Below, piece after piece: positions 1 to 64,000 of a DNA stretch of 64,000 nucleotides. Under the pieces are notes generated by a model. The model was not told the DNA's origin. It was given only the letters and a program-made list of their open reading frames with translations, and did not search any database. A program made the translations under genes and the position numbers. The DNA comes from Williamsia sp. 1135 (lineage in GTDB: Bacteria > Actinomycetota > Actinomycetes > Mycobacteriales > Mycobacteriaceae), in the NCBI RefSeq assembly GCF_002095395.1, contig NZ_MJEI01000101.1, positions 62,001 through 126,000 on the forward strand, written 5' to 3'. Numbering within the stretch: the stretch's first letter is position 1; every line of letters begins with the position of its first letter.

Positions 1-1343
1 GCTTCGGGTTTCGTGAGGTTGAGAACGTTGACGATGACGGGCCTGCTCTTGAGCAGCAGACTCTGGTCGATGAAATTGTTCATCCATGCGCCACCCCGTT
101 TACTGGGCCTGGCAAAGAAGTCACCGAGGAACAGACCGATGGACGTGTCCGACCGATCGAAGACCTCCCATACGCGGACATCCGGGTGATACGTCGGCAG
201 GCCTGCACGCTCGATGAACCGCAGGCCGTAGAGCTGACCGGCAGCGAAGAACACACCCTGGGTGAGCACCCTGTCGAGTTCGAGGTAGTCGGAGAACCCA
301 CCCAGCGGGACCGCTGAGCGTTGCTGCTCGTCCTTGGCCAACCAGTACGTGAGATCGGAGGGCCCGATGTCCGTACCGACGTCCTTCGCGAGCCGGGTGA
401 GTTCACGTCCACCCGCACGCATCGCCGACGACATCAAGTCGGTCAGCAGATCTTCGACTGCTTCGGGGCTCGGTGCGGTCTCCTCGGCGATGACGAACTC
501 GGCGTGATCGCGATAACCGAGCAACCTGGCACGTTCGGCGCGGAGCCGGACGATCTCGAGAACCATCTCCCGGGTGTCGTGCGGACCGCCTCGCGCACAA
601 CGGTTCACCGACGCATCGAAGACTCGTCGACGAGTTTCCGGGTCTTCGAGCGACGTCACGGTGGATTGACTCGTCGGCAACTCGATGGCGAGCAGGTACC
701 CGGACTCGTGCCCCGCTTCGGCCGCCGAGCGGCGTGCAGCGGCGATCTGTCCGGACGAGAGGCCGGCGAGCTTGTCCACGTCGTCGACGAAGACCGCCGA
801 GTCGTTGCTGTCGTCGAGAATCCGTTGCCCGAATGCGGTGGTCAGCGTCGCCAGCCGTTCGGAGATCTCCCTCATCCGGACCTGTTCCGCCGCGTCGAGG
901 CCTGCGCCTGCGCGGATCGATCCCCGGTGCCGCTTCTCGAGCAATCGTAGTGACGGCTCGTCGAGATCGAGGGATTCCCGGTCCTCGAACAGGGTGTTGA
1001 TCCGGGCGAACAAGCCTGGATGCAGCGCAATGGTGTTGCCGTGCGCGGTCAACTTCGGCGCGAGCACCGTGGAGATCGCGTTGCGCTCCGGGTTGGTGTC
1101 AGCGCCACTGAGATTGAAGAAGATGCCGGCCGCCCGTGCGAGCAACTGACCACTGGTCTCGAGCGCTTCGATGGTGTTCGCGAACGTCGGCTGCGCCTTG
1201 TCACCCGCGATCTTCTCGACCTCCCGCAGGTGTGCGGCCATCGCCTCGTCGAAAGCAGGCAAGAAGTCGTCGTCGCTGATCGACGGGAAATCAGGCAGGC
1301 CGTGCAGATGCGGGCTCGGGGCGAGAACCGGGTTCGAAGACAT
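1..1343 (-). CDS. M3 family peptidyl-dipeptidase (Dcp-like), truncated at window edge
   Basis: Cytoplasmic zinc metallopeptidase of the M3 family (thimet oligopeptidase / Dcp group), expected to cut dipeptides or short peptides in peptide recycling. The frame is open from ATG 1343 to the window edge (447 codons) and runs off the left side. The N-terminal part is typical of Dcp: NPVLAPSPHLHGLPDF at the start, a long helical middle, then GGAWMNNFIDQSLLLKSRP and NVLNLTKPE at the edge. In E. coli Dcp this last region lies a few tens of residues before the HEFGH zinc motif, so the catalytic centre is just outside the window and its integrity cannot be judged. AGGA lies about 7 nt before the ATG, and the start is 19 nt after the lepA stop on the same strand, so co-transcription is likely. 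Confidence 0.9.
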   Translation of the reverse strand, partial: MSSNPVLAPSPHLHGLPDFPSISDDDFLPAFDEAMAAHLREVEKIAGDKAQPTFANTIEALETSGQLLARAAGIFFNLSGADTNPERNAISTVLAPKLTAHGNTIALHPGLFARINTLFEDRESLDLDEPSLRLLEKRHRGSIRAGAGLDAAEQVRMREISERLATLTTAFGQRILDDSNDSAVFVDDVDKLAGLSSGQIAAARRSAAEAGHESGYLLAIELPTSQSTVTSLEDPETRRRVFDASVNRCARGGPHDTREMVLEIVRLRAERARLLGYRDHAEFVIAEETAPSPEAVEDLLTDLMSSAMRAGGRELTRLAKDVGTDIGPSDLTYWLAKDEQQRSAVPLGGFSDYLELDRVLTQGVFFAAGQLYGLRFIERAGLPTYHPDVRVWEVFDRSDTSIGLFLGDFFARPSKRGGAWMNNFIDQSLLLKSRPVIVNVLNLTKPE

Positions 1344-1362
1344 GAAGCCGATCCTAGTGTCG

Positions 1363-3216
<1,854 letters not shown>

Positions 3217-3306
3217 TCCTCGTGTGGAACGCGTGACCCTCAGTTTCTCATGACCCGGGCCCGCGCCTGCTATTCGGTGCGTCCGGACACGGGTTAGCGT
3301 GAGAAC

Positions 3307-3951
3307 ATGGCCGTCATCGAATGGGACTCCGAAGGCGTGGTCGGGGCACTGCATCGACCGGCGGGGGACGCCGTCGCAGTAGTTGTGCTGGCCCACGGGG
3401 CCGGCAGTAACCACAATGCGACAATCCTGCGGGCGATGGCGGAAGCCCTGAGTGACCGCGGTGTGGCGACGGCGCGGATCGATCTGCCCTACCGGCAGAA
3501 ACGACCCAAGGGCCCGCCGAGCCCGTCCGGCGCCGCCGCCGATCGCGCCGGGATCGTCGCCGCGTGTGAGGCCTTTCGTGAGGAATCAACCGGTCCGCTC
3601 ATCGTCGGCGGACACTCCTACGGCGGCAGGCAGGCCTCGATGGCGGTGGCCGAGAACGCCGACATCGCCGACGGGCTGCTGCTCACGTCGTTTCCGCTGC
3701 ACCCACCCGGCAAACCCGACCGCCTGCGCACCGAACATCTGCCGTCGATCAGTCGTCCGACGCTGGTGGTGCACGGGGTCAGCGATCCGTTCGGCTCCAC
3801 CGACGAGTTGACCGCCGCACTCGCCCTCATCAAGGCGCCGACCCGCCTGATCGACCTGCCGAAGGTCGGCCACGACCTCAAGCCGGACCGTTCCGGCGCG
3901 CCGGTGATCACCGCCGACGCCGTCATCGAGTTCTTCGGGGTCGGTGCATAG
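3307..3951 (+). CDS. Alpha/beta hydrolase, KANL3/Tex30-like (dienelactone-hydrolase clan)
   Basis: Small cytoplasmic alpha/beta-hydrolase of 214 residues. An oxyanion-region HGAGSNHN lies at about 30-37, the nucleophile elbow GHSYGG at about 102-107 (Ser104), a likely catalytic Asp at 160 (HGVSDPFG) and a His at 189 (VGHDLKP), so the triad is complete. There is no signal peptide. It is divergent from lepA with a 90 bp shared upstream region. The same neighbourhood, lepA next to a hydrolase of this type, occurs in mycobacteria. The substrate is unknown; the family includes esterases and proteins with no proven activity. The ATG at 3307 is the first plausible start. Confidence 0.85.
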
Positions 3952-3960
3952 GCTGTCGGA

Positions 3961-4473
3961 ATGGCTGGAAAATTCACCTCGCTCGCGATGTCACTGGTCC
4001 GCCAACACGGTCCGCGCCTACTTCGGGAAATGACGAAGTCGAGCAGCGCGCCATCCCGGCGAACGGCCCCGCCGGCACCGTCACGCAGTGCACCCACCGG
4101 CAACCGGGCCCGCCGCATCGAGTACTCCCCCGCCCTGGACGGCGCCGCGGATCCGGGCGAGATCGTCTGGACCTGGGTCGAATTCGAAGAAGACGCCGGC
4201 CAGGGCAAGGATCGCCCCGTATTGGTGGTCGGCCGCGACGGCGCCAACGTCCTCGGGTTGATGCTCTCGAGCCAGGGCCATCGCCGCGACGACAGCAACT
4301 GGGTCAGCATCGGCACCGGCGACTGGGATCGCGAGCATCGCGAGAGCTTCGTCAGGCTCGACCGCGTCCTCGACATCCCGGAGAGCGGGATGCGCCGCGA
4401 GGGCGCGATCCTGCCCCGCGGTCAGTTCGATGGCGTCGCCGACGTGTTGCGGCGTAGCTACAACTGGCAATGA
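3961..4473 (+). CDS. PemK/MazF-like domain protein, orphan (no adjacent antitoxin)
   Basis: A 170-residue protein with a basic N-terminal segment rich in Arg, Pro and Ser (about residues 1-50), then a PemK-like core. GEIVWTWVEFEEDAG and DRPVLVVGRDG correspond to the first beta strands of the MazF/PemK fold, and LGLMLSSQGHRRD follows. MazF-type toxins are mRNA endoribonucleases, but many actinobacterial chromosomal homologues with this long form have no antitoxin and no proven activity. It begins 9 nt after the hydrolase stop and is probably co-transcribed with it. No small antitoxin-like gene is visible on either side. It converges with the OsmC gene. Function is inferred from fold only. Confidence 0.65.
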   Translation: MAGKFTSLAMSLVRQHGPRLLREMTKSSSAPSRRTAPPAPSRSAPTGNRARRIEYSPALDGAADPGEIVWTWVEFEEDAGQGKDRPVLVVGRDGANVLGLMLSSQGHRRDDSNWVSIGTGDWDREHRESFVRLDRVLDIPESGMRREGAILPRGQFDGVADVLRRSYNWQ

Positions 4474-4483
4474 GCCGAGGCGA

Positions 4484-4914
4484 TCAGGCCAGCGGAGCCT
4501 GCGTCCACTCGTTGACGAACTCCAGTCCACTGCGGACGAACAACTGACTGACCGGGCAGCGCCGCTCGGTTTCGGCGACGAACTGGGCGAACTGCTGCTC
4601 GGTCGCGTCCGATTCGACGGTGGCCCGCACGGTCACCTTGTCGAAGTTTGCGTTGCCGTCGGCGCCCTGCACCAAGACCGCGGTGTCGAGATCACCTTGG
4701 ACCTCGAATGAGAACTCGCCCAACGAGATTCAAGGTCCTTCGCGACCAGCGACGCAGTCACCTGGTTGCAGGAGGTCAGGGCACCGAGAGCGTAGAACAG
4801 CGGACTCGGGGCCTCGTCCTTGCCACCGAAAGCCGGGTAGGCGTCAGTTCTGAACTCGTGGCCCTTACCTGATGTCACCAGATGCTGGGCGACCCCGGTG
4901 CCGGTGGCGGACAC
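4484..4914 (-). pseudogene. OsmC-family peroxiredoxin-like gene split by a 1-bp frameshift
   Basis: OsmC/Ohr proteins are small thiol peroxidases that reduce organic hydroperoxides. From GTG 4914 the frame reads MSATGTGVAQHLVTSG, then TDAYPAFGGKDEAPSPLFYA, ALTSCNQVTASLVAKDLE, which is the first half with the first conserved Cys. The second half (GEFSFEVQGDLDTAVLVQG to CPVSQLF, with the second Cys) lies in another frame and ends at 4484. The switch falls near 4727-4733, where the coding strand has GACCTTGAATC. One extra G (GACCTTGGAATC) would restore D-L-G-I-S-L-G-E-F, exactly the family sequence. The gene is therefore complete except for one missing base. An in-frame TAG lies five codons before the GTG, closing the 5' end. 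No slippery heptamer is seen, so this is a mutation or a sequencing error. Confidence 0.85.
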
Positions 4915-5022
4915 GACAAAAGGGAACTACGGATTGTTTTGCTGCAGTGGTCATTACACGACACTGACAGACCGCCGACCGGCAGCGCCGCCTTAAACCC
5001 AACCAGATTCCACTGCTGGCGC

Positions 5023-5871
5023 TCAGGCCAGCCGCGTGATCTCGACCTTCACCTCGAGATCCTTGGCGCCGGCGCCCGTGTATATGCCCTTGAGCGGCGT
5101 GACATCCGAGTAGTCGCGACCGACACCGACCGACACGTGCTGCTCGGAGATCGACACGTCGTTCGTCGGGTCATAGCCCCACCACCCGCCGGTCCAGGCC
5201 TCGATCCAGGCGTGACTCTGGCCCTCGACCGTCCGATTGATCGTCGCCTTGCGGTTCGGGTGCAGGTACCCGGAGACGTAGCGGGACGGAATTCCCAGAC
5301 TCCGCAACAGGACCAGGCACAGGTGGGCGTAGTCCTGACAGACGCCCTTCTTCTCTTTCCAGGCGTCGACCGCCGAGGTGTGCACGCCGGTGGTGCCGGG
5401 CACGTACTCCATCTCCTGATGCACCCACTGACAGACGGCCAGGACCGCATCCTGTGGATTCATGCCCTTGGTCAGACGCTTCGCGATCTGCGCCAGCTGC
5501 CTGCTGTTCGGGACGTATCCGGTGTTGCTCAGCACCTCGTCGTAACGATCGAGCACCGCGTAGGCGCCGAGGCCCTCCCAGTCGACCTGTTCTTCCTCGG
5601 TCGGCATCTCGTCGGGCTCGGTCTCGACCACCGACAACCCGGACACCTCGAGCTCTTCGTGAGGGGCGTGGAGGTCGAATGCGGTGACGGCGGTTCCCCA
5701 GTAGTCGGTGTAGCGGTACGACCTCGTCGCCGGGATCGTCTCGACCCGGTTGATGATCACGTTCTGCCGGGCGTCGCTGCGTGGCGTGAGCCGGGCTTCG
5801 TTGTACGACGAGGTCACTGCCGCGTTGTAGGCAAAACCGGTGGAATGCACGACCCTCAGGCGCCAGCTCAC
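5023..5871 (-). CDS. Transglutaminase-like cysteine protease-fold protein
   Basis: A 282-residue protein with the bacterial transglutaminase N-terminal beta domain (about 1-85) and a transglutaminase core. The triad residues are visible: Cys178 (KKGVCQDYAH), His220 (EGQSHAWIE) and Asp234 (GYDPTND). There is no signal peptide, so it is presumably cytoplasmic. It is the last gene of a three-gene operon with the ATP-grasp and alpha-E genes, overlapping the alpha-E stop by 4 bp. This trio is conserved in mycobacteria (Rv2409c to Rv2411c region) and in many proteobacteria. The combination suggests peptide-bond or isopeptide chemistry on an unknown peptide, but this is inference from families. Fold and active site are clear; the substrate is unknown. 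Confidence 0.85.
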   Translation of the reverse strand: MSWRLRVVHSTGFAYNAAVTSSYNEARLTPRSDARQNVIINRVETIPATRSYRYTDYWGTAVTAFDLHAPHEELEVSGLSVVETEPDEMPTEEEQVDWEGLGAYAVLDRYDEVLSNTGYVPNSRQLAQIAKRLTKGMNPQDAVLAVCQWVHQEMEYVPGTTGVHTSAVDAWKEKKGVCQDYAHLCLVLLRSLGIPSRYVSGYLHPNRKATINRTVEGQSHAWIEAWTGGWWGYDPTNDVSISEQHVSVGVGRDYSDVTPLKGIYTGAGAKDLEVKVEITRLA

Positions 5872-6851
5872 AGTTCACTCTCCTCGATGAATCGGTCGAC
5901 GGAATCGCTCGCCGAGGCGTCGGCCCACGCGACGTACGGCGACACGTGGAAGTACTGGGCGGTCACCGCCTCGCTGACCTCGCGGCAGGTTTCCTGGAGG
6001 TCGATCAGCCGTGGCTGCAAGTCGTCCAACAGCATTCCCGGTTGCATGAACTCGAGGCCGCTTCGGGCGCGGCCCAGCAGACGTTGCGCCTCGGCCTGCG
6101 CGCCGACCCGGCTCGGCCGGTTGTCCAGTTCGAGGAGCTGCTGCTCGGCCAGACTGATCGCGTGGAAGACCGACCGCGGAAAGAGTCTGTCCAGCAACAT
6201 GAACTCGACGACCCTCGTGGCGTCCAGGGCACCGCGATACGTCCTCAGATAGGTGTCGTGGGCACCTGCCGACCGCAGCACGGTGACCCACGCCGGTGAG
6301 CCCGACCGGTCCCCCGCACGCGACAACAGCATTCGGATCGTCATGTCCACGCGCTCCACCGAACGACCGAGGAGCAGATAACGATATCCGTCGTCATGGC
6401 TCAGGGTGGCGTCTGCCAGACCGGCGAACATCGCGGCCCGGTTCTTCACGTACGCCAGGAACTCGTAGGGGCCCAGTTTGCGAGCTGCACGTTCGGCGTC
6501 ACCGAGACCGTTGTAGGTGGTGTTCAGGCACTCCCACATCTCACTTGAGGTGACTTCTCTTGCACCACGGGCATTTTCGCGTGCCTGTCCGACATTGTCG
6601 ACGATGGAACCCGGCTTGTTCTTCGAATAGGCGACTCGATCGGTGAGCGACCACGCGTCGAGTTCCTCGTCCTCGGGCGGCAGTTCCATCCCGAGAACCT
6701 GCAGCACCAGTCGACAGCGACGGTCAGGATCGACGGTGGCGTCTTCGAGCAGTTGGTGTACTGCGACGTCGAGGATCCTCGCGGTGTCGTCAGCGCGCTC
6801 GACATAGCGCCCGATCCAGTAGAGCGATTCGGCGTTACGGGCGAGCATCAT
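5868..6851 (-). CDS. Alpha-E domain protein (helical, function unknown)
   Basis: A 327-residue, almost entirely alpha-helical protein. It starts MMLARNAESLYWIGRYVERADDT, the diagnostic opening of alpha-E domain (DUF403) proteins, and has the YWIGRYxERA and later LLGRSVERVDMTIRML repeats typical of them. The family is found almost only next to circularly permuted ATP-grasp and transglutaminase-like genes, as here. It overlaps both neighbours by 4 bp (ATGA), which points to translational coupling. No enzymatic motif is visible; it may act as a scaffold or substrate-carrying partner. A biochemical role has not been assigned to my knowledge. Confidence 0.88.
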   Translation of the reverse strand: MMLARNAESLYWIGRYVERADDTARILDVAVHQLLEDATVDPDRRCRLVLQVLGMELPPEDEELDAWSLTDRVAYSKNKPGSIVDNVGQARENARGAREVTSSEMWECLNTTYNGLGDAERAARKLGPYEFLAYVKNRAAMFAGLADATLSHDDGYRYLLLGRSVERVDMTIRMLLSRAGDRSGSPAWVTVLRSAGAHDTYLRTYRGALDATRVVEFMLLDRLFPRSVFHAISLAEQQLLELDNRPSRVGAQAEAQRLLGRARSGLEFMQPGMLLDDLQPRLIDLQETCREVSEAVTAQYFHVSPYVAWADASASDSVDRFIEESEL

Positions 6852-8635
6852 CGGCGCACACCACCCTGCTGCTGCTGTTGTTGTTGCTGTTGCTGTTCCT
6901 GCTGCGACGAGGTGTCCGGGCCCTGTTCGGTCGGGGTACTCGGGGCCTGCAAGGCATCACTGCTCACCAGTTCTTCGCCCGAGAGTTCACGCTCCTCGGC
7001 CGACGTCCGGGACGCGAGCACCCACGTGTCCTTCGATCCGCCACCCTGGCTGGAGTTGACCACGAGAGAACCCTCCGGCAAGGCGACTCGCGTCAGTCCA
7101 CCCGGCAACACCCACACCGATTCACCGTCATTGACGGCGAACGGCCGCAGGTCCACGTGCCGCGGCGCGAGTTTGCCGCCGATTTTCGTCGGAACCGTCG
7201 ACAGCTGCACCACGGGCTGGGCGATCCAGCCACGCGGATCGAGTCGGATCTTGCGCGCCAGCACGTTCAGCTCGTCGGCCGTGGCGTCGGGGCCGAACAC
7301 GATGCCGTATCCACCCGAACCCTCGACGGGTTTGACGACGAGTTCGTCGATGCGATCGAGAACCTCCTCGCGCTCGTCGTCGAGCCAGCAGCGCAGCGTG
7401 TCGACGTTGCCGAGACTGGGTTTCTCGCCGAGGTAGTACTCGATGATCTCCGGCACGTAGGTGTAGGTCAGCTTGTCGTCGCCGACGCCGTTGCCGACCG
7501 CGCTGGAGATCACGACATTTCCTGCGCGCGCGGCGTTGAGCAATCCGGCCACGCCGAGCATGGAGTCGGGGCGGAACTGCATGGGATCGAGGAAGTCGTC
7601 ATCGATGCGGCGATAGATGACGTCAACGCGCTGCTCACCTTCGGTGGTCCGCATGTAGACGACGTTGTCGCGGCAGAAAAGGTCTCGACCTTCGACGAGC
7701 TCGACGCCCATCTGGCGGGCGAGGAGCGAATGTTCGAAGTAGGCCGAGTTGGCCACACCGGGCGTGAGGACCACGATGTTCGGGTCCGCCTCGTTGAAGG
7801 CCGCCGAGGCCCGGAGTGCGCGCAGCAGGTGCGTCGAGTAGTCGCCCACCGCCCGGACCCGGTGTGAGGCGAACAGATCCGGGAAGACCCGGGCCATGGT
7901 GCGACGGTTCTCCATCACGTAAGAAACGCCTGACGGTGAACGCAAGTTGTCTTCGAGCACCCGGAAATCACCGTGCTCGTCGCGGATGAGGTCGATCCCG
8001 GCCACGTGGATACGCACACCGTTGGGCGGCTTGATGCCCATCGCCTGGCGATGGAAGTGCTCACACGAGGTGATGAGTCGTTTCGGAACGACCCCGTCGC
8101 GCAAGATCTCCTGCTCCCCGTAGACGTCGTCCAGAAACATCTCCAGAGCTTTCACGCGCTGGGTGATGCCGCGTTCGAGCTTCGCCCATTCGCCGGCCGA
8201 GATCACTCGCGGGACGACGTCGAGCGGGAAGGGACGTTCCTGTCCCGAGTGGGAGAACGTGATGCCCTGGTCGATGAACGCGCGACCCAGTGCGTCGACC
8301 CGGGTTTCCAGGTCAGCCCCGTCATAGCTGCCCAGTGCCTTGTGAATCCCTTTGTACGGACCGCGCACATCAGCGTGATCGAACATCTCGTCGTAGGCGG
8401 CCCCGTACGGACCGGTGGCATAACCGTTGAAGATTCCCGACGCCGCGGCCGGCCGGCCGTCAGCTTTGGTAGGGCCGCGTTTCGCCGGGGTGGTGCTCCC
8501 TCCACTTTGCGACCCGGCAACCTTGGCAGGCTTTTTCTTGCCGTTCTTCGTCTCACCTGACACCTTGGCGGTCGTGGCACGCGCACCCGCGGCGCGCTTC
8601 GACCCTGCTGCTGTTGCGGCACTCATGTGACACAT
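6848..8635 (-). CDS. Circularly permuted type-2 ATP-grasp protein with poly-Gln tail
   Basis: A 595-residue protein. Residues of about 1-65 are a low-complexity Lys/Ala/Thr-rich extension. From about 70 on it matches the circularly permuted ATP-grasp family (DUF404/DUF407), with the markers FNGYATGPYGAAYDEMFDH, GIDLIRDEHGDFRVLEDNLR, EGRDLFCRDNVVYMRT, VVKPVEGSGGYGIVFGP (nucleotide-binding Lys and Gly loop) and RHVDLRPFAVNDG. ATP-grasp enzymes make amide bonds through acyl phosphates. The C-terminus ends SSQQE, then ten consecutive Gln, then GGVRR; the tract is encoded by mixed CAG and CAA codons and is not part of the family. It is first in an operon with the alpha-E and transglutaminase-like genes. 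ATG 8635 and ATG 8626 are both possible starts; neither has a clear ribosome binding site. Confidence 0.88.
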   Translation of the reverse strand: MCHMSAATAAGSKRAAGARATTAKVSGETKNGKKKPAKVAGSQSGGSTTPAKRGPTKADGRPAAASGIFNGYATGPYGAAYDEMFDHADVRGPYKGIHKALGSYDGADLETRVDALGRAFIDQGITFSHSGQERPFPLDVVPRVISAGEWAKLERGITQRVKALEMFLDDVYGEQEILRDGVVPKRLITSCEHFHRQAMGIKPPNGVRIHVAGIDLIRDEHGDFRVLEDNLRSPSGVSYVMENRRTMARVFPDLFASHRVRAVGDYSTHLLRALRASAAFNEADPNIVVLTPGVANSAYFEHSLLARQMGVELVEGRDLFCRDNVVYMRTTEGEQRVDVIYRRIDDDFLDPMQFRPDSMLGVAGLLNAARAGNVVISSAVGNGVGDDKLTYTYVPEIIEYYLGEKPSLGNVDTLRCWLDDEREEVLDRIDELVVKPVEGSGGYGIVFGPDATADELNVLARKIRLDPRGWIAQPVVQLSTVPTKIGGKLAPRHVDLRPFAVNDGESVWVLPGGLTRVALPEGSLVVNSSQGGGSKDTWVLASRTSAEERELSGEELVSSDALQAPSTPTEQGPDTSSQQEQQQQQQQQQQGGVRR

Positions 8636-8711
8636 GTTGCCGCAAGTGGCTGCTCTCGGCAGTCCCGAGCGCAGGATTGCCTCAGATCCCCCGGGTCGCC
8701 AGAGTCGGGAT

Positions 8712-8741
8712 TTGGGTCGGCATCGGTGCGACTGGTAACGT
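8712..8741 (+). promoter_or_regulatory. Candidate rpsT promoter
   Basis: TTGGGT (8712-8717) and TAACGT (8736-8741) are separated by 18 nt, about 90 nt upstream of the rpsT start, in the 196 bp divergent region between the ATP-grasp gene and rpsT. An AAGGAAAA ribosome binding site follows before the GTG. The assignment is by pattern only. Confidence 0.4.
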
Positions 8742-8831
8742 TATCCGCTGGCGCTGAGTCAACGGTCGAGCTCTGTCTCCGGCCTCGACTCGCGGGAAAC
8801 CATTGTCTTTGAAGTTAAGGAAAATACACGC

Positions 8832-9092
8832 GTGGCAAACATCAAGTCCCAGATCAAGCGGAACAAGACCAACGAGGCTGCAAAGCTGCGTAACCAGTCG
8901 ACCAAGTCGTCGCTGCGTACCGCGATCCGCTCATTCCGCGAGGCTGTTTCCGCCGGCGAGAAGGACAAGGCTTCCGAGCTCCTGGTCAGCACCGGCAAGA
9001 AGCTCGACAAGGCTGCCAGCAAGGGCGTCATCCATGCCAACCAGGCCGCCAACAAGAAGTCGGCGATGGCTCTCTCGCTCAACAAGCTCTGA
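8832..9092 (+). CDS. rpsT: 30S ribosomal protein S20
   Basis: An 86-residue basic protein that binds 16S rRNA early in 30S assembly. The sequence [20 protein letters not shown] at the start and [18 protein letters not shown] near the end are characteristic of S20, and the length is normal. It begins with GTG and has AAGGAAAA about 10 nt upstream. It stands alone on the plus strand between two minus-strand operons, divergent from the ATP-grasp gene and convergent with holA, the same arrangement as in M. tuberculosis. Confidence 0.98.
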
Positions 9093-9098
9093 TCTACC

Positions 9099-9114
9099 TG
9101 CCCGTGACCGGGCA
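9099..9114 (+). terminator. Short hairpin downstream of rpsT
   Basis: TGCCCG and CGGGCA form a perfect 6 bp stem with a TGAC loop, beginning 6 nt after the rpsT stop codon. There is no run of T after it, so it is a weak candidate for an intrinsic terminator. Confidence 0.4.
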
Positions 9115-9211
9115 CCCATAACTTGACAGTTACCGATCACCCCGGAGACTCCCACGCAGTCACCCGGGGTGTTCGGCGTTTGTCGTGCGGCTACTCCCGC
9201 GCCTGCTGAAA

Positions 9212-9305
9212 TCGGAGGATGTCGCACTTCCTCCGACATCGGCCACATCCTCCCGCTCCAACCGGAGGAACTGACAACAGTCGGAGGGAATGGCAGATCC
9301 TCCGA
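9212..9305. repeat. 94-nt nested palindromic element A (TCGGAGGA/TCCTCCGA)
   Basis: The stretch is built from alternating GGAGG and CCTCC blocks. TCGGAGGA (9212-9219) pairs with TCCTCCGA (9229-9236) across 9 nt, and TCGGAGGG (9281-9288) pairs with TCCTCCGA (9298-9305), again across 9 nt, with one mismatch. Between them TCCTCC and GGAGGA form a third inverted pair. The left half also mirrors the right half as a whole (TCGGAGGAT, CCTCCGAC and CCTCC blocks at matching spacing). It lies between the convergent genes rpsT and holA and ends 16 nt from the holA stop. No coding sense is seen. Confidence 0.75.
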
Positions 9306-9321
9306 CTTCGGGGAACTGGTG

Positions 9322-10293
9322 TCATCGCCGGCGCGACGGACGCAGATCAGCGACAGCCGCGACCGCTCGCTGCAGGCTGTAGTCGGCGTCTGCCGCCTGA
9401 CCCTTGACCTCACCGTTGAGCGTGGCCACCACGGACATCGCTTTGGCGATCGAATCCGAATCCCATGCCGACGCCTGCCCCTGCACCTTCTTGACCTTCC
9501 ACGGCGGCATGCCCAGTTCTGAGGCGGCGGCGTACTGATCCATGCGACCCACACCACGGACGCGGGCGATGGAGTGCACCGCTTCGGCGAGGGCATCGGC
9601 GAGGAGCACGTGCGCGACGCCGTGATGATGCGCCCACTGCAGCGACTCCAGGGCGCCCGCCCGATCGCCCGTCACCGCCTTGTCTGCCACTTCGAAGCCG
9701 GTGATCTCGGGACGCCCCGAGTAGTAGCGCGCGACCGCCGCCACGTCGACCTTGCCGTCCGTGTCGGCCGCGAGCTGACTGCAGGCCGACGCCAACTCAC
9801 GCAGGTCGGCTCGCACCGACTCCAGGATCTTCTCGATGACGTCCGGCCCCGCTTTGACCCCATGCCGGCGCAACTCGCTTCTGACGAAGTCGGCACGTGC
9901 ACTGCCTTTGAGGCTTGCACAATCATGTTCCTCGACACCGCTCTTCCGAAGCGCGCCAACCATCGACTTCGCCCGGCCACCACCTGAGTGCACGATGATG
10001 AGGGTGACGCCCTCGGGCGGGCCGACCGCCACCTCGGCGACGAGCTTGGCAGGTTCCTTGCCCGCCTCAGCTGCGGCCTCGAGAACGATGATTCGGTCCT
10101 CGGCGAACAGGGACGGGCTCAGCAACTCCGCCAGTTCGGGCGCCGTCGCGTCTCCCGCCCGCAGTCTCGTCACCGGGATGTCCTCTGGGTTGGAGACCGT
10201 CGCCCGGACTGCGGCGACGATGCCACCCGTCGCACGTTCGGCCAGGAATTCGTCGTCGCCGAGGACCAGATGCACGCTGTTCACAGTCGTCAT
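9322..10293 (-). CDS. holA: DNA polymerase III delta subunit
   Basis: Clamp-loader subunit that opens the beta sliding clamp. From ATG 10293 it is 323 residues; the frame is also open to ATG 10329, which adds 12 residues unlike the family. Recognisable segments are VHLVLGDDEFL at the N-terminus, LAELLSPSLFAEDRIIVLE, IIVHSGGGRAKS, ADLRELASACSQLAADT and ELGMPPWKVKKVQGQA, all matching actinobacterial HolA proteins. It is the last gene of the long minus-strand run and follows comEC by 54 nt, a neighbourhood shared with mycobacteria and many other bacteria. Palindromic element A lies directly downstream. Confidence 0.95.
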   Translation of the reverse strand: MTTVNSVHLVLGDDEFLAERATGGIVAAVRATVSNPEDIPVTRLRAGDATAPELAELLSPSLFAEDRIIVLEAAAEAGKEPAKLVAEVAVGPPEGVTLIIVHSGGGRAKSMVGALRKSGVEEHDCASLKGSARADFVRSELRRHGVKAGPDVIEKILESVRADLRELASACSQLAADTDGKVDVAAVARYYSGRPEITGFEVADKAVTGDRAGALESLQWAHHHGVAHVLLADALAEAVHSIARVRGVGRMDQYAAASELGMPPWKVKKVQGQASAWDSDSIAKAMSVVATLNGEVKGQAADADYSLQRAVAAVADLRPSRRR

Positions 10294-10347
10294 GGTGCCA
10301 GAACCCGGCGACACCCCCACCCGCACCACGAGCAGGCGACCCCGCGC

Positions 10348-11751
10348 TCACCACAGGGTCACCGTCGCCAGTGGTAGCGAACTGCACTTCTGCGCGACGA
10401 ACACCATCCACCACAGTTCGGGACCGATGAACCGGACCAACAGGAACGCCACCGGCGGGCAGACGAGGTTGACAGCCGCCGCTGTGGTGCCCAGCACGGT
10501 GATGGGCGCGACGACGATCGTCACGGCCAGGTTCGCGACCACGGCGACCAGACTGAGCCTGCCACTGAACAACACGACCACGGGTGTGGTCACCAGTTGC
10601 GCCGCGAACGCCACCGCGAGGGCTTCGGCGAACCCCCGCGGGACATGGTGGCGCCGCAGCCATTCGACGATCACCGGCGCGATGACGATCAGTCCAGCGG
10701 TGGCGACGACAGACAGGATGAACCCCGGCTGGACCGCGAACGCCGGCCACACCAGCAGCAGGATGACGATCGCGGCGCACAACGCCGGCATGGCCTGCGC
10801 ACGCCTGCGGACCAGCAGCGCCACCAACCCGACTGCGCCCATCACCGCCGCACGGACCACGCTGGGACTGGGCCGCACCAGGATCACGAAGATCACGATC
10901 ACGACCCCCGTCACGGCCACCGCCGTGCGCGGCCCCGCCCCGAGCGCCCGCACCGTCAGCAACAGCGCCCCGATGATGATCGCGAAATTGGCACCGGACA
11001 CCGCGGTCAAGTGCGAAAGTCCTGCGGTCCGGAAGTCCTCCTTCACCTGCTCGTCGAGCGCCGAGACATCGCCGAGCACCAATCCCGGGAGCAGGCCTGA
11101 TTCCGGCGCTCCGAGCGCACGGGAGGCCAGCTCCCGGAACTGGCCTCGCACGTACGTCGCGACCCGTTGATACCAGGGTGGAGCGCGCACCTGCGACGGC
11201 GGCCCCGAGGCAGTCAGCGTCGCGACAGTGAGGTCTGGTCGGCGCGGCTCCGACACTGTCACCAGCGCCGACAGGTGTTGCCCCGGGACCAGATCCATCC
11301 AGCCGTCAGCAGGGGCGAGCACCGTCGCCGCCGCCTTCGACACCTCCTGCCGGCGAACCGAGGTCACGGTGACCGCGATCACCACCCGATCCGTGCGCGC
11401 CATGGCCCTCGGATCGTCGGTCACCCGCAGCCCTACCGTGACCTTGCTTCCAAGAATGGTGCTGTCCGCCAACGGGTTCAGTTCGAGATGGTGCTGACGG
11501 AGCACCAGGGCCCAGCCGAAACCTGCGACAACGCCGCCGATTCCGAGAAGAACGGGCATCATCGACGTTCTGGCACCTTGCACCAGCGACGCCACCACAA
11601 CGATCGTCACGAGCGACGCGACCAGCGCAAGTCCAGCCGTGATGCTCACCGGTGCGAGGATTCCTGTCACCGTGATGAGCCAGGCGGCCGAGGCCGCCGG
11701 AACAAGCCGCAGATCTAGCGTCGTGGCGCCCGGCACCACGGCTGCGCTCAC
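10348..11751 (-). CDS. comEC: ComEC/Rec2-family membrane DNA-transport protein, without nuclease domain
   Basis: A 467-residue polytopic membrane protein. There are N-terminal hydrophobic segments (about 12-90), an OB-like soluble part (about 100-190), then the ComEC competence core with GLVLGDVSALDEQVKEDFRTAGLSHL and AVSGANFAIIIGALLL and about eight further membrane segments. ComEC forms the inner-membrane channel for single-stranded DNA uptake in naturally competent bacteria. The C-terminal metallo-beta-lactamase nuclease domain of longer ComEC proteins is absent, as in other short actinobacterial forms. It overlaps comEA by 4 bp. Competence has not been established for most Mycobacteriales, so the physiological role is open. 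Confidence 0.9.
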   Translation of the reverse strand: MSAAVVPGATTLDLRLVPAASAAWLITVTGILAPVSITAGLALVASLVTIVVVASLVQGARTSMMPVLLGIGGVVAGFGWALVLRQHHLELNPLADSTILGSKVTVGLRVTDDPRAMARTDRVVIAVTVTSVRRQEVSKAAATVLAPADGWMDLVPGQHLSALVTVSEPRRPDLTVATLTASGPPSQVRAPPWYQRVATYVRGQFRELASRALGAPESGLLPGLVLGDVSALDEQVKEDFRTAGLSHLTAVSGANFAIIIGALLLTVRALGAGPRTAVAVTGVVIVIFVILVRPSPSVVRAAVMGAVGLVALLVRRRAQAMPALCAAIVILLLVWPAFAVQPGFILSVVATAGLIVIAPVIVEWLRRHHVPRGFAEALAVAFAAQLVTTPVVVLFSGRLSLVAVVANLAVTIVVAPITVLGTTAAAVNLVCPPVAFLLVRFIGPELWWMVFVAQKCSSLPLATVTLW

Positions 11752-12647
11752 ACCGTGACCCGGTCCCTGAGTTTCTCCAGACGCGCGGGACCGATGCCGT
11801 CCACCTCGGCCAGCTGATCCACAGACGTGAACCGGCCGTTGGCGTTTCGCCAGGCAATGATCGCGGCCGCGGTCACCGGACCCACTCCCGGCAGGGTATC
11901 CAGCTCGGCTTCGGCCGCGGTGTTCAGGTCGACCCGCGCCTGGCCGGCGCCCGATGGTGGGAGCGAACCCGTCGTGGTGCCGACGCTCGGACGCGGCGCT
12001 CCCCCGGCGCCATCGACCGCGACCACAGCGCTACGCACCTGGGGTCCACCGGCCGGGTCGGCCAAACCGACCAGAACCTGATCCCCGTCGCGCAGCGGCT
12101 GGGCAAGATTCAGGCTGAGGATGTCGGCTCCGTTTTTCGCACCGCCTGCCTTTGCGAGCGCATCGGCGACGCGAGATTGGGGTGGCAGTCGCACCAATCC
12201 TGGCCGGTGCACGAGTCCGACCACGCTGATCACCAATTCTGCCGGCGGATCTGCTGTCTGAACGCTCGCCGTCGAACTCGTTGCCGCGCCTGCGGTCTCG
12301 GGGAATGCGACAGGTACATCCGCGCCGCTCGCACCGTCGGCGAAGGCGGTGTAAAGCGCCACCAGGGTGGCCAGGACGCCGACGATCACCAAACCGATCG
12401 CCGCGGCAGGCGTCGACCGCCACCGACGGCGCAGCGGTCCGTCCGGGTCCGGGTACTCGGGGTCGAAGGGGTCGTCGATGGACTCATCACTCCACCTGCG
12501 TTCCGCGGCGGAGTCGTCCCCTGGGCTGTCGTGCAGCCACTGCGCAGACCCGAGCCAGGCGGGAACGGCAGCGTCGGGCGTGGAGGGCTGCGGCGGTCCG
12601 GTCGGCTCCGGTTCCGACTCCGCCAACCGGTCCAGGTTGCTACTCAT
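11748..12647 (-). CDS. comEA: ComEA-like DNA-binding helix-hairpin-helix protein
   Basis: A 299-residue bitopic protein. An acidic, Pro-rich cytoplasmic N-terminus (about 1-75) is followed by one membrane helix (AAAIGLVIVGVLATLVALY), an SLBB-type segment (VVGLVHRPGLVRLPPQSRV), a Gly/Pro linker, and a C-terminal pair of helix-hairpin-helix motifs (DLNTAAEAELDTLPGVGP and QLAEVDGIGPARLEKLRD) that bind DNA non-specifically. ComEA is the extracellular DNA receptor that passes DNA to ComEC. It is translationally coupled to comEC (ATGA overlap). The gap to degV upstream is 88 nt. The family is certain; a role in DNA uptake in this organism is inference. Confidence 0.92.
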   Translation of the reverse strand: MSSNLDRLAESEPEPTGPPQPSTPDAAVPAWLGSAQWLHDSPGDDSAAERRWSDESIDDPFDPEYPDPDGPLRRRWRSTPAAAIGLVIVGVLATLVALYTAFADGASGADVPVAFPETAGAATSSTASVQTADPPAELVISVVGLVHRPGLVRLPPQSRVADALAKAGGAKNGADILSLNLAQPLRDGDQVLVGLADPAGGPQVRSAVVAVDGAGGAPRPSVGTTTGSLPPSGAGQARVDLNTAAEAELDTLPGVGPVTAAAIIAWRNANGRFTSVDQLAEVDGIGPARLEKLRDRVTV

Positions 12648-12735
12648 AGCCGAAAACCTAGCGAGCCGTTCCGCTCCAGACGGCAGCTGATACGGGATGC
12701 CGGTCCCTACCTGTGGACTACTTCGGAACTGTGGA

Positions 12736-13590
12736 CTACTCGGGGGCGAGGTCGATCGGGCCCAGTGAGGTTGTCAGTGCGATGCCCACCGCACCGGAAC
12801 CCACGTGGCGGGACAGGACCGGACCGAGATCGGACTCGACCAACGACTCGATGGTGAGTTTTGACCGCAGCGCCTCGGTGATCTCCGCGGCCAGTTCGGG
12901 AGCCTCACAGTGCTGGACCCCGAGGGTGACCGGCCGACGCTGCGCGACCTCGACCGCCGTGTCGATCATCTTCGCGATGGCCTTCGACATCGTGCGCTGC
13001 TTCTCCTTGAGCACCAGAGAACCGTCGACGACCCGCAGTATGGGTTTGATGGCCAACGCGGATGCGAACAGGCGGGTGGTCGCGCCTATGCGACCACTCG
13101 AACGCAGATTTTCCAGTTGCTGGACGCACAGCAGACACTCGGTGGTCGAACCGACCCTGATCGCCGATTCGTAGACGCGGTCCATGTCCGCACCGGACTC
13201 CGCGGTCTGCGCCGCGGCGATGGCGGCGAAGCCGACACCTAGCCCGACGGTGCGGGAGTCGACGACCCGGATGCGTCCCTGGAACTTCTCTGCGGCCAAT
13301 CGGGCCGAACCCCAGGTACCGCTGAAGCGCCGGGACAGGTGCACGGCCACCACCCCGTCGCCGTCACTGGCCTCGATCGCCTTCTCGTACGCGACCTCGA
13401 GGTCGGCGGGGGTCACCCCGGACGTGGTCGTCTGAGGATCGTTGAAGATCTCCGGACCGATCTCGTCGACGTCCTCCAGCAGATCGCGGTCGGCGGTCAG
13501 GACATGCATGGGCACCTGTTCGATGCGATACCGCTCGCGGATCCCTGCAGGCAGGCGGGCCGAGGAGTCGGTGACGATGACGACGGTCAC
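12736..13590 (-). CDS. DegV-family fatty-acid-binding protein (FakB-like)
   Basis: A 284-residue cytoplasmic protein of the DegV fold, which holds a fatty acid and in Firmicutes (FakB) presents it to the kinase FakA. It starts [13 protein letters not shown], has [12 protein letters not shown], and [19 protein letters not shown] at about 110-130, all family hallmarks. GTG 13590 overlaps the octT stop by 4 bp; the frame is open further upstream but only inside octT. A FakA-like protein is encoded at 26448-28127. An 18-bp tandem duplication (CTGTGGACTACT twice) covers the stop codon. A lipid-related role is inferred from the family. Confidence 0.88.
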
Positions 13591-14321
13591 GACACCACGG
13601 TAGACGCCAGGGTCCTCGCGAGGACGTCGTGCACAAGATCGGCGACGTCGCGGTGGCACCCGAATCCCCAGTGGATGCCATCGGGGTTACCTTCTCCGCG
13701 ATCGAAGTGTGCCGCGGTCGGCGGTAGCAGATCGATCAGCGGCACCCCTGCATCTTCGGCCCAGGTAGTCATGGCCGCAACAGTTTTCGGCCTGCCCGAA
13801 TGCACGTTTCCGTAGTACGGACTCCGGTGTGTGGACGGTAGGCAGGCCACGACCGGAAGGTCTGGACGGATCGCGACGAGGGCTTCGTGGATCTTGCCCA
13901 GATAGTCACCGGTCAGCGCCGGCGGCAGGGCGAGCGGCCATCCTGTGGGCGCCAGCCGCGGTTGCAGCCAGCCGTACCCATCACGTACCCGCTGCCGCAG
14001 CCACGGCGGCCGGATGTACCGGATTTGCTCCCGCAGGGCGGTCGGCATGGGCGAGGGCAGCGAATCCATACCGCCGAACGCGAAGACCACCGCCTTGGCC
14101 CGTGGGACCGCGGCCCAGATCCGCGGGTCCTGGGTCAGGGCCCACCACACGTCCCGACTGGTCCAGCCGATACGACCGAACAACTCGAGTTCGAGACCGA
14201 GTTCATCTGCGACGAGCGTCGGCCAGATCCTCGGGTCGTCGGCCGGCAGCCCACCCTTGGGTCCGTAGTAGGCGAGCGAGTCCGACAACACCAACAGCGA
14301 ATCACGCTTCGGTGCCGTCAT
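13587..14321 (-). CDS. octT: SGNH-hydrolase-fold octanoyltransferase (OctT-like)
   Basis: A 244-residue SGNH/GDSL-fold protein. Block I is [11 protein letters not shown] with the likely nucleophile Ser15, an FAFGGMDS segment supplies an oxyanion Gly, and DGIHWG near the C-terminus supplies the catalytic Asp and His. The mycobacterial homologue (Rv2418c, as I recall) octanoylates early glucosylglycerate intermediates of the methylglucose lipopolysaccharides. Its position directly after gpgP, with 4 bp overlap, supports this assignment over a generic esterase. Start ATG 14321 was chosen for that overlap and the family length; the frame is open further upstream inside gpgP. Confidence 0.8.
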
Positions 14322-15034
14322 TGCACGGCAGCGTCCGCGACCTCGGCGGACGCGTTCCACACGTCGAGCCGCCAGGTCGTCTCGTCGTCGGCGCCGTGCC
14401 CGCTGAGTTGGACCCAGCTCGTGTTGGCCAGTCCCCCGAACACCGGCCAGTGACTGATCGGCAGTCCCAGCAGGCCTGCGGTCATCGCCGCGATCACTCC
14501 GCCGTGCGCCACCAGGACCACCGGCGCGTCGGCGTTGTCGCCGCGACCCCAATCTCCCAGTCCGGCGACCAGTTCCTCGACGACCGGCACACTGCGGGTG
14601 GCGACGTCCGTGCGACTCTCGCCCTCCGGGGGCCGCCAGGTCGCGTCATCGCGCCAGATACGCCGGGCACCGGGCATCTGATCGTCGACCTCGTGATGGG
14701 TCAGGCCCTGCCACAACCCCAGGTGGGTCTCACGCAGACGTTTGTCCGTGCCGACCTCGAGCCCGACCTGTGCGGCCAGAGCTGCCGCGGTGTCGCGGGC
14801 GCGGCGCAGATCAGACGAGACGATCAGGCGCGGTTCACGACCGGCCAGCACCTTCGCCGCGGCTTCGGCCTGCTTGATGCCGAGCGCGGACAGGTCGGTG
14901 TCGAGTTGCCCCTGCATCCTGCTGGCGGCGTTGTACTCGGTCTGCCCGTGCCGGAGCAGCAGCAGACGTCGCACGACCGGCGTCATCCGCTCGACGCTGG
15001 AGTCGTGGCCGTCGGGACGGAGCGACTCACTCAC
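14318..15034 (-). CDS. gpgP: Glucosyl-3-phosphoglycerate phosphatase (histidine phosphatase family)
   Basis: A 238-residue phosphoglycerate-mutase-like protein. The phosphohistidine motif [11 protein letters not shown] puts the catalytic His at about residue 29. [35 protein letters not shown] and [11 protein letters not shown] follow, all shared with mycobacterial GpgP, which removes phosphate from glucosyl-3-phosphoglycerate in methylglucose lipopolysaccharide synthesis. GTG 15034 has GGGAGGA 6 nt upstream and overlaps rsfS by 8 bp, so it was preferred; ATG 14986 is an alternative that shortens the protein by 16 residues. Context with octT fits the pathway. Confidence 0.85.
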
Positions 15035-15455
15035 CAACGTCCTCCCGGTTTGCCGCGTCGTCGCTGCCGTCGTCAAAGCTGCTGAGGGGTTTGGACTCGA
15101 TGCCGGGGATGTCGATGACGGGGCAGTCTTTCCACAGTCGCTCGAGGGCGTAGAACTCGCGCTCCTGCTCGTGCAGGACGTGGACGACGACGTCGATGTA
15201 GTCGAGCAACGTCCAGCGCCCCTCACGGGTGCCCTCGCGGCGAACCGGTTTGGTGCCGGCGTCCCGCAGCTTCTCTTCGATCTCGTCGACGATGGAGGCG
15301 ACCTGACGTTCGTTGTCGGCGGAGGCGATCACGAAACAGTCGGTGATCACCAGCTGTTCCGACACGTCGATCACGACGACGTTGGTGGCCAACTTCTCGG
15401 CCGCCGCATGGGCGGCCACGGTGGCGATGGAGACCGCCTCGGATGACGCTGTCAC
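15027..15455 (-). CDS. rsfS: Ribosome silencing factor RsfS
   Basis: A 142-residue protein that binds L14 and blocks 30S-50S joining under starvation. The RsfS core runs over about 8-110, with [58 protein letters not shown] and YALERLWKD. The acidic C-terminal tail ([14 protein letters not shown]) is usual in actinobacteria. GTG 15455 overlaps the nadD stop by 4 bp, and gpgP overlaps its 3' end by 8 bp, so translation is probably coupled along the run. Confidence 0.96.
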
Positions 15456-16108
15456 AAAATGCCTTTCGATTGGTAGAGCTTTCGTTTGCTGATGTACTGC
15501 ACCACCCCGTCAGGTACCAGGTACCAAACCGGACGTCCGCCTTCAGCACGTTTGCGGCAGTCTGTCGACGAGATCGCGAGCGCCGGGATCTCCATGAGGT
15601 GCAACGTATCGGGCGGCAATTTTTTCAGGTGCCGCTCGAGGTGCGCCGCCCCCAGTTCATAGCCCGGCCGGCTGACCCCGACGAAGCTCGCCAATTCGAA
15701 CAGCGCTTCCCAGTCCTGCCACGACAGGATCGACGCCAACGCGTCGGCGCCGGTGATGAAGAACAGCTGCGCGTCGGGATTGACGGCCTTCAGATCACGC
15801 AAGGTGTCGACGGTGTAGGTGTCCCCGTCCCTGTCGATGTCGACTCGGCTGACCGAGAATCGCGGATTGGATGCCGTCGCGATGACCGTCATCAGGTAGC
15901 GGTCCTCCGGCGGGCTCACGCCTGCGTCGGCCTTGAACTTCTGCCACGGTCGTCCGGTGGGAACGAAGATGACCTCGTCGAGGTCGAACCGGTCCGCGAC
16001 CTCACTCGCAGCCACCAGGTGACCGTTGTGAACGGGGTCGAACGTCCCGCCCATCACACCGATGCGCCGACCACGCGAGACTCGGGTATCGGGTGTGGTG
16101 TCGGGCAT
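15452..16108 (-). CDS. nadD: Nicotinate-mononucleotide adenylyltransferase
   Basis: A 218-residue enzyme that makes nicotinate adenine dinucleotide from NaMN and ATP, the step before NAD synthetase. The nucleotidyltransferase signature [11 protein letters not shown] lies at about 20-30, and the second signature [14 protein letters not shown] near 175 provides the ISSTxxR triphosphate-binding motif. [18 protein letters not shown] is the family middle segment. It lies 23 nt after the VWA gene stop and overlaps rsfS, the usual nadD-rsfS pair. ATG 16108 fits the family N-terminus apart from a short basic extension. Confidence 0.97.
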
Positions 16109-16131
16109 GAGCAGTGAGTCTACTGATCAGC

Positions 16132-17544
16132 TCACACGGGCAGCAGGTTGGCGATCACCTTGCCGAGTTGCGTCGCATTGCGGCACTCGTGCATGTCGAT
16201 CACCCCGGAGTAGGTGGAGGCCACCGAATCGCCCGTATCCCAGTTGCGGGCGGCCTCCGGATTGAGCCAATAGGCATGTCTGGTGCTGTCGACCATCTCG
16301 GTCAGCGCATCGAGTTTCGGATCGTGATAGTTGTTCCGGCCGTCACCGAGGATCAGCAGCGCCCCGCGCCTGGTGAGAGCATCCAGGTGGTCGCTCGCGA
16401 AGCCACTGAAGGCGTTCCCGTAGTCGGAGTGACCGTCACGGGTGATCAACCTGGCCTGGCTGAGCATCTCCCGCACCGCGGTCGTGAAGTCCAGGTCAGG
16501 GCCGTCGAAGAACTCGGTCACCTCGTCGACCGTGTCGACGAACGCGAACACGCGAACCTTCGAGAACTGCTGCCGCAGGGCGTAGACGAGTTGCAGGGTG
16601 AACTGCGAGAACCCGGCCACCGAGCCGGAGACGTCGCACAGGACCACCAGCTCAGGGCGGCCCGGCCGGGGTTTGCGTCGCACCAGATCGATCGGGACGC
16701 CTCCCGTCGACATGGAAGCCCGCAGTGTCTTGCGCACGTCGATCGATCCACGGTGCGCGCGTCGCCGCCGTACCTCAAGTCGGGCGGCGAGCAACCGCGC
16801 CAGCGGTGCGATGGTGCGGCGCACCTCTGCGAGGTCGGCGGCGCCGGCGGACAAGAAGTTGACCCGCTCCGGCAGGTTCGGCACCGCATATTGCGACACC
16901 TGCTCCCGGCCGTTGCGCTGGGCCATCCGTCGTTTGGTCTCACTCTCGATCAGCGAGCGGAATTGGCGTACGCGATCGGCAGCGGCGCGCCGGAAGACCG
17001 GCTCGGTTCCCGATCGGTCCTCGACACCGGACGAGCCGGCCATGGCGGCGGCGATCTGTGCGATGAGGGTTTGGGGGTTGATCGTCGACATCGCCTGATA
17101 GGTCGAAAAAGCCGGACCGCGCGAGGATCGGTAGCTGCCGAGCTGCGCAACCGCCATTGCGGCGAATGAGGCGAGTTCGGCCTCGGCCTCCTTGGAATCG
17201 TCGGCGAGGAGTTCGGCCAGTCGCTCGCGCACTGCCTCGATGTCGACGTTCCCATCGGCGTCGAGAGCGAAGGCGTCGTCCTGATCACCGCTTCGCTCCC
17301 CCATGCCGAGCGGGAACCACAGATCGAAAACCGCGTCGAAGACCCGACGGTGACCATTGTCGTGCAGCAACGTGCACGCCATGCCTTCGCGAAAGCTGTT
17401 GCGATCCAGAAGATCCAGCACCGACGTCGCCTGTCCGGCGTCGATCAGGTTTGCCGGGCCCACCACGATTCCACGGCCCCGCAGGTCGTCGACGAAGCCG
17501 GTGAGTTGAGTGATGAACGGAGAACTCACGATCGGGGTGTTCAC
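16132..17544 (-). CDS. VWA domain-containing CoxE-like protein, MoxR partner
   Basis: A 470-residue cytoplasmic protein. The C-terminal part is a von Willebrand A domain of the CoxE type with MIDAS residues in VVLCDVSGSV, then FVDTVDEVTEFF and LLILGDGRNNY. The N-terminal half (about 1-240) is helical. Such proteins pair with MoxR AAA ATPases, which are thought to act as chaperones inserting cofactors or metals; the MoxR gene ends 5 nt upstream. GTG 17544 is the first start after that stop; the frame remains open further into the MoxR gene but cannot be real. The homologue in M. tuberculosis lies in the same place. The target protein is unknown. Confidence 0.85.
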   Translation of the reverse strand: MNTPIVSSPFITQLTGFVDDLRGRGIVVGPANLIDAGQATSVLDLLDRNSFREGMACTLLHDNGHRRVFDAVFDLWFPLGMGERSGDQDDAFALDADGNVDIEAVRERLAELLADDSKEAEAELASFAAMAVAQLGSYRSSRGPAFSTYQAMSTINPQTLIAQIAAAMAGSSGVEDRSGTEPVFRRAAADRVRQFRSLIESETKRRMAQRNGREQVSQYAVPNLPERVNFLSAGAADLAEVRRTIAPLARLLAARLEVRRRRAHRGSIDVRKTLRASMSTGGVPIDLVRRKPRPGRPELVVLCDVSGSVAGFSQFTLQLVYALRQQFSKVRVFAFVDTVDEVTEFFDGPDLDFTTAVREMLSQARLITRDGHSDYGNAFSGFASDHLDALTRRGALLILGDGRNNYHDPKLDALTEMVDSTRHAYWLNPEAARNWDTGDSVASTYSGVIDMHECRNATQLGKVIANLLPV

Positions 17545-17549
17545 GAGCG

Positions 17550-18431
17550 TCAGCCGAGCTTCAGTTCCTTGAGGGCGGTCGCGAGATCGGGACGGTGTTT
17601 GAGAACCACACCGAGCGTGCGAGCGATGACGCCTTCGTCGATTGTCGACCCGGGCTTCTCCCCGACCCCCAGCGCAAGCAACGTGTGTGCCCAGTCGATG
17701 GTCTCGGCGACCGACGGCTTCTTGCGGATGTCGAGCGTGCGCAGTACCCCGATGATCCGGACCAGTTCCTTGGCCACCGATTCGTCGAGTTCGGGGACCC
17801 GGCTGGCGAGGATGTCGCGCTCGCGGGCTGCATCGGGGAAGTCGATGTAGAGGTAGAGGCAGCGGCGCTTGAGCGCTTCGGAGAGCTCGCGCGTCGCATT
17901 GGACGTCAACAAGACGATGGGACGGCGGTCGGCGACCACGGTGCCCATCTCGGGGATGGTGATGGCGAAGTCGCTGAGCACTTCGAGGAGCAGACCTTCG
18001 ATGTCGACGTCGGCCTTGTCGACCTCGTCGATCAGCAGCACCGTGGGGCCGGGCTGCGAGATCGCCTTCAGCAGCGGCCTCGGGAGCAGGAACTCGTCGG
18101 AGAAGATGTCGGCTTTCGTCTCGTCCCAGCCGCGCTGACCGGTCGCCTGGATGGCGAGGATCTGTTTGGCGTGGTTCCACTCGTAGAGTGCCCGGGCCTC
18201 GTCGATGCCCTCGTAGCACTGCAACCGCACCAGATCGGCGTTGGTGGACTGCGAGATCGCCCGGGCGAGTTCCGTTTTGCCGACGCCGGCAGGTCCCTCG
18301 ACGAGCAGCGGTTTACCGAGCCGGTCCGCCAAGAAGACCGATGTCGACGTGGCCTCATCGGCCAGATACCCGACTCCGGCCAGTGTCTCGCGCACGCCTG
18401 GCACGTCGGTGAAACTAGGCTGTACGCCCAT
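17550..18431 (-). CDS. MoxR-type AAA+ ATPase
   Basis: A 293-residue AAA+ ATPase. The Walker A motif GPAGVGKT lies at about 46-53, Walker B VLLIDEVDK near 138-146, sensor-1 LLTSNATRE, and the arginine-finger region LKRRCLYLYIDFP. A normal AGGAGA ribosome binding site lies before ATG 18431. It is followed within 5 nt by the VWA gene and starts 43 nt after proA. MoxR-VWA pairs in other bacteria mature metalloenzymes (for example CO dehydrogenase or methanol dehydrogenase), but no such enzyme is nearby, so the client is unknown. Confidence 0.93.
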   Translation of the reverse strand: MGVQPSFTDVPGVRETLAGVGYLADEATSTSVFLADRLGKPLLVEGPAGVGKTELARAISQSTNADLVRLQCYEGIDEARALYEWNHAKQILAIQATGQRGWDETKADIFSDEFLLPRPLLKAISQPGPTVLLIDEVDKADVDIEGLLLEVLSDFAITIPEMGTVVADRRPIVLLTSNATRELSEALKRRCLYLYIDFPDAARERDILASRVPELDESVAKELVRIIGVLRTLDIRKKPSVAETIDWAHTLLALGVGEKPGSTIDEGVIARTLGVVLKHRPDLATALKELKLG

Positions 18432-18474
18432 TGGTTCTCCTAAGAATTGATCGATTGGCCCTGGACTTTGTCGG

Positions 18475-19740
18475 TCACACCGGCCGGGTCTGCCCGTTGC
18501 CCCACGCGATCCATTTGGTCGATGTCAGTTCCGGCAAACCCATGGGTCCGCGGGCGTGCAATTTCTGGGTCGAGATGCCGATCTCGGCGCCGAATCCGAA
18601 CTGCTCGCCGTCGGTGAACGCGGTGGAGGCGTTGACCATGACGGCCGCTGCGTCGACGCGGTTGGTGAACTCGGTCGCGGCGGCCAGATCGTCGGTGATG
18701 ATCGCCTCGGTGTGGCTCGTCCCGTAGCGATCGATGTGGTCGACCGCCTCGTCGAGTCCGCCGACGATCTTCACCGCGATGTCGAGGCTCAGGTATTCGT
18801 CGGACCAGTCCTGTTCGGTGGCCGGGACCATGCCGGGCTCGTCGCCGTGGATGATCACTCCGGCGCTCTGCAGCACCTGGGTCAGCCGCGGCAGCGCAGT
18901 CTCGGCGATGGCCCGGTCGACCAGCACCGTTTCAGCGGTGTTGCAGACGCTGGGGCGACGGGTCTTGGAGTTGATCACCAGATCCTCGGCCATGTCGAGG
19001 TCGGCAGCAGCGTGGATGTAGATGTGGCAGTTACCCGTACCGGTCTCGATGGTGGGCACGGTCGCGTTCTCGACGACCGCTTTGATCAGCCCTGCGCCAC
19101 CGCGCGGGATGACGACGTCGACCAGACCGCGCGCACGGATGAGGTGGGTGACACTCGCGCGATCCTCGGACGGCAGCAACTGCACCGCGTCCGCGGGAAG
19201 TTCTGCGGCGGTGAGGGTGTCTCGAAGAATCCGGACCAGCTCGGCATTGGAACTCGCGGCCGACGACGATCCCCGCAGCAGCGCCGCGTTGCCCGATTTC
19301 AGCGCGATCCCGAAGGCATCGACGGTGACGTTGGGGCGGGCCTCGTAGACCATGCCCACGACGCCCAGCGGGACTCGGACCTGCCGGAGTTGCATCCCGT
19401 TCGGCAGCGTCTTGCCCTGGATCACGTCGCCGATCGGATCCGGCAACGCGGCAACCTGCCGGAGTCCGGCCGCGATTCCCTCGACTCGATCTGCGGTCAG
19501 ACGCAGCCTGTCGATGAGGCTCGCCTCGGTGCCCGCCAGGTCAGCACGGGCCACATCTTCGGCGTTCGCGGCGAGGATCGATCCGGTCTGTGCGAGCAAC
19601 GCCTCGGCGGCGTCGTGCAGTACGCGGTTCTTCTGGTCAGTGGTCAGGCCTGCCAGGACACGGGAGGCGGCTTTCGACGCAGTGGCCTGCGTGCGCACGA
19701 TCTGCTCGACGTCAGCAGGAGTGGTGGTAGGAGCACTCAT
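18475..19740 (-). CDS. proA: Gamma-glutamyl phosphate reductase
   Basis: A 421-residue NADPH-dependent enzyme that reduces gamma-glutamyl phosphate to glutamate semialdehyde in proline biosynthesis. Characteristic stretches are [54 protein letters not shown] and the catalytic Cys in [17 protein letters not shown]. The C-terminus [20 protein letters not shown] is the usual ProA ending. It is the first gene of the long minus-strand run. proB is not in the window. Palindromic element B1 lies upstream, nearer to the next gene. Confidence 0.98.
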
Positions 19741-19815
19741 CGTCCCAGGATAGGTGGTCCTGACATCTGAGTTCTCAGTGACCGACGCTCACGTGTCGTG
19801 GACGTCCGCAGTGAG

Positions 19816-19879
19816 TTCGCGCCACCTGCGTACGTTCGCGCCGGTTGCAACTGTCGCGTCCGCGTGCAGGTGGCGCGAA
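19816..19879. repeat. 64-nt palindromic element B, copy 1
   Basis: TTCGCGCCACCTGC (19816-19829) is perfectly complementary to GCAGGTGGCGCGAA (19866-19879), a 14 bp stem around a 36-nt interior that is itself partly palindromic (CGCGCCGGTTGCAAC). The copy at 47805-47868 has the same length and matches at 52 of 64 positions without gaps, including both arms. It lies between proA and the hydratase gene and ends 16 nt before the hydratase stop codon, that is, just downstream of that minus-strand gene. Confidence 0.85.
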
Positions 19880-19895
19880 TTTCCTGATCGACGGA

Positions 19896-20675
19896 CTACG
19901 CGTCGAACGACCCGTGCCGACCCGCACCGCCCGCGAAGCGCGACGCTCCGGCGACGGTATCGGCGCTCAACGACGTCATGCCACGCCGGAACTCATTGTC
20001 CATCGCGGCGGTTTCGTCGAGCCCCTCCTGTTCGAGAACCGATAACCGGTCCTGGCGCAGGCATGTCTGTGGGAAAGCGGCGATCTCGCGAGCCAGCTCC
20101 TTCGCCGACCTCAACACGTCACCCTGCGGCGCAACACGACTGACCAGACCCATCCGAAGCGCTTCGTCCGCGCGAACCTCCCGGCCTGTCAGGATCAAGT
20201 CCATCGCGTGCGACGTCCCGATCAGGCGCGGCAGTCGCACGGTGCCACCGTCGATCAACGGGACGCCCCACCTACGGCAGAAGACTCCGAGAACGGCATC
20301 TTCGTCCGCGACCCGCAGATCCGCCCAGAGCGCCAACTCGAGACCGCCCGCGACCGCGTGCCCGGCGATCGCCGCAATGACCGGTTTGGACAACCGCATT
20401 CGGGTCGGCCCCATGGGCCCGTCACCGTCGGGATCGACGTGGTTCGCACTCTCGCCTGAGGAGATCGCCTTCAGATCGGCTCCTGCGCAAAAGGTTCCGC
20501 CCTCGCCGTGAAGAACTGCGACGGCTGCTCCGTCGTCATTGTCGAAGTCACGGAACGCCTGGGCCAAAGCCTGCGCGGTCGGGCCATCGACAGCGTTGCG
20601 ACGCTGCGGCCGGTTGATGCTGATCGTGGTGATCGGGCCGTCGTGGCTCACCAACACGTCTGGACTGACCGACAT
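19896..20675 (-). CDS. Enoyl-CoA hydratase/isomerase family protein
   Basis: A 259-residue crotonase-fold protein. GGTFCAGADLKAISSG at about 60-75 gives the first oxyanion-hole residue, and GHAVAGGLELALWADLRVA at about 105-123 the second. CRRWGVPLIDGGTVRLPRLIG follows and carries an acidic residue region used in dehydration. The family acts on 2-enoyl-CoA thioesters in beta-oxidation or related degradation; the exact substrate cannot be read. It starts immediately after the TAG of the upstream gene (stop and ATG are adjacent), so the two are coupled. It lies at the junction between two regions conserved with mycobacteria. Confidence 0.85.
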   Translation of the reverse strand: MSVSPDVLVSHDGPITTISINRPQRRNAVDGPTAQALAQAFRDFDNDDGAAVAVLHGEGGTFCAGADLKAISSGESANHVDPDGDGPMGPTRMRLSKPVIAAIAGHAVAGGLELALWADLRVADEDAVLGVFCRRWGVPLIDGGTVRLPRLIGTSHAMDLILTGREVRADEALRMGLVSRVAPQGDVLRSAKELAREIAAFPQTCLRQDRLSVLEQEGLDETAAMDNEFRRGMTSLSADTVAGASRFAGGAGRHGSFDA

Positions 20676-21209
20676 CTACTCACCTTCCGACACGGGATGC
20701 ATCGAACCTAACCCGCCACCCGATGTCGCCACCGCCGAATCCGCCGGCTCCGAGAATCGATGACGAGGCAGATCCTCGCCGTCCACCGCGCAGGGCACCA
20801 CGACGATGTCACCTGGAGAGATGTCAGCGGGCAACATCACCAGACCAGATCGGCTACCGGACACCTCACACACAGCGGTCGCCTCGACTCTTGCCGTCGA
20901 CACCCGGCCGATCAACCGGAGTTCGGACCACATCGGAGTGACGCCTTCGATCATCGGATCGACAGACAGCGAACGGGTTCGGTGGCCTGTGGTCGCCGCA
21001 TCCAGCACCCGCATCACCACGACAACTCCGGGCGACGTACGGCTTCGGTAGACCGCAGGAGTACCCGACAATTCGACCAGATGGCACATCGACACGTCGT
21101 CGATCACTACGTCGGTCAAGGTTGCGAGCGTGGTCGCAGGCCACAAGGCCTTGTCCAGAGGATCGGGGATGCTCGCGCGCAGGGTTGGCAGGATCGCGGT
21201 GAGGGTCAT
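20676..21209 (-). CDS. Conserved hypothetical protein
   Basis: A 177-residue protein from ATG 21209; the open frame begins at 21257 but the first 16 residues look like non-coding sequence. No catalytic motif, signal peptide or membrane helix is visible. It contains SMCHLVELSGTPAVYRSRT, VVVVMRVLDA and a late LVMLPADISPGDIVVVPCAV segment, suggesting a beta-rich protein. The C-terminus is Ser/Gly-rich. Its stop is directly adjacent to the ATG of the enoyl-CoA hydratase, so it likely works with or is regulated like that enzyme. It is divergent from the encapsulin operon with a 241 bp shared upstream region. I do not recognise the family. Confidence 0.65.
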   Translation of the reverse strand: MTLTAILPTLRASIPDPLDKALWPATTLATLTDVVIDDVSMCHLVELSGTPAVYRSRTSPGVVVVMRVLDAATTGHRTRSLSVDPMIEGVTPMWSELRLIGRVSTARVEATAVCEVSGSRSGLVMLPADISPGDIVVVPCAVDGEDLPRHRFSEPADSAVATSGGGLGSMHPVSEGE

Positions 21210-21450
21210 CGCCGTCCACCCCTGAAATCCACGGGGACATCGTGCTCGCCGAACCATTCATCAATGATCACCGCTCCGTTCTACGCAGTCCGATTCGGCG
21301 ACGACAGGTCGGGAGTGAAGTATTGACGAGATCTTTGCGGCTGCGTGCCAGCAGAGTTGGGGCGAATGACCCGTGTGCGGGCACGACGGGATCTGCAGGC
21401 AGTCGACCCGCGGTCAGCGGTGCGGGGCGGCGGGCGCCGCGAAGAAGATA

Positions 21451-22578
21451 ATGTTGTCGAGTACGTCCAACAGCAGGCGGAAGGTCAAGCTCATCTCACC
21501 CATCGACAGCCCGACCCCACAGCCGATCCTGTCGCCGCTGACTGAGGCTGCGATCTTCCTGGTGGCGACCATCGAACCCGGTGGCGAGTCTGACACGTGG
21601 GACTTCCTCTCCGGCGTCACCGGCCTGATCCGTTCAGTGGCCTCGCGCGCCCCCGACGCCCGGCCCACCTGCGTCGTCGGGATCGGATCGCGCGCGTGGG
21701 ACCGACTGTTCAGCGGGCCCCGCCCCACCGGACTCGCACCGTTCGTGCCCTTGGACGGCGCCGTGCACAGCGCACCGGCAACCCCGGGCGATCTGCTGTT
21801 CCACATCAGGGCCCGCACCATGGATGTCTGTTTCGAACTGGCCACGCAGATCGCCTCGCAACTGAGCGACGCCGCCCGCGTGGTCGACGAGGTCCACGGG
21901 TTCCGCTACTTCGACATGCGCGACATCATCGGCTTCGTCGACGGCACCGAGAATCCGGACGGCCCCGCAGCCGTCGCTGCGGTCACCGCCGGCGACGAGG
22001 ACCCCGACTTCGCCGGCGGCAGCTATGTCCTGGTGCAGAAGTACCTGCACAACATGCCGGCCTGGAATGCGCTCACGACCGAAGAACAGGAACAGTCCAT
22101 CGGCAGGTCGAAGTCGGACAACATCTAGATGGACGACGACACAAAACCCACGAACTCGCACACGGCGCTGACCGTCATCGAAGACGACGCGGGTGAGCAG
22201 GTGCAGATCATGCGCGACAACATGCCGTTCGGGCGGGTCGGGCAGGCCGAATACGGAACGTACTTCATCGGCTACTCCGCCGGCCCCGACGTCACCGACG
22301 AAATGCTGCGAAACATGTTCCTCGGCAAGCCCGAAGGCAACTACGACCGGCTCCTCGACTTCTCCACCGCAGTCACGGGCAGCCGCTATTTCGTGCCCAC
22401 CATCGATTTTCTCGACGACCCACCTGAGTTCCGCGGCGCGACCGCAGAAGCCCGCGGCGAAGCCGCCCATGTCACAGTCGAGCCCGACTCGGACATCACA
22501 CCACCCGCACCCACCATGGGTTCGTTGCGTATCGGCGCCCTACACCGGCGTCGCCAGCTGACGACGGAGGAAAAATGA
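21451..22578 (+). pseudogene. DyP-type heme peroxidase (encapsulin cargo) interrupted by an in-frame TAG
   Basis: Dye-decolorizing peroxidases use heme and H2O2. The frame reads from ATG 21451 to TAG 22126-22128 (225 residues), then continues in the same frame from ATG 22129 to 22578 (149 residues). The first part holds TPGDLLFHIRA, VDEVHGFRYFD and the distal motif GFVDGTENPDG (Asp164). The second holds the proximal His region NSHTALTV (His237 counting the stop), RDNMPFGRVG, EYGTYFIGYS and LLDFSTAVTGSRYF. A normal DyP needs both. Homologues have an acidic residue where the TAG stands. The C-terminal tail GSLRIGAL (22519-22542) resembles the encapsulin docking peptide of DyP cargos. The stop overlaps the encapsulin ATG (ATGA). 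Two separate polypeptides are possible through the adjacent ATG, but a working heme site is unlikely. The N-terminal start is uncertain. Confidence 0.85.
22519..22542 (+). other. Encapsulin cargo-loading peptide coding segment
   Basis: The segment encodes GSLRIGAL near the C-terminus of the DyP frame, after a Pro-rich linker (DSDITPPAPTM). It resembles the short Gly-Ser-Leu-x-Ile-Gly-[Ser/Ala]-Leu docking motif known from encapsulated DyP peroxidases. Its presence supports DyP as the native cargo. Confidence 0.7.
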
Positions 22579-23381
22579 ACAACCTGCACCGCGAACTAGC
22601 ACCCATCTCGACGGCGGCCTGGGAGGCCATCGAAGAAGAGGCGTCGCGATCGTTCAAGCGCAACAGTGCCGCCCGTCGCATCGTGGACGTGAACGGCCCT
22701 CTCGGACTGGAACTCGCCGCGGTGACCACCGGCAAGCGCAACCCCATCGACGCGCCGGTCGCGGGCATCCAGGCCAGTAGCCGCACCTCTCAATCCATCG
22801 TCGAGTTCAAGGTGCCGTTCATCGTGAGTCGAGACGCCGTCGACAACGTCGATCGCGGTGCGCAGGACTCCGACTGGGACCCGGTGATCGACGCCGCCCG
22901 GACACTGGCCCAGGCCGAGGACCGGGCCGTGTTCGAGGGCTACCAGGCCGCCGGCATCACCGGTATCCGCAGCGAATCACCGGGTGACCCCATCAAGCTC
23001 CCCGACGACGTGCGCGAGTACCCCGAAGCGATCAGCCAGGCGCTGAGCCGACTTCGGCTGTCGTCCGTGGCGGGCCCGTACTCCCTGGCGCTCAGCGCCG
23101 AGGTCTGGCTCAAGGTGAACGAGACGTCCAACCATGGGTATCCGATCATCCAGCACCTGCAGCGCGTGATCGACGGGGACATCATCTGGGCCCCTGCCAT
23201 CGACTCCGCCTTCCTCCTCAGCACCCGCGGCGGCGACTTCGATCTGACCATCGGACAGGATGTCTCGATCGGTTACGACTCCCACGACGCCTCGACGGTC
23301 AGCCTGTACCTGCAAGAGACGTTCACCTTCCTCGTCTACACCGGCGAGGCGGCCGTCTCGTTCGACACCACGACCGGCTGA
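22575..23381 (+). CDS. Encapsulin shell protein (family 1, linocin M18-like)
   Basis: A 268-residue HK97-fold capsid protein that self-assembles into a protein nanocompartment. It opens NNLHRELAPISTAAWEAIEEE, followed by ARRIVDVNGPLGLELAAVTTG, EFKVPFIVSRDAVDNVDRGA, and the C-terminal SLYLQETFTFLVYTGEAAV, all matching encapsulins of actinobacteria. GGAGG lies 5 nt before the ATG, and the start overlaps the DyP stop by 4 bp, the standard cargo-shell operon. The shell gene itself looks intact. In M. tuberculosis the homologous pair lies elsewhere in the chromosome, so its place here marks a rearrangement or insertion between conserved blocks. Confidence 0.95.
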   Translation: MNNLHRELAPISTAAWEAIEEEASRSFKRNSAARRIVDVNGPLGLELAAVTTGKRNPIDAPVAGIQASSRTSQSIVEFKVPFIVSRDAVDNVDRGAQDSDWDPVIDAARTLAQAEDRAVFEGYQAAGITGIRSESPGDPIKLPDDVREYPEAISQALSRLRLSSVAGPYSLALSAEVWLKVNETSNHGYPIIQHLQRVIDGDIIWAPAIDSAFLLSTRGGDFDLTIGQDVSIGYDSHDASTVSLYLQETFTFLVYTGEAAVSFDTTTG

Positions 23382-23409
23382 CCCGCTCCGACCGGGTTTG
23401 TGTTCCAGC

Positions 23410-24021
23410 TCAGCATCTTTCGAGTGCGCGCCGGAGCACGGGCACCGATGGCCGGTCGAGGTAGAGGCCGTACGTCCGCAGCACCGTCACGAATTGGACC
23501 GCGTACTGGCAGTGGAAGCCTGAGTTGGCCGGCATCCAGCGCGCCGGTGCGGAGTCGCTCTTGTCCTGGTTGGCTTCACCGTCGACGGCCACCAGATTGG
23601 CAGGGTCATTCGCGAAACGTTGCCGAAGCGCCGCATCCCACGTACGTGCACCCATGGCCCAGGCGTACGCGAGCGGCACGATGTGGTCGATCTGCACCTT
23701 CGCACCTGAACCCTTGCCGCGCTTGAACACGATCCAGCGACCGCTGTAGGGACTGCGCAGTTCGCCCGAGGCGACCCCACGCGTGCAACTGTCCACCGCC
23801 GCGAGGATCTTGTCGTTCAAGTCGCGGTTCAGGATGTCGTTACGGGTGTCGCACCCGTTGTTCGCCCCGGCGGCGTCGGTGTTGTCGGTCCACGCCTGAC
23901 CGAACGCACTCCGCTCATAGTCGGCCGCGTCCGGGCGCTGCGCCAGGACCGGCACGAGCGCCAATTCCCCGAGCATTCGTCGTGCATCAGCAGAAGGCGC
24001 CCCTCCCTCGTGCGACACCAC
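23410..24021 (-). CDS. HNH endonuclease-family (DUF1524-like) protein, probably secreted; start unclear
   Basis: The C-terminal part is clearly of the HNH/DUF1524 family: CDTRNDILNRDL, GRWIVFKRG, the catalytic AKVQIDHIVPLAYAWAMGA (His motif) and NLVAVDGEANQDKSDSAPARW. The listed GTG 24021 gives 203 residues. Upstream in the same frame a typical signal-peptide core (WWLLLSVFAVTATLAAG, about 24025-24078) is encoded, but no ATG, GTG or TTG precedes it until well inside recG, only CTG codons. Either a rare CTG start is used, or a small mutation has removed the start. The gene follows recG on the same strand, as in mycobacteria. Nuclease activity is inferred. Confidence 0.75.
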   Translation of the reverse strand: MVSHEGGAPSADARRMLGELALVPVLAQRPDAADYERSAFGQAWTDNTDAAGANNGCDTRNDILNRDLNDKILAAVDSCTRGVASGELRSPYSGRWIVFKRGKGSGAKVQIDHIVPLAYAWAMGARTWDAALRQRFANDPANLVAVDGEANQDKSDSAPARWMPANSGFHCQYAVQFVTVLRTYGLYLDRPSVPVLRRALERC

Positions 24022-24100
24022 TTCCGCTCCCGCGGCGAGAGTCGCGGTGACGGCGAAGACCGACAGCAGCAGCCACCAGCGGCCCGAGAGACCTACGCCG

Positions 24101-26458
24101 TCAGGACTTGTCCAGGAACGCCAGGCGTACCGGACCCAGGATCGAGTCGACGAGGGCCGCCATCGGCTTGTGTTCGACGAGCGTGAGGTCGCCGCCCACG
24201 ACCTCGTCCGCAAGCGCCCGCGTGTCCTCGATGAGGTCGCCGTCGGTGAGGAGCGAGAGGAACCGTAGCGAGGAGGTCTGCCCGGACTGGAGCGAACCAA
24301 GCAGATCACCTTCCCTTCGCTGTCGGAGGTCGACATACGACAACTCGAACCCATCATTGGACGCGGCAACCGCCTGCAGCCGTTCCATCGACGGCGACAT
24401 TTCCGAGGATGCGGTGATGAGCAGGCACAATCCTGGCAGCCCACCACGGCCGACCCGACCACGAAGCTGATGGAGCTGGCTGACCCCGAATCGGTCGGCA
24501 TCGACGATCACCATGGTGGTGGCATTCGGGACGTCGACGCCCACCTCGATGACTGTCGTGGAGACGAGGATGTCGACCTGTCCGGCGGTGAAATCCGCCA
24601 TCACTTCGCTCTTCTCGTCAGGCGAGAGCCTGCCGTGCAGCAACTCGATGCGGTGCCCCCCGAGAGGCCCCTCGCTGAGGGTCTTGAACATGTCCACCGC
24701 GGCCGTCGCCGGCTCGGCCGCACCCTCTGACGATTTCTGCTGCGACCGCTGACCTGCGGGCGTCCCGTCGTCTCCGATGCGTGCGCACACCACGTAGACC
24801 TGGCGGCCTTCCTCGACCTCTTCGCCGACGCGTTGCCAGACCCGCTGCACCCACTTGGGATTGCCGCGGGGCACCACGCTGGTGGTGATCGGCTGGCGGC
24901 CCCGGGGTAGTTCTCGAAGGGTTGAGGTCTCCAAGTCGCCGAAGACCGTCATGGCGACCGTCCGAGGGATGGGGGTCGCGGTCATCACCAACAGGTGGGG
25001 CACCACACCGTCCCGGCCGCGGGACCGCAGGGTGTCGCGCTGTTCCACCCCGAAGCGGTGCTGTTCGTCGACGACGACAAAACCCAGATTGAAGAAGTCG
25101 ACGTTGTCCTGCAGCAGCGCGTGGGTTCCGATGAGAATGCCCACCTGGCCGGTGACGGTCTCGAGCAAAGCGGTGCGCTTGGCTGCCGTCTTCATCGATC
25201 CGGTGATCAGGGCGACCCGGGTCGCACCCTCTTCCCCCTCGAGCTCACCCTCTTTCGCGAGCCCACCCAGCATCGTCTCCAGGGTTCGAAAATGTTGCGC
25301 TGCAAGCACTTCAGTGGGTGCGAGCAGCGCACACTGATAACCGTTGTCGATCACCCTGAGCATCGCCAGCAGAGCAACCAACGTCTTACCCGAACCGACC
25401 TCGCCCTGCAGTAACCTGCTCATCGGCGACACGACCGTGGCGGCGTCCCCACCGTACGGGGGCTGCAGGTCGGCGGTGATCTCATCGATCACCACACGTT
25501 GGCCGTCGGTGAGTGTGAAGGGCAACCGGCTCAGCAGCTTGTCCTCGAGACCGTCCGGGACATGCGAGCACGACGGTCCCGTCGCTCCCCGATCCACATG
25601 CCGACGCTGCGCGAGCGCGAGTTGGAGCGCCAGTGCTTCGTCGAATCTCAGTCGGGCACTGGCCTGATCGATGTCGTGTTGACCTTCCGGAACGTGGATC
25701 TTGCGCAGCGCCTCGTCCGATCCGATCAGTCCTCGCAGGGTCCGTTCGTCGTCAGGAAGTGGATCCTCGATCGGCGCGAGTTCGCCGAGAACGGCTCGAA
25801 CGCATTGCCAGATGGTCCACGCCTGCAGCTTGGCCGTCCCGCGGTAAACCGGGATCACATCACGCAGGAAGTCGGAGAAATCCAGGGTGCCGTCCGAGCT
25901 GTCGCCGTCGCCGGCGTCGGTCGCCAACGCCTTGGCGATACCCTGCATCAGCACCGACCCGACGGCGTCGTCTGCCTCGATAGATGTTCCGTCCTCCGGC
26001 AGCTTGAGCCAGTTCGGATGGGTCAGCTGGAGTTCGTCGCGAAAGTACTTGACCTCCCCCGCCATCATCACCCGCGAGCCCTTCGGCAGCTTGGCGGCGA
26101 TCCAGGGTGAGTTGAAGAATGTCACGGCGATTCGGAACTTGCCGTCGAAGACGACGAGCTTGACCATCTTCTTGCGCGAGTTGCGGATAGGGATCGTCTT
26201 GTTGTCCTCGACCCGGGCGACCACCGTCAACCGTTCCCCGGGTTCGGGTTTGCGCTCCCCCGACAGGTCGCCCTGTTTGACGTAGCGATCGGGCACGTAC
26301 CGCAGCAGTTCACCGACGGTCTGCACGTGGATCTGCTCATCGAGCATGTCGGCAGCCTTGGGACCGAGTATCGACTCCAACGAATCCGACAGCGTCGCCG
26401 ACGGCGCGGTGACCCGACCTTCCTGTGAACCCACTACTGCGTCACCACTACTCGACAC
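24101..26458 (-). CDS. recG: ATP-dependent DNA helicase RecG
   Basis: A 785-residue branch-migration helicase that remodels stalled replication forks and Holliday junctions. An N-terminal wedge/OB domain (about 50-140) is followed by helicase motifs: Walker A LLQGEVGSGKTLVALLA, LAPTEVLAAQHF, motif II VVDEQHRFGVEQR, MTATPIPRT, then STTVIEVGVDVPNATTMVI and HQLRGRVGRG. A loop between the second pair of motifs (about GTPAGQRSQQKSSEGAAEP) is an actinobacterial insertion. GTG 26458 overlaps the upstream FakA-like gene by 11 bp; a second GTG eight codons later is possible. Confidence 0.97.
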   Translation of the reverse strand: MSSSGDAVVGSQEGRVTAPSATLSDSLESILGPKAADMLDEQIHVQTVGELLRYVPDRYVKQGDLSGERKPEPGERLTVVARVEDNKTIPIRNSRKKMVKLVVFDGKFRIAVTFFNSPWIAAKLPKGSRVMMAGEVKYFRDELQLTHPNWLKLPEDGTSIEADDAVGSVLMQGIAKALATDAGDGDSSDGTLDFSDFLRDVIPVYRGTAKLQAWTIWQCVRAVLGELAPIEDPLPDDERTLRGLIGSDEALRKIHVPEGQHDIDQASARLRFDEALALQLALAQRRHVDRGATGPSCSHVPDGLEDKLLSRLPFTLTDGQRVVIDEITADLQPPYGGDAATVVSPMSRLLQGEVGSGKTLVALLAMLRVIDNGYQCALLAPTEVLAAQHFRTLETMLGGLAKEGELEGEEGATRVALITGSMKTAAKRTALLETVTGQVGILIGTHALLQDNVDFFNLGFVVVDEQHRFGVEQRDTLRSRGRDGVVPHLLVMTATPIPRTVAMTVFGDLETSTLRELPRGRQPITTSVVPRGNPKWVQRVWQRVGEEVEEGRQVYVVCARIGDDGTPAGQRSQQKSSEGAAEPATAAVDMFKTLSEGPLGGHRIELLHGRLSPDEKSEVMADFTAGQVDILVSTTVIEVGVDVPNATTMVIVDADRFGVSQLHQLRGRVGRGGLPGLCLLITASSEMSPSMERLQAVAASNDGFELSYVDLRQRREGDLLGSLQSGQTSSLRFLSLLTDGDLIEDTRALADEVVGGDLTLVEHKPMAALVDSILGPVRLAFLDKS

Positions 26459-28127
26459 CCACCTGCAGCAACTCGCCTACCTGTCCCCCGGGGAAGCTGA
26501 CGAACTCGACGCCCGGGTGGGTGCTGTTCACGTGCTCCTCGAGCTGTTCGAGAATACGCGGCTCGAGATTGCGGCCGGCCAGCACGCTGACCATCTCTCC
26601 GCCGGTACTGAGCAACAGATCGATCAGACCTGCTGCCGCGCCCAGGATTTCAGGGTCGATGACCAGCACCCCGTCACCGATGAGGCCGAGTTGGTCACCG
26701 GGCTCGCAGGTGCCGGCGAAGGTCAGGGTCCGTTCGGTCGCGGTGACCACCGCACCGAACCTGGTGGCGGCAGCGGCCTCCGCCATCGCATACGCGTCGT
26801 CGTCCGGCAGTTCACTCGGATCGTGCACCGCCATCGCCGACAGGCTCTGCACCATCGAGCCACCCGGCAAGATCACCACCGAGCGCTCACGTGATCGGGC
26901 CGCCGCGGCGACGGCGACCAGATCCTGGGCCGGCAGCGCGCCGTTGCCCATCAGGATCACATGTGCGCTGTCGACCTCGATGATGGCCTTGGCCAGTGCG
27001 TCCGCGTCCAGTTCGCCGGCCCCGCCCGAGTCCGCCCGGACCACCACGGCGCCCTCCTGCTCGAACAACTCGGCCGCCTCGTCACCGGTCACCACGGCCA
27101 CGACCGCGCGTTTCCGGCGCGGCGGGTGGCCTGCCTTCTCTTCTTGTCCGCGGTGAGCGTCGAGAAGGAAACAGCTGATCCTTATGTCGCTGACCGTCCC
27201 CAGTGCGAGTCCTGCTTCGACGGCCAGACCCGGCTCGCAGGTGTGGACGTGGATGGAGAACTTCTCGCCTGCCACGGCGTCAGCGCTGTCCCCGACGATG
27301 ACCACCGCGTCTCCCAGCCCGTCGAGCTTGGTTCGCAAAGTCGAGATCTGCTCGGCCACAGCTCCTTCCAGGAGATACATCACCTCGAAATCCATCTCAT
27401 CGTCGCTCTCGCAGGGCTCGCCGATCTCGTGCCCCAATCGGTCGCCGCCGCCGGCCAGCGCGCCCTGATACCGGCGCCGTCGTGCGGAGACGCCGGTGAG
27501 TACCCGAACCAACTCATCGAACAGGACCAACAGTCCGCGGCCGCCGGCATCGACCACACCGGCCTGCGCGAGGACGTCGAGTTGCCCCTGCGTCAGATCC
27601 AGATCGTCGGCGCAGCCATCGGCGATCGCACGGGCCAGGTCCGCCGGGGTGGCATCGGCGTGCTGCGCAGCGTTCTCACCAGCGCGGCGGAGCAGGGTCA
27701 GCACGGTGCCTTCTCGGGGTTCACTGACGGCGCGGGTCGCGGCAAGCGAACCCAGACGCAGGCCGGCGACCCAGAGCCGGTTGAAGTAGACGCTCCCGTC
27801 CAGCTGGTTCACCTCGGCGGCGTCGGCCAGTCCCACCAGCACCTGCGAGAGGATGATCCCCGAATTACCCCGCGCCTTGGAGACGGCCCCGTCGGCCATC
27901 GCCCGCGCCACGTGCGCGGTATCGGCATCGGGATCGAGTTGATCGACGGCGTCGGCCGCCGCCATCATCGTGTGCAGCATGTTGCTACCGGTGTCGGAGT
28001 CCGGGATTGGGAAGACGTTCAGATCGTTGATCTCGCCGCGCACGCCGTCCAGGCTCGACACGGTGCCGTGGATCCAATCGCGCAGCAGACCTGGGTCCAT
28101 CGCGGGAGCCCCAACCTGCTCTGTCAC
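26448..28127 (-). CDS. FakA-like DAK2 domain fatty-acid kinase
   Basis: A 559-residue protein with an N-terminal DAK2 (DhaL-like) ATP-binding domain (about 10-200), including NDLNVFPIPDSDTGSNML and SKARGNSGIILSQVLVG, a middle domain with FEVMYLLEGA and GEKFSIHVHT, and a C-terminal DegV-like domain (LPGGSMVQSLSAMAVHDP, LIGDGVLVIDPEILGA). This matches FakA/YloV, which phosphorylates fatty acids held by DegV proteins. GTG 28127 has a strong GGAGGAGGG upstream, which decides the start over ATG 28145. It is co-transcribed with recG (overlap 11 bp), as in M. tuberculosis. Whether it is a fatty-acid kinase in this phylum is unproven. Confidence 0.85.
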   Translation of the reverse strand: MTEQVGAPAMDPGLLRDWIHGTVSSLDGVRGEINDLNVFPIPDSDTGSNMLHTMMAAADAVDQLDPDADTAHVARAMADGAVSKARGNSGIILSQVLVGLADAAEVNQLDGSVYFNRLWVAGLRLGSLAATRAVSEPREGTVLTLLRRAGENAAQHADATPADLARAIADGCADDLDLTQGQLDVLAQAGVVDAGGRGLLVLFDELVRVLTGVSARRRRYQGALAGGGDRLGHEIGEPCESDDEMDFEVMYLLEGAVAEQISTLRTKLDGLGDAVVIVGDSADAVAGEKFSIHVHTCEPGLAVEAGLALGTVSDIRISCFLLDAHRGQEEKAGHPPRRKRAVVAVVTGDEAAELFEQEGAVVVRADSGGAGELDADALAKAIIEVDSAHVILMGNGALPAQDLVAVAAAARSRERSVVILPGGSMVQSLSAMAVHDPSELPDDDAYAMAEAAAATRFGAVVTATERTLTFAGTCEPGDQLGLIGDGVLVIDPEILGAAAGLIDLLLSTGGEMVSVLAGRNLEPRILEQLEEHVNSTHPGVEFVSFPGGQVGELLQVGVE

Positions 28128-28214
28128 CTGCCCGCCCTCCTCCATGTGGTCTGACGCACAGCCTAATCTGCCGGCGGCCGGGCACTGCTTCGCAGCGCAG
28201 CGAGACTCGACCAT

Positions 28215-28243
28215 TTTGATCATCGTCGGGGAGCCGCTATTCT
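28215..28243 (+). promoter_or_regulatory. Candidate rpmB promoter
   Basis: TTTGAT (28215-28220) and TATTCT (28238-28243) are spaced by 17 nt, about 80 nt upstream of rpmB, in the region divergent to the FakA-like gene. An AAGGAG ribosome binding site precedes the rpmB ATG. By pattern only. Confidence 0.5.
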
Positions 28244-28325
28244 TGCAGGGTTGCCTATCGGACACCGGTGCATGCCGAATACCGAGAGGCCATGACCACT
28301 ATTTTCTCATTGAAGGAGTTCGACG

Positions 28326-28517
28326 ATGGCTGCCGTCTGCGACGTTTGCGCCAAGGGCCCCGGCTTCGGTAAGTCGGTCTCGCATTCACACCGGCGCACC
28401 AACCGGCGCTGGAACCCGAATATCCAGTCCGTTCGCGCGCAGGTCGCCCCCGGAAACCGCAAGCGCATCAACGTGTGCACCTCTTGCCTGAAGGCCGGCA
28501 AAGTCTCCCGAGGCTGA
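28326..28517 (+). CDS. rpmB: 50S ribosomal protein L28, zinc-binding (Cys+) type
   Basis: A 63-residue ribosomal protein. [20 protein letters not shown] is the L28 signature. Two CxxC pairs (VCDVC at 5-8 region and CTSC near 51-54) make it the zinc-containing form; mycobacteria also have a Cys-free paralogue repressed by Zur, which is not in this window. AAGGAG lies 6 nt before the ATG. It stands between the divergent FakA-like gene and a hydratase gene starting 5 nt after its stop. Confidence 0.97.
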
Positions 28518-28522
28518 ACAAC

Positions 28523-29344
28523 GTGCCTGATTCACAGCTGAGCGTTGCCTCCGAGTCCGACTCGGTGCAACTCACCGCTGATGGTGTGCTGCGTATCGCC
28601 GTGGCCACCGAGAAGGCCGGTAACTCGCTGGATCGCGACTGTTTCAACCGCGGTACCGAGGCTTTGCTGAAGGTCGCGCGTGGCGAGATCAAGGCCGGGG
28701 CGGTGCTGTTGCTAGGTACCGGCGCGAACTTCTGCGCCGGTGGCAACGTGCGTTCGTTCGCGGCCGCTCCTGATCGGCCGGTCTTCCTCTCGGGTCTCGC
28801 GGGCGACTTCCACGAATTCGTGAAAGCACTCATCGGCGCCAACCTCCCCGTGGTCGGCGCGATCCAGGGATGGGCTGCGGGCGCAGGCATGAGTCTGGTG
28901 ACCCACTGTGATGTCGCGATCGGCGGAACCGCCACGAAACTGCGCCCGGCGTATGTCGGTATCGGGCTCACGCCTGATGGCGGATTGACATGGTCGCTTC
29001 CCCGCGTCGTCGGCACTGCCCGCGCCCGCGACATCATCTTGACCAACCGCATCCTCGGCGCCACCGAAGCCCTGGAGATCGGTCTGCTTTCACGAGTGGT
29101 CGAGGACGAGCAGGTGCTCGCCACCGCTCAGGCGGCCGCCGCCGACCTGGTCGCCGGACCGTGGCGAACCCTCGCCGCAACGCGGGCACTGCTGTCCGAT
29201 TCACCGACCGCCACGCTTGCCGAACAACTCGACGCCGAGGCGCGGTCCATTTCGGCCCTGTCCGGAGTTCCGGAAGGCATCGAGGGTGTCGACGCCTTCA
29301 TCGAGAAGCGCTCACCCGATTACTCGAGCCTCAACGGCAACTGA
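28523..29344 (+). CDS. Enoyl-CoA hydratase/isomerase family protein
   Basis: A 273-residue crotonase-fold protein from GTG 28523; earlier in-frame starts lie inside rpmB. Oxyanion-hole segments are GANFCAGGNVRSFAA at about 65-80 and GAIQGWAAGAGMSLVTHCD at about 112-130, followed by GIGLTPDGGLTWSLPRVVG, a form common in isomerases and 2-enoyl-CoA hydratases such as PaaG-like proteins. The start is 5 nt after the rpmB stop, so co-transcription with a ribosomal protein is probable but functionally odd. Substrate unknown. It converges with ung. Confidence 0.82.
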   Translation: MPDSQLSVASESDSVQLTADGVLRIAVATEKAGNSLDRDCFNRGTEALLKVARGEIKAGAVLLLGTGANFCAGGNVRSFAAAPDRPVFLSGLAGDFHEFVKALIGANLPVVGAIQGWAAGAGMSLVTHCDVAIGGTATKLRPAYVGIGLTPDGGLTWSLPRVVGTARARDIILTNRILGATEALEIGLLSRVVEDEQVLATAQAAAADLVAGPWRTLAATRALLSDSPTATLAEQLDAEARSISALSGVPEGIEGVDAFIEKRSPDYSSLNGN

Positions 29345-29354
29345 TCCTCACGCT

Positions 29355-29369
29355 GTCCGGTAACCGGAC
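29355..29369. terminator. Candidate terminator hairpin between hydratase and ung
   Basis: GTCCGG-TAA-CCGGAC is a 6 bp perfect stem in the 29 bp gap between two convergent genes, 4 nt from the ung stop. No T run follows on either strand. Confidence 0.4.
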
Positions 29370-29373
29370 TCGG

Positions 29374-30054
29374 TCACGGCAGCCGCCAGTCGACTTCCAC
29401 ACCGCCGCGCTCTCTGAGCGCGGCATTGGCTTGTGAGAACGGTTTCGATCCGAAGAATCCACGGCGCGCCGACAACGGCGACGGATGGGGCGAGGTGATG
29501 GTGGTCACCCCGGGCAACCACGGTTTGAGAGACGCAGCATCCTTACCCCAGAGGATCGCGACGAGCGGCTGATCACGGGCAGCAAGCGCCTTGATGGCGC
29601 ACTCGGTCACCGCTTCCCACCCTTTTCCGCGATGGCTTGCGGCCGCCCCCGGCGCGACGGTGAGCACCCTGTTCAGCAGCAGCACGCCCTGCTTCGCCCA
29701 CGGCGTCAGGTCACCGTTGGACGGCCGTGGATAGCCGAGATCGTCGCAGTACTCGGTGAAGATGTTGCCCAGACTGCGTGGCACCGGGCGCACGTCCTCG
29801 GCCACGGAAAAACTCAATCCGACAGCGTGTCCGGGCGTTGGGTACGGATCCTGGCCGACGACGAGCACTCGCACATCCTCGAACGGATTGGTGAACGCGC
29901 GCAGCACATTCGCACCCGCGGGTAAATAGGTGCGGCCGGCGGCCAGCTCACCGCGCAAGAACTCGCCCATCTTGGCGATGTCCGGCGCCACCGGTTCGAG
30001 CGCATTCGCCCATCCGGGGTCGATGAGTGCCGAAAGGGGTTGTGGGTCAGGCAT
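29374..30054 (-). CDS. ung: Uracil-DNA glycosylase (family 1)
   Basis: A 226-residue base-excision repair enzyme that removes uracil from DNA. Motif A is [20 protein letters not shown] with the catalytic Asp, and motif B is [16 protein letters not shown] with the catalytic His, both intact. [11 protein letters not shown] and [10 protein letters not shown] are also standard. AGGAGA lies before ATG 30054, which decides the start over longer open frame. It follows the gamma-carbonic-anhydrase-like gene by 14 nt, in the thiL - CA-like - ung order seen in mycobacteria. Confidence 0.98.
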
Positions 30055-30068
30055 GATTCTCCTGCCGC

Positions 30069-30590
30069 TCAGTCGAGCCGACGCAATGCGGTCTGGTAGT
30101 AGATGGCGTTCTGCGCGTACATCTCGACGTTCATCTCGATATGCCCCTCCGGCACCTCGAAACCCGCTCGGATCTTCGCGGGCACGCCCAGCGCCATTGC
30201 CCTCTCCGGTACCTCGAACTTGAACGGCACCACTGCGCCTGCACCGACGATCGCTCCCGCACCGATCCGAGAACCGTTGAGTACCACTGATCCTGACGCA
30301 ATCAGGCAGTTGTCGCCGATCACTGCACCTTCGATGTGCGCGTTGTGCCCCACCACGCAACCGGCGCCGATGACGGTCGGATCGATGGGGGTGCAATGGA
30401 TGACCGTGCCGTCCTGGATGTTCGTGCGATCGCCCACGGTGATCATGCCGTAGTCACCGCGCAAGACCGCGCCCGGCCAGACGGAGACGCCGGCGCCGAG
30501 TGTGACGTTGCCGATCACCACCGCGTCGGGATGCACGTAGGCACCCTCGCCCAATTGCGGTTCTCGGTCGTCAAGTGCGTAGATCGCCAT
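30069..30590 (-). CDS. Gamma carbonic anhydrase-like hexapeptide-repeat protein
   Basis: A 173-residue left-handed beta-helix protein. Repeated hexapeptides ([56 protein letters not shown]) are followed by a C-terminal helix. Metal-ligand histidines are visible in DGTVIHCTP and [10 protein letters not shown]. Members of this family are trimeric and include carbonic anhydrases and acyltransferases; activity cannot be decided here. ATG 30590 and ATG 30599 are both possible. The gap to thiL upstream is 162 bp and contains palindrome C; ung follows after 14 nt. Confidence 0.85.
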
Positions 30591-30632
30591 GACGATCACA
30601 GTATCGGTAGCCCGAGTCCGGGCTCGAGTAAG

Positions 30633-30698
30633 TCCCGCTCATCAATCTTGGTCCCGCTCGCTCTACGGACCGAGCGGGACCAAGTTCAGCGAGCGGGA
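30633..30698. repeat. Nested palindromic element C
   Basis: CTTGGTCCCGCTCG (30647-30660) pairs perfectly over 14 bp with CGAGCGGGACCAAG (30671-30684) across a 10-nt loop. Outside it TCCCGCTC (30633-30640) and GAGCGGGA (30691-30698) form a second inverted pair that repeats the inner arm sequence. It lies in the 162 bp gap between thiL and the carbonic-anhydrase-like gene, 54 nt after the thiL stop. No T run follows, so it is not a classical terminator. Confidence 0.8.
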
Positions 30699-30752
30699 GC
30701 GTTCATAGGCGAAGTTTTTGTGAGCGAGTACCTGAGCGAGGAGCCCGCAGCG

Positions 30753-31745
30753 TCAGAACGTGCGCCACCCGGCATCGAGGTCGACATCGTCGATACCTGT
30801 GACAACCACCGCCGGACCTCCACTTCGGCGTTCCACGGTACCGATGACCGTCCACCCGACCGGAACCACATCGGGAGGAAAACTCGCGAGCAATTCATGA
30901 TCCTCGCCGCCACCGAGCACCCACCGAAGCGGATCGGTGTGCAGCGCAGCGGCAGCGTCCGCCAACTCGGGCAGCACCGGGACCCGGGTCGGATCAACAT
31001 TCATGGCGTGGCCCGATTGCCGTGCCATGGTGCGGAGTTCACGGAGCAATCCGTCGGAGACATCCGTCATCGCATGAACACCGGCACTCGTCGCTCCTGC
31101 TGCCAGGAAAAGATTCGGCGACGGTTCGCAGTGCGCGGCGACGAGCGAGGGAAATCCGGCCTTGCCGGCGAGCAGGAGATCGAGTCCGGCGCCGGAGGCA
31201 CCCAATTGTCCTGACACCGCGAGCACGTCGCCCTCCCGCGCAGTCGACAGGCGCACAGGCGAGCGGGAGTCCATTGCTCCGATCGCGGTCACCGCGATGA
31301 CGAGTTGGCATCCTGCGGTCAGATCTCCGCCGACCACGTGCGCGCCGTACCTCGCGGCCGCCGTGCGCATCCCGTCCCGCAGGCCTACGAGGGTGTCGAC
31401 CCCGAGGTCCTTCGGACAGGTCAGCGAGACCACGAACCCGGTCACTCTTCCGCCCATCGACATGACGTCGGCGGCATTGGCCACGATCGCCTTCGCCCCG
31501 ACCTGTATCGGCGTGCTCCAGTCGAGACGGAAATGCTGCCCCTCGACGAGAGCGTCGGTACTGACGACCACCGGGCCACCACCGACCAGCACCGCTGCGT
31601 CATCTCCGGGGCCGACCAGAACTCCGGTGTCGGTGCCGTCGACCGACTCAGGTCCGGCGATGAGATCGATCAGTTCGAGCTCACCGACGTCACCGACGGT
31701 GCGGACCGGATCGTCCGACACTGCTCTCACCACCCTCTCGGCCAT
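30753..31745 (-). CDS. thiL: Thiamine-monophosphate kinase
   Basis: A 330-residue enzyme that converts thiamine phosphate to thiamine diphosphate. VLVGPGDDAAVL (Mg-ATP Asp motif), VVVSTDALVEGQHFRLDWS, AKAIVANAADVMSMGG and ALTDVSDGL-like AMTDVSDGLLREL are the PurM-superfamily signatures of ThiL, and WVLGGGEDHELLASFP is near the C-terminus. ATG 31745 has AAAGGGA about 8 nt upstream; the open frame continues into the divergent region. It is divergent from the RAM-domain gene with about 108 bp between starts. Confidence 0.95.
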   Translation of the reverse strand: MAERVVRAVSDDPVRTVGDVGELELIDLIAGPESVDGTDTGVLVGPGDDAAVLVGGGPVVVSTDALVEGQHFRLDWSTPIQVGAKAIVANAADVMSMGGRVTGFVVSLTCPKDLGVDTLVGLRDGMRTAAARYGAHVVGGDLTAGCQLVIAVTAIGAMDSRSPVRLSTAREGDVLAVSGQLGASGAGLDLLLAGKAGFPSLVAAHCEPSPNLFLAAGATSAGVHAMTDVSDGLLRELRTMARQSGHAMNVDPTRVPVLPELADAAAALHTDPLRWVLGGGEDHELLASFPPDVVPVGWTVIGTVERRSGGPAVVVTGIDDVDLDAGWRTF

Positions 31746-31853
31746 CTCGTCTGTCCCTTTGATTCGCCACTGCGCACCGTTGTCGGTGAGAATATGTGCC
31801 AGTGTATTTGGGTCAGCCACCGGCTGATCACCGTCGTGAACGAAAGGAACGCC

Positions 31854-32102
31854 GTGGTTCAGGCTTACATACTGATCCAAACCGAGGTCGGTAAAGCTGC
31901 CGTGGCCGCAGCGACGATCGCCGGTATCGACGGCGTCGCCTCATCGGAGGAGGTCAGCGGCCCGTACGACGTGATCGTCAGGGTCGACGCGACCGACGCC
32001 GCGCACCTGACCGAACAGGTTGTGCCACAGATTCAAAACGTCGACGGCATCACCAGAACCCTGACGTGCCCGGTCGTCACCGGCAGCCCGAGGCACCCGT
32101 GA
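31854..32102 (+). CDS. Stand-alone Lrp/AsnC-type RAM (ligand-binding) domain protein
   Basis: An 82-residue protein with the RAM fold only (VVQAYILIQTEVGKAA, SSEEVSGPYDVIVRVDA, VDGITRTLTCPVV), without the DNA-binding helix-turn-helix. Such proteins bind amino acids and may modulate full-length Lrp-family regulators. GTG 31854 follows AAGGA by 5 nt. The stop overlaps the next gene's GTG by 4 bp. It lies in the same place as the short Lrp-like protein next to thiL in M. tuberculosis. Confidence 0.85.
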   Translation: MVQAYILIQTEVGKAAVAAATIAGIDGVASSEEVSGPYDVIVRVDATDAAHLTEQVVPQIQNVDGITRTLTCPVVTGSPRHP

Positions 32103-32632
32103 GCGAAGGTTCCACCCGGCGTCTGAGCCCGGCAGTCATTGCGAGCATCATCACCATTCCGGTGATGGTGATCGTGGGCTTCATCACCTACGCGGTGTTG
32201 AAATCCGACGACGTGACGTCAGCGGACACACCGCTCAAGGCCATGGCCGCGCCGGAGCAGACCTCCCCCGACTGCGCGAAATTGATCGCGGCTCTCCCGG
32301 AGACCTTCGAGGGATTCGGAAAACGTGAGACCGGCGACGACGGAATGGTCAGCTGGCCTCCCGGAGATCAGGTGCCCGGGCCCGTACAGGTCCGCTGCGG
32401 CGTGGACAGACCCGAATCACTCTCCCCCACCTCCGGGCTGCAGGTCGTCGATCCCGTGCAGTGGTTCCTTGTCTCGGCGGAGACCGAGGCCAAAGGCTTC
32501 CTGTGGTACGCCGTCGACCATCGCCCCTACGTCGCGATCTGGCTGCCTGAAAATGTGGGCAACGGCCCCATCCAACAGATTTCGACCCTCATCGACCAGG
32601 ACTTGCCGACGGCACCGATCGATCTCGGATAA
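32099..32632 (+). CDS. DUF3515 family membrane-anchored protein
   Basis: A 177-residue protein with an uncleaved N-terminal membrane anchor (IASIITIPVMVIVGFITYAV, about 13-32) and an extracytoplasmic domain with Cys in TSPDCAKLI and VRCGVDRP, DPVQWFLV, and RPYVAIWLP. This is the pattern of DUF3515 proteins in Mycobacteriales, of unknown function. GTG 32099 overlaps the preceding gene stop by 4 bp. It converges with gpsA with a 22 bp gap. Confidence 0.8.
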   Translation: MSEGSTRRLSPAVIASIITIPVMVIVGFITYAVLKSDDVTSADTPLKAMAAPEQTSPDCAKLIAALPETFEGFGKRETGDDGMVSWPPGDQVPGPVQVRCGVDRPESLSPTSGLQVVDPVQWFLVSAETEAKGFLWYAVDHRPYVAIWLPENVGNGPIQQISTLIDQDLPTAPIDLG

Positions 32633-32654
32633 ACGGCCCGCCGGGTGGATCGTC

Positions 32655-33650
32655 CTACTCGGGCTTGGTACGCCGGCCCAGCAGAGAGTAGATCGCCTCG
32701 GTGACCGTGAGTCCCTCGTGGCACACCTGGTGGACGGCTTCGGTCAATGGCATGTCCACCCCGTGCTTTTCAGCCAGTGCTCGCACCGAGGTGCACGACT
32801 TGACCCCCTCGGCGACCTGGCCGTTGGTGGCGTCCTGAGCCTGCGCCAACGTCTTGCCCTCACCCAACCGACTGCCGAAGGTGCGGTTGCGTGACAACGG
32901 TGACGAGCAGGTGGCGACCAGGTCGCCGACTCCCGCGAGTCCCGCCAGCGTTTCCGGACGACCCCCGAGTGCGACCCCGAGTCTGATGGTCTCGGCCAGT
33001 CCACGAGTGATGATCGAGGCGAGGGTGTTCTCGCCCAGGCCCACTCCAGATGCCATCCCGCACGCCAGGGCGATCACGTTCTTCACTGCCCCACCGATCT
33101 CACATCCGACCACATCGGTATTTGTATAGGGGCGGAAATACCTTGTGCTGCAGGCGCGTTGAATTTCCTTCGCCCGATTCTCGTCCAAACAGGCCACCAC
33201 AGTCGCGGCGGGCTGACCCACCGCTATCTCCCGGGCGAGATTCGGACCGGACAAGACCGCCACCCGGCCGTCCTGTGCCCCGGTCACCTGCGCGATGACC
33301 TCCGACATACGCAGTAGCGTGCCGGTCTCGACACCCTTCGACAGCGACATCAACGTCGCGGTATCGCTCAGATGCGGTAACCAGGCCTCCATGCTCCCGC
33401 GGAGGGACTGAGACGGCACCGCGCACACGACCAACTCGGCCTCCTCGAGCGCCTCTGCCAGATCGGCACTGGCACGCAGGGCCTCCGGAAGAGGTACGTC
33501 CGGCAGGTAATCGGGATTGGTGTGCGTCTCATTGATCGCGGCTGCCAGTTCAGCTCGCCGTGACCACAACACCGTGGGTGTCCCGGCATCGACCAGGACC
33601 TTGGCCATCGCCGTGCCCCATGAACCCGAGCCCATGACGACCGCCCGCAT
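32655..33650 (-). CDS. gpsA: Glycerol-3-phosphate dehydrogenase [NAD(P)+]
   Basis: A 331-residue enzyme that supplies sn-glycerol 3-phosphate for phospholipids. The Rossmann motif [13 protein letters not shown] lies at about 4-16, [20 protein letters not shown] mid-protein, and the catalytic Lys region [19 protein letters not shown] at about 190, followed by [16 protein letters not shown] 33650 with GGAG 4 nt upstream was chosen; the open frame continues into the divergent fbiD region. The C-terminus [12 protein letters not shown] is normal. Confidence 0.97.
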
Positions 33651-33782
33651 AACTCCACCACCTCTGTTCCGTACGCAACATGTCCGAATCTCACCCGGAC
33701 GCCCCAAGCCTAGTGTCACGAGAGCGCCGCCGGACAGGGGTGCAATTTCCCCCGCCCCTCGCCGACGACCATGATGGAGACC

Positions 33783-34478
33783 ATGGACAAGCGGGCGGTG
33801 GCAGTTGTCATCGCGGTGAAACGACTCGACGCAGCCAAGACGCGGCTGACTCCGATCATCGCAGCGGACGACCGGCGCGCACTGGTGCTTGCGATGCTCA
33901 CCGACACGATCGGCGCCGCGCGGGCCGCGGGTCTGCATCAGCTGGTCATCGTGAGTCCCGACACCTCGGTGGCCGCAGTTGCGCTCGACGCCGGCGCCAG
34001 AACTGTCGTCGACGACGGGGAGGTTCTCAACGATGCTTTCGCCATCGGCATCGAGCACGCCCTGACCCTGTGGCCGGGGAATCGAATCCTCGTGTTGCAG
34101 GCAGACCTACCGGCCGCTCGCCCGGCGAGCCTGAAAGCCGCGGTCGACCACTCGGCACAGCACGACCGGTCGTACATCCCCGACCACTCCGGAACGGGAA
34201 CCACCGCCCTGTTCCTGAACACTCGAGGGCCCGGTGGCACCGACGTCCTACGGTTCGGGCCGAACTCCGCGTCCGAGCATCGCGGCCGCGGCGCCGTCGA
34301 CCTCACCACCGGTGTCGACCGGTGGCCCGATCTTCGGATGGACGTCGATACCGTCGATGATCTGCTGGCCGCGCAGGACATCGGCCTGGGCCCCGCGACC
34401 TCACTGGTCGTCTCGCGCTTGCAATTGCGTGAACAAACTCAAACACCCGGTGCCACCGCTCCTGCGGATGGTCCATGA
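33783..34478 (+). CDS. fbiD: Phosphoenolpyruvate/2-phospho-L-lactate guanylyltransferase (F420 biosynthesis)
   Basis: A 231-residue nucleotidyltransferase that activates PEP or phospholactate with GTP for coenzyme F420 synthesis. [16 protein letters not shown] is the CofC/FbiD start, [10 protein letters not shown] gives the metal-binding Asp region, [12 protein letters not shown] and [14 protein letters not shown] follow. ATG codons occur at 33771, 33774 and 33783; only the last has a GGAG upstream. It is divergent from gpsA and followed by ppk1 after 7 nt, as in M. tuberculosis. An F420/flavin-type oxidoreductase gene lies at 41501. Confidence 0.9.
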
Positions 34479-34485
34479 TGGGTAC

Positions 34486-36702
34486 GTGAGCACAGCAGAA
34501 CCGAGCAGTCAGAGCGCGTCACCCCCGCCGTCACCTTCGCCGTCGATGCCCACCGCGCCGCCCGCCGCAACGGCGACGCCCACGGAGACCGCGGATCTGC
34601 CCGAAGATCGTTACCTGAACCGAGAACTGAGTTGGCTCGACTTCAACGCCCGGGTACTGGCGCTGGCCGAGGACACCTCACTGCCCCTCCTCGAGCGGGC
34701 CAAGTTCCTCGCCATCTTCGCGTCCAACCTCGACGAGTTCTTCATGGTCCGCGTCGCGGGGCTCAAGCGCCGTCACGAAACCGGCCTCTCGGTACGCTCC
34801 GCCGACGGACTCTCACCGCGCGAACAATTGGCCCTGATCGGCCAGCGCACGCAGGTGCTGGCCGAAAGGCACGCCGGAGTCTTCCTCGATTCAGTCCGAC
34901 CGGCGTTGACCGACAACAACATTCACGTCGTCACCTGGGACGCGCTCTCCAAGGAAGAACGTCAGCGCATGGACGAGTACTTCCATGAGGTGATCTTCCC
35001 GGTACTCACTCCCCTGGCCGTCGACCCCGCTCACCCTTTCCCCTACATCTCCGGTCTGAGCCTGAATCTCGCTGTCACCGTGAAGGACGTCGGCGAAGGC
35101 GGCGAGCACTTCGCCCGCGTCAAGGTCCCAGACAATGTCGACCGGTTTGTCCGGGTCGATCGACTGATGCCCGCGCAATACCGCGATCGGTACGCGAAGA
35201 CGGCGACGACACCGGCGAAAGCAGTGCTGCTGCCGCTCGAATACCTCATCTCGGCCCACCTCGATCAGCTGTTCCCCGGCATGGAGATCGTCGAGCATCA
35301 CGCCTTCCGTATCACCCGCAACGCCGACTTCGAGGTGGAGGAAGACCGCGACGAGGACCTGCTACAGGCGCTCGAACGCGAATTGGCCCGGCGCCGCTTC
35401 GGATCCCCGGTGCGGCTCGAGGTCGCCGACGACATGACCGAGCACATGCTCGAATTGTTGCTGCGAGAACTGGATGTCGATCCCGGTGACGTGATCGAGG
35501 TGCCCGGACTGCTCGACCTCTCGTGCCTCTTCCAGGTCGCCGGTATCGACCGGCCGGCGTTGAAAGACCCTCCCTTCGTGCCGGCCACTCATCCGGCCTT
35601 CGGCGAGCGGGAGACCCCCAAGAGCATCTTCTCCACCCTGCGTGATGGTGACGTCCTGGTCCACCATCCCTATGACTCCTTCTCCACCAGCGTCCAGCGC
35701 TTCATCGAGCAGGCGGCCGCGGACCCCAACGTGCTCGCCATCAAGCAAACCCTGTACCGGACCTCGGGCGACTCACCGATCGTCAACGCGCTGATCGACG
35801 CGGCCGAGGCCGGAAAACAGGTTGTCGCATTGGTGGAGATCAAGGCGCGCTTCGACGAGCAGGCCAACATCAAGTGGGCCAGACAACTCGAACAGGCCGG
35901 CGTGCACGTCGTCTACGGACTCGTCGGTCTCAAGACACACTGCAAGACATGTCTGGTGGTGCGGCGGGAAGGTTCGACCATTCGACGGTACTGCCACATC
36001 GGCACCGGAAACTACAATCCGAAAACCGCGCGACTGTACGAAGACGTGGGCTTGTTCACGGCTTCCCCCGACATCGGCGCCGACCTGACCGATCTGTTCA
36101 ACACCCTCACCGGCTACTCACGAAAAGTTGCGTACCGGAACCTACTGGTTGCGCCGCACGGGGTCCGGGCGGGAATCGTCGGGCGAATTCTCGCCGAGAG
36201 CGAGCGACACCGCAACGGACACTCCGACGCTCGGATCAGGCTGAAGGCCAACGCGTTGGTGGACGAACAGGTCATCGACGCGCTCTATCGTGCGTCGCAG
36301 GCAGGCGTCCCGGTGGAGGTGGTCGTTCGCGGTATCTGCGCGCTGCGGCCCGGCGTACCCGGGATGAGCGAGAACATCACCGTGCGTTCGATCCTCGGAC
36401 AGTTCTTGGAGCATTCGCGAGTGCTGCACTTCCAATCACTCGATGAGTTCTGGATCGGCAGCGCCGACATGATGCACCGCAACCTCGATCGCCGAGTCGA
36501 GGTGATGGCGCAGGTTCGCGATCCGCGCTTGACCCGCGAACTCGACGATGTATTCGCCTCCGCGATGAACCCCGCGACCCGATGCTGGGTCCTCGGCGAA
36601 AACGGAAGCTGGACTGCTTCGCCCGCCGCCGGCGAGGATGTGCGCGATCATCAGCGCCAGATGATGCGCCGTAATCGCAGCCGGGCCGACCTGATCCAGT
36701 GA
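34486..36702 (+). CDS. ppk1: Polyphosphate kinase 1
   Basis: A 738-residue enzyme that reversibly makes polyphosphate from ATP. After a Ser/Pro/Thr-rich N-terminal tail it has [53 protein letters not shown], and the phospholipase-D-like active site: [17 protein letters not shown] with the autophosphorylated His, and [24 protein letters not shown] 34486 was chosen; ATG 34468 in the same frame overlaps fbiD and is possible. The last codons overlap the next gene (GTGA). Confidence 0.96.
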
Positions 36703-37619
36703 GCAAATCGGCAGGACGCACTGCCACCGTCGTGTACGCGGCCGGCGGGGTCGTGTGGCGCGAGACCCCGGCCGGCGACGTCGAGGTGGCTCTGGTGCAC
36801 CGTCCGCGATATGACGACTGGACCCTGCCGAAAGGCAAGGTCGAACCCGGAGAAACGCTGATCTCCGCCGCCGTTCGCGAGATCGGCGAGGAGACCGGCT
36901 ACCAGGTGCAACTCGGTCGTCACCTGCGCAGGGTCAGTTACGACCTTCGCGGTCCGGGCCGCAAACACGTGCACTACTGGTCGGCCGAGGTCACCGCAGG
37001 GTCGTTCGTACCCAATCACGAGGTCGACGAATTGCGTTGGCTCTCAGCCGATTCGGCAGAAGACATGCTGTCGTACCGACTCGACCGACAGGTCCTCGGC
37101 ACATTCCGGAAACTGCCCGCGAGACTCGACGTCCTGCTGCTCGTGCGACACGCGAAAGCGGGCCGCAAGTCTCGGTACCACGGCGACGATCGGCTGCGGC
37201 CGTTGGACAAGGTGGGCCGGGCACAAGCCGAAGCCTTGCTCTCGCAATTGCTCGCCTTCGGTCCGACGGCAGTGCATTCGGCAGATCGGGTGCGGTGCAG
37301 CCAGACGGTTGCACCCTTGGCAGACGAACTCGGGGTCGTCATCGAAGACGAACCGACACTGTCCGAGGAGGCGTTCGCCGACGATGCAAAGAGTGGGAGA
37401 CGCCGAATCCGCGACATCGGACAGGCCACCGGTACCCACGTGGTCTGCAGTCAGGGCAAGGTCATTCCGCCGCTCCTGAAGTGGTGGGCGGCGCACGACG
37501 AACTCAAGCTCCCGGCGGCACGAAATCGCAAGGGGAGTTTTTGGGTGCTCGCACTCCTCGACGGGAAGCTGGTCGCGGCGAGCCATGTCGACAGTCCGCT
37601 TGCCTCGTCCGACCACTGA
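36699..37619 (+). CDS. mutT1: NUDIX hydrolase - histidine phosphatase fusion (MutT1-like)
   Basis: A 306-residue two-domain protein. The N-terminal NUDIX domain (about 10-130) has the complete box [20 protein letters not shown], and the C-terminal domain (about 145-300) is a histidine phosphatase with [13 protein letters not shown] and [13 protein letters not shown]. The mycobacterial MutT1 hydrolyses 8-oxo-GTP/dGTP and Ap-nA compounds. It overlaps ppk1 by 4 bp, a conserved pair. It converges with hupB, with a terminator hairpin between. Confidence 0.88.
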
Positions 37620-37670
37620 AATCGGTTACCCGCCACTGACCAGGACGGCTACGAAGCCGGACAGACAAAA

Positions 37671-37705
37671 CAAGCCCCGGCAGAGGGAAGGTCCGCCGGG
37701 GCTTG
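37671..37705 (-). terminator. Rho-independent terminator of hupB
   Basis: CAAGCCCCGGC and GCCGGGGCTTG make an 11 bp perfect stem with a 13-nt loop. Read on the minus strand it is followed by TTTTGTC, fitting an intrinsic terminator about 13 nt after the hupB stop. It may also stop read-through from the converging plus-strand gene. Confidence 0.85.
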
Positions 37706-37717
37706 TGATGTGTAGGT

Positions 37718-38344
37718 TCAGCGCTTCTTGGCCGGAGCCTTCTTCGCCGGAGCCTTCTTGGCTGCAGTCTTCTTGGCAGGAGCGGCGGCCTTCTTGGCCG
37801 GTGCTGCCTTCTTGGCCGGGGCGGTCTTCTTCGCCACGGTCTTCTTGGCCGGTGCTGCCTTCTTGGCAGGAGCGGCCTTCTTGGCCGGGGCGGTCTTCTT
37901 CGCCACGGTCTTCTTGGCCGGTGCTGCCTTCTTGGCAGGAGCGGCCTTCTTGGCCGGTGCCGCCTTCTTGGCCGGGGCCGCCTTCTTGGCTGCTGTCTTC
38001 TTGGCCGGGGCAGCCGATGCAGTTGCACTGCCACGCTTGACCGCCGGGCCCGAAGCACTCAGCTTCTGCTTTCCGGCCACGACCAACTTGAACTGAGCGC
38101 CCGGACGGAACGCCGGAACCCAGGTCGGACGAACCTTGACGGTTTCGCCGGTGCGCGGGTTGCGAGCAACCCGCGCAGCGCGCCGCCGCTTCTCGAAAAC
38201 GCCGAAACCGGTGATGGTGACGCTTTCGCCCTTGTTCACCGCGCGCACGATCGTGTCTACGATGTGCTCGACGGCGTCTGTCGCCGTGCGCCGATCGGTC
38301 CCCAACTTCGTTGTCAGTTCCTCGATAAGCTCTGCCTTGTTCAT
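37718..38344 (-). CDS. hupB: HU-type histone-like protein with PAKK tail (HupB/HLP)
   Basis: A 208-residue nucleoid protein. Residues 1-90 are the HU domain ([44 protein letters not shown]). The C-terminal half is a basic low-complexity tail of repeated KKAAPA / [11 protein letters not shown] units, as in mycobacterial HupB, where it binds DNA and is acetylated. The DNA of the tail (about 37730-38000) is itself a set of near-identical direct repeats that could change in copy number. ATG 38344 fits the HU domain start; a perfect hairpin lies 23 nt upstream. Confidence 0.97.
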
Positions 38345-38366
38345 GGATTCAACCTCCGCAGACTGT

Positions 38367-38383
38367 TGGCCCACTTTGGGCCA
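38367..38383 (-). promoter_or_regulatory. Perfect hairpin upstream of hupB
   Basis: TGGCCCA and TGGGCCA form a 7 bp perfect stem around a 3-nt loop, 22 nt upstream of the hupB ATG. It could be an operator or a 5' UTR structure; no T run follows, so it is not a terminator. Confidence 0.45.
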
Positions 38384-38491
38384 GCTACAGGACACGGTAA
38401 ACGTCAAATCGCAAAACGTCCACGTCCGACGCCAAATTCGCTCGGCGTGGCGAAAGGTAAGCCGCCTAACAGGTTACGGGAGGGCCCGCTC

Positions 38492-39100
38492 TCAGGCCCC
38501 GGAAACGGGTATCGGGAGGGTCTTTGGTTTCCATACGGGCCTTACCTTTTCGAACTCAGAAATGGCTTCGACCTGCCGCAATGTCAGTCCGATGTCGTCC
38601 AGACCCTCCATCAGACGCCACTTTGTGTAGTCATCAATTGCAAAGGGCACCACTAAGTCCGCAGCGGTGACCGTCTGATCCTCAAGGCTCACCGTCAATT
38701 CCAGTCCGGGCTGCTCCTCGAGCCGTTTCCAGAGCAACTCGACGTCGGATTGTTCGACCTGAGCGGCCACCAGACCGGCTTTTCCGGCGTTGCCGCGGAA
38801 GATGTCGGCGAATCGGGAGGAGATCACCACCCGAAACCCGAAGTCCGATAACGCCCACACGGCGTGCTCGCGGGACGACCCCGTACCGAAGTCGGGACCG
38901 GCGACCAAGACCGAGCCACGGTCGTACGGCGGGGTGTTCAGGATGAAGTCGGGATCGTTGCGCCAGGCGGCGAACAGGCCGTCTTCAAACCCGGTGCGGG
39001 TCACTCGCTTCAGGTAGACGGCGGGGATGATCTGGTCGGTGTCGACGTTGCCCCGGCGCAGGGGGACGCCGATACCGGTATGGCTGTTGATCGGTTCCAT
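38492..39100 (-). CDS. leuD: 3-isopropylmalate dehydratase small subunit
   Basis: A 202-residue subunit of the isomerase that converts 2- to 3-isopropylmalate in leucine biosynthesis. [40 protein letters not shown] and [20 protein letters not shown] are the swivel-domain signatures. It starts 26 nt after leuC. The gap between leuD and the hupB start is 147 bp. Confidence 0.98.
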
Positions 39101-39126
39101 CGTTGTTTCTCCTTGTCGCCGGGGTT

Positions 39127-40569
39127 TCAGACCGTGGTCACGGGATCGGGCAGATCCGTCGGCGCGGACAGGCGACCACGGATGGCGGTCGCGGCCGCGA
39201 CCGCAGGTGAGACGAGGTGGGTGCGTCCGCCCTTACCCTGCCGCCCTTCGAAATTGCGGTTCGAGGTGGACGCGCAGCGCTCGCCGGGGGCGAGCTGATC
39301 CGGATTCATTCCGAGGCACATCGAGCAGCCGGCCTGCCGCCAGTCGGCTCCGGCCGCGTCGAAGATCGCGCCGAGCCCCTCCTCCTCGGCCTGCACCCGA
39401 ACCTGGGTGGAACCCGGCACGATCAGCATCCGGATGCCCTCGGCGACTCGACGACCCTCCAGGATCTCGGCGACCGCCCGGAGATCCTCGATCCGGCCGT
39501 TGGTGCACGAACCCACGAAAACCGTGTCCACGGGGACGTCACGCAGCGGCGTTCCCGGCTTCAAATCCATGTACTGCAGCGCCTTCTCAGCGGCCGCAGC
39601 CTTGTCCGCATCGGCCATTTCCGAGGGGTCCGGCACCGTCGAACCCAGCGGCGCCCCCTGACCGGGGTTGGTCCCCCAGGTGACGAACGGGGTCAGCGCC
39701 GAGGCATCGATGTGGACCTCGGCGTCGAACTCGGCGTCGGGATCGGTGCGGAGTTCCCGCCAGTTGGCCACGGCGGCATCCCAGTCGGCTCCGGTGGGCG
39801 CGTGCGGGCGGCCCTTGATGTAGTCAAAGGTTATGTCATCGGGTGCAATAAGTCCGGCGCGGGCACCCGCTTCAATGGACATGTTGCACACGGTCATTCG
39901 GGCCTCCATCGACAACTCCTCGATGGCCGAACCGCGGTACTCGAGCACATAGCCTTGTCCGCCACCGGTTCCGATCTGAGCGATGACCGCCAGGATCAGG
40001 TCTTTGCTCGTCACGCCGGGCGGCAGTTCACCGTCGACGGTGATGGCCATGGTCTTGAAGGGCCGGAGGGACAGGGTCTGCGTTGCCATCACGTGCTCGA
40101 CCTCTGAGGTGCCGATCCCCATCGCGATCGCGCCGAACGCACCGTGGGTCGAGGTGTGGCTGTCGCCACAGACGACGGTCATCCCGGGCAGGGTGAGCCC
40201 CAACTGCGGGCCGATGATGTGCACGATGCCCTGACTGGCATCGCCCATGGAGTGCAGACGGATTCCGAACTCTTCACAATTGCGGCGCAGCGTGTCGACC
40301 TGGATGCGCGACACCGGGTCGGCGATGACCTGATCGATGTCGACGGTGGGCACGTTGTGGTCTTCGGTGGCGATCGTGAGGTCGGGACGCCGTACCGGCC
40401 TGCCCGCGAGGCGGAGACCGTCGAACGCCTGCGGGCTCGTCACCTCGTGGACGAGGTGGAGGTCTATGTAGATGAGGTCCGGCTTGCGAGAGACTCCGTC
40501 TCCCTCACCGCGCACCACCACATGTTCTTCCCAAACCTTTTCGGCCAAGGTCAACGGACGTTCGCTCAT
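39127..40569 (-). CDS. leuC: 3-isopropylmalate dehydratase large subunit
   Basis: A 480-residue aconitase-family subunit holding a 4Fe-4S cluster. The cluster cysteines are visible in [10 protein letters not shown] and [34 protein letters not shown] and [12 protein letters not shown] bind substrate. Start ATG 40569 lies 72 bp from the divergent IclR-type regulator gene. Forms an operon with leuD. The palindrome at 40618 in the shared promoter is a likely control site. Confidence 0.98.
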
Positions 40570-40617
40570 CGTGATCACCACTTTTCTTGAAGTACCGAGT
40601 TGGGGCTGGCATCTCAG

Positions 40618-40631
40618 TATGCGAGAGCATA
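40618..40631. promoter_or_regulatory. Candidate operator in leuC / IclR-regulator divergent promoter
   Basis: TATGC-GAGA-GCATA is a perfect 5 bp inverted repeat in the 72 bp between leuC and the divergent regulator. TAGTAT (40630-40635) lies 6 nt before the regulator's GTG and would fit a -10 box for a leaderless transcript. IclR-type regulators of leuCD (LtbR, NdgR) are known to bind in this promoter in relatives; the exact site here is inferred. Confidence 0.5.
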
Positions 40632-40641
40632 GTATCGGCTT

Positions 40642-41361
40642 GTGAGAAATGATACCGCATCTCCGGTAGCCAGTGGAATCGGTGTTCTGGACAAATCCGT
40701 GGCCGTTCTGCATGCCGTCGCCGAGGGTCCGTGCAACTTGAACGAGCTCTGCGCGCGCACCGGACTGCCGCGCGCCACCGCACATCGTCTGGCCGTCGGC
40801 CTCGAGACGCATCGGCTCCTCTCCCGGAACACCTCCGGGTTGTGGTGTCCGGGACCGGTTCTGGGCGAGCTGGCGGCCGGGGCCACCGATACCGTTCGCG
40901 AGGCGGCGGCGCTGGTACTGCCGCGGTTGCGCGAGATCACCGGGGAGAGCGTGCAGTTGTACCGCCGGGAAGGCGCCGACAGGATCTGCGTCGCAGCGAT
41001 CGAACCACCGTCCGGTTTGCGGGACACCGTGCCCGTCGGGGCACGACTGCCGATGAACGCCGGGTCGGGCGCCAAGGTCCTGCTCGCATGGGCGGACCCG
41101 GCCACCGCACGGCTCCTTCTGGGCGAGAACGGCTTCAGTGAACGCACGTTGCTCGAGGTCCGGCGGCGCGGCTGGGCACAGAGTGCCGGCGAGCGCGAAC
41201 CGGGCGTGGCGAGCGTCTCGGCGCCCGTGCGCGACAACGGCGGCGAGGTCATCGCGGCGATCTCGGTGTCCGGGCCCATCGACCGCATGGGCCGCCGACC
41301 CGGATCACGATGGGCTGCCGACCTCCTGGCCGCGGCCGACGCCATCAACAAGCGGCTCTAG
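40642..41361 (+). CDS. ndgR: IclR-family regulator of leucine biosynthesis (NdgR/LtbR-like)
   Basis: A 239-residue regulator. The N-terminal winged helix-turn-helix (about 12-70: [40 protein letters not shown]) is followed by an IclR ligand domain with [20 protein letters not shown] and [24 protein letters not shown]. Divergent position to leuCD matches NdgR in streptomycetes and LtbR in corynebacteria, which control leuCD and other amino-acid genes. No ribosome binding site is seen before GTG 40642, so translation is probably leaderless. Confidence 0.9.
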
Positions 41362-41500
41362 CGACGGTTCGCTGCCGCGGCCTCGAGGCAGCGCAACGAC
41401 GACCGGCTGCGGCACTAGGGTGAGTAGCAAAGATCACAACACGATCGGTGTGTGAGCCGTCTACGCGGCGAGATCACACATCGGAGGCGAAAGGACACCT

Positions 41501-42007
41501 GTGGGAACCAACGAGCGCGGCAAGATCGTCATGGCCGAGGACGAGATCACCGAGTTCATCGTCCGCAGCCGCACCGCCACCATGGCGACGGTGTCGGCTC
41601 AGGGCCGGCCACACCTGGTGGCCATGTGGTACGCCGTCATCGACGGCGAGATCTGGTTCGAGACCAAGGCAAAATCTCAGAAGGCCGTGAACATCCGGCG
41701 CAACCCGACGTGCACCGTCATGATCGAGGACGGTCACACCTACGACACCTTGCGCGGGGTGTCCATCGAAGGGAATGCCGAGATCCTCGACGACCCGGAC
41801 TCCATCCTCCGATGTGGAATCAGCGTGTGGGAACGCTACAACGGTCCGTACAGCGAGGAGGTCCGTCCCTTCGTCGATCAGATGATGAACAAACGCGTCG
41901 CCGTTCGCGTCGTCCCCGACCGCACCCGTAGCTGGGACCACCGCAAGCTCGGGCTCCCCGAGATCCCCATCGCCGGTAGCACTGCCGAGTTCCTCGACGT
42001 CAAATAA
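41501..42007 (+). CDS. PPOX-class F420/FMN-dependent oxidoreductase-like protein
   Basis: A 168-residue split-barrel flavin-type protein. EDEITEFIVRSRTATMATVSAQGRP-like start (about 11-36), VAMWYAVIDGEIWFET, NIRRNPTCTVMIEDG and YDTLRGVSIEGNAEIL are typical of actinobacterial PPOX proteins that bind F420 or FMN. The substrate is unknown. GTG 41501 follows AAAGGA by 6 nt. A perfect palindrome terminator lies 18 nt downstream. Confidence 0.8.
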   Translation: MGTNERGKIVMAEDEITEFIVRSRTATMATVSAQGRPHLVAMWYAVIDGEIWFETKAKSQKAVNIRRNPTCTVMIEDGHTYDTLRGVSIEGNAEILDDPDSILRCGISVWERYNGPYSEEVRPFVDQMMNKRVAVRVVPDRTRSWDHRKLGLPEIPIAGSTAEFLDVK

Positions 42008-42025
42008 GTCGACACCGTCTCACCA

Positions 42026-42061
42026 CAACGCCCCGCCCATCGATCGATGGGCGGGGCGTTG
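42026..42061. terminator. Bidirectional terminator, 36-nt perfect palindrome
   Basis: CAACGCCCCGCCCATCGA and its exact complement make an uninterrupted 18 bp inverted repeat with no spacer, between two convergent genes (stops at 42007 and 42079). Weak T-containing ends (GTTG) follow on both sides. A terminator for both directions is the simplest reading. Confidence 0.8.
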
Positions 42062-42078
42062 TCCGTTGGTGACGAGGG

Positions 42079-42303
42079 TCAGCTGTCCAGCTTCGCCGCG
42101 ATCTCGTCGATGATCGGATCGTCGTCGCCGGCCGCTTTCACCTGATCGCGCCACTGTCGCACCTGCGCGTCACGTGACCGGATCTCGGCCGAGGTGTCCG
42201 ACGTCTCATTACCGGCTTCGTCCGACGCCATGTCCGGTGACACCGACTCGACCTTCAGGTCGAGTTCGGCCAGCAACTCGTTTTTTGTCAGCTTCTTGGT
42301 CAT
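42079..42303 (-). CDS. Small conserved hypothetical protein
   Basis: A 74-residue acidic, helical protein from ATG 42303 (MTKKLTKNELLAELDLKVES ... DPIIDEIAAKLDS); the open frame also reaches ATG 42339. No motif, signal peptide or Cys. It ends right beside the terminator palindrome and starts 64 nt after the lipoprotein gene stop, on the same strand. I do not recognise a family. Confidence 0.55.
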   Translation of the reverse strand: MTKKLTKNELLAELDLKVESVSPDMASDEAGNETSDTSAEIRSRDAQVRQWRDQVKAAGDDDPIIDEIAAKLDS

Positions 42304-42367
42304 CGCCCAATCCTGCGCCACCGCACGGCGTTGGTTCAACCCGGACCGGGACCGACCCCCTACACGA

Positions 42368-42796
42368 TCAGAAACCCAGCTGAGCCCGGACCTCGGTCCA
42401 CTGCCCGTCGAGTGGCAGCGTCCAGCATTCGGGTTCGATCGAGCTGTTGGTGCAGCCCGCCGCCTTCCACTCGTCGTATGCGATGTCCCAGCCGGCTATG
42501 GATTCGAACAGTTCGGAACGCAGCAACGACGGCTCGAGGTTTTCCGCACTCGACCGGATCGCGTGCATGACGGTGTCGCGACCGACCAGGCAATCGCCGC
42601 GAGCGGCGGTGTTCTGGCAGATCGCCTTGTCGAAGGCGAGCTCATCTGCGAACTGCTGGGCGAGCTCTTCGGGCGTCGTGACGATGACACCGGCCGATGA
42701 CCCACCGAGCGCCAGTGGTTCATCAGTGGTGTTGCCGCACGCGGCCAGCAACGGGATCGCTGCGGCAACGACCAACAACCTGAACGAGAGCTTCAT
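42368..42796 (-). CDS. Putative lipoprotein
   Basis: A 142-residue exported protein from ATG 42796 (ATG 42811 is also possible). MKLSFRLLVVAAAIPLLAAC is a lipoprotein signal peptide with lipobox LAAC, so it should be anchored to the outer face of the membrane. The mature part has four further Cys (AICQNTAARGDC, AAGCTNSSIEPEC), likely two disulfides. No known domain. The small hypothetical gene follows on the same strand. Confidence 0.7.
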   Translation of the reverse strand: MKLSFRLLVVAAAIPLLAACGNTTDEPLALGGSSAGVIVTTPEELAQQFADELAFDKAICQNTAARGDCLVGRDTVMHAIRSSAENLEPSLLRSELFESIAGWDIAYDEWKAAGCTNSSIEPECWTLPLDGQWTEVRAQLGF

Positions 42797-42988
42797 GCGC
42801 GGAATTGTCACACAGGGTCGTCCGCGTCAACGACTCGTGATCAGGGCTAACCAAGTTGCGCCACAGGCGATTTGCCGAATTCGCCCACAATCGTGACCGT
42901 GAGAATCAGATGTACACATTCCGAGGCCGCTCAGCTGATCGCCTCCGCTCGGCCACCGTGGCCGCTCAGGGACTTGTAGAGCAGACAA

Positions 42989-43027
42989 AGAGAGACCCTC
43001 CCCTGCAGTGCAGGAGAGGGTCTCTCT
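42989..43027 (-). terminator. Terminator hairpin after tRNA-Glu
   Basis: AGAGAGACCCTC and GAGGGTCTCTCT with inner CCTGCA/TGCAGG form a long stem with one internal mismatch, 5 nt after the tRNA-Glu 3' end, followed on the minus strand by TTTGTC. Good intrinsic terminator for the gltX-tRNA direction. Confidence 0.85.
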
Positions 43028-43031
43028 GTTG

Positions 43032-43104
43032 TAGCCCCGACGGGATTCGAACCCGCGCTACCGCCTTGAGAGGGCGGCGTCCTAGGCCACTAGACGACGG
43101 GGCC
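43032..43104 (-). tRNA. tRNA-Glu (CTC anticodon)
   Basis: A 73-nt cloverleaf without encoded CCA. The acceptor stem GGCCCCG pairs with CGGGGCT (one G-T), the anticodon stem CCGCC/GGCGG encloses loop CTCTCAA with anticodon CTC, and the T arm is GCGGG-TTCGAAT-CCCGT. Discriminator A. It lies 27 nt after tRNA-Gln on the same strand, downstream of gltX. Confidence 0.96.
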
Positions 43105-43131
43105 AAGCTGACTCAGCTTACGCTGTAGTCG

Positions 43132-43203
43132 CTGGGGTACCAGGACTCGAACCTAGAATGGCGGTACCAGAAACCGCTGTGTTGCCAATTACACCATACC
43201 CCA
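43132..43203 (-). tRNA. tRNA-Gln (CTG anticodon)
   Basis: A 72-nt cloverleaf. The acceptor stem TGGGGTA pairs with TACCCCA, the anticodon loop TTCTGGT gives CTG, and the T arm contains GGTTCGAGTCC. Discriminator G, no encoded CCA. Downstream of gltX on the same strand. In actinobacteria this tRNA is first charged with Glu by GltX and then amidated by GatCAB. Confidence 0.95.
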
Positions 43204-43304
43204 ATAAGTACTTCTCACCCGCTCGCGCTGCGGCGAAAAGTGCCGAGAAGAAGAGTATCAAACCCCTCGGCTGAACCAACAATCGCCAGGTCAGAAGCCC
43301 TTTT

Positions 43305-44777
43305 TCAGGCGATGTCCGCGCGTGCGGCCCGGAGCCTGGCGAGGGTCCGGTCGCGGCCGAGCAGCTCCAGGGATTCGAACAGCGGCGGACTGATGTGCGA
43401 CCCCGTCACCGCGACCCGCACCGGACCGAATGCCTTCCTCGGCTTGAGTTCGAGCTTGTCCACCAGCGCGTCCTTGAGGGCGCTCTCGATGCCCTCAGTG
43501 GCCCACTGATCGACTGCCGACAGCGCCTCGATGGTCGCGTCCAGTACAGGCCCCGCATCCGCTCCGAGGTTCTTACGCGCGGCTGCCTCGTCGACGGTGA
43601 AATCGGCATCGCCGACGTAGAGGAACGCGATGAGTCCCCACGCGTCGCCGAGAACCTGAATGCGTGTCTGCACCAGATCTGCGATCACCGCAAATTGCGT
43701 GTCATCGATGGGCTCGCTCAGTTGCCCGGCGTTGATCAGGAACGCCCGCAGGCGACCCGCGAAGTCTGCTGGCGTGAGTCTGCGCAGATGCTCTGCGTTG
43801 ATCGCATCGGCCTTCTTCTGATCGAAGCGTGCCGGGTTCGAATTGACCTGACGCACGTCGAAGGCGGCGATCATCTCGTCGAGGCTGAAGATGTCGTGGT
43901 CGTCGGCGATACCCCAGCCGAGCAGTGCCAGGTAGTTGAGCAACCCCTCGGGGATGAACCCGCGATCGCGGTGATGGAACAGGTTCGACTGCGGATCCCG
44001 CTTGGACAGCTTCTTGTTGCCCTCCCCCATCACGAATGGGAGGTGGCCGAATTGCGGTGTCCCCTTGGCGATCCCGATGCGAGTGAGCGCCTCGTACAGG
44101 GCGATCTGGCGCGGGGTCGAGGAGAGCAGGTCTTCACCGCGCAACACATGGGTGATGTCCATCAGGGCGTCATCGACAGGATTGACCAACGTGTACAACG
44201 GATCCCCGTTGCCGCGGGTGAGCGCGAAGTCGGGAACGGTGCCTGCCTTGATGGTGGTCGTTCCGCGCACGAGGTCATCCCACTCGATGTCGTGGTCGGG
44301 CATCCGGAGCCGCACCACGGCGGGCCTGCCCTCGTCGCGATACGCCTGCTTCTGCTCGGCCGTCAGTTCCCGATCGAAATTGTCGTAACCCAGTTTCGGA
44401 TTGCGGCCTGCGGCGAGGTGCCGGGCCTCGACCTCTTCGGCGGTCGAAAACGCCTCGTACGCCTCACCGGCGTCGAGGAGCTTCGCGACGACCTCGAGGT
44501 GCTGTGGCTTGCGCAACGACTGCCGGTACGGCTCGTAGGGTCCGCCGACCTCGGGCCCTTCGTCCCAGTCCAGACCGAGCCAGCGCAGGGCATCGAGAAT
44601 CGCCTGGTACGACTCCTCGCTGTCGCGGGCGGCGTCGGTGTCCTCGATGCGGAAGACAAACGTGCCACCGGTGTGCCGGGCGTGCGCGAAGTTGAACAGC
44701 GCAGTGCGCACCAGCCCGACATGCGGGGTGCCGGTCGGGGACGGACAGAAACGGACGCGGACCTGCGAATCACTCAT
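43305..44777 (-). CDS. gltX: Glutamyl-tRNA synthetase (probably non-discriminating)
   Basis: A 490-residue class I synthetase. The HIGH-type motif is [19 protein letters not shown] at about 9-28, [14 protein letters not shown] follows, and the KMSKS-type motif is [11 protein letters not shown] at about 250. The C-terminal helical anticodon-binding domain is complete. ATG 44777 was chosen because the family begins [16 protein letters not shown]. Upstream on the same strand are the hydrolase and FAH genes; tRNA-Gln and tRNA-Glu lie just downstream, and gatB at 61152 supports charging of both tRNAs. Confidence 0.97.
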
Positions 44778-44826
44778 GATGCCCAGGCTATCGCCCACGG
44801 CCCGCCGCTTCACCGACCGGGCGCAC

Positions 44827-45654
44827 TCACCTCACGTTCGCCCGGAGGAAGTCGATGAGCAACGCGTTGACCTCGTCCGGTTGCTCCAGATAGCCGTAGT
44901 GCCCGGCCTCGGCGACTTCCCGGTATGTCGCACCGGGTATCGCATCCGCGACCTCTTTCGCGAGGTGCGGCGGCAGCGTCCGATCGTCGGCGAAACCGAT
45001 CACCAACGCCGGCCGGGAGATCCCTGCGTACGCGGCAGTCCGGTTCGCCTCGCCCTCGTGCAGTTGGAGTTGGGCCCGTACGCCTGCGGTGACCTCCTGG
45101 CCGGAGAACTCGATCACGTCCAGCCAGTCGCGCACCTTCGTGTCGTCGTCGAGCGTGTGCCGGGACAGGTTGAGATGCGCGGTGATCGCGGCGTGATAGC
45201 GCGGCGGCAGCGTGATCTTCTTGTCGTACAGTTCGCGCTCCCCGACGGAGATCGACTCCTGCAGGGGACCGCTCCGCGCGTACGTCGCGATCATCGCCAC
45301 GCAGTTCACGACATCGGGCCGGGCGAGAGCGAGCTCCTGGGTGATCTTGGCGCCCAACGAGGTTCCGATCACGGCCGCAGGACCAGCACCGAGATGCTCG
45401 ATGAGCGCAGCGGTGTCGGCCACCATGTCGGCGATCGTGAATCCAGCGGGACACTCACTCGACGGCGCGATACCGCGGTTGTCGAACGTGACGACTCGAT
45501 ACCCGGCCTTGACCAGGGCCGGCTGCTGATTGGCTTTCCATACGCGGCCTGGACTGCCGGTGCCCATCACCATCACCACGAGCGGCCCTTCGCCGGAGTC
45601 CTCGTAGCTGATCGTAATACCGTTGACCTGAGCGGTTTTGGGTTGCTGACGCAC
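44827..45654 (-). CDS. Alpha/beta hydrolase
   Basis: A 275-residue protein with the alpha/beta hydrolase fold. [15 protein letters not shown] is the oxyanion region, [10 protein letters not shown] follows, the nucleophile elbow is [12 protein letters not shown] (Ser in GTSLG), and [13 protein letters not shown] gives the catalytic His. No signal peptide. GTG 45654 lies 4 nt after the FAH gene stop, so the two are co-transcribed; gltX starts 49 nt downstream. The neighbour suggests a meta-cleavage type of degradation, but the substrate is unknown. Confidence 0.83.
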
Positions 45655-45658
45655 TTCC

Positions 45659-46432
45659 CTACCCCCTATCGGCGACCGGGTTGGTGAGTGTTCCGATACC
45701 TTCGATCGTCACACTGACCTTCTGACCGGCGTCCATCGGTCCGATACCTTCCGGGGTTCCCGTGAGGATGACGTCGCCGGGCAAGAGCGTCATGACCGCA
45801 CTGATCCATTCCACGATCTCACCGACGTCGTGCAGCAATAGACTCGTACGGCTCCGCTGCTTGACCTCACCGTCGAGCTCGGTGCGGATCTCCAGATCGC
45901 TGGGATCGAGCTCTGTTTCGATCCATGGGCCCAGCGGGCAGAAGGTGTCGTGCCCCTTGCCACGCGTCCATTGCCCGTCGGCCTTCTGCTGATCGCGGGC
46001 GGTGACGTCGTTGCCGATGGTGTACCCGAGGATGACGTCTTTGGCCGCCGAAGCCTTCACGTCGCGGCACGGCCGACCGATCACGATCGCCAATTCGCCC
46101 TCGTAGTCGACGCGATCGGAGGATTTCGGGCGCAGGATGGGTACCTGTGGTCCGATGATCGAGGTGTTCGGCTTGATGAAGATCACCGGATTCTCCGGCG
46201 CCTCGCCACCCATTTCAGCAGCATGAGCCGCGTAGTTCTTACCGATACAGATCACCTTGCTGGCGAGAATCGGCGCCAGCAACCGGGTGTCGGCGAGGGG
46301 CCAACTCCGCCCGGTGAAGGTGGGTGTACCGAAGGGATGTTCGGCGATTTCACGTGCCGTCTCGGCACCGTCCTCACCCTCGATACTGACAAAGGCGACC
46401 CCGTCGGGGCTGGCAATTCGACCTAGACGCAT
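45659..46432 (-). CDS. Fumarylacetoacetate hydrolase family protein
   Basis: A 257-residue FAH-fold enzyme. Metal-binding and active-site segments are CIGKNYAAHAAEMGG, NPVIFIKPNTSIIGP, RVDYEGELAIVIGRPCRD, and GYTIGNDVTARDQQ, with TGTPEGIGPMDAGQ near the end. Family members hydrolyse or isomerise C-C bonds in aromatic degradation (for example 2-hydroxyhepta-2,4-diene-dioate isomerase); the precise reaction cannot be read. ATG 46432 fits the family start MRLGRIASPDG. It heads an operon with an alpha/beta hydrolase. Confidence 0.87.
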   Translation of the reverse strand: MRLGRIASPDGVAFVSIEGEDGAETAREIAEHPFGTPTFTGRSWPLADTRLLAPILASKVICIGKNYAAHAAEMGGEAPENPVIFIKPNTSIIGPQVPILRPKSSDRVDYEGELAIVIGRPCRDVKASAAKDVILGYTIGNDVTARDQQKADGQWTRGKGHDTFCPLGPWIETELDPSDLEIRTELDGEVKQRSRTSLLLHDVGEIVEWISAVMTLLPGDVILTGTPEGIGPMDAGQKVSVTIEGIGTLTNPVADRG

Positions 46433-46511
46433 GGTCGCCACACTATCGCACCAGCGGTGTCTCAACCTGCGGGAGACCGGCTTGGCCGAACCGGTGGGGT
46501 GTTTTAGAATG

Positions 46512-46541
46512 TGGTCATCGTATTCCACATATTGAGATCTG
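46512..46541 (+). promoter_or_regulatory. Inverted repeat upstream of MFS gene, candidate operator
   Basis: ATGTGG and CCACAT flank a 10-nt spacer in the short leader before the MFS transporter, within the 123 bp divergent region to the FAH gene. The half-site resembles those of GntR-type regulators, but none is encoded nearby. Confidence 0.4.
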
Positions 46542-46555
46542 AGGAGGTTCGCATC

Positions 46556-47758
46556 ATGCCCACCGACACCCGACGCTGGGTGATGCTCGCAGCCTCCCTC
46601 CTCGGCGCGATGGCGACCACCTGTGTCGTCAGCGGAGTCGCGTTCCTCATCCCGGAATTGCACAGGACCGAAGACCTGTCGCTGGCCCAGGCATCCACTC
46701 TGGCAGCAGTACCCATGGTCGGATTGCTGCTGTCGACGATTGCGTGGGGATTCGCGTTGGACCGTTTCGGTGAACGCCGAATCCTGTTGCTGTCGCTGAC
46801 CCTGACGGTCGTCGCGACCGGATCGGCATGCCTGGCAGACGCACTCGACGCGTCAGAGTTCGTCCTGGGCGCCCTGCTGCTCGTCGCCGGCATCACGTCC
46901 GCGGCAACCAACGGCGCCGGTGGCCGGATCGTGGTCGGCTGGTTCCCGCCCGAGCGTCGCGGTACGGCCATGGGCGTCCGGCAGATGGCACAGCCGCTGG
47001 GTATCGGGGTCTGCGCCCTGACCATGCCCGTGCTGGCTGAAAAATACGGCGTGACAGCGGGTTTGGCTGTTCCCTTTGTTGTGACGATCCTCGCCACGAT
47101 CTTTGTCGCGGCGGTGATCATCGACCCGCCCCGCGAGAAGATGGCCGATGGATCGGCGATCACGTCACCGAACCCCTACCGGGGAAGCACTTTCTTGCCG
47201 CGAGTGCACGGGGTGAGCATCCTGCTGTCGATCCCCCAATCGATGCTCTGGACGTTCGTTCCGGCATGGCTGATCGTGCAGCACGAGTGGTCGGCGCTGA
47301 CCGCCGGCGTCCTGGTGACGATCAGCCAGGTGCTCGGCGCCTTCGGTCGCATCGCGGCAGGCCGATGGTCGGATTCATGGGGCTCTCGAACCAAACCCAT
47401 CCGGCTCATCGCCATCGGCGCAACGGCATCGGTGGGCCTGTTGGCGTTCACCGACTGGCTCGACAGCCCGACCGCCGCCCTCGTCATGGTGGTCGCGAGT
47501 GTGATCACGGTGGCGGACAACGGATTGGCGTTCACGGCCATCGCCGAGTTCGCCGGTCCGCAGTGGAGTGGCCGCGGCCTGGCCATACAGAACACCGGGC
47601 AGTACCTCTGGATGGCGGCGTCCACCCCGGTATTCGGGTTGGCGATCGGCGCGTTCGGCTACCCGGCGGCGTTCCTGCTCTCAGCAGCCGCACCCGCGGT
47701 CGCGATCGGTCTGGTGCCGGCGGACGAAGAACGAAAGACCGCGGTCACCGTGTCCTGA
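46556..47758 (+). CDS. Major facilitator superfamily transporter
   Basis: A 400-residue inner-membrane protein with about 12 hydrophobic segments. WGFALDRFGERRILLLSL between segments 2 and 3 is the MFS signature loop, and GRIAAGRWSDSWGSRTKP is its second-half copy. ATG 46556 is preceded by GAGGAGG, deciding the start over the longer open frame at 46511. Substrate unknown. A homologue lies between the FAH gene and leuB in M. tuberculosis. It converges with leuB, separated by palindromic element B2. Confidence 0.88.
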   Translation: MPTDTRRWVMLAASLLGAMATTCVVSGVAFLIPELHRTEDLSLAQASTLAAVPMVGLLLSTIAWGFALDRFGERRILLLSLTLTVVATGSACLADALDASEFVLGALLLVAGITSAATNGAGGRIVVGWFPPERRGTAMGVRQMAQPLGIGVCALTMPVLAEKYGVTAGLAVPFVVTILATIFVAAVIIDPPREKMADGSAITSPNPYRGSTFLPRVHGVSILLSIPQSMLWTFVPAWLIVQHEWSALTAGVLVTISQVLGAFGRIAAGRWSDSWGSRTKPIRLIAIGATASVGLLAFTDWLDSPTAALVMVVASVITVADNGLAFTAIAEFAGPQWSGRGLAIQNTGQYLWMAASTPVFGLAIGAFGYPAAFLLSAAAPAVAIGLVPADEERKTAVTVS

Positions 47759-47804
47759 GTGACCGAACTCAGGTTGAGCTCCGCTTCGCTTCGTCTCCAA
47801 AAAA

Positions 47805-47868
47805 TTCGCGCCACCTGCATGCGAACGCGCCAGTTGCAGCTGGCGCGAACGCACGGAGGTGGCGCGAA
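47805..47868. repeat. 64-nt palindromic element B, copy 2
   Basis: TTCGCGCCACCT and AGGTGGCGCGAA form the arms (extended to 14 bp with AATT ends), with an inner CGCGCCAG-TTGCAG-CTGGCGCG hairpin of 8 bp. It has the same length as the copy at 19816-19879 and matches it at 52 of 64 positions. It lies between convergent genes and ends 16 nt from the leuB stop, the same distance as copy 1 from its minus-strand neighbour. Confidence 0.85.
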
Positions 47869-47884
47869 TTCGGTTCGGAGGGGT

Positions 47885-48898
47885 TCAGCCGAGTGCGGCG
47901 CGGATCCTGGTGCCGGTCTCGGTCGTGGTCACCGGGGTGTCGCCGCGGCTCGCCAGGTCGGCGGACACCGCCTGATCGATCCGGTCTGCCTCGGCGTCGT
48001 GGCCGAGATGACGCAGCAGCAGCGCGACCGACAGTATTGCTGCGGTCGGATCGGCTTTGCCCTGACCGGCGATGTCCGGTGCGCTGCCGTGGACCGGCTC
48101 GAACATCGACGGATTGGTGCCGGTGGCGTCGATGTTGCCCGACGCCGCGAGGCCGATGCCGCCGCTGACCGCACCGGCGATGTCGGTGATGATGTCGCCG
48201 AACAGGTTGTCGGTGACGATCACGTCGTAGCGACCCGGATCGGTGACCATGTAGATGGTGGCCGCGTCGATGTGGTTGTAGGCCACGGTGACATCCGGGA
48301 ACTCGACCGCGACCTCGTCGACTGCCCGCTTCCACAGCGACCCGGCAAACGTGAGCACATTGGTCTTGTGGATCAGGGTCAGATGCTTACGGCGACTCTG
48401 CGCACGCGCGAATGCGTCGCGGACAACCCGTTCGACACCGAACCGGGTGTTGACGCTGACCTCGGTGGCGATCTCGTGCGGGGTGCCGACGCGAATGGCA
48501 CCACCGTTGCCGGTGTACGGGCCTTCGGTGCCCTCGCGGACGACGACGAAGTCGATCTCGGGATTGCCCGCCAGCGGCGACGCGACACCCGGGAAGAGCT
48601 TGCTCGGACGGAGGTTCACATGGTGATCGAGGGCGAACCGCATCTTCAGCAGCAGCCCGCGCTCGAGGATGCCGGGCGTCACCGACGGGTCGCCGATGGC
48701 GCCCAACAGAATTGCGTCGTGGCCGCGGATGGCGTCGAGATCCTCGTCGGTCAAGAGCTCGCCTGTGCGGTGGTAACGCTGTGCGCCCAGGTCGAACTCC
48801 GTGGTCTCGACGCCGGGCAGCACCTGATCCAGGACAGACAACGCCTCGTCGATGACCTCGGGGCCGATGCCGTCGCCTTTGATGACTGCGAGTTTCAT
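47885..48898 (-). CDS. leuB: 3-isopropylmalate dehydrogenase
   Basis: A 337-residue NAD-dependent enzyme of leucine biosynthesis. [14 protein letters not shown] at the start, [34 protein letters not shown], and [25 protein letters not shown]-type metal/NAD segments are standard. It overlaps serA by 4 bp and is transcribed after it. Element B2 lies directly downstream. Confidence 0.98.
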
Positions 48899-50490
48899 GA
48901 CAGGTCGACCTGTTCGATCAGGGTGGCCTCGACGGCCTCACCGATGGCCGTGATGACGGCGTCCGGGATCTGCTGGCTCACGCGCAACAGGATCGTAGCG
49001 CCTTCGCCCTCGGCATCCTGGGACAAGCCGGCAGCCTGGATGTCGATCCCGGCGTTGCCGAGCAGGGTGCCGATCTTACCGAGCGAGCCGGGCTGATCTC
49101 CGTACGAGACGACGAGGTTGAGGCCCTCGGCACGCAGGTCGAAGTTGCGGCTGTTGATGTTGACGATTTTCTGGACCTCGGCCGGCCCGGAGAGGGTGCC
49201 CGCCACGTTGAGGACCGTGCCGTCGCCGAACACTGCGCGCAGATCGACGAGGTTGCGGTGGTTCGGGCTCTCGGAGGCGGTGGTCACCTCTGAGGTGACG
49301 CCACGCTCGGCAGCCAGCGACGGAGCGTTGACGAACGTGACCGGCTCCTCGATGACCGCCGAGAACAGACCCCGCAGCGCGGAGAGCCCCAGGACGTCGA
49401 CGCTCTTGACGGCGATCTCACCGCGCACATCGACGGTGAGGTTGGCCGGCACCTGACCGGACAGGGCACCGACGAGGACACCGAGCTTGCGGACGAGTTC
49501 GAGCCACGGCGCGACCTCGTCGTCCACGGTGCCGCCGGTGATGTTGACGGCGTCGGGGACGAAATGGCCCGCCAGCGCCAGCCGCACGCTCTTCGCGACA
49601 TCGGTGCCCGCGCGGTCCTGCGCCTCGGACGTCGACGCGCCAAGGTGCGGGGTCACCACGACCTGCGGGAGTTCGAACAGCGGCGAATCGGTGCACGGCT
49701 CGGTGGCGTAGACGTCGAGGCCTGCGCCGAAGACGTGTCCGGAGTTGATGGCGTCGGCGAGGGCCTGCTCGTCGATCAGTCCGCCGCGCGCGGCGTTGAC
49801 GACGATGACGCCCTTCTTCGTGCGGGCCAGTTCGTCGGCACCGATCAGACCCAGCGTCTCGGGGGTCTTGGGCAGGTGCACCGAGAACATGTCTGCGCGT
49901 TCGAGCAGTTCGTCGAGCGTCACCAGCTCGATGCCGAGCTGCGCGGCGCGCGCCGGCGACACGTAGGGGTCGTAGGCGATGATGTTGGTCTCGAATGCAG
50001 CCAGACGCTGCGCGAACAGCTGGCCGATACGGCCGAGGCCCACGACGCCGACGGTCTTGCCGAAGATCTCGACACCGTTGAACTTCGAACGCTTCCAGGT
50101 GTGCTCGCGCAGGGTGGCGTCGGCGGCGGGGATCTGACGCGCCGCGGACAGCAGCAGACTCACCGCGTGCTCGGCGGCCGTGTGGATGTTCGACGTCGGG
50201 GCGTTGACGACCATGACACCGCGCTCGGTCGCCGCCGGGACGTCGACGTTGTCGAGGCCGACACCCGCGCGGGCAATGATCTTGAGGTTCGGTCCGGCCG
50301 CGAGGACCTCCGCATCGACCTGCGTTGCGGAACGAACCAGGATGGCGTCGGCGTCCTTCACCGCTTCGAGCAATTTGGGACGATCGGGCCCGTCGACCCA
50401 GCGCACCTCGACATCCTCACCGAGGGCGGCAACGGTGGACTGTGCCAGTTTGTCGGCGATCAAGACGATTGGGCGGCCGGTGGGGCTCAC
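48895..50490 (-). CDS. serA: D-3-phosphoglycerate dehydrogenase
   Basis: A 531-residue enzyme, first step of serine biosynthesis. [20 protein letters not shown], the NAD motif [20 protein letters not shown] at about 145-165, [15 protein letters not shown], and [11 protein letters not shown] with the catalytic His are present. A regulatory ASB domain (about 320-450) and a C-terminal ACT domain ([20 protein letters not shown]) make it the long, serine-sensitive form. GTG 50490 has AGGAG 8 nt upstream. A perfect 8 bp hairpin lies 26 nt upstream. leuB is coupled downstream. Confidence 0.97.
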
Positions 50491-50515
50491 GGTTTTTCTC
50501 CTGCGGTCAGGCAAT

Positions 50516-50536
50516 GTCCGGCGCATTACGCCGGAC
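50516..50536 (-). promoter_or_regulatory. Perfect hairpin in serA leader
   Basis: GTCCGGCG and CGCCGGAC form an 8 bp perfect stem with loop CATTA, 25 nt upstream of the serA start. It may be an operator or a leader RNA structure. No T run, so not a plain terminator. Confidence 0.5.
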
Positions 50537-50779
50537 TCACGATGGTGGCAACTCCAGCGATCAGCTTAGTGGCCGCCTGCGGTGCCTTCACCCCCGGCCT
50601 CTTGCTCGCCGACCGCGCGGACCTGCGCCGATGCCGCGTAACGATTCGCTCCGAGGTAAACCGCCTGTCTGTGACATGCATTACCGTTATATTGCAACCG
50701 GGCCGGGGGACGGAACGCAGCGCAGTTCGACCGTAAGCGCCGCGATCCACGAGGACGCCCGTAGACGAATGGGGATCGA

Positions 50780-51442
50780 ATGCTCAGGAAACTGCTCGCT
50801 CTGTGCGCAGCACTCGCGACTGTCGTACTCCTGCTGAGCGGGGTGAGCACCGCAACCGCGGCTCCGTCGAAGGTGGCGCTGGGCGGCGGGTCGGGAATCC
50901 TTGTCCTCAGAGGTGGCAACAGTGCGTCGGCGTGCACGCTGACGACCATCGGCTATGACAACAAGGGCGGCCTGTACGGCCTGACAGCAGCGCATTGCGG
51001 CGAAGGCGGACAGCGCGTCGCCTCCGAACAGCAACAGAACCGCGGCGTGCTCGGCCGCATCACCTTCTCCAACCACAAACTCGATTACGCGATCATCTCT
51101 TTCGACCAGGACAAGGTCGTCCCCACCCGGACGGTCGGCAGTGTGACCATCCGCGGCGTACAGACCACTCCCCCGAACTTCGGCACCATCGCCTGTAAGG
51201 AAGGCCGGACCACCGGCAACAGCTGTGGGGTCACCTGGTTCTCCAACGGCGCCGAGCACATCAGTCAGATCTGCGTCACCGAGGGAGACTCCGGCAGTCC
51301 GGTCGTCGTCGGCGACAGACTGATCGGCATGGTCAACGCGTACTACTTCGTCGGCTGCATCGGCCCCGAGACCGGCACCAACATCAAGCCGATCCTGACG
51401 GACCTGCCCAAACGCGGCGTAGAAGGGTTCCGCGTCTACTGA
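50780..51442 (+). CDS. Secreted S1-family (trypsin-like) serine protease, copy 1
   Basis: A 220-residue exported protein. Signal peptide MLRKLLALCAALATVVLLLSG with cleavage near TATAAP. The chymotrypsin-fold triad is visible: His in GLTAAHCGEGG, Asp in KLDYAIISF and Ser in TEGDSGSPVVVG. Cys residues (CTLTTI, AHC, IACKEG, NSCGV, QICV, GCIG) suggest disulfides. The protein is smaller than typical proteases, and autoprocessing or substrates are unknown. It is followed 112 nt later by a paralogue. Divergent from serA. Confidence 0.88.
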   Translation: MLRKLLALCAALATVVLLLSGVSTATAAPSKVALGGGSGILVLRGGNSASACTLTTIGYDNKGGLYGLTAAHCGEGGQRVASEQQQNRGVLGRITFSNHKLDYAIISFDQDKVVPTRTVGSVTIRGVQTTPPNFGTIACKEGRTTGNSCGVTWFSNGAEHISQICVTEGDSGSPVVVGDRLIGMVNAYYFVGCIGPETGTNIKPILTDLPKRGVEGFRVY

Positions 51443-51554
51443 TCGGGTTCTTGTCCGGCTACCGGCCCGGACAACCGGCGATGTCCTCCGGCCTCCGTTA
51501 CGGTCATCACACCCCCGCTCCTTCGGGGGCTCGGCGTCGGGAATCGAGAAACCA

Positions 51555-52220
51555 ATGGTTCGCAGGGCGGTAGTGGCAATGATCGGCGCGCTCGCCGTGC
51601 TGACCGGTTCCGCGATCGCCCCGGCCACCGCGATCCCCTCCCAGGCGAAGGCACCACTCGGCGGCGGCACCGGAATCGTGATCGAGCAGTGGGACGGCAC
51701 GGCAGCCATCTGCACGCTGACCACCATCGGCCATGATCAGGACGGCAACCTCATTGGTCTCACCGCCGGCCACTGCGGGGACCCGGGGCAATCGGTCCTC
51801 TCGGAACTGTGGCCACCGAAGCACCCACTCGGCGTCATCGCCGAAGTCGACACCGACCTCGACTACGCGCTGATCCATTTCGACGAACGCCGCGTCGAAC
51901 CCCTTCGGACGGTGGGCCGGGTGACCATCGACTCGGTTCAGATGGCGCCGCCGCACTTCCCCGACATCGCCTGCAAGGACGGCCGGACCACCGGACACAC
52001 CTGCGGCGTCGTCTGGATCTCGGGCCACGAGGTCCACATATCGCAGATGTGTGTCATCGAGGGCGACTCGGGTGCCCCGGTAGTTCTCGGCACACGCCTC
52101 GTCGGCATGGTGAATGCGTACTTCGAAGTCGCCTGTGCGGGCCCGGAAAAGGGAACCAACATCGGCCCCATCATGAGGGCTTTAAAAGCCCGAGGGATCA
52201 CAGGCTTCACGTTGGCATGA
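51555..52220 (+). CDS. Secreted S1-family (trypsin-like) serine protease, copy 2
   Basis: A 221-residue paralogue of the preceding protein, sharing GGGTGIVIEQ-type start, CTLTTIGHDQDGNLIGLTAGHCG with the His, DLDYALIHFD with the Asp and EGDSGAPVVLG with the Ser. The signal peptide VVAMIGALAVLTGSAIAPATA is distinct. The pair clearly arose by tandem duplication, with diverged surface loops. Downstream lies a long imperfect hairpin. Confidence 0.88.
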   Translation: MVRRAVVAMIGALAVLTGSAIAPATAIPSQAKAPLGGGTGIVIEQWDGTAAICTLTTIGHDQDGNLIGLTAGHCGDPGQSVLSELWPPKHPLGVIAEVDTDLDYALIHFDERRVEPLRTVGRVTIDSVQMAPPHFPDIACKDGRTTGHTCGVVWISGHEVHISQMCVIEGDSGAPVVLGTRLVGMVNAYFEVACAGPEKGTNIGPIMRALKARGITGFTLA

Positions 52221-52259
52221 AATGGGCCCCTGCGAAGGGCTTGAAAGCTGGCACCGCCC

Positions 52260-52348
52260 GCGTGCGGCCCGCGTGCTCTGGACGAGGGAGCGAGGGAGCG
52301 CAGCGACTGAGTCGACTGAGGAAGAGCACGCGATAAAGGGCCGCACGC
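52260..52348. repeat. Long imperfect hairpin element with internal direct repeats
   Basis: GCGTGCGGCCC-GCGTGCTCT (52260-52279) is complementary to AGAGCACGC-gataaa-GGGCCGCACGC (52323-52348): 20 paired bases with a 6-nt bulge. The loop holds a GAGGGAGC direct repeat and CAGCGACTGAGTCGACTGAG. It lies 39 nt after the second protease gene and before the ilvC terminator. It is not coding. Confidence 0.7.
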
Positions 52349-52427
52349 CCCGCGTAGCGAAGCGGAGCGAAAAGACACAGCTGGTGAGACGAGCACCCAA
52401 GCCCAACACAGCGCGTGAGCCGAAAAC

Positions 52428-52461
52428 AAAACAGCCCCGAGCAAACGCCCGGGGCTGTTTT
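52428..52461. terminator. Intrinsic terminator of ilvBNC (bidirectional)
   Basis: AAAACAGCCCCG and CGGGGCTGTTTT form a 12 bp perfect stem with a 10-nt loop, 15 nt after the ilvC stop; the minus-strand transcript ends with TTTTGTTTT. The plus-strand reading also ends in TTTT, so it may serve both directions. Confidence 0.92.
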
Positions 52462-52476
52462 GAAAGCTACTGCAAT

Positions 52477-54060
<1,584 letters not shown>

Positions 54061-54064
<4 letters not shown>

Positions 54065-56079
54065 TGCTGCTCGCCTTTCTCGTCGGATTCGCGCAGCGAA
54101 CCGACCGCTTCGACCCCGCGGACATTGCCTGCGGAAGCCTGGGGATCTTGACCGGGCTCGGTGGACGCCTCGGCATCGTCGTCGAACAACGGACGGATGC
54201 CACGGGCCGCCATGATCTCGTCGTTGCCGGTGCCGGCAGCGACCATCGGCCACACCTGTGCGTCGGCACCGACGACGAAGTCGATCACGACCGGGCGGTC
54301 GTTGATGGCACGCGCCTCGGCGAGCACAGCATCGACGTCTTCCTCGCGCTCACAACGCAATCCGACACAGCCGAGCGCCTCGGCCAGCTTCAGGAAGTCC
54401 GGGATGCGCACCGATGTCTCGGTGTTGTGGGTCGACAGATTCGTGTTGGAGTACCGCTCTTCGTAGAACAGGGTCTGCCACTGCCGGACCATGCCCAGGT
54501 TGCCGTTGTTGATGACGGCGACCTTGATGGGGATGCCTTCGATGGCGCAGGTGGCCAGTTCCTGATTGGTCATCTGGAAGCAGCCGTCGCCGTCGATGGC
54601 CCACACCTCGGTGTCGGGCATGCCCTGCTTGGCGCCCATGGCGGCGGGCACCGCGTATCCCATGGTGCCCAGTCCACCCGAGTTGAGCCAGGTTCGTGGC
54701 TTCTCGTACGAGATGAACTGCGCCGCCCACATCTGGTGCTGTCCGACACCGGAACAGTAGATCGCGTCGGGTCCGGCAGCCTTGCCGATCGCCGAGATGA
54801 CGAACTCCGGCGACATCGAACCGTCCGCCGGACGGTCGTAGCTCAGCGGGTACGTACGCCGGATTCCGTCGAGGTACGACCACCAGGTACTCAGGTCGGG
54901 CGCGGCGGTCGTGGTGGCGCGCTCGTCGCGCACCGCTTCGACCAGTTCGGAGATCACCGCGCCGCAGTCGCCCACGATGGGGACATCTGCATGCCGGTTC
55001 TTGCCGATCTCTGCGGGATCGATGTCCGCGTGGATCACCTTGGCATCAGGGGCGAACGAGTCGAGCATGCCGGTGACACGGTCATCGAAGCGAGCGCCGA
55101 GGGTGATCAGCAGGTCGCTCCGTTGCAACGCGGCCACCGCGGCGACGGTGCCGTGCATTCCTGGCATTCCCAGATGTTGCTTGTGGCTGTCCGGGAAAGC
55201 GCCGCGGGCCATGAGGGTGGTGACCACGGGGACGCCTGTCAGTTCTGCGAGTTCGAGGAGTTGTTCTGAGGCATTGGCCTTGATGACACCGCCGCCGACG
55301 TACAGCACCGGAGAGGTGGCTGCCGCGATCAGCCGCGCTGCCTCCCGAACCTGCTTGCCGTGCGGTTTGGTGACGGGCCGGTAGCCCGGCAGGTCGAGCT
55401 GCGGCGGCCACGAGAACGTGGTCTGCGCCTGCAGCACGTCCTTGGGGATGTCCACCAAAACCGCACCGGGACGACCACTTTCGGCGATGTAGAAGGCCTC
55501 GGCCATCACCTTGGCGATCTCGGCGCCGTTGTTGACGAGGAAGTTGTGCTTGGTCACCGGCATGGTGATGCCGGAGATGTCGGCCTCCTGGAAAGCGTCG
55601 GTCCCGATGAGCGACCGACCCACCTGGCCGGTGATCGCGACGATGGGCACCGAATCCATCTGGGCATCTGCGAGCGGGGTCACGAGATTGGTGGCACCGG
55701 GGCCCGAGGTCGCGATGCACACTCCGACCCGACCGGTCGCCTGCGCGTATCCGGTGGCCGCGTGACCCGCGCCCTGCTCGTGGCGGACGAGAATATGGCG
55801 GACCTGCTCGGAGTCGAGGAGCGGGTCGTAGACCGGCAGCACTGCGCCGCCGGGAATACCGAATACAGAGGTGACGCCGAGCTCCTCGAGGGCGCGCACG
55901 ACCGCCTTCGCGCCGCTGACACGTTCCGGTGCTACCGTGCGCCGCTGCGCGGCCGCGGCCGTAGGTACTGGCGAGCCGTTACCCGACTGGCGCCGCGGGG
56001 CTGCGGGCCCTTTGGCCTGCTGCGATCCCGGACCGCCTGGGTGCGACCCCGGCTGGGTGCGTGCTGCTGGTGCGCTCAC
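54061..56079 (-). CDS. ilvB: Acetolactate synthase large (catalytic) subunit
   Basis: A 672-residue thiamine-diphosphate enzyme. After a Pro/Ala-rich N-terminal extension it has [36 protein letters not shown] with the catalytic Glu, [19 protein letters not shown], and the C-terminal ThDP motif [23 protein letters not shown] 56079 has AGGGAA 6 nt upstream. A 172-nt leader with an attenuator precedes it. Confidence 0.98.
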
Positions 56080-56135
56080 TGCACTTCCCTCTGCTCTGAT
56101 GCCGCGGCCTGGGGCCGCGTGCGTCGGTGGACAAC

Positions 56136-56167
56136 AAAAAACCCCCGACAGCAGGTGCTGTGCGAGG
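56136..56167 (-). terminator. Attenuator terminator of ilvB
   Basis: On the minus strand, ACAGCA-CC-TGCTGT is extended by CCC(T)CG / CGGGG pairs and followed by TTTTTT. It lies between the leader peptide and ilvB, so it can cut transcription before the operon. Confidence 0.85.
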
Positions 56168-56206
56168 GTGGCGCGTCGATGCTTTGTGAGTACTCGTTGT
56201 ACTCGG

Positions 56207-56251
56207 TCAGGCGTTGACGCGCCGGCCGAGTACGAGAATCTGTTTTTGCAT
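56207..56251 (-). CDS. ilvB leader peptide
   Basis: A 14-residue frame [14 protein letters not shown] with Ile, Leu, Val, Leu in a row and a further Val, ending in TGA. Rich in the three products of the pathway, it is a classical translational sensor for attenuation. ATG 56251 lies about 12 nt after the predicted -10, so the transcript is nearly leaderless. No Shine-Dalgarno is visible. Confidence 0.8.
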
Positions 56252-56262
56252 CACAGTGAGTC

Positions 56263-56292
56263 AGGCTAGGACTGTGTGCTGCGGTGAGTCAA
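56263..56292 (-). promoter_or_regulatory. Promoter of ilvBNC
   Basis: On the minus strand TTGACT (56292-56287) and TAGCCT (56268-56263) are separated by 18 nt, placing a start point a few bases before the leader peptide ATG. Confidence 0.65.
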
Positions 56293-56352
56293 ACTTGGTC
56301 ACCGTACATCCCACATGATGAGACAGCCTCGGCGGGATGAAACAATGAGGCC

Positions 56353-56847
56353 GTGTCTGAGCCACAAGTCATCGAGCTGCCCGCGGAGTTCCGTATCCAC
56401 CCGATCGCGTACTTCGCCGTCTTCATGATGGGTGTGTCCGCGCTCGTACTGGCAGGTGTGTCACTGCCCTACCTCGGCTGGACGCTGGCGCTACCGATCG
56501 TGGTCGCCATCTGGGTACGACGATTGCGCACCATCGTGACCGAAGACGGCGTGACGTCGGTGACGCTGCGCGGGCGCAGGTCGGCCACGTGGGAGCAGAT
56601 CTCGGGACTGCAGTTTCCGCGGTGGGGTGCCGTCCGCGCCGTACTCGACGACAAATCGCACCTCATCCTGCCCGCGATCAGTTTCCGCGATCTACCGCGG
56701 CTGTCGGCCGCGAGCCGGGGCCGAATTCCCGACCCCTACGCCATCGACAGTCCTGACGCCGAGCGCATCGACGCCGACGAGACCCAGCCGAGCTCGACCA
56801 AGCCAACCGACCCGGCCGACAAGGGCATCGACAAGGGCTCGGAGTAG
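56353..56847 (+). CDS. PH-domain membrane protein (CFP-6-like)
   Basis: A 164-residue protein with two N-terminal membrane segments (IAYFAVFMMGVSALVLAGV and LPYLGWTLALPIVVAIWV) and a bacterial PH-like beta domain (TIVTEDGVTSVTLRGRRSATWEQISGLQFP). The C-terminus is acidic and disordered. Homologues next to ilvB in mycobacteria include the antigen CFP-6; function unknown. Divergent from ilvBNC; ilvD follows after 74 nt. Confidence 0.8.
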   Translation: MSEPQVIELPAEFRIHPIAYFAVFMMGVSALVLAGVSLPYLGWTLALPIVVAIWVRRLRTIVTEDGVTSVTLRGRRSATWEQISGLQFPRWGAVRAVLDDKSHLILPAISFRDLPRLSAASRGRIPDPYAIDSPDAERIDADETQPSSTKPTDPADKGIDKGSE

Positions 56848-56921
56848 CCTGAACTGCGCAAGTTCTCCCCCTCGCAGCCCAGAGGCGGAGTCGGCCCGAG
56901 TCAGTCGAGGAACGAATAGCC

Positions 56922-58769
56922 ATGCCGCAGTTGAGGTCACGCACAACCACCGTCGGACGCAATGCAGCCGGAGCGCGCTCACTCTGGCGCGCCACCGGCA
57001 TGACCGACGACGACTTCGGCAAACCGATTGTCGCTATTGCCAATTCGTACACCCAGTTCGTGCCCGGCCATGTCCATCTCAAGGATGTCGGTGAGATCGT
57101 GGCCGACGCGGTTCGGGCCGCCGGTGGAGTGCCCCGCGAGTTCCACACGATCGCCGTCGACGACGGGATCGCGATGGGCCACGACGGGATGCTCTACTCG
57201 CTTCCGAGCCGCGAGATCATCGCGGACTCCGTCGAGTACATGGTGAACGCGCACACCGCCGACGCCCTGGTCTGTATCTCGAACTGCGACAAGATCACCC
57301 CCGGGATGCTCAATGCCGCGATGCGGCTCAACGTCCCCACCGTGTTCGTGTCCGGCGGACCGATGGAGGCCGGCAAGGCCGTGGTGGTCGATGGCACCGT
57401 CCATCCGTCCTCGGACCTGATCACCTCGATCTCCGCGTCGGCCAACGACGCCGTCGACGAGGCCGCCCTCCGCGAAGTCGAGCTCGCGGCATGCCCCACG
57501 TGTGGATCGTGCTCGGGCATGTTCACCGCCAACTCGATGAACTGCCTGACCGAGGCCCTCGGTCTGGCGCTACCGGGCAACGGTTCGACACTGGCCACGC
57601 ATGAAGCGCGGCGGGGACTGTTCACCAAGGCAGGCCAGGTGATCGTCGAGGCGGCTCTGCGTTACTACCGCGATGACGACGAGTCGGTGCTCCCCCGAAA
57701 CATCGCCACCCCCACCGCCTTCCGGAACGCCATGGCCCTCGATGTCGCCATGGGTGGATCCACCAACACCGTCCTGCACGTGCTCGCCGCCGCACAGGAG
57801 GGTGAGGTCGAGGGCTTCGACCTCGGAGTCATCGACGACATCAGCCGCAAGGTCCCGTGCCTGTCGAAGGTGTCACCCAACTCCGATTACCACATGGAAG
57901 ACGTTCATCGGGCCGGCGGAATCGCGGCCATCCTCGGCGAGCTGCGCCGCGCGGGTCTCATCGACGACACCACCAGTACCGTTCACTCGCCGACCCTCGC
58001 GACGTTCTTGGACGACTGGGACATCCGCAGTGGCACCGCCACCGACGAGGCGCTCGAGCTGTTCCACGCCGCTCCGGGAGGGGTGCGCACCACGACGCCG
58101 TTCTCGACCGAGAATCGCTGGGATTCTCTCGACACCGACGCCGCGGGTGGATGCATCCGCGACCTCGAACACGCCTACACCGTCGAAGGTGGCCTGTGCG
58201 TGCTCAAGGGCAACCTCGCCGTCGACGGCGCCGTGCTGAAGACCGCAGGCATCGACGAGGACCTCTGGCATTTCCAGGGACCGGCCCGCGTCGTGGAGTC
58301 GCAGGACGAGGCCGTGCAAGTGATCTTGAGCAAGACCATCAAGGCCGGAGAGGTCCTGGTCGTGCGCTACGAGGGCCCGGCGGGCGGTCCCGGAATGCAG
58401 GAGATGCTGCACCCGACCGCGTTCATGAAGGGCACCGGCATGGGCAAGAGGTGCGCGCTCGTCACCGACGGCCGGTTCTCCGGGGGCTCATCAGGACTCT
58501 CGATCGGACACGTCTCCCCTGAAGCCGCCGCGGGCGGGGTCATCGGGCTCATCGAAGACGGCGATCAGGTCCTGATCGATGTGAAGACCCGCAAACTCGA
58601 GGTTCTCGTCGACGACGAGGTGCTCGCCGACCGTCGCGCGAAGATGGATGCCGCCGAGCGGCCGTGGCAGCCGAGAGAGCATCGCGAACGCAAGGTGACC
58701 ACGGCTCTGCGCGCCTACGCCAAGCTGGCCACCTCGGCGGACAAGGGTGCGGTCCGCCAGGTCGACTGA
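56922..58769 (+). CDS. ilvD: Dihydroxy-acid dehydratase
   Basis: A 615-residue Fe-S enzyme of branched-chain amino acid synthesis. [19 protein letters not shown] and [19 protein letters not shown] hold the cluster cysteines, [15 protein letters not shown] and [20 protein letters not shown] are the C-terminal signatures. Lacks any extra domain. It converges with the DoxX gene; element D1 lies between them. Confidence 0.98.
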
Positions 58770-58777
58770 CCCGATTT

Positions 58778-58828
58778 TGGTGGGTTCCGGCGAGTGTTTC
58801 CGCAGGTCACGGTCGCCAGAACCCACCA
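58778..58828. repeat. 51-nt palindromic element D, copy 1
   Basis: TGGTGGGTTCCGGCGA pairs with TCGCCAGAACCCACCA (15 of 16) around a 19-nt loop containing CAGGTC. The copy at 62677-62727 has identical arm and loop lengths and agrees at 38 of 51 positions. It sits in the 67-bp gap between convergent ilvD and the DoxX gene, 8 nt from the DoxX gene stop. Confidence 0.85.
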
Positions 58829-58836
58829 CTTTCGGA

Positions 58837-59907
58837 CTACGGGACGGGGTTGCCCGGTGACTCGAACGGGTTGGTGCCGTTGAAGAGGAACCAGATGACC
58901 ACCGGCGCAGCGATGCCGACGACCAACCAGGCGACCGAACCGATGAACGGTCTCGTCGCCCAGCCCCGCCCGAAGTCGAGGGAGATGCGGCCCGGCCCGG
59001 TGAGGATGATGACCGCGGCAGCGAGACCGAGGAACAACTCGTACTCGATGCCGCCGCCGGTGAAGTCGGGGTCGGCGGCGAAGAACCAGACGCCGCCGGC
59101 GAGAGTGGCCTTGTAGGCCGCCGCGATGGTCATCACGCCCAGCACCGCCGAACCCGCGATCGGGGTCAGCAGCCCGAGTACCAACATGAGTCCGCCGATG
59201 GTCTCCGAGAGCGCACCGAGAATCGCCAGTGGCTTCGCGGCGTCCGAGCTGAACCCGATGTTGGTGTTGGCGGCGTTCAGGAGGTAGTCCTCGAAACCGC
59301 TGAGCCGCGGACCATTCCACCAGCCGAACAGCTTTTGACTTCCGTGTGCCATCGCGATCAGACCGACTCCGACGCGCAGCAGCAACAACCCGAGATCGAG
59401 GGTGCCGCGGCGGGCAGGAATCTCTGTGACGAGTGGCTCGATGGGTTCCGGTTCGGCAGGGCCCCGCAGCGCGAAGTCGTCGTCGTCGTCGTAGCGCGGC
59501 GCAGGTCCGTGCTCGCGGTGGAAGTCGTCGCGGTCGACGACCCCCGCCGGGATCCGGGTGGTGTGGGCGGAGGGGGCGCCGACGACGTCGGTGTCCTGAT
59601 CGGCGACGTCGTCGCGGATGAACGGGTCCGCTCCGGGAGGATTGGGCCCTGGAGAACTCGGCCCGGGAGAATTGCTCACCGCCTGCTTGCGCAGCGTGGG
59701 GATCTGCTCGGTCTCCTCGAGATCGTCGTCGAATCGGGCCGCTTCGTCTTGGCCTGCCTTGTTCGACCGGTACGGGGCGTATCCGTAGGCGCCGGTCTCA
59801 CCTTCGGCCGGGTAGGGCTCGTTTGCCCGCGTCACGGGCAACTCGATCTGTTCGGTGGGCTCGTCGTATGGGCTCGACCCTTGGCCGTCGGGATCTCGTT
59901 CGGTCAC
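58837..59907 (-). CDS. DoxX-family membrane protein with long acidic N-terminus
   Basis: A 356-residue protein. Residues of about 1-180 are hydrophilic, acidic and Pro-rich (including DDDDD), probably disordered and cytoplasmic. The C-terminal part is a DoxX domain with four to five membrane helices: LGLLLLRVGVGLIAMAHGSQKLFGWW, FFAADPDFTGGGIEYELFLG and related segments. In M. tuberculosis a DoxX-like protein works in a membrane complex against oxidative stress. GTG 59907 was chosen; earlier open frame lies upstream. Divergent from the lipoprotein gene. Confidence 0.83.
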   Translation of the reverse strand: MTERDPDGQGSSPYDEPTEQIELPVTRANEPYPAEGETGAYGYAPYRSNKAGQDEAARFDDDLEETEQIPTLRKQAVSNSPGPSSPGPNPPGADPFIRDDVADQDTDVVGAPSAHTTRIPAGVVDRDDFHREHGPAPRYDDDDDFALRGPAEPEPIEPLVTEIPARRGTLDLGLLLLRVGVGLIAMAHGSQKLFGWWNGPRLSGFEDYLLNAANTNIGFSSDAAKPLAILGALSETIGGLMLVLGLLTPIAGSAVLGVMTIAAAYKATLAGGVWFFAADPDFTGGGIEYELFLGLAAAVIILTGPGRISLDFGRGWATRPFIGSVAWLVVGIAAPVVIWFLFNGTNPFESPGNPVP

Positions 59908-60007
59908 CCTAGTGACCTTAGAGGCATGTCGGTCGAACGCATCCTTGCCCTGGGCACGGCGCGCCCGATCAGACGTCTCGCCCCACCAGATCAGTAGTGT
60001 GGACGCC

Positions 60008-61150
60008 ATGACAACGCCCCACCGGTCTGCGATCGCGCGGATCGTGATCATGCTGGTGGCGGCCGCCGTGGTGGTGACCGGATGTTCGGGCGGATTCGCC
60101 GAGCAGGACCGCAACCGGGAGGCCGGCGACTTCTCCACGAACATCAATCCCCCGATGCAGCAGCCGGAACAGACGCCGCCGAGCACACCGCCCGCGGATC
60201 CCGGCGCCCCGACGGGCCCCTGCCCTGATCCGGACCCGACCGTGATCGCCACCTGCTTGGACGCGACCAGCGGTCTGATCGCAGCCAGCGCGGACGCCAC
60301 GTCGACCGTGGTGGCCCAGCGCACGAGCGGCAAGATCGTCCGCACCAAACGGGGTGGACCGACGGTGGACATCGCTTCGTTCGACGTCGACGCCTCGGGT
60401 GACGGCGGTCTGCTCGACTTCACACCTTCCCCCGACTACGCGCAGGACCAGTTGATGTACGCGTACATCACCACCCCCACCGACAACCGGGTGGTACGCC
60501 TGGCCCCAGGCGACGTGCCGAAGCCGATCCTCACCGGTATCCCCAAGGGCGACACCGGCAACATGGGCACGATCCACTTCAAGAGTCCGGGCGAACTGCT
60601 GGTGGCCACCGGAGACGCAGGCGATCCCGCTGCCGCCGCAGACCCGGGCTCACTGGCCGGGAAATTGTTGTCGGTGACCGATCTGTCGTCGGGTGGCAAC
60701 ACTCCCCCGAGGGTGCTCACCAGCGGCCTCGGCCAGAACCCCGCGCTGTGTCCGGACGTGGTCACCGGCGCCCTGTACCTGAGCGACCGTGCGCCTGCGG
60801 AGGATCGCCTGCAGTTGATCAGCCCGACCGGCGTCGGACGCACGCTGTGGACGTGGCCCGACAAGCCCGAGACCGCAGGCTGCGCAGCCGTCAACGGGGT
60901 GATCATGGTGTCGCAGACGAGGACTCAGCGATTACAGGCCATCACCGCGCCGACGGAGGAGAAGCCCACCACGGCCGAGCCCATGACGGTGCTGGAGCGG
61001 CGCTACGGCGCGCTCGGGCGCCTGACCGCAGTTCCCGCGGGGCTCTTCCAGGTCGGCACCGTGAACAAGCAGACCGGTACCGCGGGCCCCACCGATGATC
61101 GCGTGATCATCATCCCGATGCCGCAGGGTCCCGCCGACACCAACGTCTGA
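60008..61150 (+). CDS. lppZ: LppZ-like lipoprotein with beta-propeller (PQQGDH-type) fold
   Basis: A 380-residue exported lipoprotein. Signal peptide IVIMLVAAAVVVTGCSGG with lipobox VTGC. A Pro/Thr-rich linker is followed by a six-bladed beta-propeller of the glucose/sorbosone dehydrogenase type (VDIASFDVDASGDGGLLDFTPSPDYAQDQL, LLVATGDAGDP, AGKLLSVTDL). Catalytic residues of true PQQ enzymes are not obvious, so a binding role is more likely. It ends 1 bp before the gatB stop on the other strand. Homologue of Rv3006. Confidence 0.82.
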   Translation: MTTPHRSAIARIVIMLVAAAVVVTGCSGGFAEQDRNREAGDFSTNINPPMQQPEQTPPSTPPADPGAPTGPCPDPDPTVIATCLDATSGLIAASADATSTVVAQRTSGKIVRTKRGGPTVDIASFDVDASGDGGLLDFTPSPDYAQDQLMYAYITTPTDNRVVRLAPGDVPKPILTGIPKGDTGNMGTIHFKSPGELLVATGDAGDPAAAADPGSLAGKLLSVTDLSSGGNTPPRVLTSGLGQNPALCPDVVTGALYLSDRAPAEDRLQLISPTGVGRTLWTWPDKPETAGCAAVNGVIMVSQTRTQRLQAITAPTEEKPTTAEPMTVLERRYGALGRLTAVPAGLFQVGTVNKQTGTAGPTDDRVIIIPMPQGPADTNV

Positions 61151-61151
61151 G

Positions 61152-62642
61152 CTACTGGCAGGCCGCCAGCACCAGCTCTTTCACGCGGCCGGGGTCGGCC
61201 TGGCCGCGGGTGGCCTTCATGACGTCGCCGACGATCTTGCCGGCCGCCGCGACCTTGCCGCTGCGGATCTTCTCCGCGATGTCGGGGTTGTTGGCCAGGG
61301 CCTCGTCGACGGCCTTCTGCAGGGCAGAATCGTCGCGCACCACTTCCAGGCCCTTGTCTGCGATGATCTGCTCGGGTTCGCCCTCGCCGTCGAGGACCGC
61401 GGTGACCACCTGCTGGGCAAGCTTGTTGGTCAACTTGCCTTCCTCGACGAGAGCCACGACCTTGGCGACCTGGACCGGGGTGATCGGTAGATCAGCCAGC
61501 TCGGTGTCGCGGGAATTGGCTTGCTGCGCAAGGAAGGACACCCACCATCCGCGAGCCGCCTCGACCGGCGCACCGGCGTCGACGGTGGCGATGATCAGGT
61601 CAACCGCGCCGACGTTCACGAGGTCGCGCATCACCTCGTCGGAGACGCCCCATTCCTGCTGGATCCGCGCCCGGCGCAGCCACGGCAACTCGGGCAGGGT
61701 GGCACGAATCTCTTCGATCCAGTCCGCCGCGGGCTGCACCGGCGGCAGGTCGGGTTCGGGGAAGTACCGGTAGTCGTCCGCGGTTTCCTTCCGCCTGCCC
61801 GCGGAGGTCGATCCGTCGGTCTCCTGAAAGTGCCGGGTCTCTTGGACTATCGCGGTTCCCGCGAGCAGAAGCGCTGCCTGCCTGCGCATCTCGTACCGCA
61901 CCGCGACCTCGACGCTCTTGAGGGAGTTCACGTTCTTCGTCTCGGTGCGGGTACCGAACTCGGTGGCGTCCTTGCGCATCAACGACAGGTTCGCGTCACA
62001 GCGCATCGAACCCTGATCCATCCGCACATCCGACACGTCGAGTGACTTGAGCAGGTCACGTAGAGCGGTGACGTACGCCCGGGCGACCTCGGGAGCTCGG
62101 GCGCCCGCACCTTCGATGGGCTTGGAGACGATCTCGATGAGCGGCACGCCCGCCCGGTTGTAGTCGAGCAGTGAGTGGCTGGCCCCGGAGATCCGCCCGG
62201 TGGTGCCGATGTGCAGGGACTTACCGGTGTCCTCTTCCATGTGCGCGCGCTCGATATCGACGCGCCACGTGGTGCCGTCATCCAAGACGACGTCGAGGTG
62301 ACCGTCGTGCGCGATGGGGTCGTCGTACTGCGAGATCTGGTAGTTCTTGGGCTGATCGGGGTAGAAGTAGTTCTTGCGCGCGAACGTGCTCGACGGCCGG
62401 ATGGAGCAGTTCAGCGCGAGCCCGATCCGGATCGCTGACTCGATGGCCTTCTCGTTCACCACGGGCAGCGATCCGGGCAGACCGATGCAGACCGGGCACA
62501 CCTGGGTGTTGGGCTCGGCGCCGAACGCGGTGGGGCAACCACAGAACATCTTGGTGTTCGTGCCCAGCTCGACGTGCACCTCCATGCCCATCACCGGGTC
62601 GAACTCCGCGATCACGTCGTCATAGTCGAGCAAGTCCGTCAT
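61152..62642 (-). CDS. gatB: Aspartyl/glutamyl-tRNA amidotransferase subunit B
   Basis: A 496-residue subunit that phosphorylates Glu-tRNA-Gln and supports amidation by Gat[21 protein letters not shown] and [18 protein letters not shown] (zinc cysteines) at the N-terminus, [16 protein letters not shown], and the C-terminal YqeY-like helical domain (about 340-496) are complete. gatA and gatC are not in the window; pfkA follows upstream on the same strand. Confidence 0.97.
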
Positions 62643-62676
62643 GGTACGAGTTTAACCGGCTCCCGCAGCCCGGAAT

Positions 62677-62727
62677 TGGTGGGTTCGGGCGAACAAAACC
62701 CCAGGTCGGCATCGCCAAAACCCACCA
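62677..62727. repeat. 51-nt palindromic element D, copy 2
   Basis: TGGTGGGTTCGGGCGA pairs with TCGCCAAAACCCACCA (14 of 16) around a 19-nt loop with CAGGTC, as in the copy at 58778-58828. It lies in the 101 bp between gatB and pfkA, 16 nt from the pfkA stop. Confidence 0.85.
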
Positions 62728-62743
62728 AGATCGGGGGGTGGGG

Positions 62744-63775
62744 TCAGCCAAAGAAGGCCGCTGCGTCCTCGTACCGGTTCTGTGGGACGAGCTTGAGTTC
62801 CTTGGTCGCCTCACCGATCGGGACGAGTCCGATGTTCGGGCCCTGCAGGCTGACCATCATCCCGGTGTCGCCGTTGTGCGCGGCGTCGGCGGCGTTGACA
62901 CCGAACCTCGTCGCCAGCACCCGGTCGTAGGGGGTCGGCTTGCCGCCGCGCTGGACATGGCCGAGCACGGTGGTGCGGACTTCCTTGTTGATCCGGCGTT
63001 CGATCTCGATGGCAAGTTGCTGCGCGACGCCCGTGAACCGCTCATGGCCGAACTCGTCGAGACCACCTTGGGCCATCGAGAAGGTGCCCTCCTTGGGCTT
63101 GGCACCCTCGGCAACGACGCAGATGAAGTGCGAATCACCGCGCTGGAATCGGCGTTTGACCAGCCGGCAGACCTCTTCGACGTCGAAGGGCTGTTCGGGG
63201 ATCAGGATCATGTGTGCGCCCGAGGCGATCCCGGAATGCAGTGCGATCCAGCCGGCATGCCGTCCCATCACCTCGACCAGCATCACGCGCTGATGCGATT
63301 CCGCCGTGCTGTGCAGGCGGTCGATCGCATCCGTGGCGACGGTGAGCGCGGTGTCGAAGCCGAACGTGACGTCGGTGCAATTGATGTCGTTGTCGATGGT
63401 CTTGGGCACACCGACCACCGGTACTCCCTCGTCCGAGAGCCAGGTGGCCGCGGTCAGCGTCCCCTCACCGCCGATGGGGATCAGGACGTCGATGCCGTTG
63501 TCGTCGAGCGTCTGGCGGATCTGATCGAGGCCGGCCCGGAGCTTGTCGGGGTGGGTCCGCGCGGTGCCGAGCATGGTGCCGCCCTTGGCGAGCAGCCGGT
63601 CGTTGCGATCGTCGGCGGCAAGATGGATGCGCCGGTCCTCGAGCAGTCCGCGCCAGCCGTCGAGAAATCCGACCACCGCCGAGCCGTACCGCACCTCGCT
63701 GGTCCGGACCACAGCGCGGATGACCGCGTTCAGGCCCGGGCAGTCGCCGCCGCCAGTAAGCACTCCTATGCGCAT
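62744..63775 (-). CDS. pfkA: 6-phosphofructokinase
   Basis: A 343-residue glycolytic kinase. [21 protein letters not shown] is the nucleotide loop, GGEGTLTAA and [17 protein letters not shown] are the substrate segments, and [20 protein letters not shown] follows. The Gly-Glu-Gly and Lys in PKTIDND form is usual in actinobacterial ATP-dependent enzymes, though the Lys also occurs in PPi-dependent ones, so donor specificity is not proven. ATG 63775 was chosen over the longer open frame. Confidence 0.96.
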
Positions 63776-63892
63776 GTGGTGTCCCGCTCCTCGTCTGACG
63801 ATCATCGTTCGGGTCGGGCGGGCATCTGCACCGCCATGTTCAATTGTGCAACTCATCGCCGGGTCTGGCTGAGCTACCGGCGTCGGAGGTGG

Positions 63893-64000
63893 TCAGCGAA
63901 CTCCGTTTTCATAGGCGTACACCACGGCTTGCGCGCGGTCGCGCAGATGCAGCTTCGACAGCACGTTGCTGACATGGGTCTTGACCGTCTGTTCGGCCAC
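63893..64000 (-). CDS. LuxR-type response regulator, C-terminal end (truncated by window)
   Basis: The last 35 codons of a gene running off the right edge: [47 protein letters not shown] is the recognition helix of the LuxR/NarL HTH. Two-component or other partner cannot be seen. Confidence 0.85.

Follow-up and report, generated by a model that had tools for sequence, protein, structure and literature searches.

In the genome of Williamsia sp. 1135, a gene for a DyP peroxidase lies directly upstream of an encapsulin shell gene, and its reading frame is crossed by a single in-frame TAG. Is the caged peroxidase lost, is it made in two pieces, or is the stop suppressed? The first-pass annotation of this DNA had left three options: that the shell is intact and its peroxidase lost, that a C-terminal fragment with the docking peptide is made by re-initiation, or that the stop is read through. 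We compared the 64-kb stretch of DNA analysed here (hereafter the window) with related genomes, and the likeliest answer is that an operon of a known kind carries a nonsense mutation of the ordinary sort, private to this genome, or perhaps an error; a new kind of cargo is less favoured.

Results

The host assembly is a draft of 5.98 Mb in 107 contigs, with a completeness score of 100% and contamination of 0.07. At the operon, the closest named relative is Williamsia soli (L009; 94.5% of aligned bases over 4 kb), and the other named relatives from the genus are W. limnetica (L010; 86.7%) and W. faeni (L011; 78.7% over 3.1 kb). The DyP gene is coupled to the shell gene on the plus strand by an ATGA overlap at 22575-22578, in which the encapsulin ATG (22575) overlaps the DyP TGA (22576-22578). 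The shell gene (22575..23381) is intact, has its own ribosome site (GGAGG, 22566-22570) four bases 5' of its ATG, and encodes a family 1 encapsulin that matches model positions 1-261 of 261 of NF041155 with 329.3 bits (cut-off 100) and PF04454 with 313.4 bits. Downstream of the operon, a minus-strand gene (23410-24000) encodes a GmrSD_C/HNH-type domain. At the junction 19786-19897, the W. soli-like genome G005 is longer than the window by about 2.5 kb.

The cargo reading frame, uninterrupted in a regular DyP-encapsulin operon, is broken at the premature TAG (22126..22128). The part up to and including the stop (21493..22128, plus strand) comprises the N-terminal domain and the first part of the C-terminal domain with the distal Asp (PF04261, 114.5 bits; PF20628, 82 bits; PDB homologue 7bok_A, E 3.9e-85). 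An ATG at 22129 follows the stop directly, and from there the frame is open to the TGA at 22576-22578; this second part (22129..22578, plus strand) carries the proximal His, the distal Arg and Asn and the docking tail (PF20628, 91.8 bits; 7bok_A, E 1.1e-42). Since the part before the stop matches Dyp_perox_N and positions 2-71 of the Dyp_perox_C model and the part after it matches Dyp_perox_C positions 75-165, the two cover successive stretches of one Pfam domain, as expected for a single gene cut at one codon. The DNA thus bears out the first-pass description of a DyP frame complete save for one TAG, which falls between the distal Asp motif GFVDGTENPDG and the proximal His region (NSH). The docking-like peptide GSLRIGAL (22519..22542, plus strand), which aligned with the tail of 7bok_A, and the coupled encapsulin gene have both been kept, as had been claimed, but the tail is encoded past the TAG.

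In an alignment of 18 relatives, Asp150, His223, Arg241 and Asn243 (W. soli numbering from AUC) were invariant, as was the residue at the place of the stop. In an alignment to DypB (3qnr), the invariant residues downstream correspond to its proximal His and to the Arg and Asn of the distal side. The stop leaves the distal Asp in the first piece and parts it from the His, Arg and Asn of the second, so neither half holds a whole haem site.

The start of the DyP gene may itself be unusual. An ATG is found at 21451, but it is doubtful that this is the true start: in the Williamsia genome G007 a stop directly follows the equivalent ATG, and no other ATG, GTG or TTG was seen by eye in the alignment before the conserved strand. 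W. faeni has no in-frame ATG, GTG or TTG at least eight codons upstream of the conserved N-terminal anchor, the sole such case among the 80 named loci described below, and has two TTG codons nearer the anchor; in W. limnetica the alignment shows a gap of one base between the ribosome site and the point where conserved coding begins. What all five operon-bearing Williamsia have is a block of 15 bases with GGAAGG, followed at a distance of seven or eight bases by ATC and the conserved protein. In the window (21472..21495, plus strand) the GGAAGG lies at 21479-21484 and is followed after an 8-nt spacer by ATC at 21493-21495, a possible ribosome site and AUC start. A putative AUC start at 21493 is the simplest reading common to the five, although an ATG in the same frame precedes the ATC by 42 nt in the window, in W. 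soli and in W. limnetica. The predicted RNA structure around the start was no better than that of shuffled sequences (z 0.30), and a literature search for AUC start codons did not find the phrase among the matches listed. Such a start would matter for the setting of cargo dose and for gene annotation.

Among the sequences examined, the TAG is private to this genome. We took the best 80 of 226 relatives as named homologues and examined all of them; in all 80 the two halves lie in one frame with no stop at the TAG site. The halves are exactly one codon apart in 74 of the 80, with the same amino acid in 74/74, and in the remaining six they are separated by 9 nt (five) or 15 nt (one), in frame and open. 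Stops elsewhere occur in four, upstream of the conserved N-terminus in three (L043, L073 and L080) and after a run of N in a metagenome-assembled genome (MAG; L041), so that 79/80 are open from the conserved N-terminus onward and only the MAG is disturbed. A family-level search matched 279 of 401 genomes, and among the matches listed only that of the window had a short open frame (149 aa), the others having at least 310 aa.

In a survey of nine Williamsia genomes, including that of the window, the DyP tail and the shell occurred together in five, and in the other four neither had a match; the operon thus appears to be gained and lost as a whole. None of the four other operon-bearing genomes carries the stop; the stretches of three of them are identical to those of the named W. 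soli, W. limnetica and W. faeni, which are also among the 80. Counting 15 nt to each side of the stop, the only base that sets W. soli apart from the window falls within the stop codon itself, whereas G007 differs at three positions and W. limnetica and W. faeni at four each. The first-pass annotation had named an intact gene in close relatives with identical flanks as a refutation of its reading; such a gene, with near-identical flanks, has been found, which argues for a mutation confined to this genome or for a mistake in its sequence. At the codon directly after the stop, all five Williamsia encode Met, and the 74 aligned homologues encode Met in 34 cases, Leu in 39 and Phe in one. The ATG does adjoin the stop as first described, but it was not newly placed there; it was inherited, and its position beside the stop is no sign of an evolved re-initiation site.

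Relative to W. soli, the dN/dS of the DyP gene was 0.099 before the stop and 0.056 after it. Changes were polarised with G007 and W. limnetica, with the window and W. soli assumed to be sisters. Besides the stop, the window lineage has accumulated four nonsynonymous and 11 synonymous changes (P 1.1e-4 under neutrality), divided into three and eight before the stop and one and three after it. The W. soli lineage has five and 21 (three and 10 before, two and 11 after); 15 ambiguous differences between the two were left out (two nonsynonymous and six synonymous before the stop, one and six after). For the post-stop part of the window alone P was 0.051 against neutrality, on few changes. If the gene has evolved neutrally since the stop arose, and with a dN/dS of 0.09 before it, the neutral phase is unlikely to span more than about 30% of the branch (P 0.008 at 30%, 0.055 at 20%). 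After the stop, the window has a dS of 0.153 to G007 and of 0.214 to W. soli, and a different tree or recombination could therefore have distorted the lineage counts. The changes on the window lineage look purifying and indicate that the gene was under selection for most of the branch, which leaves two readings, a young stop or a gene that is still functional. The counts are small, and changes of the purifying type would be equally expected if the split gene worked; we prefer a young stop because nothing else that we found points to rescue.

The genome has two further DyP genes, G000:C26:54053-54547 (L001) and G000:C104:23854-24285 (L003). By eye, both products have a twin-arginine look at the N-terminus and lack the docking tail, which makes it probable that they are of the exported type; they may cushion the loss of the caged enzyme but would not replace it. 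The strict pattern GSLxIGxL occurs at five places in the genome and the backwards-pattern control at one. Only the DyP tail is near the end of an open reading frame (ORF), 19 codons from its stop, the other matches being 74 to 278 codons away, and with this strict pattern, whose reach does not extend to looser tails, no second docking-tailed cargo was found in the genome.

Discussion

We consider it probable that this is a normal family 1 encapsulin operon whose cargo gene was very recently hit by a nonsense mutation, so that the caged peroxidase is lost and the shell is empty or barely loaded. Ribosomes starting at the DyP ribosome site would halt at 22126 and release a product of about 211 residues which, having neither the proximal haem ligand nor the docking tail, is expected to fail both in proper haem binding and in entry to the shell. 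The shell gene, with its own GGAGG ribosome site, would stay unaffected, and the cell would make empty shells, or shells into which the C-terminal piece is loaded very rarely. Empty nanocompartments have been described for M. tuberculosis, where the shell was expressed alone in a transposon mutant of DyP (PMC8635971). Among the options offered at first, that of an intact shell with a lost peroxidase fits best. The sequences show the stop, its restriction to this genome among those examined, the intact shell gene and changes of the purifying type until recently; the loss of peroxidase activity and the empty shells would be consequences.

It is unlikely, although a real chance, that the TAG arose in base calling or assembly, or is confined to the culture that was sequenced, and that DyP is intact in the living species. 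The single base that separates the window from W. soli around the stop, the lack of other signs of decay in the DyP gene and the draft state of the assembly all speak for this, whereas the completeness and contamination scores of the genome speak against it, as does a comparison of ORFs. When W. soli-like ORFs were projected on the window, 12 of 52 were flagged, and over most of the 64 kb the DyP was the only flagged ORF that combined a dN/dS below 0.2 with a stop, so base calling looks good and a poor assembly was rejected as an explanation. By codon counts, eight of the other 11 flagged ORFs have stops in the window and three have none. Five of those eight have a dN/dS of at least 0.57 and the look of shadow ORFs. 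The remaining three (dN/dS 0.28 to 0.40) are less clear: one (0.28, two stops) lies opposite two intact window ORFs and again looks like a shadow ORF; in another (0.34), which has the look of a longer start, the stop precedes an intact window ORF of 561 aa; and one (0.40; window 4487-4972) has three stops in the open frame of G005, in a divergent stretch.

Much less probable is that translation terminates at the TAG and re-initiates at the adjacent ATG, yielding a 149-residue C-terminal fragment with the docking tail that is packed alone or together with the N-terminal part as a split cargo. The adjacency of the two codons, the intact downstream frame, tail and shell-gene overlap, and the low post-stop dN/dS are what can be said for it. 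Against these stand the ancestral origin of the ATG, the absence by eye of any Shine-Dalgarno-like purine run just before 22129, a haem site that is complete in neither half of a split cargo, and 80 named relatives of which none is split at this site. Nothing found here favours the re-initiation option of the first-pass annotation, or that of read-through. The fuller form of this reading, in which the stop is real and fixed in the species and the shell is loaded with the docking-tailed fragment, alone or as a two-chain peroxidase assembled inside, is still a little less probable. Programmed read-through or a split gene would be expected to leave the stop conserved, and it is conserved in 0/80 named loci and in 0/4 of the other operon-bearing Williamsia.

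Read-through of the TAG to give low-level full-length DyP, the other option first raised, is the least probable of these readings, for the complete frame and its apparently purifying changes are opposed by the lack of a CUA (CTA) suppressor anticodon among the 46 tRNA matches (tRNAs fitting the Rfam model), by a predicted RNA fold around the stop no better than shuffles (z -0.36), by a 15-nt context the same as in stop-free W. soli, by the absence of the stop from all named homologues, and by the use of TAG as the ordinary end of six of 30 intact window genes, hand-picked from 49 window ORFs (identity at least 94.9%). This last count also led us to reject a change of the genetic code.

Should the stop be confirmed, this strain would offer a case of natural cargo loss in a DyP encapsulin, usable as a wild control for the effects of empty shells; failing that, the case is one of routine nonsense mutation or error. 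In the literature we found no report combining encapsulin, DyP and pseudogene and none of a dye-decolorizing peroxidase with a premature stop codon; in the main text of PMC8346489, 'pseudogene' and 'no cargo' do not occur.

Set beside known systems, the operon has the gene order, shell family, DyP family and C-terminal docking tail of the classical (family 1) DyP encapsulin operon, of whose cargo PDB 7bok and 9bkx are solved relatives that we take to be mycobacterial DyPs; it departs from the classical operon in that the cargo gene of Williamsia sp. 1135 is cut short by a stop about 211 codons on from the AUC. The W. soli operon has the same flanks, a DyP 95.6% and 97.3% identical in the two parts and a shell 98.9% identical, but its DyP is stop-free. 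Like an ordinary recent nonsense pseudogene, the Williamsia sp. 1135 DyP gene is interrupted by a single in-frame stop of its own, and the relatives examined have the gene intact; unlike such a pseudogene, it shows no further decay yet and adjoins an intact partner gene.
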